64,000 nt of DNA from Polytrichum commune (lineage: Eukaryota; Streptophyta; Polytrichopsida; Polytrichales; Polytrichaceae): NCBI GenBank assembly GCA_950295325.1, contig OX485807.1, positions 33,822,440 through 33,886,439 of the forward strand, written 5' to 3'. The position numbers and the translations under genes were made by a program. Each line of letters opens with the position of its first letter. Position 1 is the stretch's first letter. Below the pieces are notes generated by a model that worked only from the letters and a program-made list of their open reading frames with translations, did no database searches and had not been told where the DNA came from. This document shows, piece after piece, positions 1 to 64,000 of this stretch.

Positions 1-1960
1 AGTGAGGGAGGGAGGGAGGAGGGGAGGGAGGAGGTGCGGCCACAAATGAAAAGGCGCAATGATTCCGAAGGGACTCCACCTGGGGGCCTCGGATAGTGGC
101 CCGCATCGACGGCCTACATTGAGCCGTCATTATAAACGGCCAAGATCATCTCACCTACCCATGATGACCCTCTATACCGACTAATAGCCCGTGTAGGGGA
201 GCTCCAATCGACATGTGTCGATAGAGTACGTTTGGACCGGGGGGGGGGGCACATAGGCAAACCTATATATATTTATGTAAAGGCGGGCTTCATACCTCAA
301 AAGAGACCCCTGAACATGGATCTTGTCTTACAATTTTATTTTCTTGCGCTTTGGCAATTCCTCGTCTGTTAAGTGATAGATAAATTATTATGCAAGCACC
401 ATGATATAAAGCAGGGACAAAAATTGAATGGCTATTACCCTTTTCTTGGGGTCCAGAACTTCACACTCCCTTCAAAAAAATTTTGCAACCCTTCAAAAAA
501 GAAGGGGTGATTTTTATTAAACCCTTCAAAATGGAGTATGGCGAAGATTCCTATGGAGTCTCTTGATTTTAAAGATATTGGGGAGAGGTGCATGAATGAT
601 TCATAAAAGATTTCAAACGTGATTTAGATTGTGAGTTTCTTACATCTTTATACTACTGCTTTCTTGTTGTCTTCGAGATTATCATTGATATCAATATGTT
701 GAGATGTCATTACCGTTTTATTGTACTCAAACATCCATGTTTCATTAATGAAATAGTTCTACCTTTTAACCATGTGTGTTCTTTGGTCTTACTTGTTTTA
801 TAGTTTTCAACGTCGCTTAAATGATAAACATGGTAATGTGCACTTTCAACAAAAACTTCAATACATACATGAAAGGCAGTTTTTGAGGTAACCCTTCATT
901 TTGAAAGGGAAAATTTAGAGTTACCCTTCCCTATGAAATACAAGCAACCCTTCAAATTATTGCCTTTATAAAACATGAGCAATTCATTCAAATTATCTCA
1001 ACCTATCTTTATAAAACATGAGTATTTCATTCAAATAAGAAGCATTACTAGTGATGAGTAAATCTTCCATATGCGTGCCAAACTGTTTCATGAAATTTGA
1101 CTATAATAAACACACAAAACATATTTTCTTTAAGAACATATGATAAATATGCAAGAGAAGGTACTTGAAATACATTAAGTTGTAACACATAGTTTTTTTT
1201 GGCACACAAAACCTTGACCTTACAACACTGTGAGCCCAAAATGGTGCCCACATGTGGTGATTAACTCTTCGAAACCAATTTTTGTTTGACTTTGATGTGT
1301 TATGATTATTCACAAAACATAAAAAGAGTGAAGTGTGGTTTGGATTTAAGTTTAGGCATTAGAATGTGTTGTGTAGTTATTTCAAGGTTTGATTTCAATA
1401 AGAGGATGCCTTGATTATGTGAGTAGGGGGTAAGGTGAGGCAAGGTGAGCTCCGCGGGTTAAATGCCCACTTTTGGATCCACCTTGGTAGTTTAGGAGGA
1501 AGGAAGCTTGGTGGAAGGGGATTAGTCCCTACTTTGAAGGTGAAGGTTAAGGGATTGTGATTGGAGGTGCTAATCCTCCCACCCTATCCTCACTTCTCTC
1601 TCCCTCTCTCCCTCTCTCCCTCTTTGCTACTTAAGGTGTTTTTTCTCTCATTTGCCACTCTCTCCATCAAGCGCTCTCAAGGGAGCAAGCTCTTAAGAGC
1701 TTGAGCCACGTGTGTGGTTTATTAGTTTTTAGTGAAGTTAATTGGATAACTCTCTCTCTCAATACCTCCCAAGTGAATGAGCTCTTAGGAGTAGGGTTGC
1801 ATGTGTTGATTAGTTAGTAGTTAGTGAAACTAGAATGTTAGATTAGTTCATTAGGAGCAAGGGAAAGGAAAGAGTAAGAGAAACTTAGAAAACATTTGGT
1901 TAGTGAATGAAGGGGGTTGTGTTAAGGCGCAACTAGTAGGGGGTTACTCATTCGGGTAAT
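1..1960. other. Intergenic DNA with simple repeats
   Basis: No gene is supported here. The stretch holds a G/A-rich start (1-36), a G run at 239-249, several copies of an AACCCTTCAAA-like motif between 470 and 960, a 43-bp tandem duplication (units starting near 964 and 1007, both with CTTTATAAAACATGAG), and a CTCCCTCT-type pyrimidine tract at about 1586-1625. The short open frames at 1048-1313 overlap each other and show no protein-like composition. Confidence 0.6.
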
Positions 1961-1964
1961 TGAA

Positions 1965-2345
1965 GGCCTCGGCCACTGGGTGTAGTTCTGGTTACAAGCA
2001 GCAAGGCCTCGGCCACTGGTTGTAGTTCTGGTTACAGGCAGCAAGGCCTCGGCCACTGGTGGAGTTCTGGTTACAGGCAGCAAGGCCTCGGCCACTGGTG
2101 GAGTTTTGGTTACAGGCAGCAAGGCCTCGGCCACTGGTGGAGTTTTGGTTACAGGCAGCAGGGCCTCGGCCACTGGTGGAGTTCTGGTTACAGGCAGCAA
2201 GGCCTCGGCCACTGGTTGTAGTTCTGGTTACAGGCAGCAAGGCCTCGGCCACTGGTGGAGTTCGGGTTACTCGGCAGCAAGGCCTCGGCCACTGGTTGGA
2301 GTTCTGGTTACCGGCAACAAGGCCTAGGCCAACTGGCTCGGAGTT
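1965..2345. repeat. 39/40-bp minisatellite
   Basis: About nine tandem units start with GGCCTCGGCCACTGG at 1965, 2005, 2045, 2084, 2123, 2162, 2201, 2241 and 2281, with a decayed tenth at 2321. Spacing alternates between 40 bp (GTTGTAGTT or GTTGGAGTT variants) and 39 bp (GTGGAGTT variant). Open frames of 70-120 codons cross the array on both strands only because 39 is a multiple of three. I do not regard them as genes. Confidence 0.95.
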
Positions 2346-2385
2346 GCTTAATAACAAACTACCGTTAAGGATATGTAGGGGTTAG

Positions 2386-4675
2386 CAAGGCTACACCCAA
2401 TTAGTGGGTGTTAGCATATAGAAAAAAACTAGGTTACATTAGACCATTTTAGGGGTGGATAAGTAGTTAGACCTATTAGGCTAGTTGTGCTACGTGTGGG
2501 ATTGTATGAGTGTGTGTAGCCGTTGAGTAAAGTGTTTTTCAACACTTGAAGCTCCCGGTCAAAATAACTCACTTGCACTATTAATGGAGAAGGTGGAATA
2601 CTCTTGCGATGACAAGGAAAAGGAAGTGAAGGTTAAACGAGCAAGGGGAATGTCCTTAAGGGCATGTGTGGCTAAAGCCGCGGGGTGGACTCTTGAGAAG
2701 GCCACCTCTAGCACGAGCCAAGAGGCTAACATTAATAAAGCACGATGAGTGAAAACAATATGCTTTCTTTGTACATGGTTCAAGGTTGTAAGAGATACGT
2801 GTGATTCTCAAAGCCATCACCCGGACTAGGACGCTTAAGGGTGGTGGATTTGGCCTCACAAACACTTTGATTATGATGACATGACCTCCAAGTTGGGCAC
2901 ATGTCTCTTTTAAAATCCATGCCATGCAACTCATAATATTTGGGCCAAAGTTCACGTTGTGAGTGGAAAAATCACATCTACAAAATGGTAATGGGAAAAT
3001 GTTGAACCGACTTTGATCATTAATGCATCCATGTCTCTATAATCATGGTGTAATGTTGTAACGTTGTAAATATAGCCTCACCTGTTACATGGAGGCTGCA
3101 CTTGGTTTTGAAGAATTCATTAAATCGGATGTGATGCTTGAAATTATGCCTTCTCAACATTGCCTACTGGGAATAGTTTTATATCAACCCCTCATTTTTT
3201 TGAAGACCAAATTAAATAAAATGAGATGAGAAAAAAGTTGCCTACACATAGTTCTAAAAATCCACCCGAATAGTTGCCTCCAATTAGAATTATAAACCAC
3301 GACTAGTTGCCTGCCATGAAAATTATAAGTCGTTCACAATGTTGAAATTTTATCAAAAATTCCAAAAAGTTGGGTAGTTTGACCTATGGTACATGTATCA
3401 AAAAAACCAAATAATCAGGTTTTCAATGCAATCATATGCTTCAAAACATATTTGTTTCATACATATAATTACATTTTTGGATCCTCTGTTAGAAGGGCCA
3501 CAAGGGGTTTCTACATTAAAACAAATTGCATCACTCAATATTGGAATAAAACGCATTGTAAGTGATTATAATCAGGGCCACATAATACGGGAGTTGCGTA
3601 CCCGGTAAACGCACGTGATAACGAAATGGAAGGGGGGTGTGATTGCCCCGAGCCCTACTATTATTATAACGGAACACTCAATAACAACTAAATAATGTTA
3701 TGGAGACCATCATCTAGTTGGTTAGTAATGATTCCCATTGCTTGGGTCCACATCCTCTTTTCTTTTTAGTTCTTAAAATGTGGCTGTGCATTAAACATTT
3801 TCCCATTTTCATGCATCTCATTTAAATCTTGCCCTTCCACTATTTCACACATATATTGTGGGCCCATTGTGGTGTTATACTGGATTACATACACTCACAT
3901 TTCAAGGTCAAAGGCATCAAGGAGGCATACTTAATCATGTCAATTATGAGATCATAGCTACCGAAAAAACTAATAAAGTCAATAAGTAAGTGAGCTAAGT
4001 TAAGCATTTCTTATATGGACATTTTTTACCTCTGCACCCACTTATCGTTGGATATGAAACAAGTGGTTACCTTATCCAAGTCATTTCTTAATCATTTTTG
4101 GAGACCATATGATGATCTTGACCGTTGTCCCTATTTTAGATCATAGTACTCTCAAGTCTTTTTCCGAGTGGATCATAAAGTTGATATCAGCCGCTATCTC
4201 GTAGACGCCCTTGTGCTTTAGTACTCCACGCAATTAGCCTTTTTGACAACATGTACCTCTAGTCCCATCGCGAGCTTTTTGGCTCCTCATACCTTAAAAT
4301 AAAGCTCCTTTTTATTATCCATTCTTGGAGCCACATCAAACCACATATCACTGACATATACTAGGTGTTTGATTAAGATAAGAAACCAAAATTGGACATA
4401 GCCATCTTATAATAATACGAAGACTCATTCTAAAACTCCACATACATCTTTGAATTCACAAATACATGCTCATTTTGAGAAAATTAGTGCGTGCTCTAAG
4501 GTGCTAGTAGTGTGATTAAACATTTCGTATGCAAACACATTGCTTGTCAACGAATAGTGCCAATACTTTAAATGAGTAATGATGTTATAAATATTACTCA
4601 CGATGACCAATGCTTCCTAGGTCTTTTGCTGCCACTAAATCCCTAGCATAAAGAACTTTAGTACCACCTTCACTA
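2386..4675. other. Intergenic DNA
   Basis: AT-rich noncoding DNA without a recognisable gene. A short hairpin (AAGTGT..ACACTT) lies at 2530-2547. Open frames near 2559-2955 and 3393-3608 are short, overlap on opposite strands and match nothing I know. Confidence 0.5.
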
Positions 4676-4922
4676 CACTAAATAAGATATTTAGTGTTTG
4701 ATTATATTTGGGGTTTGCTACCACCACCCTACCTTGCTCAAAACTAATTTTCAATTCTTTAACCATTAGTGCTGGGCATAAATGTACCGCTTTCTTCCCG
4801 ACTACCACATCCCTTATTATATCCCAAATTTTCCCATATCTTTACTAACACTAATGGTTATTGATATTGAGTGTATTTGTTCTCATTTAGTGTATTAAAC
4901 ACTCAACATCCTATTTAGTGTA
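4675..4922. mobile_element. TA-flanked MITE, CACTAAATA family (copy 1)
   Basis: The left end reads CACTAAATAAGATATTTAG and the right end is its inverted counterpart, ending TATTTAGTG. TA flanks both sides, as expected of Tc1/mariner-derived (Stowaway-like) MITEs. The interior (AACTAATTTTCAATTCTTT, then TAGTG(T/C)T(G/A)G(G/A)CATAAATG) is clearly shared with the copy at 50128-50476. It has no coding capacity. Confidence 0.75.
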
Positions 4923-5686
4923 CTTTCCCAACAACACTATTAGCCATCCCTCACCAATTTGGGTAATCAGTGTAGTGATTGTTTTCATAATTTTAACAAA
5001 CAAAGAACTTAACATGGAAGCATCTACGAAATGGCAATTGACCCCACATTTTTGGAATTCGCCACAAGTCACCCACTGGATCATGTTTGCTACATACAAG
5101 TGTGACATGATATTAAGTTACAACAATGTTTAGTTTCACACTCCAAGACGGTTTAGGGTTTGGGGTTAGCCTTTTTTTCCACTCTACCTTTTAATGTCTT
5201 AAATTCATATATCAATGGCACATTGTTTTGAGTGCAATTATATAGTGGGCCCATGGATATTAATGATGGTTCATCTTGCCGTTTTTTTGGTTAAGGGTTT
5301 AGGGTAAATGTTTTGACATTTACTAAATATTGCATGCTGCCACCATGGCCCACTGGTCGGTGCGTGGTTCGGTGATTGTGAAAGAACAAATACCATAATG
5401 ACACATGTTTATAGGAGATTGGACTACAGTGGGATTGAGAGTTCATCACACTAAACCACGATCAACAATCAATGAACACATTGGAGAGGATATATGTACA
5501 CTAAATTCGAAATTTTCAGATCAGTGGCATTCAATGGAAGGTAGTGTAGAATGTACATTATATGTACTATCAACTAGAAAGCACATCTACTCGCCAAACA
5601 ATCATTCTCTCTACACCTCCTCAATTGTTGATTCTCCGTACAAGAGAGGATCCCGCCTATTTCAAAACCACCAATCTCCCATCTAC
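4923..5686. other. Intergenic DNA
   Basis: No convincing gene. A 108-codon open frame at 5405-5731 runs through a candidate TATA box and has no recognisable domain, so I treat it as chance. Confidence 0.5.
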
Positions 5687-5693
5687 TATATAA
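5687..5693 (+). promoter_or_regulatory. Candidate TATA box of the downstream transposon gene
   Basis: TATATAA sits in an otherwise C-rich context (CTACTATATAAGGCCC), which is a good plant TATA arrangement. It lies about 1.28 kb upstream of the start codon at 6971, so any transcript would need a long leader containing the palindrome array. The assignment is positional inference only. Confidence 0.35.
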
Positions 5694-5942
5694 GGCCCAT
5701 ACCCACAACCGTCTCCGACTCTCACTCTTGAGGCATTTCCATACCTCTCATTGTCGACACTACACACATTCAGAACCCAACACATGCTCTCTTTTACAGG
5801 TGCCGGTCCAAGTAGTGTATGTTTTCTTTTGCCGTTGATTCTACGATCAGTTGTCCGTACAACTTCATCCACGTGGCAGCCGTACAGTTGTACGGCCCAA
5901 CTGACATAGCCCTGTTTTCCTCTCATAAACACTGGCACCAAG

Positions 5943-6354
5943 TTTCCTCTCGGCCGAGAGGAAAACTGGCACCCTTCACCTTCGCACTAAGTTTTTCTCT
6001 CGGCCGAGAGGAAAACTCACCCTTCACCCTGGCACCAAGTTTCCTCTCGGCCGAGAGGAAACCCGACACCCTGTACCCTGGCACCGAATGAGAGCTCCAA
6101 TTGGGCCATTTTTTGTTATCAGAATTGGCAACGCGGGATGAACCGATATCCGAGTTACGGCGCCAAACTGCGCTCCAACCTAAATCCAAATGAGAACTTT
6201 GAAGACTGAAGTGGAGAATGGTTCCATGTGATCAGCAAGTGGACATGGTCTGCTAGTCCTAGTCACGCGCCCGCGGGGTGTAAAGACCATGGAGAGAAGT
6301 TTCCTCTCGGCCGAGAGGAATCTCCACGCCAAGTTCCTCTCCGCCGAGAGGAAA
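5943..6354. repeat. Five copies of a CCTCTCGGCCGAGAGG palindrome
   Basis: The perfect palindrome CCTCTCGGCCGAGAGG, usually inside TTT..AAA, occurs at about 5943-5964, 5992-6014 (one change), 6040-6061, 6300-6320 and 6333-6354 (one change, CGCCG). The first three are separated by repeats of CACCCTTCACC and CCTGGCACCAAG. Such clustered short inverted repeats are typical of subterminal transposase-binding regions. Here they sit just upstream of a transposon-type gene. A role as transcription-factor sites is the alternative. Confidence 0.85.
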
Positions 6355-6370
6355 TCATTTAATCCATTAA

Positions 6371-6397
6371 TAGGTGTAGGTGTAGGTGTAGGTGTAG
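6371..6397. repeat. Hexamer microsatellite (TAGGTG)4
   Basis: Four tandem TAGGTG units lie between the last palindrome and the transposon-type gene. Confidence 0.9.
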
Positions 6398-6970
6398 CTC
6401 ATCCTTTAACATAATGAAGTGTTGTGAAGGGCGGCCACCGGTATTTACATCCTCGAACACATCTTCAATCTACAAGACGGATAAACGCATAATTGTCATA
6501 AACCTATAATCGGTGCTCTGAATAGGTTCCAATGATACTAACCTCCGCGTATAGCATAGTGTCTAATATCCTTGTATTCAATTGGGCTCCTTTAATTGCT
6601 ACTGTCAAGGTCGCAGTGTAATCAGTATTGATAAAGCCCCATTGAATTCCGAAAACAGGGACATAATTTCGTGGGGACCCCTCTATAAATGTCACCCACT
6701 TGAACAACGAAAGTGTCATCAATATTTTTGGTCCATGATGAAGGCATACTGAAATATGATGTGTATTTGTTTGATCATGGTCAAGAAAATATGATGTGTA
6801 TTTGTTATTGTTGATCAATGTTCGCCTAAACTACTGAATGTCCACGCCCAGTGTTGTGCTTTAATATTTGGGTATGGGTTTCCATATTCGTGTATACTTC
6901 TCATGTAATAGAGCTTTATGTAGGCGGCACAATAATATGGTTAATGAAGTTATGTGTTGTTATCAGGGCA
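6398..6970. other. Leader region upstream of transposon-type gene
   Basis: No gene is supported. A minus-strand open frame at 6504-6818 looks like chance. A probable splice acceptor (TATCAGGGCA) immediately precedes the ATG at 6971, so part of this may be 5' leader or intron. Confidence 0.4.
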
Positions 6971-9900
6971 ATGGAGCAACCTGAAGTAGAGCATTTGAGC
7001 TCCGAGGAGGTCAGTTACTGCCCCACTTTGCAATGTGATGTAACTTCATATTGTGGTATCTGACATGAGTACGGGCAAACATACTTACCTGATAATACGA
7101 TGCAGGGATCTTCACTATCTGAAGCGGTGTTCACGGAAGATGACACTGATGCTGGCATAGAGGATATTGATGTAGACTGCAGCGGGCTGAGAAGGGAGGA
7201 ATGGCTGCATAGTCCTGTGATGCTTGTAAATGTGAGTAGACAAAATGTGGCAAAAGGAATCTGTTGCAACGTCAATCCGATGGATTGTGTGGAAGACAAA
7301 TGTCTAGGAATAGACAATGTTGGTGTGCTTATTATGGAGCCATTAGAGGGAATGATGGACATGGGATGGATGTTCTCCTTGCGAATATGGCCTCTTGATC
7401 GGGTTTTCCAACAGAGGTATACACTTGCACACCACCTCCTAGTGAGCACACGCAGGTTGCGTGTGCAAAACACGTTGCTAGAAAGACGGAAGAAAGAGGG
7501 GAAGAGGGCATATGTAACATCACGCACGACGCCGCAGAACAGACCGACAAAGAAATCACAGATTCTCAATAATAATAGCATCCACCAACTATCTGCTAGC
7601 GTGTGTTGTGATAGGGAGTGCACTAGATATTTTCCTAGGGAAGAGGCACTTGCGCTACGAACGGAGTTCTACACTTGTTCGCCACGGATGAGACATGCTA
7701 AGCAACTTGAAGTCCATGGCCAATTACATGTATTACCTGTAAGTTCAACGAAGGTCGTCACCTTGAGTGGGCGCAATGTCTGCGAAAAGGCATGGAGACA
7801 CATATTTGCCGTCTCGAAAACGACGTTCTACAGAAACCGGTCAGAATTCAAGAATGGTATGCGTTCACGCGATCATGGGAACCTAAATAAGTAAAGGAAT
7901 CGAACATCCACCCAGCAAGCTACAGCCACACTTCCGACACTACTGAAAGACAAAACAGATATGATGCCTCACAAGGCTCGCACATTGCCAAATGGTACAC
8001 GAGTTGTAGAAATGGTCTTGCCTCGCGGAACCAAATGGAAGAAGTGCTTGGTTACAATCAATGAGGTACGCAATTGGTATAGTCCAATTACCCGCATTGA
8101 CAGTGGAGATCAAACATTCAATCGAGTTGGATTTGTGTATAATGAATAGACACGAGGGGGCAATTATGAATGTATTTCATACACTTTGGTTCATAGTTCA
8201 TGTGAAGTATTATTAATATTATACTAATACTATATGGGCAGGTGAATGACAAATGCGGAGTGCTCCCAATATCTATTTCAACTCTGAGCAAAATTCGAAA
8301 TACCTACTTTAAGCACTACATAAAGAAGAGGGTTGGTGATAATTTTGCGCGTTGTGGGAAGTGTGATTCGTTGTCCGCAATTATACTTCAACATGTGAAA
8401 GGTTCAGCCGCACACACAGGGTTTTCGAAACAATTGGAAAAACACCTAGCACAACAAGAATCGGCTCGCAACGCTTACCGATGCATGAGGGCTCTTTCAA
8501 TTGAGCATCCCCAAAAGGTGTTGACGATTATCCACGACAAAATGGACCATGGCAAAATCGCATCGCCTTGCTTTGCTTCCAAGAACAAAGACACCGATAT
8601 GTTTACAAAGCTACCACTTTCTGTAACAGGCATGATGGCCCATGGACATGGAGATGAGAGATATGCCCACTATGCACTGGACATGTACCCTGGAGATTGC
8701 AACCATACTGTGGGCTCATTCGCGAGACTTTTACGCGATTTGGAGGAACCTCCCATATCATCATCCCAGCGTCTTTTTCATGGTTCCGGGCGTGCACCTC
8801 TGTATTGTGTTGTTCTCAATGGGAGCGATGTATGTTTGGGAGGATACATGTATGTTTGCGACCCCCACCCACGGAGCCCACACCTGCAGTTCCTCTTCCA
8901 CCCATTCTGCATGTTCAGCTTGATAATTGTTGGAAGGACAACAAGTGTAGGTTTGTAAAGGCATTTTGGTCTATGCTCACGGCGAAAGCAATATTCACGG
9001 AGGTACATGTATCTTATCTATTGGTTGGCCACACCCATGATGACATCGATGCATCATTTGGAAGGTAGAGTATGGACCTGCGTGAACACGACTATCCCAC
9101 TATACCCCTTCTTATGAAATCATACATGGACATGGAAAAGGTTACTGTCATTCCACACATGATAGAGGAACTTCCAGATTGGAGAACATTCGTCAGCGAG
9201 CATATCCCAAGTGGTAAGGAGAAACTCATTGGGCACACCAAGGCTCAACAGTTCAAATTCTATGTCCGAGATGATGGTTGGCCAGTTATGCAATACAAAG
9301 TGCTAAGCACGCATGGAGAGTGGTTGCCCAAAGGCGGTGTGAAGATGTGGAAATCAAATATAAAAGGGGAGCCATGTATTCCATCCGGGGACCCCTTTCC
9401 TGCACCACCGCGAGGTATGGCCAAGCTGGAGGAGGTTCTTGTGGGATTGCAAGGGTTCATTGACTATTGGCAATCAATATGTGACCATGACACGACAGGA
9501 GCATATATGGGTTCACACATGCATATTTTGCAATATTGGATAGGGGTGAAGGAGACATTAGATGCACCCCTCAAAAACGTATACACTGTTGGGCTGCCAT
9601 TATGCGAGGGATTCTGGCCACGAAGTAGAATCGAAGCAGATGCACATCCCTTCTTGCAGAACGGAGAGCTTCGGGAAGAGCACCAACCGGACGACCATTA
9701 TGTTGGTCCAGCAAACCTTCGTCCTGCAGCAGCTTTCCGCATCGCAGAGAATGTGCACGAGGGGCATATGCTAATATTGCGTCCCCAAGAACAAGATATA
9801 GGTAGACCCATTTGGGTATGTCGGGCTGTGTCTGTACCGAACTTGGCGGTCACGGGAGATCATCCACGTCAAATACTTGTACAGTGGTTCACTCCCACTT

Positions 9901-10235
9901 CAACCGCGAGGGACCTTTCAAAGAAATGGAATGGTTGGGACTCAAACCCAAATTTCAAATGGAAACGAGATTTGAAATACTCCGTTTCCGACTGGCAGCC
10001 GATCGATTGCATTTTGGCAGCCTGGCCTCTGCCAGCACAGGAAGATGTGGAGCCATTAAAGGTTACTATCCCAGCAGAGCAAATTGGTTTTGCCAAAGAT
10101 AATCTTCGACGGTGTTCAACAGCCGAGCGTGGGAACAGGGAGGGTGGGTGGGACGACGGGGAGTCTAGTGGGCATCGAGGGGGCCGTGGACATGGAGGTG
10201 GTAGACGTAAATCTGGGGGACGCGCATCCTGGTGA
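6971..10235 (+). pseudogene. Transposon-type DUF7869-like protein, three exons, inactivated
   Basis: I assemble exons 6971-7009, 7106-8065 and 8242-10235. The introns are GT..AG and both junctions are phase 0. Together they give about 998 codons. The N-terminal half has a Cys-rich segment followed by FPREEALALRTEFY and KTTFYRNR. The second half has the CxxC motif RCGKC, then HDKMDH, QLDNCWKDN and VGHTHDDIDASFGR. From memory these acidic motifs mark a transposon-associated family (DUF7869-like) with a likely RNase-H-type DDE core. The C-terminus is GR-rich (RGGRGHGGGRR). Three lesions are visible. A TAA at 7892-7894 lies inside continuous same-frame homology. A one-base deletion falls near 8850-8865, and restoring it returns exon 3 to a multiple of three. 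A TAG at 9066-9068 sits where the family has Trp (GRWSM), a G-to-A change. It is therefore a dead copy. The family name rests on motif memory, not a search. Confidence 0.75.
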
Positions 10236-10612
10236 TCAAAGACATTGGAATTGAAGGTGATACGGGATTAGATGAGCCAGTGTCAAGACCCTAGTGATCT
10301 GCGGTAGGTGATAGGGCAGTACGTTTGGAACCAAACATCTCATTTTTTTGTCGATACGGCCTTAATTGCTATATGTGCAAATTTCAACCAATGTCATATC
10401 ATCATGCATGGTGTGGTCCCATTAATGTATGGATTTTCAGACCTCAATGTAGGGATCCTAAACCCTAACTTCCCCGCAATTTCAAACATGTGCGGTGGGA
10501 CACTGTACGTATGTGCTGTGAAAATTTGTACGCAGGCAACTATTTATGAATATCACAAATATCGTGTGTAAGTGGTGTACATTGGCGAACGTTATGGCCC
10601 AGCCATGTGCCA
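10236..10612. other. 3' flank of transposon-type gene
   Basis: No gene. This is the probable 3' untranslated and subterminal part of the element. I could not find a terminal inverted repeat pairing it with the 5' side. Confidence 0.4.
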
Positions 10613-10770
10613 TGGTTCCCATAGAAGTTCCCCAATCTCGTCCATACTCCTCGTATTGACGTTCCCAATTGAGTGCCCCCCCCCCCCCCCCGTGTTCCTA
10701 CGTTCCCATACACACGCACATAATCTTTGGCAAGTTCCCATGCACGTTCCCATTCACGTTCCCACGTAGA
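10613..10770. repeat. Cluster of GTTCCCA motifs with a C run
   Basis: Six GTTCCCA motifs lie near 10613, 10660, 10698, 10734, 10745 and 10757, with ACGTTCCCA as the commonest context. A C homopolymer lies at 10676-10691. The spacing resembles subterminal repeats at the end of a transposon, opposite the palindrome cluster at 5943-6354. A similar C run followed by GTTCCC motifs occurs near 39200-39260. Confidence 0.7.
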
Positions 10771-11955
10771 ATTTTGGTCAAAATGTACATGTTTTGCAAT
10801 TTTGGGACTCCCAAAAGTCCCATAATGTTTAATATGATGTTCCTTGTGCTACTATTCTTAGCAAGATGACACATGTATGATATTGGATGTAAAATTAACA
10901 AAGTCACAAGGGTGTCATGTCACATTTTGAATTCATTGTGCTCGTGTCTAGTGAAGAGAAAGCATGTCGGTGAGATTTGAGATGGTTAGCGCTACATAAA
11001 CTCATCCACGGGGAAATTGAAAACATAGTGCATTTTTTTATAACTTGAAATTGAATATTTCTAGATGGTTTGACTCTAGAATTAGCATTTGAAACTCCTA
11101 ATCGAGAAGAAGTCTATGTGGGGTGAAATGAGCTTCAATTTTATAATGGAATTAACTCCAGTAAATATAATTTATGATTGATTAGGCTTAATTAATTTGA
11201 TAAGCATATTTTCTGATTTAATTGGGCTTAAATAGGATTAACCAGAAATTATTAGACTTAGTTGCATTCAATCTTACTTAACTAGTTTAAATGCGTATGA
11301 AAACTTTGTGATAGTAGGAGGTATTAATTTTATTATTTTATTATTTTATATTAACATTTCAAAAAAAAAAAAAGTTTCATTTTAGAATGACAAAGTCCCT
11401 TTCAATTGTAAGTGACAAAAATTATAACCTCAATGCTAATGAGGATTTTGTAATATTTTCGACTTTCAAGTTAATTACATGCTTTATTGGCGGTTTCACT
11501 TTGAAAGTGAAATCTAGTCAATTGCTTATTTACTCAATGGAAGTGAACATATGTATTGAATTTGAGACCTTGAAAATGAAGTGCACTCAATATGGGATTT
11601 GTGAACAAGTAGCCTTCAAAAATGCAAGTACAATAGTTTTTTCGAAATCGGGCGGGCGCGCTGCCCCTGACAGAATATTCCCCCCCACCAAAAACGTGCG
11701 CGGTATTTTATGTAATGGGCTAAGAATAGCTAGGAAAATAATTGCATAAAGGCGTCAGTAGACAACATTCATTCTTGGGTTTAGTTTGTCTCCTTCGATG
11801 GTCTCCTCAGATCGATTATTGCTTCCGGGAGGTGTCTTCCTATCGATTGGATTCTCAGCGAGTAGCCCTTGCTTCCGGAATGTTAATTAGATCAATTCTG
11901 ATCTAGGCCCCTGCTTGTGCCTGACATATATTCCCCTCGCTTTTGACGCAGGTTT
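10771..11955. other. Intergenic DNA
   Basis: AT-rich DNA with an A run near 11360. The 120-codon frame at 11387-11749 has no recognisable domain and biased low-complexity composition, so I do not call it a gene. Confidence 0.5.
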
Positions 11956-12058
11956 CAGGTGTTGAAGAACTTGGTTAAGTAGTTTCCAGTGTAGCGTGTC
12001 TTCGGCTTCAGATGTTGAAGAACTTGGTTAATTAGTTTTCAGTGTAACTTGTCTTCGG
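11956..12058. repeat. 53-bp tandem duplication
   Basis: Two units contain GTTGAAGAACTTGGTTAA..AGT(G)TAGTTT..CAGTGTA..GTCTTCGGC. They start at 11956 and 12009 and differ at a few positions. Confidence 0.85.
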
Positions 12059-12122
12059 CGATCCGCCGAGATCAAGGATTGTATGTACAAGAACTGCCTG
12101 ATCTCACGACCCGATTAGTCCC

Positions 12123-12516
12123 ATGACGGAAAGCGTACTAGACCTGGTTCAACAGCTCAAGAGTGATATTAAGCAAGGCGCTGAGGTAGTGGTAACTATA
12201 CAACCAAGAATGCACGGTGTTTGAGGTGCCCACGCTCTTGAGGGAAAAATATCCTGATCATTTCCCAACTCTCAAGGGGTTGGAGCTGGGCCTCCACCAC
12301 CAAACCTTGAAGAAAACTGAAACAGAGGTTTTCAAATTCGAGATAGCTTGCATCCTCCACTTTAAGCTTGCCACAAGTAGGAACAGCTCCTGGGAGAGAT
12401 TCGCTCAGCTCGTGGTTAGAGATGTGAACAGAGCGAGACTAGCCTATTCAGTGAGCAGCAGCAGCTCCAGTTCTGGACCCTGTTTACATTCCATTTACTT
12501 GGTTGTAGTGGTATAG
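12123..12516 (+). other. Possible coding exons, unrecognised
   Basis: An ATG at 12123 opens a short frame (MTESVLDLVQQLKSDIKQG) that ends at a stop after 29 further bases in a different frame from the next segment. The segment near 12196-12516 encodes a soluble-looking stretch (FEVPTLLREKYPDHFPTLKG, then ACILHFKLATSRNSSWERF) ending in a Ser tract. The two could be exons joined by a GT at 12186, but I see no confirming acceptor. No family is recognised. Chance frames remain quite possible. Confidence 0.2.
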
Positions 12517-13689
12517 ATGTACCCAACCCATGTATTCGGGCTTACTTCGAACACATCATATATCATATAGTCGGTGATGTAGACTTGGCCAAAAAATTCC
12601 ATGTAAGTTGGAGGTGAAAATGTTAGGAAAAGCATCGATCTATAAATGGGATCTCTTCATGTGATCGGAATTGGAGTTACATCTCTGCCACCGGTACATT
12701 TCGAGCCCGAGTTGTTCAGAATCTGCTCATGGGCGACCATTTGGCGTTCGGATCGGTATATTCGATCGCACAGGGAGGTCGCGTGGGCGCAAGTGTTTGG
12801 GTGCACCAGGATGAGGTTTCGGATTTTGAGGTCGTAGGGGATGGAAGGCAGCGGCGGTGTGGTGAGGAAGGTTAATTGGAGTTGATTTGAGGGTGTGTTA
12901 TGGTGTGTCGTGGTGGTGTGACGCGATCGCGAAGGGAGGGAGGGAGGGAAGGAGGAGTGAAGGTGGCGGTAGGGTTGAGTGAATCTGTGGATCGAGTGGA
13001 AGAGAGGGAGAGAGAGAGAGAGAAAGTGGCGAGTGATGAGGTTGCGACGACTCTCTTCTGTCATTCTGCGGATAGCGTGGCGATGCGAATGTTGATTTGA
13101 TCGGAGGAGGCTACCCCGGTTTCGTCCCGTCTTGTCCTCCATCATGGTACGTTGTGGCGCTTACCCTTTGCCCTTGCGTTAGGGTTTCTTGCTCCTCCTG
13201 TTTCTTGCTCCCGGTGGAGCTCAGGGCCAGTGCGCTGAGAGGTGCTCACGCAGGAGTTTTTACTAAGCCCCTTGATTCATAACGGTTGAATGCATACAAA
13301 CACCACAAAGCTCTAAGCGTTTTAAAACCCCCGTGTGTACAAGCAAACATAAACATAAAGTTGCAACTACCGTAGGTCCATAGCTGGTTCGACACATGTT
13401 AGCCGAATAATTAATTAAAGTTCAAAAAGTAGGTTTGGCACCTAAAAACAGTATATTCATATTTTCAACAATTTTCTCTTTTAATTTTTAAAAATTCAGC
13501 TTAAATTCATTTTTAATTTTCTATTTAAGCTTATATCTTGTACATCTCTCTTGCATTGAATGACAAGTAAGATGTGAGTGAAGAGTTGAGAATGCTCTGT
13601 GCTTTATGCAAGTAGAATGGAGTTGTGTTCAACAATGCATATGGGATATGTAAACTTTGAGGTGAAGCACCGAGTTAGACTTCATTTTT
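12517..13689. other. Intergenic DNA, GA-rich tract
   Basis: The stretch has purine-rich tracts (12935-12960, 13003-13024). A 162-codon minus-strand frame at 12657-13145 is largely a translation of these low-complexity tracts (Ser, His, Pro, Thr) and is not convincing. The GA-rich DNA before ATG-rich sequence at about 13090-13150 could be a promoter or leader, but no coding sequence follows it. Confidence 0.45.
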
Positions 13690-14035
13690 ATAACGCATAA
13701 CTTTTGCATAGAGTCTTCAAATGACATAAAATTTGTTGGAGGTGAAAGATTACTTGATTTCTAAACTTTTCTTAGACCAACAAAATTCCAAAAAATTTGA
13801 TCTTCTATGCACAAATGAGCTTAGAAAAACTGTTATGAACGCATTTTAATTTTTTGATCTTTACACGGCTGCAATGTTTTGTCCATATCTTTTGCATAAA
13901 GACTTATTTTGACACAAAACTTGTTGGAGGTGGAAGAAGGATTGATTTCTCAACTTTTGCTAGTTGGACAAAATTCTATAAAACTTCATCTTCTATGCTC
14001 AATTGGACTCCAAAAATTTGTGTACAACACATTTG
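13690..14035. repeat. Diverged ~175-bp direct duplication
   Basis: Two related units occupy about 13690-13835 and 13865-14030. They share TTTTGCATA(G/A)AG, GACA(T/C)AAAA, TTGTTGGAGGTG and ATCTTCTATGC. They are noncoding. Confidence 0.7.
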
Positions 14036-15149
14036 AAAAGCCTCACCTAGAGTCTTGCTACTTCTTAACCCATATTCTTTGTGGACTAATGTAAGTGAGC
14101 TTGATTACAAAAGGAGCACCTTCTCTCTTTCAAAATTCACATATGCTTCCATTATAAGTAAAACTCTCGTGAGAAGTAAAAATTTCTTACTTTTCGGCAT
14201 TTTTGAAAAATAATTAATTTTATATTCGGCAAAAAATGGCAATGATATTCCAAAAATTTTGGCATCTATTTTTAGAATTATTTTGTGTCGAACCAAGTAT
14301 GAACCTTCGGTATAAGTAGTTCAAAACTCATTGAAGATTCATGGCCTTATTTTACTTAAAGTGTACATAGTGGTAGAGTGGTCACTAATCTCAATGGAAC
14401 TTCGATCTCCACCAGGTGCACGTAGGGGGTCTGTGAAGAGAAATTTTGTGAGGACAATATAGGGTAAGGAAAGAGACATAATGTGCCGGGATCTTGCGCA
14501 CCTCTAGAAGCTAGGGGTGTGTACTGAAAGGTTCGGTAGGGATTGCCAGGATGCGAGGCTGGCCGTGCTTGAATGATTCGTGAGTAGTATCGTTTTGAGA
14601 AATGTACGCACGCTCACTGCCTTTGTGCTCTGTTGCCATAGCTATTTATGGCTGCCGTGGTGCACTTCTTGTACGGATTTTTTTCTTCTTCTCCAAGAAA
14701 CGCGGCTGAGTAGAACGTGTGACATCGAATGACCTCATTGGGAGATGTGGTACAGTTCATGAGCCCAGGCATTATCTACTCTTTCTATGGCATCTTACCA
14801 TTCGAAATTTAGGATCTCAATATATTAGGGCATGGCGAACAATCATGACACAATATAGTTAGTGGGAAATGGTTACGTGTGTATGTTAGGGCATGGATCT
14901 TGTCACACCGACATAGACTACTCGGTTCGGTGCATGTGGAGCTCAGGATCTGGGAAATTACAGTTGCAGAGGTAGCATGCATCACGGTAGAATATGAGTG
15001 TGGGGTGAGATTTCTGAATTCTGAAAATGTAGGAGAATTGATAACCTTCCAGTGACCTTTTATTCGAATTTTTCTTACCGTGAATTTTGTACCAGAGACC
15101 ATACCTCCTTGAATCCCTTTCAAATGCTGTCCAAGCACTCGGATTTATG
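14036..15149. other. Intergenic DNA
   Basis: No gene or clear repeat. The 109-codon minus-strand frame at 14809-15138 has no recognisable feature. Confidence 0.5.
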
Positions 15150-15440
15150 ATGTGTTGGCATAGGTGATGAACTTCAGGGTGCCTGTTTAGTGACCTTCAC
15201 ACCCGCTATGCATCATACCTTCATCGCTTTATGTTGAATCAAGGCATATGGATGTCGAGGTTGATGATGAGATGCACACCAATGTCCACCTATTTGCTAG
15301 ACACTGGACATAGGTGAGGAACTTGAGAGTCCCTTTTTATTGACCCTCATAGCAGCTGTGCATTGTACCTTGGTTGCTTAATGTTGATTCAGAGAATAGA
15401 TGTTTTGAGTCAATACATATGGATGTAGAGGTTTGACATA
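15150..15440. repeat. Imperfect ~140-bp direct duplication
   Basis: Units at about 15158-15275 and 15305-15440 share CATAGGTGA(T/G)GAACTT, a TTGACC/GTGACCTTCA motif, TATGTTGA(A/T)TCA and CATATGGATGT(C/A)GAGGTT. Confidence 0.7.
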
Positions 15441-15698
15441 AGATTGATTTAAGATTACATGCTGACCCCTGACGGATGTGTAGTCTAGACTCTAGACGAA
15501 TTTTGCACTAGTTGTGAGGAACAAATATGGTAAATTTTAATCCTTTTGGAGGTAGGGAAGAGATTCTTAGAGTATTCAAACTTGGGATAGCTGTAGACAT
15601 CTAAGAATGTGTATACTTTGTGTGCAGTGTCTTGGATACATTTATTGCTTCAGCAAATTACCAGATTTTGTGCCACCCAGGCTTCTCCCACTTGTCTG

Positions 15699-15750
15699 GT
15701 GTTTTTCCACCATCTGTGGCTGTGGTGTTTTTCCACCATCTGTGGCTGAG
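15699..15750. repeat. 26-bp tandem duplication
   Basis: GTGTTTTTCCACCATCTGTG occurs twice in tandem, 26 bases apart. Confidence 0.9.
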
Positions 15751-17625
15751 GTATTTTTATATAGAATGAACACCTGAAGGATCCGTATCAATGGCTTGGT
15801 GCGTAATTCCTCACTTGTGCAATGCGCATGAAAAATTGATTGCTTGCAATTATCTCTACCATCATGTAGAAGTAATTCAATAACTTTGTTTCTCTATTCA
15901 ACTGCTTTTGATGACTTTTTGCTCTATGATGGATGGAATATTAGAAGAAAAAAAATGCCTTTTGGTAGAGATTCAACGTTCAAGTTCTGTTTAATTCGTC
16001 TGAACATCAATAAGCCCATTGCATTTTGTTTGGAGGAACGTTAGCTCTCTTTCTAGACGTGCATTTTCTTAGTTGTGGCAAAGTCTAGGGTTTTGGGCGG
16101 GGTAGCTCTTGGGCTTATTTTCATGTAAGCCCTTATTTGTGATCTGCAAGAATGTCAGCGGGTTGAATTTAAAGTTGATCATGATGGGAATAATTCAAGA
16201 ATTAATTAGGATTGAAGATGAGGTGGTTATTGCATCTTCTGAATAGCACATCACTTATATTCCATAGTATTATGGCAGTTTGATGTTTCAACACTTTGCA
16301 TTTCAAATTTGTGCCACACCAACATTTGAAGATCCTTAATTCCTCATTTTACATGGTACCTTGTTGGCCTCGTAACTTGCACTTCATTGACAATCTTGAT
16401 TGGAGTAGGGGCTTGTACTATGTGTTGATTAGAATTGGTAATCTTTAATGGCCTTTTTAAATCAAGTTATCTACATATTTATATGACGGTAGAGAAAATA
16501 ATGATCAAATCTTTTACTACAGTGTATGGATAATGTGAAGGTAATCTTTGTTTTTTATACTTTTTGAAGAACTTTTTTTGTGGCAATTTACTCTAGTTTC
16601 ATGAGCATGAATGAAATATATGTAACTAAAAACCTTATCAACTTGATCGTGCATCTTTATTTAATCCAGAGAGTGTTGTAATCTTCAATTTTTAAAGACA
16701 TTCTAGGTAATTTTATACCTCTCATCTTCACTGCATCCAAAGTCAATCTCCATTGAACTAAGCACAAGGATGACAATATTGGGTTGATAGCCAAGACAAA
16801 ATAGGAGTATTATTATTAACTAAAATCATAAATTTGTACATTGAGAATTGTAACTTGCAAGAGGTTGCTTTAAAATTTTGAAAGGGAGATTGAGTGGAGT
16901 GTTGATTCCTAGGACTTGATGACTTGCATTTGGGTGACCATCCACTTTCAGCACCGAGTGGCTTATAAATCAATGTGGAGAAGCCTATGGGTTACATTGA
17001 GTTGATAACTTTGTCTTATTTTTCATTAACTACAAATATTATAAAAGTAGAGTTTTTATTCTTGTATATAATCTAGAACTCCAATTCTTATGTCGGGGGA
17101 GCAAGGTGTAGTTACTAATGTTATGCACTTGCTCATGTTATGAATGAAGCACTGAAGTATATACTACGCTTATGTAGTTTTGAGTGTATTGAATTTGTCT
17201 CTAGGAACGTTATTAAATGTTATAGTCTTGGGGTTTTGGAGTTTGTTGGGAAAATCTTGAATTAAGCATAATAGCCCCTATCTAGATACTCAAAAAAAGC
17301 ATGTACATACAAATTTTTTTTTTAAAAATGTTCTTGTCGTGTTTCACATGTTGCTACTAAGAGAGCACTTGGGGCCAAGGCTAACTAAATTGATATGTTT
17401 GCATCTATTATTGGCTACTTTAATGACAATTTGTATGTACCTATTTCAATTTATATTTTCATTGTGAATTGTGGAGATTTTAGGTGGTTGTCAGTGTGAC
17501 TTTATGGTCCATGGATGTTTGCAGATGGAGTGACCACTTTCATATGCTTGGACTACGTAGATTATCCCTTCTTTGGATATTTGCCGTTGATCGAGACAAT
17601 TTAGGCTTCCCGCAAAAATTTCATC
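15751..17625. other. Upstream region of the NLR gene
   Basis: No gene is supported. The last 100 bases include a possible splice acceptor (TTTGCAGATGG near 17519-17529). The ATG at 17626 stands in the context CATCATGGCG. Confidence 0.45.
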
Positions 17626-19341
17626 ATGGCGGAGCTTTTACAATTGGTTTTTGAGCAACTATCAAGAGTTTGGGGTTGCATTGTCACTTGCTTTATGATG
17701 TTCTGGACATATCGGCAACGAGGAACCATTTACAAATATGACATTGGAGGTGTATTGCAATGGCAGAAGGAAGAAATAAGTAGGCTTGAAGAGATTTCAA
17801 ATGGGAATGAAGTATTGAATAAGAAGCAATGTAAACATCTTCTCACCAAGCTTAACCAAGTCGTAGAATGTGTTGGTAAGATGATCACATTGAGTAGTGA
17901 GGTCCAAGAGTTCGGTGTTGCACTTGAGGAGCTATGTTGCATTACACAAAAATTGGGAGTTGTGATCAGTGAATGCGGAAATCTAAATCGGAGTCAAGCA
18001 ATTGCATTCCAAATAAATAACAAGGAGGCTTTCCGAGAAGTTGTGTCCGATTTGAGGTGTTTTTGGGATGTGATTTGTGAGATGCATTCAACAAGCCATC
18101 CAGGGTCGCATTTTGACATGTTTATCATTGATATAGACATGCCCACCTTGAAAGAAATTGAGGATGACGAAAAAGTTCTTCAAGAAAATCTTAAAGATGG
18201 TAGCAACTATGAATGGAACGAACATTTACGGCAAAGATTGGGGGATTTGCAACTAGAAGGCGGAGAACTCGATGGTGTGGAGGTTCCAACTGTTATCAAT
18301 TCATTGAAACCAAAACTTCTTAAACAAGTTGGGAAAGGATCATATGGTGTTGTGTTTGAATCAATATGGTTGGGATTTAAATGTGCAACAAAGATTTTGC
18401 CAGCTCCATATGGAATTGAAAATCTCCGCAAAGAGGTTGGTATTTTGGCAGGCTTGAGCCATCCAAATCTCATCAAATTCATTTATTGTGGAGTTGGTTG
18501 GAGCATAGACGAGTTATGTTCTTGGACTCTCAAAGTTTTACGGAAATGCAAAGGAGGAAATGGCAAAACTTTTGACAATTTGTATTTAGTGATGGAGTTC
18601 ATGGACATGAGCTTGAGTGGCATGTTGAAGAAGCAACCTAAACCATTACCATATCTTCTTGCAATTGATATCATGCATCAAGTTGCAAGTGGTGTGTGTT
18701 ATCTTCATGACATGCATGTTGCCCATCTTGATTTGAAGCCGGACAATGTGCTCATGAAACCCAATTCCATTACATGAGGAAAATTGAAATCTAGGCGATA
18801 TTTGGTCAAGTTGGTTGATTATGGTACTTCCAACATTGAGGTTCCAAGCAAAGTTTCCAAGAACCAAACTTGCCATCGTGTTGGTACACCTAAGTATATG
18901 GCACCGGAGATTATTCAACAAAACCTTGAATCTCATGCAAGTCTATTTCAAGCTGATGTATGGTCCTTTGCTATGACATGTTCAGAGATCTTGTCACAAA
19001 TTGCTCCATTTGGGAGCAATTTCGTGCAAACCAAAGACATTTTGAAAAAAATAAAGGAATTTGAGAGGCCAGAGTTGCCAATGAATTGTGAAGAGCTTAC
19101 GAGGTTGATTGAGGAATGTTGGGTAGAGGATCCTTCACAAAGGCCGACATTTTTTGAAATTTGTCAGAAATTGATCAATTTGAAGAAAATGTTCTTGAGA
19201 GGAACATATTCGGCAAACCTACGTCCCAAGTTTGAAAAGGATGGAGCCTCACTCCAAAAGAAGTCAAGAATCGAGAAGGCAAAGGAGGTCAAGGAGAATC
19301 ATGTTATAAAGGTATGAACCATTTTGGTGTTAAAATACCTA

Positions 19342-19380
19342 AGCAACTATATATATATATGTATGTATGTATGTATGTAG
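19342..19380. repeat. (TA)n(TATG)n microsatellite in intron 1
   Basis: The first intron of the NLR gene contains a run of TA followed by about six TATG/GTAT units. Confidence 0.9.
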
Positions 19381-21089
19381 CTTGCCACTTTTATTGATTA
19401 GATTAAATATAGGTCTTTGAGGGCGTAATTTTGAATGAGAATTATGTACTTATTGCATGCGTTGTTTATGTAGGTGAATGAAGCAACAATGCAAGTAAAC
19501 AACATGGCAGTTGGTGTTGAACGAAACCTTACAAAAGTAAAAAATCGCCTCAAGGAAGTGAGGATTTTGGGTGTCATTGGCATGGGTGGAATTGGGAAAA
19601 CTACATTGGCAAATGTCATATTTCATGAATTGAAATCCACATACAATGCATCATATTTTGCCAAGGACTTGAAGAATGAAAGTGATTCACTTGGAATTCT
19701 ATGTGACATGTTAACAAACTTTGGAAAAGATCCTAAAAACTTGCCAACAAATTTAGTGGATGCACAAAACATGTTGAAGCAATTTATGGTTGGTAAGAAG
19801 GTTCTCATAATATTGGATGATATAAAGCATCGAGATCAAATAGATAATCTTCTCCATCCGGATATTTTGAGGGACAACGTAGGCGTCACATTGATTATAA
19901 CAACCCGCCATTGGGATAAGATTAAAGATCTCGTCGGGGAGAATGGCAAAATAGAGGTTGACACATTGGATGAAAATGCAGCAAAACATTTTTTATCCTT
20001 CATTCATGTGGGCCCAGAGGTTCTTTACCAATTGAATTTCATGATATAGGAGGAAGAATTGTGGAAGCTTGCAATGGCTTGCCTTTAAGCCTAGGAGTAT
20101 TGGGTGCATTTTTGCGGGATAAAAGGAGGTTGCGAAGTTGGGAGCGAGCATTACGAAGAATGAAAAGGGGAAGATGTTTGGATGGTAACAAAGAATCTGA
20201 AGACACAAAGCTTTGGAGCACATTGAGGATAAGCTTCGATGGATTGGAACTGGTTGAAAAAAATATGTTTTTGGACATAGCGTGCTTCTTTTGCAAGGAC
20301 GTGTGGCCTGAAGGCATGTCAATAGGTAGAGCCTTGTACGTATGGACCATGAATGATATTCTCCCGATGAGATCATTCAATATATTGATAGAGCGGTCAT
20401 TGGTAAATGTTGACATATATGGAAACATAGAGATGCACGACCAACTTCGTGACATGGGACGAATGATCGTGCAAAAGGATGAAGAATACTTGGGCACTCG
20501 AGTTTGGGGTGTTGACTTCATTCCATCGACTCAATCTACAAGCAAGGTGTGAATTGTAATGAACGACTTGTATGACAAAGTTTGTTCCGTGTTGTCTTTG
20601 TAAAGTCTATATAAACAAAATGTGTAATTAGATTTGGATTATATTGGGCCATTAGTTTCATGTTTATAACGGACAAGATATTTAAAATCAATTCAGATCC
20701 TTGTATAGTCTTTGCAATGATTCATTTTATTCCATCTTTTTGCAAAATAATATATGATTCTATTGATACTCTATTTGTTTTTTGATATAATTTTTACATC
20801 TTGCTAAGCAGGGCACCAAGAAAGTTGAAGGTATAATGTACAAAAGATCGCGGTGCCATTTACAAGGTTGGAATTTTTGTTTAGACTTAGATCTACGCAA
20901 TCTTCGCCTACTGATAATTCATGATCATACCAACAATAATTCAACCGACTTCCAACTATTTAAAGTTCCTCTTTCACACGATCAAGAATATTTATGTCAA
21001 TTGCAAGCCATAATTATAAATGGTAACTTTCAACAGTTACCAAACAATTTGTGGAAAATGCATTCATTGAAAAGCTTAGATATCAAAGG

Positions 21090-24010
21090 ATTGAACATGC
21101 TCAAAACATTGCATGAGGGACTTGGAAACCTCACTTCATTGACGGCCCTTAATTTGTCGCAATGTTGGAGATTGACAACATTACCAGAGGGACTTGGAAA
21201 CCTCACTTCTTTGACAAACCTTATATTTGAGGGATGTTCAAACTTGACAACATTACCCGAAGGACTTGGAAACCTTATTTCTTTGACGACGCTTAAATTG
21301 GGGAGTTGTTCAATCTTGACAACATTACCAGAGGGACTTGAAAACCTCACTTCTTTGACGGAACTTAATTTGACGAGATGTTCAAGATTGACAACATTAT
21401 CCGAGGGACTTGGAAACCTCACTTCTTTGACAAACCTTACATTGGAGGGATGTTCAAGCTTGACAACATTACCTAAGGGACTTGGAAACCTCACTTCTTT
21501 GACAAACCTTAGATTGATGGGATGTTCAAGCTTGACAACATTACCCAAGGGACTTGGAAACCTCACTTCTTTGACACAATTTTCTTTGTGGTATTGTTCA
21601 AGCTTGACAACATTACCTGAGGGACTTGGAAACCTCACTTTATTGACGGCCCTTTATTTGTCGAAATGTAGGAGATTGACAACATTACCCGAGGGACTTG
21701 GAAACCTCACTTCTTTGACGATGCTTAACTTGTGGGGTTGTTCAAGCTTGACAACATTACCAGAGGGACTTGGAAACCTCACTTCTTTGACAAACCTTAT
21801 ATTGGAGGGATGTTCAAACTTGACAACATTACCCGAAGGACTTGGAAACCTTATTTCTTTGACGACGCTTAAATTGGGGAGTTGTTCAATTTTGACAACA
21901 TTACCAGAGGGACTTGGAAACCTCACTTCTTTGACAATGCTTAAATTGGAGAGTTGTTCAAGCTTGACAACATTACCAGAGGGACTTGGAAACCTCACAT
22001 CTTTGACAAACCTTACATTGGAGGGATGTTCAAGCTTGACAACATTACCTAAGGGACTTGGAAACCTCACTTCTTTGACAAACCTTAGATTGATGGGATG
22101 TTCAAGCTTGACAACATTACCCAAGGGACTTGGAAACCTCACTTCTTTGATCAACCTTACATTGGGGGGTTGTTCAAGCTTGACAACATTACCTGAGGGA
22201 CTTGGAAACCTCACTTCTTTGACGATGCTTAACTTTTGGGGTTGTTCAAGCTTGACAACATTACCCGAGGGACTTGGAAACCTCACTTCTTTGACAAACC
22301 TTATATTGGAGGGATGTTCAGACTTGACAACGTTACCAGAGGGACTTGGAAACCTCACTTCTTTGACATAACTTAATTTGACCAGATGTTCAAGATTGAC
22401 AACATTACCCGAGGGACTTGGGAACCTGACTTCTTTGACAAACCTTAGATTGATGGGATGTTCAAGCTTGACAACATTACCCGAGGGACTTGGAAACCTC
22501 ACTTCTTTGACAAACCTTACATTGGAGGGATGTTCAAGCTTGACAACATTACCCGAGGGACTTGAAAACCTCTCTTCTTCGAGGACGCTTAAACTGGGGG
22601 TTTGTTCAAGCTTGACAACATTACCAGAGGGACTTGAAAACCTCACTTCTTTGACAAACCTTATATTGGAGGGATGTTCAAACATAACAACATTACCCAA
22701 GGGGTTTGGAAACCTCACTTCTTTGACAGAGTTTAAGTTGTAGAGTTGTTCAAGCTTGACAACATTACATGAGGGACTTGGAAACCTCACTTCTTTGAGG
22801 ACGCTTAAATTGGAGGGTTGTTCAAGCTTGACAACATTACCAAAGGGACTTGGAAACCTCAGTTCTCTGATGGATTTTTATTTGTGAAGATACTCAAGCT
22901 TGACAACATTTCCCAAGGGACTTGGAAACCTCATTTCTTTGACATAACTTAAATTGGGGGGTTGTTCAAGCTTGACAACATTACCCGAGAGACTTGGAAA
23001 CATCACTTCTTTGACAACCCTTACATTGGAGGGATGTTCAAACATGACAACATTACCCGAGGGACTTGGAAACCTCACTTCTTTGACAAACCTTAATATG
23101 GGGGGTTGTTCAAGCTTGACAACATTACCCGAGGGACTTGAAAACGTCACTTCTTTGACGAAGCTTAATTTGAGGTGATATTCAAGCTTGACAACATTAG
23201 CAGAGGGACTTGGAAACCTCACCTCTTTGACGAAGCTTAATATGGGGGTTGTTGAAGCTTGCCAACATTAGCCAAGGGACTTGGAACCCTCACTTCTTTC
23301 ATAGAGCTTTATTCGTGGTCTTGTTCTAGTTTGCGAACATTAGCCAAGGGACTTGGAAACCTCACTTCTTTGACGAAGCTTAATTTGCACGATTGTCTAA
23401 ACTTGACAACACTACCCAAGGGACTTGGAAACCTTACTTCTTTGATGGAGCTTTATTTGTCGACATGCTCAAGCTTGAAAACATTACCAGAGGGACTTGG
23501 AAACCTAACTTCTTTGGCAGAGCTTAAATTGGAGGGATGGTCAAGCTTGACAACATTAGTAGAGGGACTTGGAAACCTCACTTCTTTGACGAAGCTTAAT
23601 TTGGAGGGTTGTTCAAGCTTGACAACATTACCCGAGGGACTTGGAAACCTCACTTCTTTGACGAAGCTTAATTTGGAGGGTTGTTCAAGCTTGACAACAT
23701 TACCCGAGGGACTTGGAAACCTCGTTTTTCTTGACAAACCTTACATTGGAGGGATGTTCAAGCTTGACAACATTACTTGAGGGATTTGAAAACTTCACTT
23801 CTTTGACGCCGCTTAAATTGGGGGGTTGTTCAAGCTTGACAACAATACCATAGGGACTTGGAAACCTCACTTCTTTGACGAAGCTTAATTTGGAGAATTG
23901 TTCAAGCTTGACAACATTACCCGAGGGACTTGGAAACCTCACATCTTTGACAAACCTTACATTGGAGGGATGTTCAAGCTTGGCCACATTACCCGAGGGA
24001 CTTCGAATCC
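21090..24010 (+). repeat. 72-bp LRR-encoding tandem array, about 40 units
   Basis: Each 72-nt unit encodes one 24-residue LRR with the core LTTLPEGLGNLTSLT and a variable (L)xLxxCSS segment. Units are almost identical at the DNA level (GGACTTGGAAACCTCACTTC recurs throughout), which implies recent expansion. There is a higher order too: the variant unit with AACCTTATTTCTTTGACGAC recurs at 21271 and 21847 (576 bp, 8 units), and the unit with GACGATGCTTAACTT recurs at 21717 and 22221 (504 bp, 7 units), which indicates unequal exchange of multi-unit blocks. The first 18 or so units are open. Stops and frameshifts appear only after 22369. Long minus-strand frames (for example 21654-22790) are shadows of the repeat. 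Confidence 0.95.
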
Positions 24011-24111
24011 TCATTTCTTCTTACATTTCTTCTTTCATAGTTCCAATTTTGTGGAATGCAAAAGTGCAAATGATTCATACTCCATATGCTAGAAGTTTGT
24101 TATTTTCTTAA

Positions 24112-25217
24112 TGAGCACTTTGTATCTTCACTTTGATAATGAATGAGATCTTCATTTGCTATCCGGAAATTATGAGGCAAATGGTTTGGGCACAATTAGA
24201 ATTTGCGAATCATTTTGCATTAATTGCATGTCGCATATCCCACAAGAAATGGGTATAGAGAGAAAATCAACCATCTCACTTACGTTCAATACCTGGTAAT
24301 AGAGTTTTGTTCACGGTGGATGTTCAACTAACCACAAGATTGTGACATGTGATCTATGTCGCTCTATCAAAGACATCCATTGTATTACTTTGTGTTTCTA
24401 TATAGGTTCTCTACAAAATCTTGTTGATTTAGGTATATTGAAGCAAATGCAACAAACTTTGTTCATGAAAAAATTCATGTGAGTGGAAGAAATGGAAGTC
24501 ATCGTTAAACGTGATCATCCTACATGTGAGTTTACTATGTGAAACGATTATGTCTCCGAGCCAATGATCCAAGTAAAATTAGCATTGCCGTACATGATAT
24601 CTAGAGTTTCTTCATGGTGAAAGTATTTTGTAGTTGCCACTAACAAGTGGATTGTGTCATGTGAGGTGACAATTTATGTCGATCAATTATAGACATATAT
24701 GATAGTATTATTTACTACCATCTACATGAAATATCCACACACTTATGCAAATTTAGCTATATGAAACAAAATGCTATAGGAACCTTGTTCTTGGAAATAT
24801 TCATGTGAGTTTGATGGAAGGAATGGAAGTCATAGTTGAACATCATCATCCTACATGTGTGTGACTCTACAATGCTAATGGTTATGTCACTGGGCTAGTG
24901 ACACAAACACAATTTGATCAAATTATAACTACACAATGAATTATAGAAGAGGGGCTAGTTGCACATAGGTCATGGCACCTTGGGACTCATTATTAGCACA
25001 TGGACACAACACCATAAGTTATTACCCATTGACTAGGGATTCTTGGAATTTATGAAAAATCATCCATTGGGAAAGTGAGAACGTAATGAAATATATTATA
25101 GCATTCAATAGACTATCTTTAGATGATTTGACTATGAGGATAGCATCATAGACTCCATATTGGTATAGTGGAATAGGTACTCATAGGTCATGGCACCTAT
25201 GAGACTCGTTGTTAACA
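24112..25217. other. Intergenic DNA with ~370-bp direct duplication
   Basis: Downstream of the NLR stop there is no gene. Segments near 24340-24560 and 24650-24930 are diverged direct copies, sharing ATTCATGTGAGT, GGAATGGAAGTCAT and CATCATCCTACATGTG. A second pair, GGCACCT(T/A)(G/T)GAGACTC at about 24979 and 25190, lies just after. Confidence 0.6.
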
Positions 25218-25230
25218 CACTACAAGAAAA
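25218..25230 (+). mobile_element. CACTA (En/Spm-type) transposon terminus
   Basis: CACTACAAGAAAA matches the conserved terminal motif of plant CACTA transposons exactly. It would lead rightward into an element. A hairpin (CTATATGAT..ATCATATAG, 25270-25292) lies just inside. I found no matching opposite terminus (TTTTCTTGTAGTG) in the window, so this is a solo or partial end. Confidence 0.55.
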
Positions 25231-25404
25231 GATGGAGGTTTTTAACAAGTATAATCGACGTCTAAGTACACTATATGATGTGAAATCATATAGTATGTAG
25301 GATATGTTATGTGCCAAAATTTATATTTATATACATGTTTGCCTAACTTCTATATGAACATTTTTGGCCACCTCATTTGAACTTCATTATTTCCCTTGTG
25401 ACTC

Positions 25405-25421
25405 GGGGGGGGGGGGGGGGG
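25405..25421. repeat. 17-base G homopolymer
   Basis: An uninterrupted G run. Similar runs occur at 51675-51690 and, as C, at 10676-10691. Confidence 0.95.
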
Positions 25422-25450
25422 ATTGCTCTTTGTAACTTATAGGGCACCAC

Positions 25451-26585
25451 GTGCAAAATGAGGTATACAATATGTTGGAATGGGGCACTTGTGGCAAAGG
25501 AGAGTTATCCTCTAACTCAACATCACTTTTAGTCAACAATTGGTTGTTTTGCACACAATATCTTCCATGTTCCGTAGCTTTGCAATTCATGCTTGGAGGT
25601 AAAGTAGAAGTTTTAACAAAGAACATTCTATATCAGTTAATGGAGGACCAAACTTATTTTGACAAGCCAAGAGGTGCTAATATAAATTTGGTCCTCAATG
25701 CACCGAAATGGTTGCTCTCTATTCAATTTCAACCACTACCTCCAAGCATGCACCACACATGGAAAGATTTTATCAGGTTTGTATGAAAAACCATAGGGGA
25801 TTAACTCCCAACTAAAAGCCCCATTAAATTCAAGGATAACTCTAGTGAGTACCTTATGAATAGAGAGGTATGAAGACAGTTCTTGTAATAACCAAACTTC
25901 AGTAGTGTTTCCAAGTTTACCTCAAACCCAGTTCCAACGTCTGTGGCTAATGGGTGCAGGAAGACGGCTCATAGCTCATGGGTATCCACAACATGGCAAG
26001 TGCACTTTAACCTTGCCACATGACCAAAGTTGGCTTGTACATATTTCGGATTGCAACTGCATCTTCTCAAACAGCAGCCCTCCAGGTATTTATACATCCA
26101 CTACAATGTACACTCTTATCTCTTCAAGTGATTCACCCATGCATAATATGAAATGAAATCAATGATTCTTATTTACTCGAAAAAAAAAAATCAACTGAAT
26201 TGGATAGACAACCTTGAAAGACACATGAATTCTAACTCTTGAGTTGACACGGATCTCTATGCAGCTTTGTGTGAAAGACCTCGTGGCTTCCCAACCAATA
26301 TGGGACTTGATGCAGTATGGCAAAGTCAATGCCATAGTTCACCACGGCATTCATGGGCTCTATAAATTGTTGACAGTTCATGTCGATCCTGTTTACTTCA
26401 ATGTTGGAACAAATATTGTGTTTCTAACACGACGAAAAAAAATTGGTGGGCCATTCACGGGTATTATGTATAATTACTTACGGTTGGAAGCACCTGCTGC
26501 TGCTGCTGCCACCCTGGAAGGTGATCCTGAGATTTCTAAACATTGTACAGAGACATTAGTTGAGGAGTCCTCATTGACAATATGA
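25451..26585 (+). other. Unresolved, possibly coding stretch (gene remnant?)
   Basis: Three plus-strand frames have protein-like composition and plausible splice borders. 25451-25768 includes LGGKVEVLTKNILYQLMEDQ and ends at CAG/GTTTGT. About 25905-26081 includes LPHDQSWLVHISDCNCIFSN and ends before GTATTT. A segment from 26265 follows the acceptor ATGCAG and reads RPRGFPTNMGLDAVW before a TAA. The minus strand is also open in places (25387-25626, KTSTLPPSMNC..SDVELEDNSPLPQVPHSN; and near 26585-26480, with a canonical GTAAGT donor). I could not choose a strand or recognise a family. It may be a decayed gene carried inside the CACTA-type element that begins at 25218. Confidence 0.25.
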
Positions 26586-27117
26586 GGAAGCAAACCAGTA
26601 TGAGAGCAATGTGCTTTAAGTTTAGTATTAGTGTGTGTACCTAGCTTACACTGGTGTGTCTGTATGATCTTAACGTGGATGGCTCAGGATCTTCTTATAT
26701 GAAGGTCCTTGTATATAACACTGAAGGAATTTAAATATTGCTAGACCCAGAGGATGTGTGTGAATATCCATCGCCAGGAAGAAATGAAGCTCTGAATACG
26801 TGCAGAGAAAATTTACATATAAATGAAATCTATAAATAAATCAATCTTTGTATGTTCTCCTTCCTTTGCTTTGTACAGTGGCTCTGCAATCCTCCATTCG
26901 ATCCCCAACCTGCACCTGGATGAAGTGTCCTGATGGTGATGGTGGTACAATTCTGCAATCAATCCCTTCCTGATATTTAGTACAACCAAGAAACTAGTAA
27001 TAATAATAAAATCCATCCCGAAGCAGTTTAAGGTGTGCACCAAAGAATGTTTTTCCTCTGTAGAAACGGAAATTGCTCAAGATCAAAGTATTCAACCAAT
27101 TTTGTTGTCAGATGACC
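26586..27117. other. 3' flank of the MBL-fold gene
   Basis: No separate gene. This is presumably the minus-strand 3' untranslated region and spacer. The 76-codon minus-strand frame at 26813-27043 has no recognisable feature. Confidence 0.45.
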
Positions 27118-30100
27118 TCACCTAGCCCTCACTCCAGCTTTACGAAGATCTGCTTCAAATTCATCCACCGAGCCTGTAAGCTCGATCACTGGAGCTGTTA
27201 CACTGTGAAACAATGTGAAAATACATGAGAAGCCATGAAAGAAAAGCAAACAGAATTTCGGACGTGTATGAGATGCCAATATCCAATGTATGGACGTGTA
27301 TGGACACAACAAATGGCTGAATTTTCCACAAGCGTTTCTAGTTTTCTAAAATCATGAAAGACTGTGAAAACTACACATTCACATATAACACCATGTTGCC
27401 AAAACCATCATGTAAGGCATTGTTTTGCCAGAATGGTAAAGAAGCCTTAGTGTTCTAGTAAGTGTCAAATTCCACATAAGATACTGCCTATGCTGCACTT
27501 TAGAGGGAGTCGTGTGGCCTAATACACTTGTAGCACACAAATACAAATGTAAGTTATTCCAAGCGGCAGTGGTTTTGATAGTCAGCCATGAAGAAGTTTG
27601 ATCTCACCCTGAAATCTCCAAGTGCGTTAGCTGTATGGGAAGCACAACTTGTGGATCCAAGATTTGAAGCAGGTGCACAGCTTCATCAACACTCTCTGTC
27701 AGTGGGAAGCCAGCAAACTTATACTGACGCCCTGGAGTTATCACGACATCCACTGCAATTTCCCACCAAGCAATATAAGTGGAATAAGGGTATCACAAGG
27801 AGAAAACTTCTATACTTCTTATTATCAGGAAAATCCAAATGCTGTTCAGTATTGTAAGGAAACATCTACCAACGGTAAACAACTGATCCACCAGGTAGTA
27901 AAACTTCTATGGCTATCGGCTTTTCACTACTATCGTGAGAGAGTACTAGGGATATGACAACGCCTTGTGTGCCATCACCACGTCATTATCTATGACAATC
28001 TTAAGAGAAAATAGAGCTGACCTGGGCTCACTGCTTTGACAGAATCCTTATCAAAGCTGCAGTGAGGTTCATAGTAGATCCTGGACAACGAGATACACCA
28101 TGACTAATGTTAGACCTGCATGAGGGTTCCTAAAATTGCCAAAGATTCTGCATGTAAATATGTACAAATACACACACCTTTTGAGAAGCAAGATATAAGA
28201 GTAAAGCAACAGCCATAATACTCTTAAGTAGCCTCTTTGAGGTTTCCAATGCACATGGATTAATTTTTAGATAATCCGGATAACGTACAAATGATCCCAT
28301 TGGGATGCACAGCTTCAATTGAATCTTGGTAGATGGAAGAAGACTTTGTGTCCAAAGATAGGCAGCATGAGGTGTCGTATGGGGATCGAATCCTGAGAGG
28401 TTGCCAATTGACTACGCTTGGCATTCATGCACATACTCAGCGACCTTGTTTCTGGACAAATTTATTCTTGAAGCTCTAGAATAGAACTGTTATGGGTGTC
28501 TACATTGCATCTGCAATAGAGACCTCACCTTAGCCCTGTTTGAAGCTCCTGGAGGACAAAACCATTTTCACGGACTGCCCATGGAGGGCCCACTCGCCCA
28601 CCCACAGTCGCCCATGCTTGAAGACCTGAAATTTCTGTAGAGGTGCCATGGGCGACACTTCGGACATCTGTAAAGCCCAGCCGCTGGACAATCTTTGCTG
28701 CCTTTGGTGAAGCGATGATTGGGATATCCTTTCTGGACCATCACATACAATAAGCAGGTCTAATTGAGTTATCTATCTTAAACGGACACCTATATTTGAG
28801 TGGTATGTGGTTTGATGTGGATCTAAGAAAGGACACACCATAAAGACTTGTGTTTGAAAGAGATTGGACTACGTGTTCAAATATGTTAACAATTCTAGGT
28901 TCAATAGTCAACATAAATAGAAGGACCTGTAAGATCATTTCAGAAGTAAGAGAACCTTCACTTTGCTAATGAATAAGAGATTCATATGAACTCCAAATAT
29001 AATGAGGAACATGGATATGGCTGAGTCGGTTTGGATGTGCATATCATACTTGTACTAATCACGTGTTTAATATCTTGATATAAGTGGGTGCAGAACTCAA
29101 AGTGTCAGTTTTAGACCAACCTACCTTAAGAGTGGTTGATTTCCTTATGCAAAAGCATAAACCCACCCAGGTTCCAACTTCGTCATTCAAGACAAGTACA
29201 AAGGGACCGGCATAAACAGCACAGAAGATTTACAGATTATGTAAACAATTGTACCTCAAAACCTTCAGGGTAGGGATATGACAATGGTCCTCCCATTCCT
29301 GCCACAACAATCCACCCAACTGCATTATTAGTAAGTGCCCATAATATTGGACAAGCATCTGTGATCAAACACATTGTAGGAACGCCTGCAGACCTTCACC
29401 AATTAATGTGACATTTCATTGCTATTTGTATATTCTCTTTAAATAAGTTAGCACGACTTTGAATACTTGAAAGTGAAGGTTGGAGAGAAAACCACCTGAG
29501 AAATTATGATGGCATGTACACTGTTCACAAACTCCCAAGTCAGGTCACCTGGAAGTGCTCCTTTTTGCCCTGATTCAGAACGTCCTAAGAATGGACATCA
29601 AAAACACATGTGTTACAATGAGATTGGACTATGTGCACAAAATATATTAACCAGTCTAGGTTCAATAGTGAACACAATTGGGAGGGCCTATATAATCGTA
29701 TGAAAGAGAAAGATAAATTTCACTTTGGACTCTTACAACTTTTATATCTTAACTCTAATTCTGAAACTTGAAATGGCAGGCTTCGTGATTCACAATTGCT
29801 GTAACCAAAAAAGACAGTTCCCAAGCCAATCCAACAGTCAGAAACGTCTGTGGATTTGGACAACTATGTACTTTAAGATGAATCCTAATCGTATGACTCT
29901 AAAAGATTAAAAATGCAGCTCATTGGTTGAGAGAGACAAAAAATCAACAATGAACACTATGTGCTTTTAGGGGCCTATGTAACCACTTTAGATTAGAAAT
30001 AAGAAAACCTTGACATCCAGCAATCGTATCCGAACCACACCATATCTGAATTTCATGAACTCAGTTGCATGAACCTCCTTATGGAGATGATAATTTTTTG

Positions 30101-30856
30101 AAATATCTTGTGATATTATGAAAATATACCTTACCACTATAGAGCCATGGTAGATCCCAAAAGGTCTGGTTGTCAACAAGCCATGGATCTGCCAGAACAC
30201 GAATCCCAGACGCTGCAAACTCTAAGACCCACATGTTTCCCTCAGCCATGTACCGAAATGAAGCCCCCACATCCTCAACCTCATTTGATTTCACATCACT
30301 TGAATGCCCTGCTTCATCTTCCTCTAATCTTGATACACTGGTCACCAAGCTCCCAGTTCCAATTCTCCTCACACAGCAGTTTGAAAAATTGGCAACCCTA
30401 CAAAGTTCACCACATGAATGTCATAAAATATGCTCCTCATGTATGTCTCGTGTTAAATAGATTTAAGGCGGCAAGAGTTACCAAAAGTGGAACCTACATG
30501 TGGTTTATGTGAATCATTACAAGTTATACATGAAATAATATCAATTGTTTCTGAATCGGCTCTAATGCTTCTAATGAATTGATGGTTTGCCATTTCACAA
30601 AGAAGAGCACCATGATTGAAAATATGCCATTCACAGGAATCCATTCATACCATTTGTGTCTGAACTAGAAATATATATACCTTTGAATGTCGTTCATTCT
30701 TAAAACTAATTAGAATCTAAATTTTCTTAAGGGCAGGTCACCATCCAGACCCCCTAACTAATTTCTCCACTTCTAAGAGATATTACAAAATTTCTTGAAT
30801 TTTATAGTCTTCAAAATGCTTATAATAAGAAATCAGCAGATCCAGAATTAAGCTTC

Positions 30857-30892
<36 letters not shown>

Positions 30893-31225
30893 ATTGTATT
30901 AGCAGCTTCAAATTATATTCTAAATTCGCAGATCGTAGATGAATTTTCGAAAACTCACCAAAAAAAAAGAATAAATCACTCCTTCAGTTTGAATTCAAGC
31001 GTATAGAAATCACATGCCCATACATTCTAGGGGGTGCTAATTGCAAGGATGAATAACAAGCAATTTTCACCTCGAAAACTGCCGTCCACTTCGCAAAGCG
31101 CGAAACTGCCGCAGGCGTGCGGCACCGCTCACCACTGATCCTCCAGAAGCCTCCGCAGATGGAAACAACCGTTGCGACACATTCACGATGACGCTGGAGC
31201 TCCAGATCAACTTCAACTTCAACAT
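27118..31225 (-). CDS. Metallo-beta-lactamase-fold protein, 8 exons, 347 aa
   Basis: The exons on the minus strand are 31225-31071, 30397-30135, 29584-29496, 29298-29255, 28732-28529, 28080-28022, 27752-27608 and 27202-27118. Lengths sum to 1,044 nt, every intron is GT..AG and every junction phase agrees, so the gene looks intact. The N-terminus (MLKLKLIWSSSVIVNVSQRL, rich in Ser/Arg and poor in acids for about 60 residues) looks like an organellar, probably plastid, transit peptide. The domain follows: WVLEFAASGIRVLADPWLV, then AIIISQ and EDHCH (residues 172-176, the metal-site loop), IPIIASPKAAKIV, GPPWAVRENGFVLQ, YYEPH (254-258), VDVVITPG and a short C-terminus. This order matches plant and cyanobacterial MBL-fold hydrolases with a variant DDHxH motif. 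The substrate is unknown. Introns 2 and 4 contain copies of repeat R in antisense. Confidence 0.85.
28782..29140 (+). repeat. Dispersed repeat R, copy in MBL intron 4
   Basis: It shares TATTTGAGTGGTATGTGG, AGAGATTGGACTACGTG, TTCTAGGTTCAATAGTCAAC and later segments with the other R copies (29585, 35729, 39574, 44845, 51165, 51515). It lies wholly inside the intron between exons 4 and 5 of the minus-strand gene, antisense to it. Confidence 0.85.
29585..29735 (+). repeat. Dispersed repeat R, partial copy abutting MBL exon 3
   Basis: R similarity (CTAAGAATGGACATC, GAGATTGGACTATGTG, TCTAGGTTCAATAGTGAAC) begins at or within a base or two of the exon 3 splice acceptor. The CT at 29585-29586 is the acceptor AG on the minus strand, and its pyrimidine tract comes from R sequence. 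Confidence 0.75.
30861..30889. repeat. (AT)n microsatellite
   Basis: A pure AT dinucleotide run inside intron 1 of the MBL-fold gene. Confidence 0.95.
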
Positions 31226-31763
31226 CGCAAATCCCAATCGCCACACACAAATTGCAAATTGTCAACAAACTCCTAAATGTCTGACGAGAATGTTCGAGCC
31301 AACAAATCGATTCCAATGCAGTTTCCAAATCTGTCATTGGACCGTTTTGGAAGGTGGCGCAACAGCCAAGAGGAATTGAGTGACGCTTGTGGCGCCATCG
31401 CCGCAACTCAAAGCTCCATGCCACGTGTAGTTGCTGAATTTGTCATCCATGTGTAGTCTCTCATCCTCTCATTCTCATCCACTAACTCTCATCCTCCTAA
31501 GAAGCTTTAGACTCTAACCTTAGCCCTCACAAGATTTTAAGCATGTGGTGGACAAAGGACTTGTTAAAATCGCGAAAGTAGATTGTGTAGAAGTCCCTTG
31601 TTGGAGCTCTTATCCCAAAATTGTACAAAAAAATACGGAGATCGAATCTCACTATCATGTACTTAACTCTTTGTACTTAACTCATGTGCCGTTCACCTAA
31701 GTTAGATTGGTAGGTGTCAAGGTAAAGTGCATTGGCATTGTAGGACTGGAAAGTGGAGACAAC
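31226..31763. other. Probable promoter and leader of the MBL-fold gene
   Basis: The minus-strand gene starts at 31225, so this is its upstream region. It includes a pyrimidine-rich stretch (CTCATCCTCTCATTCTC near 31457-31500 on the plus strand). No distinct TATA box was singled out. An overlapping 146-codon minus-strand frame (30984-31424) is a shadow of exon 1 in another frame. Confidence 0.4.
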
Positions 31764-32101
31764 TACACTAAATAGTCTTATTAGTGTGGGCCACACTAAT
31801 TTTCTAGTTAGGGTGGAAATAACATGGGTCCAAGACCTTGGGTCTTCCCCTGAGTCTTCGTGAAGACTTTCAACCAGCAAATTGAATATTAGTTGTAGGA
31901 CAAAAATAGCACAAAATAAAATAACCACCCACATTCATTTTCTAGAAAGAAAAACAATTAATGTGGCCCACGTGAAATTTTTGCTATAAATTTAGCATGC
32001 CAAGTTCAAAATTGAAGTGGCCCATGCTAATTCTCATGTTGAGAATTAGCATGGGCTCTAGAAAATTATTATTGTCCACAATCTTAGGATTATTTAGTGT
32101 A
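31764..32101. mobile_element. TA-flanked MITE, CACTAAATA family (copy 2)
   Basis: The left end TA/CACTAAATAGTCTTATTAG and the right end TTAGGATTATTTAGTG/TA are inverted copies with TA outside. The internal segments CACACTAATTTTCTAGT, GACCTTGGGTCTT and GGCCCATGCTAATTCTC are shared with the element at 37413-37930. Confidence 0.75.
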
Positions 32102-33306
32102 CCATGAGTGGGATGTTATGGGTGAAGCCACCATGTGTGTTATCATGCAATGCATTTGCCTACTACACTAAGGTATGTGCACTAGCTCATGTTGCGGGCA
32201 CTTTTAACAACACATATACTTTTAACCCTTGATTTGGATCAAGTCTTGTCTCATTTGGTCAACAATTGTGTGAGTAGCTGAAAATCGCAAGAATTGCAAT
32301 TTCAAGAACGAGTATCAAAATTCACATGAAATATTATTAGAGATTGAAGTGAAGAGCATTTTTCTTTAAATGATGACATATGCCTATCATTTGTGTTGAT
32401 TGTTAAGCTTACCATGGTGTCCATATTATGAGCACAGACTCTAACTTCAATGTTCACACAAGTCCGTTTGGTGTTTGGTGTCCCTTCTTAACAACCTATG
32501 CCGTATATCATTGAAATATAGACGTCCAACTAAGAAGAGTTGTAACATTCTCAAATATTATGAGATTCAAGAGGCATGTTCCTCCCAACCTTAGAGCTTA
32601 TATACTAGATACTACTATGAGTTGAGGCCACCTCCAACTAGTAGTTAAGTATATGCTAGCAAGCTCTCCCTCCATGCCTTTAGGATAATTCTAAGTGCAC
32701 TTAACTAATGGTCGTTACTTACGAGGTAGAACCAAGTGTAAAACCATAGCTTCAACTAGTTAACTCCCTTTACCTTTGGGACTGCTAGAGCACTCAGGGT
32801 AGCGCCTCTAGTCTTCTAGTAAAGGAGTCCTAGTTGAATGAGAGGTTGTAAATAAACAATAAACAATAAATATGTAATACACGTTACAAGAGTGAACACA
32901 TTTAGAGGCACAAATACCTTATTAGTCAGGGATATCCAGGAACCAATACATCATCATAAACCAACACTTATAACAATGTCATACATTTGAATCCCCAAAT
33001 GTATGACACTAGCACATAGTGGGGGATCTAGGTTCAATGATGGTTTTGTGCATACCTACATTGCAACATACATTTGATTCAGCATGGCCCACGTAAATGA
33101 TCATGCCATATTGGGTGGCAGCCACAGAGGTTGGAACGGGACACTTGTTGCTACAGGTTAAATCGTCAAGGCCAATTTATTTAACATTGCATATCAAAGT
33201 TAATGCCACACCAAATCAAGATTGTAATGTAGCCTCAAGGTTGCATGATGGCATGTGCCCCATGTGTCATAGGATGAAAGGATTTCTAGCAACCTTGTCT
33301 TGCATG
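32102..33306. other. Intergenic DNA
   Basis: No gene is recognised. The 71-codon frame at 33097-33312 has no domain I know. Confidence 0.45.
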
Positions 33307-33478
33307 CACTAGGAGAGAACTTGTCCATTCCAACCATATGTTGTAAGTTGTCCATTGCATCTTAGGACGAGAAAAATGCATAAATCAATCATTTGGGTTG
33401 TTAACCAAATTTTCTCACCGTGAATTGGAATGAGATAATTGCAATGGATAGTTGAAATGGACAAGTTTCCTCCTAGTG
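33307..33478. mobile_element. 172-bp MITE with CACTAGGAG termini
   Basis: The left end CACTAGGAGAGAACTTGTCC and the right end GGACAAGTTTCCTCCTAGTG are long imperfect inverted repeats (about 30 bp). The flanking trinucleotides are ATG and ACG. The CACTA start and a 3-bp flank suggest a CACTA-derived MITE. A related copy starts at 40103. Confidence 0.75.
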
Positions 33479-34138
33479 ACGGTTGTCAATTATTAGAGTT
33501 GATGTCAATGTTGCCTTACACAACCCAACTTATTATGCCAAATTCCATTGGCCATTGTGGCCCCATATCAACAACAATGGTGGTTGCCAACCGGTTGCAC
33601 GTTAGAGTAGAGGGTCACTTAAGAGATTCTATGCCAAATCCAGAGAAGTACAAGGCAATGCAATTTCTTCTTGTGTAGGGAGATAGAAATTAGGAAAAAC
33701 ACAATTTTTTCAATAATTCTATTCCTTCAATTAAAATTAGTGTGAATTTTTGAAGCCAAAAGTTAACCTGAACATATTACCAATGTCCAGAGATTGCCAA
33801 CACCACTCATTCCTCTTCACTTTAACACTCGTAACTAAGACACTCAAAACTCACTTTGTCATGACACTGTTGGTTATGGCCTAATCAAAATTTAGTCCCA
33901 CCCTGGTCGAAATTAAGTCCTAGCCTAGTTGAAATTTTGGTACCCTATATTGCCAATGGATTCATGACTGGGAATAGGCACCTCTACTATAGTCATGTTT
34001 TGCAACTCCACTTCAACAATGGTGGTGGTTGTCAACCTTGACCTTGTTTGACAACTTCACTTTGTAGTCAATCATTATGTCTATGATAACCACTTAAGGT
34101 ACACAACCTTTATTCGGCTATTTTCTTATTATTGCACC
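33479..34138. other. Intergenic DNA
   Basis: No supported gene. The frame 33439-33678 starts inside the MITE and is not convincing. Confidence 0.45.
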
Positions 34139-34140
34139 TA

Positions 34141-35718
34141 CATTGACTCTCAAAATTGAGTCAATCAACAAAACAACAAATTTTGGGAAGCCATATTTGG
34201 AAGAGAATTGGATTTTTTGCGCAATCATAATTTGGGGTCAGAAGCGCAACCAAGTTGGCTATCATCTTTCCATGTTTTAGCTTGATTATTGTAACAACAA
34301 GAAAGAGATTGCATTTTGAATGAATTTAGGTTTATTGGCTCGGTTTTGGAAGTATTTTCAGTATTCACCTTCAATTGCAAAAATAAGTTCATAATGTCAC
34401 CTAAGGTTCTTCCTCTCACTTATGGTTGGTAGTGTGGTCTCTTAGGACATTTTCTCTTACAATTGTGAAGGTCCTCTTTGCCGATGAGAACATTACAAGA
34501 GGACAAGATTTTGAATGCTATAGCCATGTTGCAGCATGGTTGTAGCACACGTGAAGTGCCAAAATTATTGGGTATCTCTCAATTTATATGCTCTAGGATT
34601 CGTAGATAATGTGATCCTCCTATGGAACCTTCAAGACGAGAGCACCCAAGAAGCATCACTCATGCTCAACGATGAGCATGTGTATGAGCCATCACAATTG
34701 ATGGACTAGATAATGTTGTAGAAGTGAGGAATGTTTTGAGTGAGCACTTGAATGTGGTAGCGAGCACCAACATAGTGAGGCATGCACTTCATGAAGCAGG
34801 TCTTGGGTCATTAGGGAAGTGGAAGAAGCCATTGCTCACATCCAAGAATGTACATTGCAAGTTGGAATTTGCTCAATGTCACTAGGATTGGACTACCCAT
34901 TATTGGTATAGGGTGAATTTTAGTGATGAGACTAAAATCAATTGATTTCAGTTTGATGATTGCGTTTGGTGTTGGGTGAGGGATGGAGAACCTCAATTAT
35001 AAGCTCATCATGTGAGTCATACAATTAAACATGGAGGTGGTCCAATTTTTATGTGGAGTTGTGTGACTTCCTGTGGCATGGGTTACATGTGCAAGAAAGC
35101 AAGGAAGATGACACAAGCTTTGTATCTTAGCATTCTTCAAGACGAGGTCGTAAAGACAATTGAATGGTATCATTTCAACCTTTCTTGTGTGCACGGTCAT
35201 GACTCTAAACTTACTGCAAAATTAGTGAAGCAATGGTTGTCAATACAAAATTTGATGTATTTACTTGGCCTCCTCAATCACCTAACCTGAATCCAATAGA
35301 GAATGTGGGCACTTGTGAAACGGAATTTAAATGAGTATCCAACACCAACCAAATAAGTGCTTCAATCGTGAGAGCACGTGCAAGCTTATTTCCATGCCAT
35401 CACTCATAAGTAGTATCAAAAGTTCTATCATAGCATGCCTAATCACATCCAAGTTGTTTTAGGTTCTAAAGGAGGGTGGACAAATTATTGATCTATAGGT
35501 AGATGCGAGTTACAAAACTAAGTCAATCCCCATGAGCAGTTCTCTTCAAATCATTGTTTCTCCATGTGTAGTTTTGCAATAGACACGAGACTTTGGAAAC
35601 TGTGTACAAGAGTATTAACTAACATAAGTGAAAGTTTGTATGTTATTGTTTTTATTTGTCTGACATTGTGTGTGAAAATTGTTGTAATGAGTCACTAACT
35701 CAGATTTGAGAGTCAGTG
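34141..35718 (+). mobile_element. Tc1/mariner transposon, 1,578 bp, inactive
   Basis: The terminal inverted repeats are CATTGACTCTCAAAATTGAG (left, 34141) and, on the right read inward from 35718, CACTGACTCTCAAATCTGAG. A TA dinucleotide flanks each side (34139-34140 and 35719-35720), which is the Tc1/mariner target-site signature. The length is typical for the superfamily. The element carries a decayed transposase at 34484-35460. Repeat R begins about 10 bp beyond its right end. Confidence 0.9.
34484..35460 (+). pseudogene. Tc1/mariner transposase pseudogene
   Basis: One continuous frame from ATG 34484 shows an N-terminal helix-turn-helix (QHGCSTREVPKLLGIS), the first catalytic Asp in FSDETK and the GGGPIFMWSCVTS block. 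HGHDSKLTAKLVKQWL follows, where the family has HDNDPKHT. After a frameshift comes SPNLNPIENV, the third catalytic block. In-frame stops lie at 34607 (TAA), 34673 (TGA), 34685 (TGA), 34883 (TAG), 34943 (TGA) and 35000 (TAA). Frameshifts occur near 35250 and 35305. Most stops can be explained by C-to-T change in CGA, CAG or CAA codons, as expected of a methylated, decaying transposon. Confidence 0.88.
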
Positions 35719-35728
35719 TATTTTTGCG

Positions 35729-36230
35729 TGGTATGTGATATGGTTTGGCTCCAAGATAATACCGAAAAGACATGTATTCAAAAGAGATTTAACAACATTC
35801 TTAGAATACGATAACCATTCTAAACTCAATAGTCAACATAATCGGGAGGACCTATATGACCATTCACTAAGCACAAAAAGCCCTCACTTTAACAATGAAC
35901 AAGATATTCATACGAGCTCCAAAAATGTTGAGGAAAGTGGCTAAGGCCTCAATTTGGATCTACTAACCATCTCAAACTAATCGTGTGTTCCACATCAAGA
36001 ATCAGGCTAGTTGGAGAAATGAACCATTTAAGACTTGTCTACCTTGTTACCAATGGTTGGCACCTGCATGGGCACATTTCCTCGATGGTGATCATACGTC
36101 AACCTCCCCAAGGGCTTGGGGTTCATGGTGTTCATGTAAACTCATCCATCATGGAAAAGGGGATTCATTGCGTTTCACCTTCCTAATGAACGTGTTTACG
36201 TAGACATCACAAATCCTTGGCCTCCCCAAG
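35729..36230 (+). repeat. Dispersed repeat R, long copy
   Basis: It starts GTGGTATGTG, contains AACTCAATAGTCAACATAATC and GGGAGGACCTATATGACC, and continues through CCATTTAAGAC and GTAAACTCATCCATCATGG to ACGTAGACATCACAAATCC. The last motif is an empty-site equivalent of the MITE insertion at 45618-45954. Confidence 0.8.
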
Positions 36231-37412
36231 GTTGCTCACGGGGAGGTCACTTCATTGTGAAGTTGACACCACGTGCGGACAAAGTTTGCTACCCCTATAT
36301 TACATGCCAAATATAATTTTAAAATTTATGATATTTTTTCTACATATACATAACCATTGATAGTATATATTTTTGAAATTTTTAGTCATCTTTATTTTTT
36401 TAGTAATTGTTTTAGTTCAATTCTGTGTCATTCTAGTTAGAAACGGTATGTTTTATGAAAAAAACAAATCATCAAAATTAGTTACCACTTTTAACTATGT
36501 CATAGGTACTGTGTATATCTACTCATGAAAAAAAATTGATAAAATGTTGACCCATTTTGGTGGTGCAACTTACCAAAAGAAGATTTTTTTTGGTCGCACG
36601 TGATGTTCAACTTGACAATGGAGTGATCTACCCGTGAGGTTGCTCTCCCAACTTGTTGCCAAATGATTGCTCGTTTGAATTGAACGATTATCATTTGCGG
36701 GGAGTTGTTACGGTGGACAACCCATAATTTTGTTTTGCCCCTTTACCTTGATTTTCACATGCCTCTATGCCATAGAGTGTGTTGGTTCTCTCATTCAATT
36801 GGCAACCATGTCTTCGTATGATGCGAGTCAATGACATTCGAGTGGCTTGTTCATAAATAATTAAATAACCAACGTCGGGTAATCCGACATGAATTTGAGC
36901 CCGTTGGCCCTGTCATGCTCAAGAATCCTCTTGGTGCAGGCAGGGTGCAGGGTGGGGTTTCATGCCTACCTTGCGATGGGTGCACTCTTGGCTTCCTACC
37001 TACCTAGCTAGTTTTTTATGTCAAGTAGGGAGAATTTCACAGCATGATTTGAATTGCCAACCACACCATTCGGGAAATGGGCACCTCTCCACTAATACTG
37101 GTAGTTTAGGGTCCTCTTAGACCGTGGCTTGTTCATATAGCTACCAAGTTTTTGTTTCACTTGTTCCCATGTTGTTGTCAATCATGTCTCTACCATTTTC
37201 ATTGGCTCAAAGATATTTGGCACCCATCTAAAGTGACCCAATGTTGTATCTAAGAGGATTCGTTGAATAACTCCTTGCAACTTCAACCTTTTCAATTCCC
37301 ACACTCGTTGCCATATAGCCCGAATGTTGGATAATTGCCAACTCAATGAGATGGCCACCAAGTCAATGTCTCAACTATCCACCAACGGTTGTGAACCGTT
37401 TCTTTTTTAAAT
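36231..37412. other. Intergenic DNA
   Basis: No gene or clear element was recognised. A/T-rich tracts lie near 36340-36420. Confidence 0.45.
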
Positions 37413-37930
37413 CTACACAAACTAGTTCTATTAGTGTGGGTGGAGAATTAGCATGGAAATAGTTAGCATGGGTCACACTAATTTTCTAGTCAAGGTGGAG
37501 TTTACACGGCATTAACATGAGTCTAGACCTTGGGTCTTTCCCTGAGTCTTCATGACGACGTCCAACCAACACATTGAATACCGTCCTTTACCGCTTCGGA
37601 TATTTATAGGCAAATAAGAACTGCAATTTCTATTTTAGATTCGGAAATCCCAAAGGAAAATCTAGTTTTCTATCTTAATTTTTATATTTGAAAATAAAAT
37701 TTCCAATATATAAAATTTCATTAGATATTTTAATTAGTGCAAAGTGGTAAAGATACTATGGTATTAGTTACAAGACAATAGTAGGAAAAAAAATTACTAA
37801 GTGCATTCATTTTCTAGAAAACAATTAAAGTGGCCCATGCTCATTTCCACTATTGCCCACATTAATTCTCATTACAAAAATTAGTGTGGGAAAACATTGT
37901 GGCCTACAATTATAGGGCTATTTAGTGTGC
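37413..37930. mobile_element. CACTAAATA-family MITE, longer relative of copy 2
   Basis: It is collinear with 31764-32101 (CTATTAGTGTGGG, CACACTAATTTTCTAGTCA, GACCTTGGGTCTTTCCC, CATTTTCTAGAAAACAATTAA, GGCTATTTAGTG). It carries about 180 bp of extra internal sequence near 37590-37790. The left terminus is degraded (TACACAAACTAG). Confidence 0.65.
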
Positions 37931-38389
37931 TTGTCAATTTCCTCATTCCATGTCACTTCACCCATTATGCATCTTGTTTTACGCCATTTTTTCTTATTTT
38001 TTCTTCTCATATTTGACCAAACATTCATGCACCAAGGGGCTAGAACTTACCATTATGAGGTATGCAGTGTGTGGGCCTCCTTTGGTCACTCATCTTATGT
38101 TTGAGGGATATATGACGAGGCTTGTAGTAAAAAAATAAATGGATACTATAAAGAAGTGTGTTATAATGAAATTGTCCATTATGCACCCATATAATACAGA
38201 CACCATCACACTAATTGTACTCAAGTTTTCACCTCCCAGTTATCGGAAATAAGTCAACCTATGCTTTGAATATGGTTTGGGGGAGAATCTTGTCTTTCAG
38301 ATTTTACAATAATTTCTAAAGCTTGAAATAAATTGTGGTTTGTCTGTTAGATGTTGTGATAGCAATTTCCAAGCTTATGAAACATCCCC
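37931..38389. other. Intergenic DNA
   Basis: No supported gene. Confidence 0.45.
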
Positions 38390-38755
38390 CCAATATCGCA
38401 CACGTACACTCTAAACTCCATAATATCACCCTTCTAACAACCAACGCGCGCGTGATATTAAAGAGTTTTATAATTCCATCACGGATGCGTGATAAAAGAG
38501 GATCATTGCAGCATGTGATATTATGGAATGACACAAAGTCAATATGATGCGTGCAAGCATATGGTTTGGATTCTTCAGTGGTTTAGTTTAGTTTAGCGTC
38601 GAAAACCATGATCTATGGGAGGGAAACATGATAACAAGGAGCTGGATATAAACTAAGAACATCCATTCCCTAGGGTTTCGGGATCTAAGAGAAGGAAGGA
38701 GTCACATTACAAAGGTTGGTATCCCGGAGTTTAGAGCGTAGTTTAGTTAGGCGAA
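38390..38755 (+). repeat. Dispersed ~370-bp repeat F (copy 1)
   Basis: It matches 50640-51010 in the same orientation: CACTCTA(A/T)A, ATAATATCAC, GACATTATGGAAT, GGGAGGGAAACATGA(T/C)AAC, CTAGGGTTT(C/G)GG and GGAGTTTAGAG(C/T)GTAGTTT. It is noncoding in both copies. Confidence 0.75.
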
Positions 38756-38807
38756 ATGGCGCTTAAGTTAACGGAAACAGGTCAAGTCTACTCTAGGAGG
38801 GGGGGGG

Positions 38808-38850
38808 GTCAAGTTTTCATCCATGTTGGATGGATGAGAGGTACGCTCGC
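38808..38850 (+). mobile_element. Left end of a GTTGGATGGATGAGAGG MITE
   Basis: GTTGGATGGATGAGAGGTAC plus CGCTCGCATGC matches the left end of the elements at 47262 and 47975. A G run and an AATG microsatellite (38875-38896) flank it. The right end is unclear. Confidence 0.55.
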
Positions 38851-38896
38851 ATGCGGTCTCTTAATTCCCTCATGGAATGAATGAATGAATGAATGA

Positions 38897-39573
38897 ACAC
38901 ACGAGCCTTCATCACAGGCTTGTCCAACACATGTAAGTTAAAAACACTTGGGGTTTAGGGTACACTTCCGGGTCTTTGGTCATCGGGGAGATAACTATTT
39001 TTACCCCCTCCCCCTTTCCCCCCTCAGAGAAACTTAGGTAAACCTTTAAAGGCAGGTTGTCAATAACCAGTGGACGCCGTACTCTGGGCCCCCGCTTTGT
39101 TGCACATGTGGTACAAATGTCAGGTAAATTTATTTATTACGTGACAATTGCAATTCTTCTTATTTGATTACCACGCTGGTACAGTACATCATATTTACCC
39201 CCCCCCTTCCCACACACGCGCGCGCGCTCCCATAGCGTTCCCTACGTGCCCAACGTTCCCCTGCAGCCAGGCCGGGCTAGGCTAGGGCTAGGGTTAGGGT
39301 TAGGTGGGGAGGTGTAATTAGTGAGTGGGTTTAGTGACTGCCGCCAGTCGTTAATTCACTGTCCTCTCTTGCTCATGGGCCTGCATTAGTGGGTTCATTA
39401 GGGTTGCCAGGGAGGCAGGGTTTTCAAATTTAAAGAGAGTCGAGTTCAGTTAACCCACGTTCCCTGAAACTTCATGTGAGTGATGATGAAACCTGACCGG
39501 AGAGAGAGAGAGAGAGAGAGAGAGAGGGAATTAATTAAGGTAAGACGGGTCTTAAGTGGCTTCGTTTCTTAAT
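38897..39573. other. Intergenic DNA with telomere-like and GA tracts
   Basis: No gene. It includes CTAGGCTAGGGCTAGGGTTA (39277 on), a short run of TAGGG units that differs from the usual plant TTTAGGG telomere unit, a C run with GTTCCC motifs (39200-39260) and a (GA)n run at 39500-39528. Confidence 0.6.
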
Positions 39574-39735
39574 TGGACTCTTGTATTTGATTGATATGTG
39601 GTTCCGGTGAGGATCGAAGAGCAAACATCATAAAGACGTGTTGTTACAAAGAGATTGGACTACGTCTTCACATATTCATAACTGTTGTATACTCGATGTG
39701 AACATAATCGGGAGGATTTATGTTTCCAGTTGAGT
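39574..39735 (+). repeat. Dispersed repeat R, short diverged copy
   Basis: The motifs are TTGTATTTGATTGATATGTGG, AAAGAGATTGGACTACGTC and GTGAACATAATCGGGAGGA. Confidence 0.75.
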
Positions 39736-40067
39736 AATCAACAAACATGCACTTCTGATAACTATAAATAAATTAGGGGAGGTTCAGTTTTCAAGCCAAT
39801 TTTTGCATATGTTTTATCATAGATTTGCTAATGCGATACAAGTTTTGTTGTGTAAATCTAATCGGTGAAAGTTGGAGTACATGGAAAATGAACCAAATAA
39901 CACTCACAATCCTTATTACAAATGCATGTGCCTCTCATTTGTCCAACATGAAAGTCCCGGAATAGTATATAGCCTGGAGGTTAACTTAAGTTGTTTTACT
40001 TGACTTGATAGTGAATTAGCTTTTGAGACACAAATTAGTCAAGTCCAAGTCGGCTGCAAACTGTAAG

Positions 40068-40215
40068 GGGGTCAAGTTTTTGGCGTTGGATGAATGAGAG
40101 GTCACTAGGAGAAAAACAAGTCCAGTTGCAACCATTCTTGCAACTTGTTCATTGCAACTCATCACAAGAAGATGCATTCATAAACCATTTGGGTTGTCAA
40201 ATGAAGGTTTTTGGT
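40068..40215 (+). mobile_element. CACTAGGAG MITE fragment inserted in a GTTGGATG MITE end
   Basis: The left end of the GTTGGATG(A)ATGAGAGG family (40068-40102) is interrupted at 40103 by CACTAGGAGAAAAACAAGTCC. From there sequence follows the 33307 MITE (ATGCAT, AACCATTTGGGTTGT). No right terminus is recognisable. Confidence 0.6.
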
Positions 40216-43200
40216 TGCAGATTTAGGAGAAATAGGGCGAATGGGTGCAATGGGGCGGGGGGGGGGGGCACAAAGTTGCCAAGACATTGATTTATATGCA
40301 CGGGTCCAAGCTAGTGTACCTTTATGTCATAAACCGATTAATGTCACTATTGTTCAAGCATCGCCCACTGTAACACAACGTAACATTGCAACATGCATAT
40401 ATAAGTTGGGGAAAAATATATATAAATATCCAAGGCACCCTTGCTTGTTGACTCTTTCAACAAGCACGTATTGTGGCTAGTGAAACAATAATTTGGGATT
40501 TTAAAGTCTAGGGAGCCAAAAGACCCAAGGGACTAGAAGTACATGAAGGTGGGGTCATCAAGGCTAGTTCCCTTGGGTTCCAAAGTGCGATGGCCTTTGT
40601 GAGATAACAACTAATCGACATGATGATCGAGTTGGTGGAAAGACTTGAGACTACCTAGCTTTACATTATGAAAATAGGGAAGGAAACATAGGTATAGAAA
40701 GATGACACGGACCATGGGTTAGCATGAATGAGAGACCCTTCACCCTTGATCAAAGTTGCATATTTGAACAATAAACACGAGGTGAAGAAAATTTATTTAA
40801 GCAAATATGTAGATGGGACACCCAAAACAACAAAAGTGTGCCTCTATTTCAACTACATTATAAGAACAAAAGTTACATAATGTGTTATCCATGAGGATTA
40901 GGATAGTCGGCCATCGGCCAATTTCAATGGTGAGTTCATGATTTGAGGTGCAACAATCAACAATGATTTTGTGTCGGTGATTTGTTTTGTGCAAGTTTGG
41001 ACCCTTTTCAACATTCATTAGCTTGAACAATGGATTCTATTAGAAACTTAACGTACACATCCATAGTTGACTTCAAGATCCACCATAGACATTAAGCCAA
41101 CCCCCACACCTCCCATTGGCACACATAAATGAGTAGGGATTGGTGAACAAACGTTGCATGTGAGGTGTAAAAAACAACGAAATTTTGGTTTCATCATAGG
41201 ACGAAGTGTTATGGTACTGGGCCTCGAGTTTGAAGGACTTTTAGTGAATGCCCCCCCCCCTCTCAAAAATTGCGCAATTGTACTTTCTTTCTCGTCCACA
41301 CATGAAATTGAGACAAGAAAATCATTGTTCAAGCATTTGGCGCCATATATGTGGCATGCATGCCCTACCAAACCAATGAATGGGAAGAATTGACTCTTAC
41401 TAATAGTCCCAAGTGTCCGATCTTTTGATAACCTGCTCAGTGAGATCTACTCATAAGATTGTCGGTTGCCCGGGCCCATGGACGGAAATCAATTACTAAG
41501 AAGCATTTCAATTTCACTCACCATTTCAAGGGTCCTTTGAGGCCTATTTGACCCCCTTTCCTCTTTGAATGTTTTTTTCCTTTTTTTCTTTCCATAGTTG
41601 CCTACATAATTACTATGGTAACAATAAAATATGAAATACTTTCTTATTAAACTTTTCTCAATGCACGAGAAATGTTTCAACAATAAGAGACATAAAGGTA
41701 ATTGGGTTAAATTCACACATGTATATTACAAACACATTTTTCTCTTGTTTCCACATAATATTTGAAGACTAATTATTCTCCCCCACACACTATTAAATAC
41801 ATGGAAGAATGTAGAGAGAGGTGAGAACATGTGAATGGAAACGTGTTTCTACCTCCATAAACAACATTATGGAACATAGCTTATCATGCTAAAGTGAGTA
41901 ATTGGACAACAAAGAGTGGATGAACTATTACATTATTCTCGCTTTGAAATTATGATGAGTTATTGATGTGCACAAATTAGTCATCTCTAAATGAATTCCT
42001 CACATGCAGTGGTATTGAAAGGACTTATGAAGTGATGTTTTGATCATCAAAGAAGTGGACTTGATACACTACACTAATGATCGCATTTAGTGCGTGAAGG
42101 TGATACTAAATTTCTCTACATTATGAATTAGTGCCACTAGAAGAATGTAGGGTTTTGGGAGCCCAAAATATGGTAAATGAGCATGTAAGTCATTAACTTA
42201 ACCTTCACTGGTTTTGAGATTTGACAAATTAGTGTGTGTTTTGGGAATTAGTACCACACTAAATGGGATAATCAATGTAGCTAGCTAACTCATCTATTTT
42301 GGAGGAGTAATCCCACAATGTAAATTTACTCAACCTTGGATTCATGATATTTTGCCTTCATTGGGAGTGCTTCAGGTTGGCACCCTGAATATGCCTGTAA
42401 TCTAAACCTAGTTATCAACATTGGCATTGACATAGGCTAAGTTGGATTTCGACCGTGACATGTCATCACTTAGCATAGATTGATATTGTGATGCACGGAA
42501 ATAGGTTGGCCAAAGTTGTGGAAATGGGGTGGCGGTCGGGAATGGGTCAGCTACCTTAGGGGTTACTTTAGCTTGAAATAATAGCAAGGGCTCTACAATA
42601 GTGAGCATTGTTTTCACCTCTCCATGCCCCAAACTCCCCTCCCCCTATGTACGTATTGTGAACATTCACCTCATGTATTACAAAAATTCACTTGTAGAGT
42701 TTATATCTTATAGATGTGCAAGTAATTCGTATTAGTTTTTAGGGACATGGTTCTACAAACTACATTGTTCACGGTATTTAGTATTACATGCTATTTAGTG
42801 TCACTTACCCTATTTTGATGTGTATGCTAGGCTACACCAATGATCAACATTTTCACTAATAGTGACACATCGCGACACTTGGCATTCAAGTGCCCTTACT
42901 GATATTCTTGGCATGAGTATGTTCAAAAGTGTTATCAAGTGTATGCCTATGTTATATAGTGGGGTACGAGTTGACTAAAGTGTACACAACTGACACTTGG
43001 CATAAATATGCTCATGAATGTCTTCCTCTTGCACACTAAAATGCAAACGCATGACACTTGCCTTTAGCATGCTCAACGATATCTTCCTCTTACATACTAA
43101 AACACAAAACTCACATCCAAAGTATTCCAATCTCCTACGCTAAATATCAAGTAATGTATATATTCTTCACCTAAAAAATTGCTAATGGGATCCAAGCCCT

Positions 43201-43476
43201 TGAAATCACCCCTTCTTTTAACAAGAAAACGGTAAAACCGTGAGGCTTTGTCCTTTACTATGAGAGACTACAATTGTAATTGTCCACTTTGCTCATGCCA
43301 ATCCATGGTTATTCACTATACCAAACCTTTCTTGGATTTTGGGCACCTTCTTCTCAAATGCGGGTCAAGGATTGAAGCTACTCATTTATCACTCGAAATT
43401 TTTAAAATGAATAATCAAGAACTGCCGAAATAACTATAGTTAACTAGATTTCTTTCAATACATTTTAGGGAGCAAT

Positions 43477-43478
<2 letters not shown>
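40216..43478. other. Intergenic DNA
   Basis: No gene is supported. It contains a G run (40257-40268), a C run near 41250 and degraded CACTAAAT-like motifs at about 42083-42260. All open frames are below 110 codons and unremarkable. Confidence 0.45.

Positions 43479-43512
<34 letters not shown>
43479..43512. repeat. (GA)n microsatellite
   Basis: An uninterrupted GA dinucleotide run of about 33 bases. It explains the poly-Ser/Leu minus-strand frame here. Confidence 0.95.
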
Positions 43513-43514
<2 letters not shown>

Positions 43515-44844
43515 ACATTAAATAAGGTGGACCAAAAATAACAAGAACAAGTAACGTCCAAGTGTGAATGCAAAGTGGTTAGGAAATTTGCTCTTGAAAC
43601 GAAGAAGTTGATGCATAGTCTCTGTCCTACAGACAGAGCCAATTAAATAAGAAGGGGTTGAGTGCAACTCACGTGACGTTCACATGGTGTCACCCTGCAC
43701 TCGCACACTCAGTGCCCATTGCCAAAGTTTTTCCACCCAAATGGATGAAGATTGAAATCCAAGCCGTTGGTGTTGTCAAATTTAGACCATGGATATTAAA
43801 ACAACTACATCTAATGATCGTCAATTGTCATGTGATGCCCATGGACCACTAACCATGCCCCTTCCTTTGCCCATCCACTTATTTGCCCCGTTGCCTAACT
43901 CTCTTGAAACCATCTCGACTTTATTTGTAAAATGAGAATTTGTGGGCTCCCCAAGTTGGGTCATGTACAAGGAAATCCTTATCCCGCAAAATCTACTACA
44001 TATTGGTACTTGGGTAGTACATGTGGCAAGGATTGATGTACATAGCTACATACTAATGACCTTCGTTAACTTAGCATGAAAGAATGCAAGGACTCCTAAG
44101 GAAAGATGAACTCTTTCTATGAGTAATAACCAATATAAGTGTGCACATGTGAACAACAAAGCGCCATCATGGTTTTCTAGTTACATATTTATTACACATA
44201 ACCATCGAGGACTTGGGTTATTGCTAAAATTGAATCCAAAGGTGGCTTTCATGGTGCAACCAATGTGAATGATGGTGTTGCTTCACCATCAATTCACCAT
44301 CAAGTTAGCCTAATTCTATATGTAATTTTGGAACAAACATCACAAGAGTTGGAGGGATTGTGAAGGATATCGCTTCCTTTCCAAGTTGAACACCTTGAAT
44401 GGGCGTTCACCTAATCTTCCTCAAGGTTAGTTCCTAGGTTTTCACATGATCGGCTGAAAATATACACGATATTTTTTAATACTCCTTCTATGATTCAAAC
44501 ATAGGACGGTCACCAAACCAACTCAATCATTATTATGGATTTTAGACAACTCGACTTCAGGTTTTTCCATGGGAAGTGGATCACGACCTTGTGTTTAAGC
44601 CACCATGTGAAGTTGCAGATATTATATGTTCTTCAATTGACATACTTGTGACAATGACTTGTGAAATGTGAAAACGTCATGACGAGTAGACGAACGTTCA
44701 AAATTGATTTGTAATCCAAACGTTCGGAAGTGTCATAGACAAATTCAATAGCTAAGCATGCAAACAAAATGGCATACTTTATATATTCCATTTGAATATG
44801 TTATTATGGAAGGTTTGAAGTAAGATTTTCTACTTCAATAACTT
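43513..44844. other. Intergenic DNA
   Basis: No gene. A small hairpin (TCTGTC..GACAGA) lies near 43620-43638. Confidence 0.45.
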
Positions 44845-45350
44845 ATTCCAATTGGACATGTATCATATATGAGTGGTGTGTGGCTAGGTGTAAATCTAAT
44901 AATAAACACAAAACATATATCTAAAAGAGATTGGACAACTAACTCAAAGTGTGTTAAGCATTCTAGGCTCACGAGTCAATATCATTCAAGGGACCAATAT
45001 GATCATTTTCACAAGGAAGAGAAATCATCATGTTGGCAAAGAATAAAATGTCTATAAGAGCCCCAAAACTTATGAGAAAACTGACTATATGCACGATTTG
45101 CACATGCATATCATCTTGTAGTAATTGCTCGGTTTATATCCTACGAGAATTGGGTGCAAAGCTAAAAGTGCATGTTTAAGGTTTACTTGCCTTAGATTTG
45201 TAAGGGATACATAATGTGTTACCACCAATGCAAATTTTGGGCTTCAAAAGTGTTGGTTGTCTTGGGGCTAAAGAGAGAGTGTAGATGAAGGTGAACATGG
45301 GCTTGGGATTCATGGCATCTATGTAAACTCATCCATCATGGATGAAGGCA
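44845..45350 (+). repeat. Dispersed repeat R, long copy
   Basis: It has GAGTGGTGTGTGG, AAAGAGATTGGACAACTA, ATTCTAGGCTCACGAGTCAA and GTAAACTCATCCATCATGG, in the same order as the 35729 copy. Confidence 0.8.
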
Positions 45351-45617
45351 CTATGATAAAAACAAGTCCCTTACATAATTGAAGGTTGATTCATTCCAAC
45401 TATACTCCACTATACTCCACCATTTGAAGTTTCTAATGCCGCTATAGAGTCAAATTTATCATTTGCATCCTATAATATAATTTAATATATGTAAATGCAC
45501 ATTGGGATGATCATCATAGACGGGAAGTTGAAATTGATCGATTAAGGAACTTTCTTGCTGCAAATTGAGGTTGACCAATTTTTTTCACACTTGTAGTGGA
45601 CAAGCTTACGTAGACAC

Positions 45618-45954
45618 TAATGTCGGGCGGGTATTTGATTCTATTACAAACCTCCGTTCCGGTTTTCGAAGACAAATCATAAGCAAACAACCTTTGGTTT
45701 CGGGGGTTTGAAAGTTTATCAATGAAAGAACCTCCGGTCCCGGTTATTTGAAAAGATCCAAAGACCCGGTGGTTTTCATGAAAGAACCGACAAAGAACCA
45801 ATGGGTTTTTAGGAGGTTATTCGACCAAGTTCTGATTCTCTAAGAACCACGGCTACGAATCAAGTCCAAGTCGTTTAAAAGTTTGAGAACCACAATTTTA
45901 CTTTCAAATAACCGGCGGGGGTTTGGTGCCAATTTTAATACCCGCCCAACACCT
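45618..45954. mobile_element. hAT-like MITE, about 337 bp
   Basis: The inverted ends TGTCGGGCGGGTATT (45621) and AATACCCGCCCAACA (45937-45951) match at 14 of 15 bases. Flanks are GTAGACAC (45610-45617) and GTAGACAT (45955-45962), an 8-bp target duplication as for hAT elements. The site without insertion is preserved at about 36195-36215 (ACGTAGACATCAC). No coding capacity. Confidence 0.75.
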
Positions 45955-46053
45955 GTAGACATCACGAAATTCTAGCCGGTGAGCATGAATATCAAGTTAC
46001 ACTAGAAACTTTATCCTATATTACCGATGAACTTCACGAACTTTATGCTATGG

Positions 46054-46595
46054 GGTTGTTCACACAAAAGGGAAAATTGTCGAAGTGACCATGGCGTTTG
46101 AAGTCCCCAAAAGGCATGTTTTAAGGTAGGGGTGGCAATTTCCGTGCGGGTCCTAAAGTTGATCCCTATGTCGGAAGCACCTTTTTAGATGTTTTTACCT
46201 GGGTTTATAAAAGCACCTATCAAGGTGCTTTTATTGTTCACAGCGCTGCCAACATTTCATTGGTTGCCAACGGTCGGTTTAATGCTGCTAGCGGTCGGTT
46301 TTAGAAATCCACCCAGTGGATATACCACGTACCCTATGTGCGAGTGTTGGTCACTCTACAAGGTTTCCTTTAAAAATTTGTAGGAAATCATAAACATGCC
46401 GGATTTTTTTTTTCATAGTTGCTCTTGCACCACCTTTGCGGAGCGCTCAAAATTTATAAAAAAATAATTTCAGCATCCCAACTAGGCACATCTGAAATTT
46501 GGACGGAAATAGCCACCCCTACCTTAATACCAACACTATCCGCTGACATGGTCCAATGAATTTTGCAATGAGAGAGGCAAAAGAGGTGGTCTGGT
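46054..46595 (-). mobile_element. Partial relative of the 63-kb TIR element, interrupted
   Basis: The plus strand here matches the reverse complement of 63440-63570: GTGACCATGG, GTCCCCAAAAGGCATGT and, after the interruption, GACATGGTCCAATGA and GAGGCAAAAG. The interruption is the TTAA-flanked element 46125-46523. Confidence 0.7.
46125..46523. mobile_element. 399-bp TTAA-flanked MITE
   Basis: The ends GGTAGGGGTGGCAATTTCC and GGAAATAGCCACCCCTACC form a 21-bp inverted repeat with one mismatch, and TTAA flanks both sides (46121-46124 and 46524-46527). A TTAA target is the signature of piggyBac-type transposition. The interrupted host sequence is continuous at about 63480-63510 (minus strand), which serves as the empty site. 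Confidence 0.85.
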
Positions 46596-47261
46596 AAAAA
46601 AAGACAGGTACAATATATCTTTTTGCGCCGGATCCCACAACACAATATCAATTGTAGTAGAAATATGAGTGCCGTTGTGGGTGGACTGACCCCCAAATCA
46701 CGTCAACACATGCTCTTGGGATTACACATGCACGAAAACACTTATTGACTTAACACACCTCACCTTAAACTCCCGAGCATAGTCAACCTCTGCACCATGG
46801 ATTCCTCCGAATCCGCGTGCCTTGTGAAGCCATTATTTTACGGAATACACGGCACTCCATCGAATAAAATTCACCTTATTTTATTATGTTTGTGGAATAC
46901 TTCGGTGACTTATGGGAGGGAGGGAATTAGTATTGCTTAGGGGTGTACCTCTCGTTTCATTTAATGAAAACGTCCCGAAGTAGGGTCCGAGACGACTCTA
47001 AACTTTTGGATGACAGTGGAGAGCTACCCGAACCAAATGGAGTGGTTGGTAGTTCGATTCCCGGCTGTGAAATCGTCTCTTTATTTGACGGAAAACTAGC
47101 CAGGTGGTCAAGTGTCTCATGTGTTTGAGAAATTAAAAAGAAAACCAAATTAGTATGCAGCCCATAGGTTGATGAGAGACCATAATAAGTTTTCAAGATT
47201 GCGAATTAGTCTAGGCCAAGTGAATTGAGATGAATTAGTCACAATCCTATTAGGTGTCAAA
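46596..47261. other. Intergenic DNA
   Basis: No gene. A fragment GGTGTACCTCTCGTTTCAT (46944 on) matches the right end of the GTTGGATG MITE family. Confidence 0.45.
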
Positions 47262-47359
47262 GTTTTTATGTTGGATGGATGAGAGGTACGCTCGTATGCA
47301 ATAATTCCCTCCTTCCATCCATAGGGGCGTATCCCTGAACCTCCAACCAACATAAAAAC
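47262..47359. mobile_element. 98-bp MITE, GTTGGATGG family
   Basis: GTTTTTATGTTGGATGG at the left and CCAACCAACATAAAAAC at the right are inverted repeats with one mismatch. The interior GATGAGAGGTACGCTCG is shared with copies at 38808 and 47975. Confidence 0.75.
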
Positions 47360-47974
47360 CCTTAAATAGTATTTAGTCTAGAGGTTGCGTCTTATTTTTT
47401 CTTCTTCTTTTTGTGATTTCTTGCTTTTCAACCATGTGGCACCAACGAAATAAAGAGAGTAGAAATTTCATATGTGTTTTAAATGAGATCATCAAAAATG
47501 GCTAAGTAAATGATGATATGAATGAAATGGTCAGATTATTGAATTTTGGTGTAGTATATTCGTCTCTTGGCAATATTTCGCCACCAAAACAAAGCTTGGT
47601 TGTGCTTTTTGGTTGATGGGGCACCGTGATTAGCTTTAACCCCTAAAGGTCAAGGTGGACGTTTTCGACTAGGCAATCACCAGTGCCCAACTATACCAAC
47701 GTACTTGTCCACCTTGTAATTCTTTTTGATGTTGGGAACATGGATGGCTGAGGATGTGTGTAAACAACCTATCTCAAAAAAGTCGTCACCCGTACGTTCA
47801 AAAACACTGGAAGGTGTGTCGATTTTCTTTCAAAAACTTTAAAATTGGATCGAATTATCTTCAACAAATTTGGGAAGATTTCGCTTTGACCATCAGGGGT
47901 TGAAGATCTTGACTCACTATAGTCCAAGCCATATGAGATGAATATATGCCATGACTCGCCTATAGGAGACCAAC
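47360..47974. other. Intergenic DNA
   Basis: Nothing recognised between two MITEs of the same family. Confidence 0.45.
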
Positions 47975-48162
47975 TTTTATGTTGGATGGATAAGAAGTAC
48001 CGCTTGCATGAGATAATTCCTCCTCCTCATAATATGTGTCGGATGTTTGAGGTATGCAGCTCACGAAGTGCTCAAAAAACCATGTTTTTCGAGATGTCCA
48101 CTCGCCAAGGAAGAGGGGGAATTATTGCATAAGAGTGTACCTCTCGTTCATCCAACATAAAA
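47975..48162. mobile_element. 188-bp MITE, GTTGGATGG family
   Basis: The left end TTTTATGTTGGATGGATAAG and the right end GTTCATCCAACATAAAA are inverted copies. The right arm GTACCTCTCGTTCATCC mirrors the GGATGGATGAGAGGTAC arm of the family. Confidence 0.85.
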
Positions 48163-48354
48163 CCCTTGAAAATAATATGCAACCCGAATGGTACTACTTC
48201 TAGTTGATTGAGTTTTTGCCCTTAGTACAAACCCTAATCCTTTAGTGCTTTGCCCACCAAGCCCTTAGGAATCGTACCAATGTAAGAGGGGTCTAATACT
48301 ACCCCTCGGCTATGTTCAAGGCTATATCTTTCCAACCATGTCTAACTAGACTTG
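48163..48354. other. Intergenic DNA
   Basis: Nothing recognised. Confidence 0.4.
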
Positions 48355-48474
48355 GTTTAAGGACTTAGAATAAGAGTCCTTAAACTAGACTTAGTTTAAC
48401 TAAGTTAGACTTAAACCTAGTTAAGACTGATTTTAAGTCTAGTTTAAGGAAGTTAAGTCTTATTTTAACTTCCT
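48355..48474. repeat. Three overlapping foldbacks
   Basis: The arms are TTTAAGGACT/AGTCCTTAAA (within 48355-48385), CCTTAAACTAGACTTA/TAAGTCTAGTTTAAGG (48378-48393 with 48434-48449, perfect over 16 bp) and AAGGAAGTTAA/TTAACTTCCTT (48446-48474). The region is built from permutations of TTAAACTAGACTTAG-like words. Confidence 0.85.
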
Positions 48475-49376
48475 TTGGAATAGAGGAAGTTAAAATAAAT
48501 AAATAAATAAAAAATAATGATATACGTGTTATGATATAATGGATTATGTTTTAACATTAGCTAAGATTGGTGGGGACTGAGCTCAAAGAGCAAGGCATCT
48601 AGCCATGGCCGCCATGGAGGGACCTACCTCATTCCCATAAGCATCTCAAGCCCTCCAAATCATGGACGTTTCTTGATGAATAAGTTAGGCCCCACTAACC
48701 ACGGAGGGGTCACCATTTTTTGGGGTTGGTTATCTACTAAAAAAATCCGGTGGGGAATTTGAAGTATGTGCATCTACAATTGGCAATGTACCTAAACTAC
48801 ACACAATCTATGACATTCATAGATTTTAAACGTGAGATAAAAACTATTTTTTGATTTTTTTGATTTGAGGTACGGGTCCCTTAAATAGGTGCACATACCT
48901 TGGAACCCCTTTCGGTGCCATCACACCCAACGTTCCGTGAGTTAGGGTTGGTTTAGGCTACGGTGGAGAAGTGCACATGTAAAAAACTTAGGGGAATGGA
49001 GCAATATGGTTGTTTGTGAAATGGGTTCTTCACCGGCTAGGGTTTACACGACAACCAAGATTTCTCATGTTAAGAATTTCAAGCATGGATGACAAAACGA
49101 TAAGGTTGTCACACATGGCAACACTTTTTGCTAGAGGAATTCTCCAAAAGGTTAAGTTTATTGGGCAACCTCAAACCCTCGGACAAGAACTTGGGCCTTC
49201 AGAGAACTCCAACTTGAGATTTTTTTTTAAAAAAAAATGTTTCTCCATCATGTCCACCATACCAACCGTTGCCTCAAATAACCTTTTCTTGGGCTGAAAT
49301 TATTGACCGACTACTGGTACTTCTTCACCATAGTTTAAAATGGCCATTATAGTGACCCAAATTACATAACTTATAA
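48475..49376. other. Intergenic DNA
   Basis: An AAAT-rich tract follows the foldbacks (48497-48515). No convincing gene. The 95-codon frame at 49010-49297 has no recognisable domain. Confidence 0.45.
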
Positions 49377-49379
49377 TAA

Positions 49380-49858
49380 GGGTCGCTTCACACTATGGCC
49401 GTTGATTTCCACCAATCATATTACAAAAAACCAAGAATTCTACCTCTCAATCCTTCACACTACTGGCCAAAGTCCAAAGGCCGTCACTCTCCAAAATGCG
49501 TACAAGGCAATTCTTTTTTACCAAGGTGACGGACTCTCAAAGCAAGTTTGGGTCAGACCTGACTGGAATCTCAAACTATGGTCAAGAGGCCCTCGATTTC
49601 TTTTCATTGAAATGTCAAAAACCGACAAGATCTTGGCCGTCAGATTGGAGGGGTTGTTTTGGACAGGTATAAAGTGATATGGATTTGGACTTTGGACTTG
49701 GCTTTTGGAGGCTTCACACTATGCCCAGTTGAAGGCTCCATTCCCATATTTTATTGGCTATTTGTTTCCAGCCCATTTCTTTGGACTCTCAACATTGTTT
49801 GGCCATTCAATCCATCCCACGGCCTCTCGACTTGAATGGCCATAGTGCGAAGCTGCCC
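49380..49858. mobile_element. Harbinger/Tourist-like MITE, 479 bp
   Basis: GGGTCGCTTCACACTATGG and its counterpart read in from 49858 (GGGCAGCTTCGCACTATGG) form an inverted repeat matching at about 18 of 21 bases. TAA flanks both sides (49377-49379 and 49859-49861), the 3-bp duplication of PIF/Harbinger elements. The 91-codon frame inside is not a known transposase. Confidence 0.75.
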
Positions 49859-49861
49859 TAA

Positions 49862-50127
49862 GTTGTTGATGGAAAAAAAAATTGTCTTTTTGCGGAGGCA
49901 TCAATATTGGGAGCTTCCCATTGGCTTACAATTTGTGTAATGCCACTTGGGAAGTGTTTTAGAGAAGCTCCGACTTGGATCAACGCCCTATTGCCACGTC
50001 ATCAAAAGCTACCGGGTCAAAATTCCAATCCTTTCACCCAAAGAACACATGTCCACTTTTGAAAACGATGACAACATTCAATCCCAAAAGCGGCTCCGCT
50101 CATCTATCGAGATAATAAGGGACTAGT
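49862..50127. other. Intergenic DNA
   Basis: Nothing recognised. Confidence 0.4.
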
Positions 50128-50500
50128 GTACACTAAATATTGTATTTAGTGTTTGATTAGATTTAGTGTTTTACCACCCTACTCTTCTCAACACTAATTT
50201 TCAATTCTTTGATAATTAGTGTTAGACATAAATGCGCCGCCGCCGCCGCCTTCCTTGTTGCCACCTCTTTCTTGGAAATAGTCAATCGCCTTCCTTGTTG
50301 CCACCTCTTTCCTATTAAATACTAAATTCGTGCATGTAACTTTCACATATTACCATAGATGATATTTAGTGTTTGAGTTTACATTTAATGTTACTTACTT
50401 TCATAGGGTTAGTGATATTTAGTGTAGTGTTCGTATTTAGTGTATCTAACACTAAATATCATATTTTGTGTAGTGTACACTAAATATTGTATTTAGTGTC
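50128..50500. mobile_element. TA-flanked MITE, CACTAAATA family (copy 3, with tandem terminus)
   Basis: It starts TA/CACTAAATATTGTATTTAG and ends ATATTTTGTG/TA near 50475. A second terminal block CACTAAATATTGTATTTAG follows at once. The interior matches 4675-4922. It includes a GCCGCC run and a duplicated CGCCTTCCTTGTTGCCACC. Confidence 0.75.
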
Positions 50501-50639
50501 ACCGATTCTATATGTCTTGCTATGTAATTGTGAACCGCCCGTGTAGTGTCGCCAACACTAAATATAAATCTCACATTAAGTGTGATAAATGATGACCTCG
50601 TTTATGTGTGATTTTGATGTGAAGATTAATTTGGGTACC

Positions 50640-51010
50640 ATACACATACACTCTATATTTTATAATATCACGCCTGTGGTAACCAAAGTGCATGTCATAT
50701 TGAGCAGTTTTGTAGTGTTGACAAGGATGTAGGATCAGAAAGAATTAGTGTAGCATGTGACATTATGGAATAAAACAAAGTTTACGTTGCATTACTGACG
50801 ATAATTACAATGACGATAGCGTGATGCATGCGATCGTGTGGTTGGAATTCTTTGGTGGTTTATATTAATGTCAAAACCCGTTATATATGGGAGGGAAACA
50901 TGACAACAAGGAGTGAAATTTAAACTGAGAACATATGTTCTCTAGGGTTTGGGATATAAGAGAAGCAATGACATTAAGGAGGTTGATATTACGGAGTTTA
51001 GAGTGTAGTT
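50640..51010 (+). repeat. Dispersed repeat F (copy 2)
   Basis: It is collinear with 38390-38755, ending in GGAGTTTAGAGTGTAGTTT. Confidence 0.75.
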
Positions 51011-51164
51011 TGCAATTGACTCCTTAGAGTTTGACCAACTGCCAATCGATGTTTGGGATATCAAACCTCCTCTTGTAGACTATTGTATAGGTAGTTGATG
51101 TAGGGAGGCTTGGGTGGAGTTGTCGTAATTGAGATAGTTGTGCCTTATTCGGTGCCTCGTCTAA

Positions 51165-51490
51165 AACAAACACTTGTAATTTGAGTGGCGAGTGGTTGGA
51201 TGTGGATCCAAGAACGGACACCAAGAAGACATGTGTCAGAAGAGATTGGACTACGTGCTCAAAGTACATTAACCGTTCTAGACATAATAGTCAGCATAAT
51301 TGGGAGGGGGGTAAATATGATTCTTTTATAACTCAAAGAGTCTTCACTTTGACAATGAAGAGGATATTCATGAACGCACTAAAAATTATGAGGAAAGTGG
51401 CCGCATGCACAAGTTGGATTTGCTAATCATCTCGCTCTAATCAAGTTTTCATATCTTAGGAGAAGTGGGCCACTTAAGACCCACCCAAGA
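51165..51490 (+). repeat. Dispersed repeat R, copy
   Basis: TTTGAGTGGCGAGTGGTTGG, AGAGATTGGACTACGTGCTC, AATAGTCAGCATAATTGGGA and the end block CCACTTAAGACCCACC. Confidence 0.85.
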
Positions 51491-51514
51491 TAGAAAGTAT
51501 ATGATCCAACCATT

Positions 51515-51815
51515 GATCTTAATTGGACACCTATATTTGAGTGGTATGTGGTAGCTTGTGGCTTAGATGTGGCTCCAAGAATGAATTTTCAAGATATATG
51601 TGTTTAAAATTGATTGGACTATGTGCTCAAAAAACAATAACCTCTTTTAGTTCAATAGTCAACATAATGACCGCGGGGGGGGGGGGGGGGACTTCTATGA
51701 CCATGAGAATGTTCACTTTGATCATATAAGCTCAAACATTATGAGGAATGTGGCTACTGTGGAAAAGTGGGCTAGTGGGAAAAAATAACCATTTAAGACC
51801 CATCTATCTTAGTGG
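51515..51815 (+). repeat. Dispersed repeat R, adjacent tandem copy
   Basis: TATATTTGAGTGGTATGTGG, TTGATTGGACTATGTGCTC, TTCAATAGTCAACATAATG and CATTTAAGACCCATC. It contains a 16-base G run (51675-51690). With the preceding copy it forms a head-to-tail pair. Confidence 0.85.
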
Positions 51816-51985
51816 CATAGAACCATGCATAAGCATTGGACAAATGGACAAAGACTGCATGCCACATGCACACACAAACACAAAATATTGTATTTAATGT
51901 CATGTGGTATTTTATGTCAATGTGGTATTTTATGTCAATGTGGTAACTTTTCTAATGGCACTTATTATGATGAAGTTAACAAGTA

Positions 51986-52867
51986 CAATCCAACCTCGTT
52001 AATACGACAAATTTTTGCGAGACCAAACTTTTTGGTTCAAAACTCCCTCTTTTATACGACTACGGCACTCGATGATGCGACATTTAGAATCTCCGTTTTG
52101 TCATATGAAAGAGGTAGTTAATGCTGAATAATTCCTTTCATCTATGTTATGAACATCTAAGATACATCCATTTTCACTTGGGAACTACTTGGAAACTTCA
52201 CTTATCATTGGGAACTTCATGAGCATTAGGGGTACTAGTGTTAAATGGACATGGTTAGGGTTAGAGTGGCCTTTTGCCTAGTATGTTGCCTCATACTCAT
52301 GGTGATATAGTATCGCCGGTGTCTTGAGACTTACATTGAGATGGAAGGGGAAGAGATTACCGAGCTAGAATCGAGTATTGGTAAGTCGTTGGATGTTGCC
52401 TTGGGAACCAATTCTGCACAAGACTTTTATCTATATGTTGATCTAGATTTAGTAGATGTGGATGATGTTGCTCCACCTATAGTAAAGCTTAGTGATGCTT
52501 AATGTCATGCATCATTGTTGTCTAGTTTCTTGTTAGAGAACTCTTTATATTTTGGTGTTCATGAAATTATTAGTTTTCAAAAGTTAGTAGGGAATTTAGA
52601 TAAGATGACAGTTGCTAACTTGGGTAGGCAACACCATAGATCTTTGGACTCCTATTTCAAGAATTCTTGAGAATATTTGTATATGTTTGGAGTTATAAGT
52701 TATTATTTCATACCATCTATATCGCTTAAACTCGTTGTATATATTTTTGTATTTCTCCTATAATATGACAACTTTACGCCATTAGTCATATTGATGAGAA
52801 GATGACACCTCGATAAGAAGACTTTTTGTGTGTATCCCAAAAGTGTCATACTAAATAGGGAGAACAA
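51986..52867 (+). mobile_element. pogo/Tigger-like transposon, internally deleted, 882 bp
   Basis: The left end CAATCCAACCTCGTTAATAC resembles pogo-family termini. The right end, read inward from 52867, shares its inner part (TTA(A/G)TA(C/T)GAC). TA flanks both ends (51984-51985 and 52868-52869). The element retains only the C-terminal transposase segment at 52341-52670. The DDE core and DNA-binding domains are missing. Confidence 0.65.
52341..52670 (+). pseudogene. C-terminal remnant of a pogo/Tigger transposase
   Basis: A frame from ATG 52341 reads ITELESSIGK and an acidic stretch (DLDLVDVDDVAPP). A TAA follows at 52500-52502. Then come HASLLSSFLLENS, FQKLVGNLDKMTVANLGRQ and HRSLDSYF before TGA 52668-52670. 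The end resembles a degenerate PCNA-interacting (PIP) box, known from pogo-type transposases. About 110 codons remain of a protein usually several times longer. Confidence 0.65.
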
Positions 52868-52966
52868 TAATGTCATGGAAGATTAACTTTGGAAGAAATC
52901 CATGCCAGTTATTGAAACAAAGTTTGGTACATTCAACATCATATTTTTTTTGGTAAATAAAATATT

Positions 52967-53565
52967 GTCATGGATGATTGAAATTTGGATGAAAAATCAT
53001 TTACTAAGTGACAACAAATTGCAACATTGTAAACCTATAATGCCCACAGTTTTTTCACAAGGATTGACATATAATGTTAGGTGTACATTTAGTGTTGGTG
53101 ACACTACACAAGCGGTTTACAATTATTATTGAGCACAACCAATAGAATTGGTAACACTAAATATTGCATGCAATGTCAGATGGTATTTTGTGTCATTACA
53201 ATAAATATTTTTGTGACACTGTCTATGAACAAATTTACAAATACTTTCATCCCAACACACTTTCCGTTCATCCAAATATCAACCATTGAAACAAACGTTG
53301 ATATAATTTGCATCCTAACAAATATGTGATGAAATGTTGTCATGGATGACTGGAATTTGGATGAAAAATCACTTAGGAAGTGACAATAATCGCAACACTC
53401 TAAATCATTACCCCCCTCCCCCTCCCCCACCCAAAGATTTATAAGGGAATGACAAATAATGTTGGGTTAATATTTAGTGTTGGTGACACTACACCGGGCT
53501 TACAATTAGTATCGAGCAAGATAATTAGAATTGGTGGACACTAAATGCAATATTTAGTGTACACT
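52967..53565 (+). repeat. Two ~220-bp direct copies, period 372 bp
   Basis: GTCATGGATGA(T/C)TG starts units at 52967 and 53339. Both continue with AATTTGGATGAAAAATCA, TTTAGTGTTGGTGACACTAC and ATAGAATTGGT/TAGAATTGGT, and end in ACACTAAAT motifs of the CACTAAATA MITE family. Confidence 0.8.
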
Positions 53566-55291
53566 AGGGGGTCAACCTAGGGGGGTGATCCACTACATAG
53601 TTCTCCCCTCATCATGACCTAAACATATAATATTGAGCAGTTGCCTAGTGAACTGCCCCCGCGATATGCGGGCGCTTTGATTCCAGCGTTGGCGGCGGCG
53701 TCCGTATAAACGCCCACTTCCGTAAATACCACACATACAATACCATATACACCCTAAAATCTACGCAATACATACATACAAACCGTATATAGACAGCCGC
53801 GGGCGGGCGGGCGGCTGGGTCACGCGATTCTTCGCGGCAGTTTCCTCTCCGTCGTCTCGGATGCTCTTCAACAATGTCCCCTCTAAAGCGTTTCCTACGA
53901 TCTCCAACTGAAAACCCGCCGCGTGCAGTAGCTTATTCCTTGTTCCATTGCATCACGAGGCCTCGAAACAAATCATCTTCCACGTCACTCCAGGGCGGCG
54001 GTGGATTGAGCGGGGGGGGAGGGGGAGTCGCTTAAGTTACGAAACTCGCAGGAATCAAGCCGAGTTGTGTTATTCGGGCTTTTGGTAGCTAGTAGCTGAT
54101 CATCGTTTCGTTGGGATAAGTTAAGTAGGTGGACGGAATCGCTGTGGGAGGTATTGAAGAAAGGTGTGGTTTTTTGTTTTTTTTGTTTTTTTTTTGGTTT
54201 GGTGTGGGTGGTTGGGTGTTGCTAAAAGCTAGGATGCTGTCTCGTCAGCGTTGAATGGGTCATGGTGGTCCTACTTTGCTTATTAGATTCCTCCTACTTT
54301 GAGTCATGTAGTGATGATATTGTTGTTTTAGTGACTCAGTGGCCCGCCTCCATTCGCAATTTCGTGTTGGGAGAAGCGGAAAGTTCGCTTCTGTCGGGAT
54401 TTGAGATTGCTCGAGCAGGTTAGTGAGCGAAACTCATCATATCGGTCTTCTGTGTTGCTTAGGATTTGCTTTAGCTCGGTATTGAGGTGCAGAAAGAAAG
54501 AGAGAGAAAGAGAGTGAGAGAGAGCAATTAGGTAGTTCAGTGTTGGTGTTGTTGTGAGGAGGAGCGCTGGCGATTCGGTGAGCAGTAGGTGGCAGGGTGA
54601 ATTTGAATATTTGGATGGCTTTTGGTAAAAGCTGAGGGATTGGTGTATCGAGGAGTAAGAGTAAGGTATGCCTCACGTAGCATTTTGAAACTTGGTAGGC
54701 TCCTCAAGTGTCTCGTTGCGTGTACCAAGCGGAGGTTAGGTTGTCTTTCTGTAGCTTCCGGCGTTTTCAGCCGAGGTACGTAACGTAAGAACATCATGAT
54801 CCGGTGTAGTTAGTTGTCTGACTGGTTGGTGTAACTCTCGTCGGTTGCGTCTGTAATCCATTAGTGATTGAAGATCGACTCTTCCATCGAGGTTTCGTCC
54901 TGGAGATTGAAAGGTTTCAGCTCTTTTTTTGAAGCTTTCTTCGCGAGCAGGACAATACTGCTTTTTCTGCAATACATAACGCGAGAGCATCCTTCCGTTG
55001 TGGTTAGCTGGGTAGTTGTTGTCGTCCTTCTTTTTGTCGGTTGCTTTTTGAATTCCAGTAGGGATTGAACATAAACCCCGAGGTTTGCTCCTTGGAATTA
55101 CAAGAGTTCAGGTGATTGTCGGGAGTATTTGTTGTTTTGTTTTCTTCGCAAGCAGAATATCGGGTTGGCCTTCTCCTTGTCGTTTGGGTCAGTAGGGTTC
55201 GAACAAAGCCTCCACTTGGGGGGTTTCGAGGCTCTGGGATTTTATAAGGGCTCAGGTGTTGCTTTTGGAGGAATTGGTGTTTGTGCGCTCG
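53566..55291 (+). promoter_or_regulatory. Promoter and long leader of the membrane-protein gene
   Basis: GC content rises here. TATATAG at 53786-53792, followed by GC-rich sequence, is a candidate TATA box. A (GA)n tract near 54488-54525 is typical of plant 5' leaders. Several GT/AG pairs suggest a leader intron, but I could not fix one. No alternative coding sequence is convincing. Confidence 0.4.
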
Positions 55292-56893
55292 ATGATGATG
55301 GCGTTTCAAGTGGTAGCGGATCTTGTGGGACTGGTATGGCGTCACCCCATGGTATCATGCCTGGTGCTTGTGCTCTTCACCCCGCCCTTCTTCCCGCTGA
55401 TCAAGTACTTCTCCCCTCTCCTAATCTCCACCGGCCTCTTCATCCTGCTACTCGTCACCATGGGCCCAGGCAAGTCACTCTCCTCATCCTCTTCCACAAC
55501 CCCTCTTGGTGAAGGCGAGGAGTTTGAGCTTCGGAGAGTCACAACCCCGAAGGTGTGGAAGGACGACCAGTCGCTGTACACAGAAGAAGAGGAGGTGGAT
55601 GAGAACGGAGGACGAACGTTCAAGAGACGGAAGGCAGACGGATGGATGGACTGGGTTAAGGAGATTGAAGAGTCCGGGTTAGCTTGGGTGGAGAAGAAGC
55701 TCAAGAATGAGAATTGGAAAGGGAGTACTCTCAACGATGAGAATGTGTCCATCTTACAGGAAGCCTTCTCCGAGAAAACTCACCCTGTCTCTACCATCCC
55801 GGAGACAAAACCTAGCACTCATCAAGAAGCATCGACATCATCATCATCATCGCTCCAGGCGCAAGAAAGCCTTGCTAAGGAGGTCATTCTACCATTTTCT
55901 GAAGCACTGGACCTGCTAAACCCCCAGGGAGGAACAATTGGCGAAGCTGCACCTCCGAAGGAAGAAATTGAGTTCGGGGAAGGTGGTGAACAGCGGGATC
56001 AAGTGGCGCCAGTTTTGGTGACACCTCATCCTGTGAGGGTAACTGAATCTTCTTCGGACGGTGGTGGTGGTGGTGTGCATCACCTTGGAGTTGTTCCAAT
56101 TCAAATTCCCCTCAAGGCGGCTACCACGGGTGGTGGTGGAGCCGAACCGAGTCCAGATACGGAGCTGGATGATACGCCAAGTGAGCTTCGGAAGCGGATG
56201 ATGTCTGCTTCACTTGTGCGGAGAGACTCGATAAATGCAAACTCAGGGAAGTCGGTGAGCTCGGTGGAGTCAGATTTGGATAGCCCTGCTGCACAAGTGA
56301 AACTTTCCATGTCCGGGAAGCTGCACTTGATTGAGAATCTGGGTAATCTGATTGAAGAGCAGGAGCATGAGGTCCACGAACATGGGAAGAAGTCTCCCGT
56401 GCTTCAAGCCCTAAAGCCCACTGCTGCCGACGAACTGCAAGATGTGAAGGATAAGCTTGAGCATTTCCTTATTGAAGAGCATAAGGATGTTGCTGTTGTT
56501 GCAAGTCTCCCTGCTGCTGTTGTTCCTGTTGAGGAGAAGTCATTGCCAGAATTGGCTGGGAAGACATCAAGCTCGAAGCCTGGGTCACCTCTTTTTAAGG
56601 CAACTCCGGTTGCATCAGCAGCGGAGAAAAAGAAACTCAAGGTTAGGAATGAGTTTTCCTCTGATGACGAATCCTCGGGGGACGAACAATTCTCAGAGTC
56701 GGATAGTGATTCCGAGTTTGAGATTTTCCCTCCAGTGGAGCCTCCCAAGATGAAGCTGCATCCTCCTGTGAAGCTTGACATTCAACAAATTGAGAAGCGG
56801 CTGGGCACCCCGCTCCAGAAGAGTCCTACAACATCAAAAGCTCCTGGTGGATCAGGTGGAGGAGAAATCTCGGAAGTGCACCAGGGGCTATAA
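55292..56893 (+). CDS. Membrane-anchored acidic protein of unknown function, 533 aa
   Basis: I start at the first ATG of three in a row (ATGATGATGGCG, 55292). The frame opens earlier only with a GTG. Residues 1-60 hold two hydrophobic segments (about 19-36, VSCLVLVLFTPPFFPL, and 39-58, LLISTGLFILLLVTMG) separated by few residues, so the protein is probably a membrane hairpin. The rest is hydrophilic and probably disordered: a Ser run near 65, a conserved-looking basic/aromatic block (GGRTFKRRKADGWMDWVKEI), Gly/Pro/Ser-rich linkers, a Glu/His-rich helical stretch (LGNLIEEQEHEVHEHGKK) and an acidic tract near the end (SSDDESSGDEQFSESDSDSE). The 1.6-kb single-exon frame with even composition supports a real gene. 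I do not recognise the family. Land-plant putative transmembrane proteins of this layout exist. Confidence 0.8.
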   Translation: MMMAFQVVADLVGLVWRHPMVSCLVLVLFTPPFFPLIKYFSPLLISTGLFILLLVTMGPGKSLSSSSSTTPLGEGEEFELRRVTTPKVWKDDQSLYTEEEEVDENGGRTFKRRKADGWMDWVKEIEESGLAWVEKKLKNENWKGSTLNDENVSILQEAFSEKTHPVSTIPETKPSTHQEASTSSSSSLQAQESLAKEVILPFSEALDLLNPQGGTIGEAAPPKEEIEFGEGGEQRDQVAPVLVTPHPVRVTESSSDGGGGGVHHLGVVPIQIPLKAATTGGGGAEPSPDTELDDTPSELRKRMMSASLVRRDSINANSGKSVSSVESDLDSPAAQVKLSMSGKLHLIENLGNLIEEQEHEVHEHGKKSPVLQALKPTAADELQDVKDKLEHFLIEEHKDVAVVASLPAAVVPVEEKSLPELAGKTSSSKPGSPLFKATPVASAAEKKKLKVRNEFSSDDESSGDEQFSESDSDSEFEIFPPVEPPKMKLHPPVKLDIQQIEKRLGTPLQKSPTTSKAPGGSGGGEISEVHQGL

Positions 56894-59152
56894 GGGTTCA
56901 GGTGCAGGGTTCGTGAGCATGAAGGTTGAATGAATCCCTGGCAATCGGGTTTCAAGCTACCTAACTTACACAGGTTCCTGGTGTGTGGATCTGTAACAGG
57001 AAAGGTAAATTTTGTACAAAGGTATTGCACTGACTGAGTAGGTATTCATTTTGATTTAGCAAATCATTTTTCTCTCTTCTACTAAAGAGATGACGCAGAG
57101 ATGACCATTTGCGGCCCGGTTTTATAGTAGCTTCAAGCAAGCAGAGTTGCTCCATTCCATGCAAATGGGAGGCACTCTTATAGGCCATCATCATCAACAT
57201 GTCGCAGGATATTTTTCCAGGAGTTGTCCAATTTCAATGTTGGATGAAAGCTTTGTACTTCCAAAACCTTTCCAAGCTCTCTATGGAATTCCTTTTTTCT
57301 TCTTTCTTTCTTTCTTCTGAATTCTCTTCTTTCAGGAGTCTGCACGGGGTGCCACCTTGTCCAATTTTTATGGTGCGTCCCTGCAGGGTTTTGTAACGTC
57401 CTCTGTAATTTCAGCTGTTGACTCTTCGTCAACATAAGTGAAGAATTGTTTACTTTGTGACATTGGGATACTTGACATGATAATTTTGTGTTTTAGTATG
57501 CAAGGGAAGATATTCTTGAATACAATGGTTTACTTTGGAACCGGTCCACGAACCAAAACTTGACATTTGTCACCCCTGCAGTTTAGGGCAACATATCTTA
57601 AACATATTTTTATGTTGATCCCAATGTGCAAATGATTCCCAATTGATTTGAAAGTTTGCATGACACAACATATCCTAAACATTTACTGTTGGAATTTCTA
57701 TTGGACATGTGCCGGTGGGTGAAAATCCACGTGGAAGTTGTGTAGTTGTGGCACCATTGTCTCAAAACTGCAAGGCTTCCCCAAAAAATCACAAAATAAT
57801 GGTTTCAAGATTGTGAGCTGATTTTGAGTATGTAAATTGCTCCACTTTTGAATGTAGGTGGCATTTTGTCACTTGGAGATGATTTGAGTGGAGGTTTGAT
57901 AAAAAATCAACCCTAATTTTATTTTTAAGTTGCCCTCGAGACCATTAGGGACATTCCTATTATAATCTCCTAGATAATAAATTTAACATTTAAAATTAGG
58001 ACTATGATTAGTTTAAATTTAAATTTCAGACCTAAATCTCGGAAGTGAATCAGGGAATGATAGGGTGTAGCAGGTGTTAGCATTCATGGACAGAAGCTTC
58101 AATCCCTGGCCATGGCTATGGCACATTTAAAAACATGTTAGGCGGATTGGATCTTTGGGCTGCCTTTTGCTATCTTTAAAGTGATCATAAGAACAGTTGC
58201 TACTCTAGTATTTCTTTATGGGCTACAACTTATTTTATTCACTTCTTACTTAATACAAAACCCAACATTCGCTGAAGTTTTCATGACATGTCACTCAATT
58301 ACTGATGGTAACCAGGGTTAGCTGCGACCAGGGTTACGAAGATTACCCTACTCCAACACCTTAATGTGATTGTGTGAGCACACATGCTCTGGAGGTTGAG
58401 TTGATTCCAAATTCACAAAAGTGTCTGACAATAGAGATAAAGCATCTGAACCGAATGTCACCTCTGCTTAGTGTTCACTGCTCATATGCATACACCCCAG
58501 AATTGAAGGTACACTATAGGCACTTGGTAAGCTGGGTGGCACTAGAATTATCAATGGCATTTTAGACTCTGCATTTCTTTCCCCTCCTCTTTTTCACGAG
58601 TAGCTGCATGGAGTCCCCCTGCGAAGACCTACCATAGGCAGGGAATATTAATGCCCAAGCTTTCTGATCGTGATACTAGAGATAATTCATCATTAACATC
58701 AAACTCATAGTCTTCTGAATGCCCCAAAAGTTATCAAATTGCCCTCACCCAACTTATATTTAACAAGGCCAATGGCACTTTAAAATCAATTTGGTTGCAG
58801 TGTCCATTCATACATGACCAAGTCTTGTAGGCATCCTTGTGCTGGACTTAAGATTGTCAAGCCAGCTGCACATTCCTAGTCTCTCCAGGTTTTGCCACTC
58901 ACCTATTTCTGCCTTGTCTGTACAAATCTCTAGACATGTGGCACCTCTTCAAGAACACTAAAAACATCATTTATTGCACTGAAGCTACAAAGGCAAACAA
59001 TATACAGAAATTTCACTGGATGAGCAGCATATGGTGACTCCACAGGAGGATCCAAAGGGTTCCTTCCTCACTATAATCTACTTTTATACGAGTGGCCAGG
59101 TGTCTATATAGTCTACAGATGGAAATGGGAGACAAAGACCAGATATCTCATA
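56894..59152. other. Convergent intergenic region
   Basis: The plus-strand membrane-protein gene and the minus-strand EF-hand gene converge here. The first few hundred bases are the likely 3' untranslated region of the former, with a (TTTC)n tract near 57297-57318. The last few hundred are that of the latter. No further gene is supported. Confidence 0.5.
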
Positions 59153-59941
59153 TCAGGCAGCAATAAAAGGAATCACCATTAGCATGAAACTAGTATAGTC
59201 GAAAGTAGCACTACCGACCCGTAGTCGATCCTGATCCCGGAATTTCTCTGTCAAGCCTTTTACTATGAACCCACACTCCAGGAAGTTATCGAATTGAATG
59301 CTCCTGCTGCTGCCTGTCATGTCGTACTTGGAAACAAGCATTTGCAAGACGGCGTCTGGAATGGCAAAATTGAAGCTCAAAAGAGCAAGTCGCAACTCCT
59401 CCACTTCGATTGTTCTACTTCTATCCATATCAAACTGGTTGAATTTTACAGTCCACACCTTTATTTCTCTCCACAATTTTGCAAAACCTGCAGGACCGAT
59501 CCTTGTCGTGTCCCTCCCATCGGCATACAGGTGCAACATCAGGCGCAAAGTACGAGGAGAGAATCGGTTACCACATTGTAATAGCAACCTTCCTAGCTCA
59601 TTTGCATCAATCGTGCCATTCCCATCCGTGTCAGCTTGCTGGAAAACCTGAATAATTTCCGGTTCCGTGCCCGGAGGAAAGGATACACCAGCTTGATGTC
59701 GATAAGGGCTACCATAAGACGGTGGTGGATACGCCTGCTGCTCATTATAGCTTGGTTGCAGTTGCGGACCATAGCTACCATAGCCTCCATAGCCACCTTG
59801 TGATTGCTGGTTCCCATATGCTCCTGCTGTACTTGCCTGCCCGTAAGGTTGACTATAAGGTTGGCCATAGCCTTGTGGCCATACCTGCTGCCCTTGGTAA
59901 GGAGGAGCAGATGGCCCGCTTCCATACCTGTATGCCGCCAT
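59153..59941 (-). CDS. Penta-EF-hand (PEF) calcium-binding protein, 262 aa
   Basis: A single uninterrupted frame starts at ATG 59941. The longer frame upstream has no ATG. Residues 1-90 are Gly/Tyr/Pro/Gln-rich (QGGYGGYGSYGPQLQPSY), as in ALG-2, peflin and plant PEF proteins. Five EF hands follow. EF1 is canonical (D104-T-D-G-N-G-T-I-D-A-N-E115). EF2 (near 138-150) is degenerate. EF3 (D171-M-D-R-S-R-T..E182) is nearly canonical. EF4 (Y206-DMTGSSRSI) is partial. The C-terminal fifth hand (FDYTSFMLMVIPF) is the non-binding dimerisation hand. The stretch FIVKGLTEKFRDQD is characteristic of plant members. The role is calcium-dependent protein binding, probably cytosolic or membrane-peripheral. 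A likely leader-intron acceptor (TTTTCCTGTGCAG on the minus strand) lies near 60032-60044. Confidence 0.93.
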   Translation of the reverse strand: MAAYRYGSGPSAPPYQGQQVWPQGYGQPYSQPYGQASTAGAYGNQQSQGGYGGYGSYGPQLQPSYNEQQAYPPPSYGSPYRHQAGVSFPPGTEPEIIQVFQQADTDGNGTIDANELGRLLLQCGNRFSPRTLRLMLHLYADGRDTTRIGPAGFAKLWREIKVWTVKFNQFDMDRSRTIEVEELRLALLSFNFAIPDAVLQMLVSKYDMTGSSRSIQFDNFLECGFIVKGLTEKFRDQDRLRVGSATFDYTSFMLMVIPFIAA

Positions 59942-60708
59942 GCCTACAATCACCTCACGACCTAAAAACTGAACAGTACGCCCTGGACAAACACCCAACC
60001 TCCAATACTAACCCTTCCCCGTCTTTCAACATGCCTGCACAGGAAAATTAGTTTAGCATCACCAATTGCAACACAAACACCTCAAGGGGTGTTTACACAC
60101 AACCACTGTTCCGGGGGTTGATGGTAGTACTTTACTTCTTTGGTTCTGTTTTTGAGGGATAAGCTGGGATAGGGTGCATTGATGACAACCACAACTACAA
60201 CTACTCTACTTCGCCCAACTACAATAGAAGGTGTTGGAAATAGTTGCCATAACTGTAGTTCACTTTCTTTAATTCTAGTTGTTTGTAATTACTATTTGGC
60301 ACTGGGAGAGAACTTCAAGGCCAAAGCATGGAACTGGATTTGTAGGAGGCAAATTACTCTTAGACAATCTTTCCCCTAGAATCCATAGATTTTTTTCTCC
60401 ACTCCATGGATTGCACCAATAGGAGGGACGATCAATGAGGTCACATCCACTCTTCAACTGCAAGAAAGTTGTCTGCAAACAAGGAAAAACCATAGTTGTG
60501 GTTGAACAACCACAACCACTTGAGTTTGTGTATAAAGCCCCTTCACTCTTACTCAATCTAGACACCCCTCACAACCACAGATTTTTTTTCCAAAACCTAG
60601 CACCCGACACTCTGGTCAGCCTATATATAGAGTCAATTGCTTGCAAACTTCTGTATCACCAATTGGCCAGTTACACACTCTCTGCTCAACCTGCAAACCC
60701 TAACAAGG
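59942..60708 (-). promoter_or_regulatory. Leader and upstream region of the PEF gene
   Basis: It contains the probable leader-intron acceptor near 60032-60044, then AT-rich DNA. Plus-strand frames here are not protein-like. Confidence 0.4.
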
Positions 60709-61630
60709 ACCGTCCACCACGCAAACTTCGCTACAGATAATTCCAGGAATGTAGTACGAACACATTCAATCAGCTTATCACAGGGGCAATTTCACCCCAA
60801 ACAGCCCAATGAGCAAAGGGTGGCTTCAAGCCAAGGCCTTAACCCGGATCCTATGGAAACTCCGAGGTTGAGCCGCCTCTAAGGCCGGAATAATACTTAA
60901 ATGGGTAACCTTCCTAGCACTTGATTTTCAGTGCTACCACCTCTGCTCCACCTAATCACCTAATCAATCATAGTGGGGGTATACAGGTGAAGAGAAACCC
61001 TGAACCAACCAAGGGGCTTGCCCTTGGGGCAGGGAGATAGGTGCGGGCCGGCTTGTCCATGCCTGTACAAGCTGTTCACTTTAAAAGGAGGCAATAGTCT
61101 TGGGGGGCCTTCTAATTCTCATGATACTCGTTTAGGAATTACATATAGATTTGGATTAACTCACAGATGAAGCCACACCATAATTCACGCCAGTGGCAAC
61201 ATCGGAGTCATCTCTTCTTCCCTAACGAGCATCATCCACCATGCAAGCTTCACTGCTCCAAATTTCCAGAATCTAGTACAAGCTCAAGCTCAAGATTCCA
61301 AAATCCAAAAACAAGAATCCAAACACCTGACATAAGGCCGATTGCTCAACATGCACAACATCACCAATGATCCGCAAACCCTCTCTGCCTCTCACCCTTG
61401 AAACCCTAACGTGCACCATCCACCATCAAACATCACTGCTCCCAAAATTCCCGAATCCAGTACAAACAATCCGATCAGCATAGACAAGACCAATTGCTCA
61501 ACAAAAACATCAGCACCAGTGAAACGCAACACCTCCCTTGCCTCTTACCCTAGAAGCCCTAACTTGCACCATCCACCACGCAAATTTGACAAGAGCGAAT
61601 TCCCGGAATTCGATCAGCTCGATCAGCCCC
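60709..61630. repeat. Four diverged copies of a CCATCCACCACGCAA unit
   Basis: Related units start near 60711, 61231, 61422 and 61572. Each has (C/G)(A/C)TCCACCA(C/T)GCAA-like sequence, then a CCAGAATC(T/C)AGTAC or CCGGAATTCGATC variant, and often CAATTGCTCAAC and AAACCCT(A/C)AC. They lie upstream of the minus-strand PEF gene and may be promoter or leader duplications. Confidence 0.65.
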
Positions 61631-61933
61631 CCAGGATTCAACTCTGCCTAGCACTAACTTAAGTAGCAGAACACAAGCAGTTCATTCCCACCTGACGGAT
61701 TCGATGCAGAGACTACGGCGTCGCGGATGCTTCGTTGCGACGCTTGGCGAAGCGAATCAGGTCGGCCTGCCTTCCTTCGAGAATCCGCAGCAAAGCCTTC
61801 CTCCAATGTGCCTTTCTTCGCGTGCTTCTTCTTTAGGTGAAGTTGAGTGACTCTTCCTTGGCAACCCTCACTTGGAAGTTGGAACTAACTTAGTAGTTAG
61901 TGTAGGTGCACTAAGCTAGTTAATATTATTTAG
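61631..61933. other. Intergenic DNA
   Basis: Relatively GC-rich with no supported gene. It could be part of a leader or promoter transcribed leftward. Confidence 0.35.
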
Positions 61934-62112
61934 TGGCACTAGCTATGGCATCAAGGTGAGTCTAGAATCCAAAAATTATGCTGTCCGAAAAGTTAGTTAT
62001 GCCGTCTTTCCCAAGCAATTCTTAAGTAGCACAAGATATGGCATTGAGGTGCCAAGTCTAGAATCAAAAATTATGTTATCCGAAAGTTAGTTATGCCGTC
62101 TTTGACAAGTAA
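61934..62112. repeat. 93-bp tandem duplication
   Basis: Units with TATGGCAT(C/T)(A/G)AGG start at 61944 and 62037. They share TCTAGAATC, AAAAATTATG and GTTAGTTATGCCGTCTTT. An A run follows at 62114-62131. Confidence 0.85.
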
Positions 62113-62131
62113 TGGAAAAAAAAAAAAAAAA

Positions 62132-63070
62132 ACATCAGTTAACTTACTAGGTATACTAGAGATAGTTTGGTGTGTGTTGTACCGACACACATACATATGG
62201 ATTAGAATTTGGTCAGATTTTGTAGCACGACTCTAGTTGAACATTGTAAATGTTGGGAATAGTGAGAATAGAATTCAAGCACAACGCATGGGATATTTAG
62301 GGCCCCACGTCATGGGCTCAACTTGTGGAGTAATGTTATGGCCACATGCATTCAAAATAATATTTGTGCACTCATGCATTGGAGGGACAACCTCTTATTT
62401 TTAAACTTATGCTTTTGTTGCTCTTACTTTATGTCATTAGTATTCCCATTAACGTTGCACGTCTCCAATGAGTAGTAGAATCCCTAGATCATGAGACAAT
62501 GTACATGATCCTCTTCAATCGTCTGGAGCAAGGGTGAGGTTTTCAAATTATTGTGCCCTAGTACTCTTTGGGTCGGTAAAGAGATATTTTTTGGGAAATT
62601 TTTGACACATGTCAATATCTCATTGGTTGGGACTCTATTAAATCCCAAGTGGAAATGGCAATCCGGCGTAGAAATGTTAGACCAAAGAGCATGGCAGCAG
62701 TATCAAACTTTTGTTATTGTGGTGAATTGAAGTCGTTATAGTGTGGATCACACTACATATACTATTCATTGTCGATGCATTAGTTGTTGTGTAAATTTGG
62801 TTGGTGGTATAGAATTAAGTATTGGACACGTGGAGCCGTGGCGCCATTACAATGTGGCACATACATTCTCCACCAACGATATGTTAGACAAATATCCATG
62901 TTGAAAATTATAAACATGTAGCTTGATCTAGGAGCCTCCCATGCTAAGCAATGGGGAGTTTGGACACACTACTACCAATTTTAGATAGTAGGATTCAAAG
63001 TGGGCCACACTATAAATCGACAATTCAAATGAATCAAGATTTGGATGGCAAGTATAACTCGCTAAGGACC
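62132..63070. other. Intergenic DNA
   Basis: No gene or clear repeat was recognised. Confidence 0.45.
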
Positions 63071-63638
63071 GGTTTACATCATGGACCATGAAGTCGGACC
63101 ATGGAAGATGGCCATTCTCCATGGTCTGACTTCATGGTCCAATCTCCATGGTCCGATTATCTTAAAGAATCAATTTACAAAGCCTTTGGGCCCCTCACTA
63201 GGTGTAAACCGAATGTGGACCAAGAGGAATGACCATGCACCAAAAAATGAATGTGCGGATTTTTTAATATATGCCCATAAAGGGTAGTTTTGGAAATGAA
63301 ATAAAATAAAAATCAAGAGTTGACTATTCTCTTGTCTTCTCTTGTCTTTATCTTCTCTTCCCCAATTATTTATTTATTTAATTAGAACAACATCACTCTA
63401 CCATGGGCCCTTGCCATTCTCTATCAGAGCACCATTTTTGCCTATGCCACCACAAAACTCGTTGGACCATGTCATTGAATAATGAAGGCCTTAAGATATG
63501 TCTTTTGGGGACCTTGAAATCCATGGTCACTCTAACATTTTTTCCTTGGTGTAAACCAAAGTGGTCCCGGGATGAGTTCAATAGCCAATCACAAATTTTA
63601 TAGGGCCTTGGGACGACTTCATGGTCCATGGTGTAAAC
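63071..63638. mobile_element. TIR element, about 0.57 kb, rich in CATGGTCC
   Basis: GTTTACATCATGGACCATG (63072) and, from the right end inward, GTTTACACCATGGACCATG are inverted repeats of about 24 bp with one mismatch. The left quarter has several more CATGGTCC/GGACCATG words that can fold on themselves. A related inverted fragment is at 46054-46595. The 94-codon minus-strand frame (63393-63677) matches no transposase I know. No clear target duplication. Confidence 0.75.
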
Positions 63639-64000
63639 AATAAGTTGGCTCAACGCACAGTTCCGTCTTGTGTTCATTGAAGAAGCTTCATAAGGAAGCC
63701 CACTTGAATTAAGTATTGGTGAACTAGAAACATCTAGTTAGTAGCTTGCAAGCCACTACATTGAATAGGTCGTTTTGATTACATCTAATAACACTATAAA
63801 CATTCTTCAACTAGATCAACAAGTTCGTTTATCAAAGAACCATCTCAAGTAGATGTTATAATCGATGAAGGTATGTGCTAAACAATTAGTCGAAATCTTA
63901 TTTTACTATGAACAAAAACTGAAGGGTTAGGTGTGGCTAGAGAATGTTATGATTGTCACTCCTTCATAAACAAGTCTAATACTTATAGGCCACACTATTT
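63639..64000. other. Intergenic DNA
   Basis: Nothing recognised up to the window end. Confidence 0.4.

Follow-up and report, generated by a model that had tools for sequence, protein, structure and literature searches.

The window analysed here, 64,000 nucleotides of Polytrichum commune (GCA_950295325.1, contig OX485807.1, positions 33,822,440 to 33,886,439; coordinates below count from its first letter), contains a young pseudogene. It is a recently broken member of a recognised moss class of fusion proteins, known since 2012 as PK-NBS-LRR (PNL, or Pkn-NLR; PMC3352924, PMC11218826). We somewhat favour a reading in which the family consists of a HeLo-like domain, a brace, a kinase, an NB-ARC plus winged helix, and a long LRR, with an MLKL-homologous front and a HeLo-executioner mechanism.

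Layout of the locus

A preliminary description of this DNA had placed a protein kinase, an NB-ARC, and an LRR of about 40 repeats on one reading path with phase-0 introns. The order and places of the domains were confirmed by domain searches, in which Pkinase, NB-ARC, WHD_ROQ1, and LRR_14 were all matched.

17626..17730, + strand: hydrophobic N-terminal segment, about 35 residues, before the helical domain (Met spacing and Kyte-Doolittle)
17743..18096, + strand: HeLo-like helical domain core, residues about 40-157 (family profiles)
18148..18270, + strand: brace-like helices of the HeLo-kinase linker, residues about 175-215 (sub-threshold 6lba alignment and weak model)
18319..19173, + strand: protein kinase domain with HLDLKPDN and DYG, and TGA 18775-18777 inside it (Pkinase, PK_Tyr_Ser-Thr)
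19315..19473, + strand: intron 1, phase 0 (GTATGA..TATGTAG)
19474..20549, + strand: exon 2, length 1076, NB-ARC and winged helix in two overlapping frames (NB-ARC, WHD_ROQ1)
20550..20811, + strand: intron 2, phase 0 (GTGTGA..CTAAGCAG)
20812..24111, + strand: exon 3, coding for the LRR as 40 repeats of 72 bp (24 residues each), broken by early stops and shifts of frame (LRR_14, TRF)

In the Pfam domain search, both halves of exon 1 matched Pkinase (E = 3.2e-19 for the first and 2e-18 for the second), and the second half also matched PK_Tyr_Ser-Thr (E = 1.2e-18). The kinase motifs GKGSYG, the catalytic Lys, HLDLKPDN, DYG, and APE were all found in the window copy. The NB-ARC expected in the second exon (19474-20546) was detected twice, at 19519-19998 (1.4e-17) and 20037-20240 (3.5e-8), followed by WHD_ROQ1 at 20244-20477 (1.6e-10). 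The LRR exon matched LRR_14 (E = 1.5e-50), and TRF resolved a 72-bp repeat in 40.3 copies (21115-24019, 82% matches), in agreement with the described repeat number. Both introns have GT..AG ends and follow a complete codon, as phase 0 requires.

The window copy therefore has a kinase N-terminal to an NB-ARC (in two frames), a C-terminal LRR, and phase-0 introns. In the available text of PMC3352924, the class is reported as moss-specific and phase-0 introns at its domain boundaries as PNL-specific. The functional open frame of a PNL is absent from the window copy. As for the grouping of PNL NB-ARCs with TNL/HNL rather than CNL, just the WHD_ROQ1 match bears on it.

Decay of the window copy

The reading path is not continuous as had been described. 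Exon 1 has a single in-frame stop at 18775 (TGA, within the kinase), and exon 2 is split between the overlapping frames 19474-20049 and 19974-20552, the shift of frame falling within about 19974-20049. Exon 3 has 22 stops in its start frame ahead of the last one at 24109; those at 22369 and 22741 come earliest, and a frame change precedes many of the later ones. Thus, the architecture is real, but it stands in a broken copy that can give truncated products at most. An intact paralogue was found in the same genome: in L001, exon 1 is open for 590 codons, exon 2 for 376, and exon 3 for 1191. DNA identity of the window copy to L001-L003 is 96.7-97.0% over 17626-21000.

Profile evidence for a probable HeLo-like N-terminal domain

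The N-terminal stretch of about 220 residues had been called unrecognised and guessed to be a separate signalling domain. The guess gains from the sequence evidence, which points to a HeLo-like domain. The window N-terminus taken singly had no Pfam family in a single-sequence scan and 0 phmmer matches in the PDB; it has 154 matches in the same genome. A profile of 15 PNL N-termini (A1), whose rows were picked before any HeLo search, had 6lba_A as its top PDB match (E = 0.0033), and the next match, at 0.62, was unrelated. With a wider alignment (A2), 6lba came second (0.022), just after a designed helical bundle (0.016). The PDB search names 6lba "Protein kinase family protein"; we take it to be AtMLKL3, and 6ka4 to be AtMLKL2. 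The brace region was colinear with 6lba at sub-threshold scores, over residues 186-228 with A1 (-1.8 bits) and 185-228 with A2 (2.4 bits). When L016 was searched by phmmer, 6lba ranked third of 2543 PDB entries by E-value, with a colinear stretch over the HeLo part (3.7 bits).

A further profile (A3) was built from four standalone HeLo-kinase frames of the same genome. In hhalign, it aligned to A1 at 97.7% (E = 1.5e-12) and to A2 at 98.1% (E = 1.4e-13), against at most 1.1% for reversed and column-shuffled controls, where all four A3 rows and five A2 rows had been picked via HeLo-family matches. Against the PDB, A3 gave 6lba first (0.023) and 6ka4 fourth (0.34). The curated cut-off of DUF1221 (25 bits), the HeLo domain of plant MLKL (PMC8559963, PMC10951266), was passed by the standalone frame L021 alone (28.8 bits). 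No PNL N-terminus passed it, the best places reaching 17-20 bits, and none passed the RPW8 cut-off (best 26.0 bits vs 30.4).

Single scans of 18 N-termini matched RPW8 in 7 (best 7.8e-6), MLKL_N in 5 (0.0045), DUF7792 in 5 (6.3e-4), and DUF1221 in 4 (6.7e-4), counts that are inflated because five of the 18 (L028, L029, L030, L033, and L035) were preselected from DUF1221/RPW8 match listings. The RPW8 and MLKL_N matches came largely from one subgroup (L028-L030 and L035). Four-helix bundles are liable to weak chance matches. On rescanning ten N-termini, six matched at least one of RPW8, MLKL_N, and DUF1221, or eight if DUF7792 is added; none of the same ten matched when reversed. A direct hhalign comparison of PNL N-termini with those of three RPW8-type NLRs of the same genome was negative (5.1% vs 11.2% and 8.2% for reversed controls).

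Single-sequence AlphaFold2 returned a weak model of the window N-terminus (pLDDT 51.8, pTM 0.43), with predicted helices at 40-59, 66-92, 94-118, 122-131, and 133-157 in the HeLo core and brace-like helices at 175-190 and 195-210. Its VIA-align neighbours were rejected as a clue to the fold. The first was the 4wnl RNA-binding protein complex (Z 11.6), followed by She2p (Z between 11.4 and 10.3) and helical proteins of a generic kind, and neither MLKL nor RPW8 was among the best 50 rows; the scores were below the warning level for helical models and were therefore treated as uninformative.

Taken together, the A1 and A2 PDB matches and the alignments to standalone HeLo-kinases suggest that an MLKL-like HeLo-brace-kinase module is probably part of the PNLs, which would make them receptors with a built-in executioner. 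Homology of this part to plant MLKL proteins appears likely, a judgement that already allows for the A2 and A3 rows picked via HeLo-family matches.

The HLD clade

The replacement of HRD by HLD, described for this gene, was read in the window copy as HLDLKPDN. Other genes show it too: the genome has 103 occurrences of the motif HDMxVAHLDLKP and 138 of the corresponding HRD motif, and the HRD relatives have the same architecture as HLD-type PNLs. Among the sampled PNLs, HLD has a single origin, along with the change of DFG to DYG/DYD.

The catalytic Lys, the Glu, the HxD Asp, and the Asn are kept in all 18 HLD-type rows, including the window copy. Therefore, the kinase of this clade may be active but not RD-regulated, and regulation without activation-loop phosphorylation, as proposed earlier, is plausible for a non-RD kinase. 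The Gly of DFG is replaced by Asp in 5/18 rows and by Cys in 1/18, and its Asp by Asn in 1/18; thus, strict catalysis is not uniformly protected.

With the first Met assigned mechanically, its distance to LNxxQC is 57-73 residues in 18/18 HLD-type PNL rows (window copy included) and 23-37 in 13/13 other PNL rows. Four standalone HeLo-kinases likewise have long N-termini (52-74 residues), so length alone is not diagnostic of the clade. The best 17-residue Kyte-Doolittle mean is 1.31 in the window copy, 0.79-1.97 in the HLD clade, and -0.08 to 1.28 in other PNLs. A transmembrane reading was rejected because these ranges overlap, and the segment is called a hydrophobic extension, no more. The free HeLo-kinases cluster at C5:49.25-49.40 Mb.

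Relation to known systems

The locus resembles described PNLs in its N-terminal kinase, NB-ARC, and LRR, in phase-0 introns at both domain boundaries, and in belonging to a large family. It differs in that the window copy is broken and in the HeLo-like domain ahead of the kinase, where the available text of the papers gives the kinase alone. Plant MLKLs (6lba and 6ka4, DUF1221-brace-kinase) and wheat Pm13 likewise run from a HeLo-like N-terminus through a brace to a kinase, but MLKLs end after the kinase, whereas PNLs continue with NB-ARC and LRR. The AtMLKLs are pseudokinases, whereas PNL kinases mostly keep their catalytic residues; Pm13 is likewise described as keeping them (PMC10951266). 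The RPW8/CC-R NLRs (ADR1 and NRG1) also place a HeLo-like four-helix domain before NB-ARC-LRR, and 7/18 PNL N-termini match RPW8 weakly; however, these NLRs are without a kinase, the PNL matches are under the curated cut-off, and the direct profile comparison was negative. Wheat Tsn1 (kinase-NB-LRR) has a kinase ahead of the NLR and is likened by architecture, not sequence. Monocot kinase-NLRs are placed within the CC/CC-R clade (PMC11218826).

A literature search within open-licence PMC found no description of a HeLo domain in moss kinase-NLRs, and the available part of PMC5039405, on the origin of RPW8 in Physcomitrella, has no mention of kinase-NLRs. NLRtracker is described as assigning MLKL via DUF1221 (PF06760; PMC8559963). 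This family is unmatched in the window copy and under the cut-off in its relatives, which could explain the "plain kinase" label of surveys.

Proposed working and alternatives

In the proposed mechanism, the LRR would keep the NB-ARC in the ADP state, and ligand binding would free the NB-ARC to oligomerise. Oligomerisation would gather the HeLo-kinase modules, whose helices would then act on the membrane and cause cell death, with the kinase serving as a release switch or as a phosphorylator in cis or trans. We infer this sequence of events as a whole at about even confidence. In N. benthamiana, the kinase region from the N-terminus of a P. patens Pkn-NLR is reported to give a response that was modest and variable, with mild ion leakage for all kinases tested but one mutant (PMC11218826).

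The literature assumes instead that the receptor signals by phosphorylating targets, which would leave the N-terminal helices with just a kinase-regulatory role. The four residues kept in 18/18 HLD-type rows suit this account, and one review calls kinase activity 'conceptually straightforward' (PMC10952240), but the homology chain from the N-terminus to DUF1221/MLKL and the DFG substitutions (Gly in 6/18, Asp in 1/18) argue against it, and we regard it as rather unlikely. Less probable still is a role of the kinase part as an integrated decoy that baits pathogen effectors. In its favour, the family is large and expanded, and kinases are common as integrated domains (PMC11218826, PMC8559963); however, HeLo-kinase followed by NB-ARC motifs holds the N-terminal output position in 25/25 PNL loci with enough downstream DNA (a non-random sample, many having been excised because an NB-ARC was already listed there), and the P. 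patens kinase-region construct alone gave its modest response (PMC11218826). It is very improbable that the locus still functions, its stops being assembly errors or bypassed: the domains can still be recognised, and comparison of exon 1 with L001 and L003 gives a dN/dS of 0.76 (0.60 between these two), but the exon 1 stop, the exon 2 frame change, the many exon 3 stops, and a paralogue open throughout stand against it.

Implications

Signalling by moss kinase-NLRs is called an open question in two reviews (PMC10586772, PMC10952240). On the HeLo-executioner reading, which at this breadth we hold with evenly divided confidence, the main NLR class of mosses would unite sensor, kinase, and necroptosis-type executioner in one polypeptide (MLKL-like HeLo-brace-kinase plus NB-ARC-LRR). 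The module would be older than seed-plant MLKLs and would occur both free and NLR-bound in mosses, with one clade being non-RD, DYG/DYD, and equipped with a hydrophobic N-terminal segment. Should the N-terminus prove to be a HeLo domain, it could be assayed directly and simply, moss kinase-NLRs would join the CC, RPW8, MLKL, and fungal HeLo killers, and MLKL-type executioners would predate seed plants.

Layout and decay of the locus

The window (C5:33822440-33886439, within the 408-Mb genome) carries the kinase-NB-ARC-LRR locus, referred to as the window copy, in three exons.

17626-19314, + strand, exon 1 (N-terminal part and kinase)
19474-20549, + strand, exon 2 (NB-ARC and winged helix)
20812-24111, + strand, exon 3 (LRR)

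The kinase, NB-ARC and LRR named in the preliminary description were each backed by Pfam. Pkinase matched the two halves of the kinase (3.2e-19 and 2e-18), NB-ARC matched the exon 2 region (1.4e-17 and 3.5e-8), followed by WHD_ROQ1 (1.6e-10) and LRR_14 (1.5e-50). The LRR array comprised 40.3 copies of a 72-bp unit (TRF). Both introns had GT..AG ends and were in phase 0, the phase given in the preliminary description. The 72-bp repeat probably accounts for a 407-codon open frame antisense to the array, 21654-22877 (-).

The claim of a single reading path did not hold. A TGA at 18775 interrupts the kinase, the NB-ARC exon contains two overlapping reading frames, and the exon 3 frame has 22 stops ahead of the final stop, many of them downstream of a frame change. 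Three paralogues, L001, L002, and L003, lay closest to the window copy: they were 96.7-97.0% identical to it across 17626-21000 and grouped with it in the exon-1 tree (SH-aLRT 100). Among their predicted exons, those of L001 were open at all three positions (590, 376, and 1191 codons), and 35 LPEGLGNL units were counted in this paralogue. L002 had open frames of 605, 376, and 687 codons, and the LRR frame of L003 contained a stop. Exon-1 dN/dS (NG86, stop codon omitted) was 0.76 for the window copy against both L001 and L003, and 0.60 between L001 and L003. The window copy is therefore a pseudogene of recent origin, and its family retains open members.

Elsewhere in the window, two frames at 8206-10232 (+) weakly matched opposite ends of DUF7869 (E 1.9e-4 and 0.0066), possibly a broken mobile element. 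A 565-codon frame at 55196-56890 (+) had no Pfam match at E 0.01, a 284-codon EF-hand frame with a Gly/Pro/Tyr/Gln-rich front was located at 59156-60007 (-), and an intergenic 17-G run at about 25405-25421 (+).

The PNL class and the HLD motif

The fusion belongs to the moss kinase-NB-ARC-LRR (PNL) class. Xue et al. 2012 (PMC3352924) describe PK-NBS-LRR as the dominant NBS class in Physcomitrella and place a phase-0 intron at each of the two boundaries; Chia et al. 2024 (PMC11218826) name the same class Pkn-NLRs. Therefore, the fusion is not new, and the window locus itself is an ordinary one, a pseudogene of a known class. With the N-terminal part alone as query, a protein search gave at least 154 matches in the genome at E <= 0.001, a lower bound from 150 scored of 358 candidates, in which some matches are fragments of one locus. 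NB-ARC motifs followed the kinase in the next or same frame in 25/25 related loci with sufficient downstream DNA (L001-L019, L028-L032, and L041; L020, L033-L036, and L038-L040 were excluded as too short), a non-random sample because many stretches were cut where NB-ARC had been listed. In L006, NB-ARC lay in two frames. Several HRD-type PNL relatives (L015, L017, L041, C6:37264863, etc.) carry the HeLo-like part, the kinase and the beginning of NB-ARC in a single unbroken frame (1583 to 3674 codons), in contrast to the intron-bearing copies.

Genome-wide counts, taken in any gene, were 103 for HDMxVAHLDLKP and 138 for HDMxVAHRDLKP; the patterns read backwards occurred 0 times. The exon-1 alignment contained 36 rows (35 loci and the window copy), and its tree was built by a quick method with the motif columns retained and some long branches. 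HLD was present in 18 PNL rows forming a single clade (SH-aLRT 100). The 13 PNL rows outside comprised 12 HRD and 1 HRH, and the five outgroup rows 2 HRD, 2 HLD and 1 HSG. Two state changes explained HLD/HRD on the tree, with the HRH and HSG rows uncounted. Thus, the HLD noted earlier is real but is a clade trait, not a peculiarity of the window copy. The DFG motif of these 18 rows showed Phe to Tyr in all, Gly to Asp in 5, and Gly to Cys and Asp to Asn in one each. Since the catalytic Lys, Glu, HxD Asp and Asn were retained in 18/18 rows alongside HLD, these kinases are non-RD and may be active. Catalytic motifs were altered (DYC, DYD, NYG, HRH) in L006, L008-L010, L011, L012, L014, and L031, whose exons were otherwise open, hinting that catalysis may be dispensable in some copies.

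Evidence for a probable HeLo-type N-terminal domain

The N-terminal part had been called unrecognised, and residues 1-228 of the window copy alone indeed had a match neither among Pfam families nor among PDB chains. The profile A1 (15 PNL N-termini, kinase excluded, rows chosen before any HeLo search) changed this picture. Against 177635 PDB sequences, its top match was 6lba_A (E 0.0033; runner-up 0.62), aligned over residues 21-127 plus a faint colinear brace stretch. The PDB labels 6lba 'Protein kinase family protein' and 6ka4 'F22L4.1 protein'; we take these to be AtMLKL3 and AtMLKL2. The more diverse 18-row profile A2 placed a designed bundle first (0.016) and 6lba second (0.022). A relationship of the HeLo-brace-kinase part of PNLs to plant MLKL is supported by these comparisons. 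No description of the identity of this domain was found in the accessible literature searched.

DUF1221 is described as the plant-MLKL HeLo family (PMC8559963, PMC10951266). It gave 16 matches across the genome at E <= 10, 1 above cut-off. Four of these places (L021, L022, L024, and L037) carried standalone HeLo-kinase frames, whose N-termini all match DUF1221, as selected (L021 above cut-off, 28.8 bits vs 25). A motif scan found no NB-ARC motifs in these loci, including 3 kb past L021 and L037 and within the locus sequence at L022 and L024. Their profile, A3, matched 6lba first (0.023) and 6ka4 fourth (0.34), and aligned with A1 at 97.7% and A2 at 98.1% over 146 columns, compared to <=1.1% for reversed or column-shuffled controls. 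This bridge family strengthens the apparent link of the PNL N-terminus to the MLKL HeLo. L022, L023, L024, and L037 form a HeLo-kinase cluster at C5:49.25-49.40 Mb, with no NB-ARC motif seen. L022 and L037 contain two HeLo-kinase frames in tandem (HLDLKAEN upstream; HRDLN downstream at L022), possibly tandem-kinase proteins.

Single-sequence scans gave weaker support. Among 18 N-termini against 24736 families, the commonest matches included RPW8 (7/18, best 7.8e-6) and MLKL_N (5/18, best 0.0045), largely from the subgroup L028-L030 and L035; DUF1221 matched 4/18 (best 6.7e-4) and DUF7792 5/18 (best 6.3e-4). The RPW8, MLKL_N and DUF1221 matches listed were all below curated cut-offs, and L028, L029, L030, L033, and L035 had entered the set via genome DUF1221/RPW8 listings. 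Upon rescanning ten, RPW8, MLKL_N and/or DUF1221 were found in 6/10 (8/10 counting DUF7792), and none of the four in the same ten reversed. In a phmmer search with the PNL locus L016, 6lba ranked third by E-value among 2543 chains, behind an EGFR chain (two kinase stretches) and MAP3K9. DUF7792, which matches PNL N-termini such as L011, L029, and L040, may be another HeLo-like bundle.

Three results count against the HeLo reading. The predicted structure of the window-copy N-terminus was weak, and MLKL was not among the 50 VIA-align rows listed for this model. The comparison of PNL N-termini with three RPW8-type NLR N-termini of this genome was negative (5.1%, vs 11.2% and 8.2% reversed).

Functional implications

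The order of the domains, the repeated occurrence of the module among family members and breakage of the window copy are direct observations. Mechanistically, NB-ARC oligomerisation would gather or free the HeLo helices at the membrane. According to PMC11218826, N. benthamiana responded modestly and variably to the N-terminal kinase region of a P. patens Pkn-NLR; the constructs extend to the NB-ARC start and therefore would contain any HeLo part. Cell death is elicited by AtMLKL HeLo and CC-R domains according to PMC10951266, and the role of kinase N-termini is left open in two reviews (PMC10952240, PMC10586772).

In PMC9950082, plant MLKLs are presented as a family found throughout seed plants, and the HeLo-kinases of this genome, if it is that of a moss, would widen the range beyond that. 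Starting from the window locus, the analysis arrived at a proposed identity for the PNL N-terminal domain that can be put to the test.
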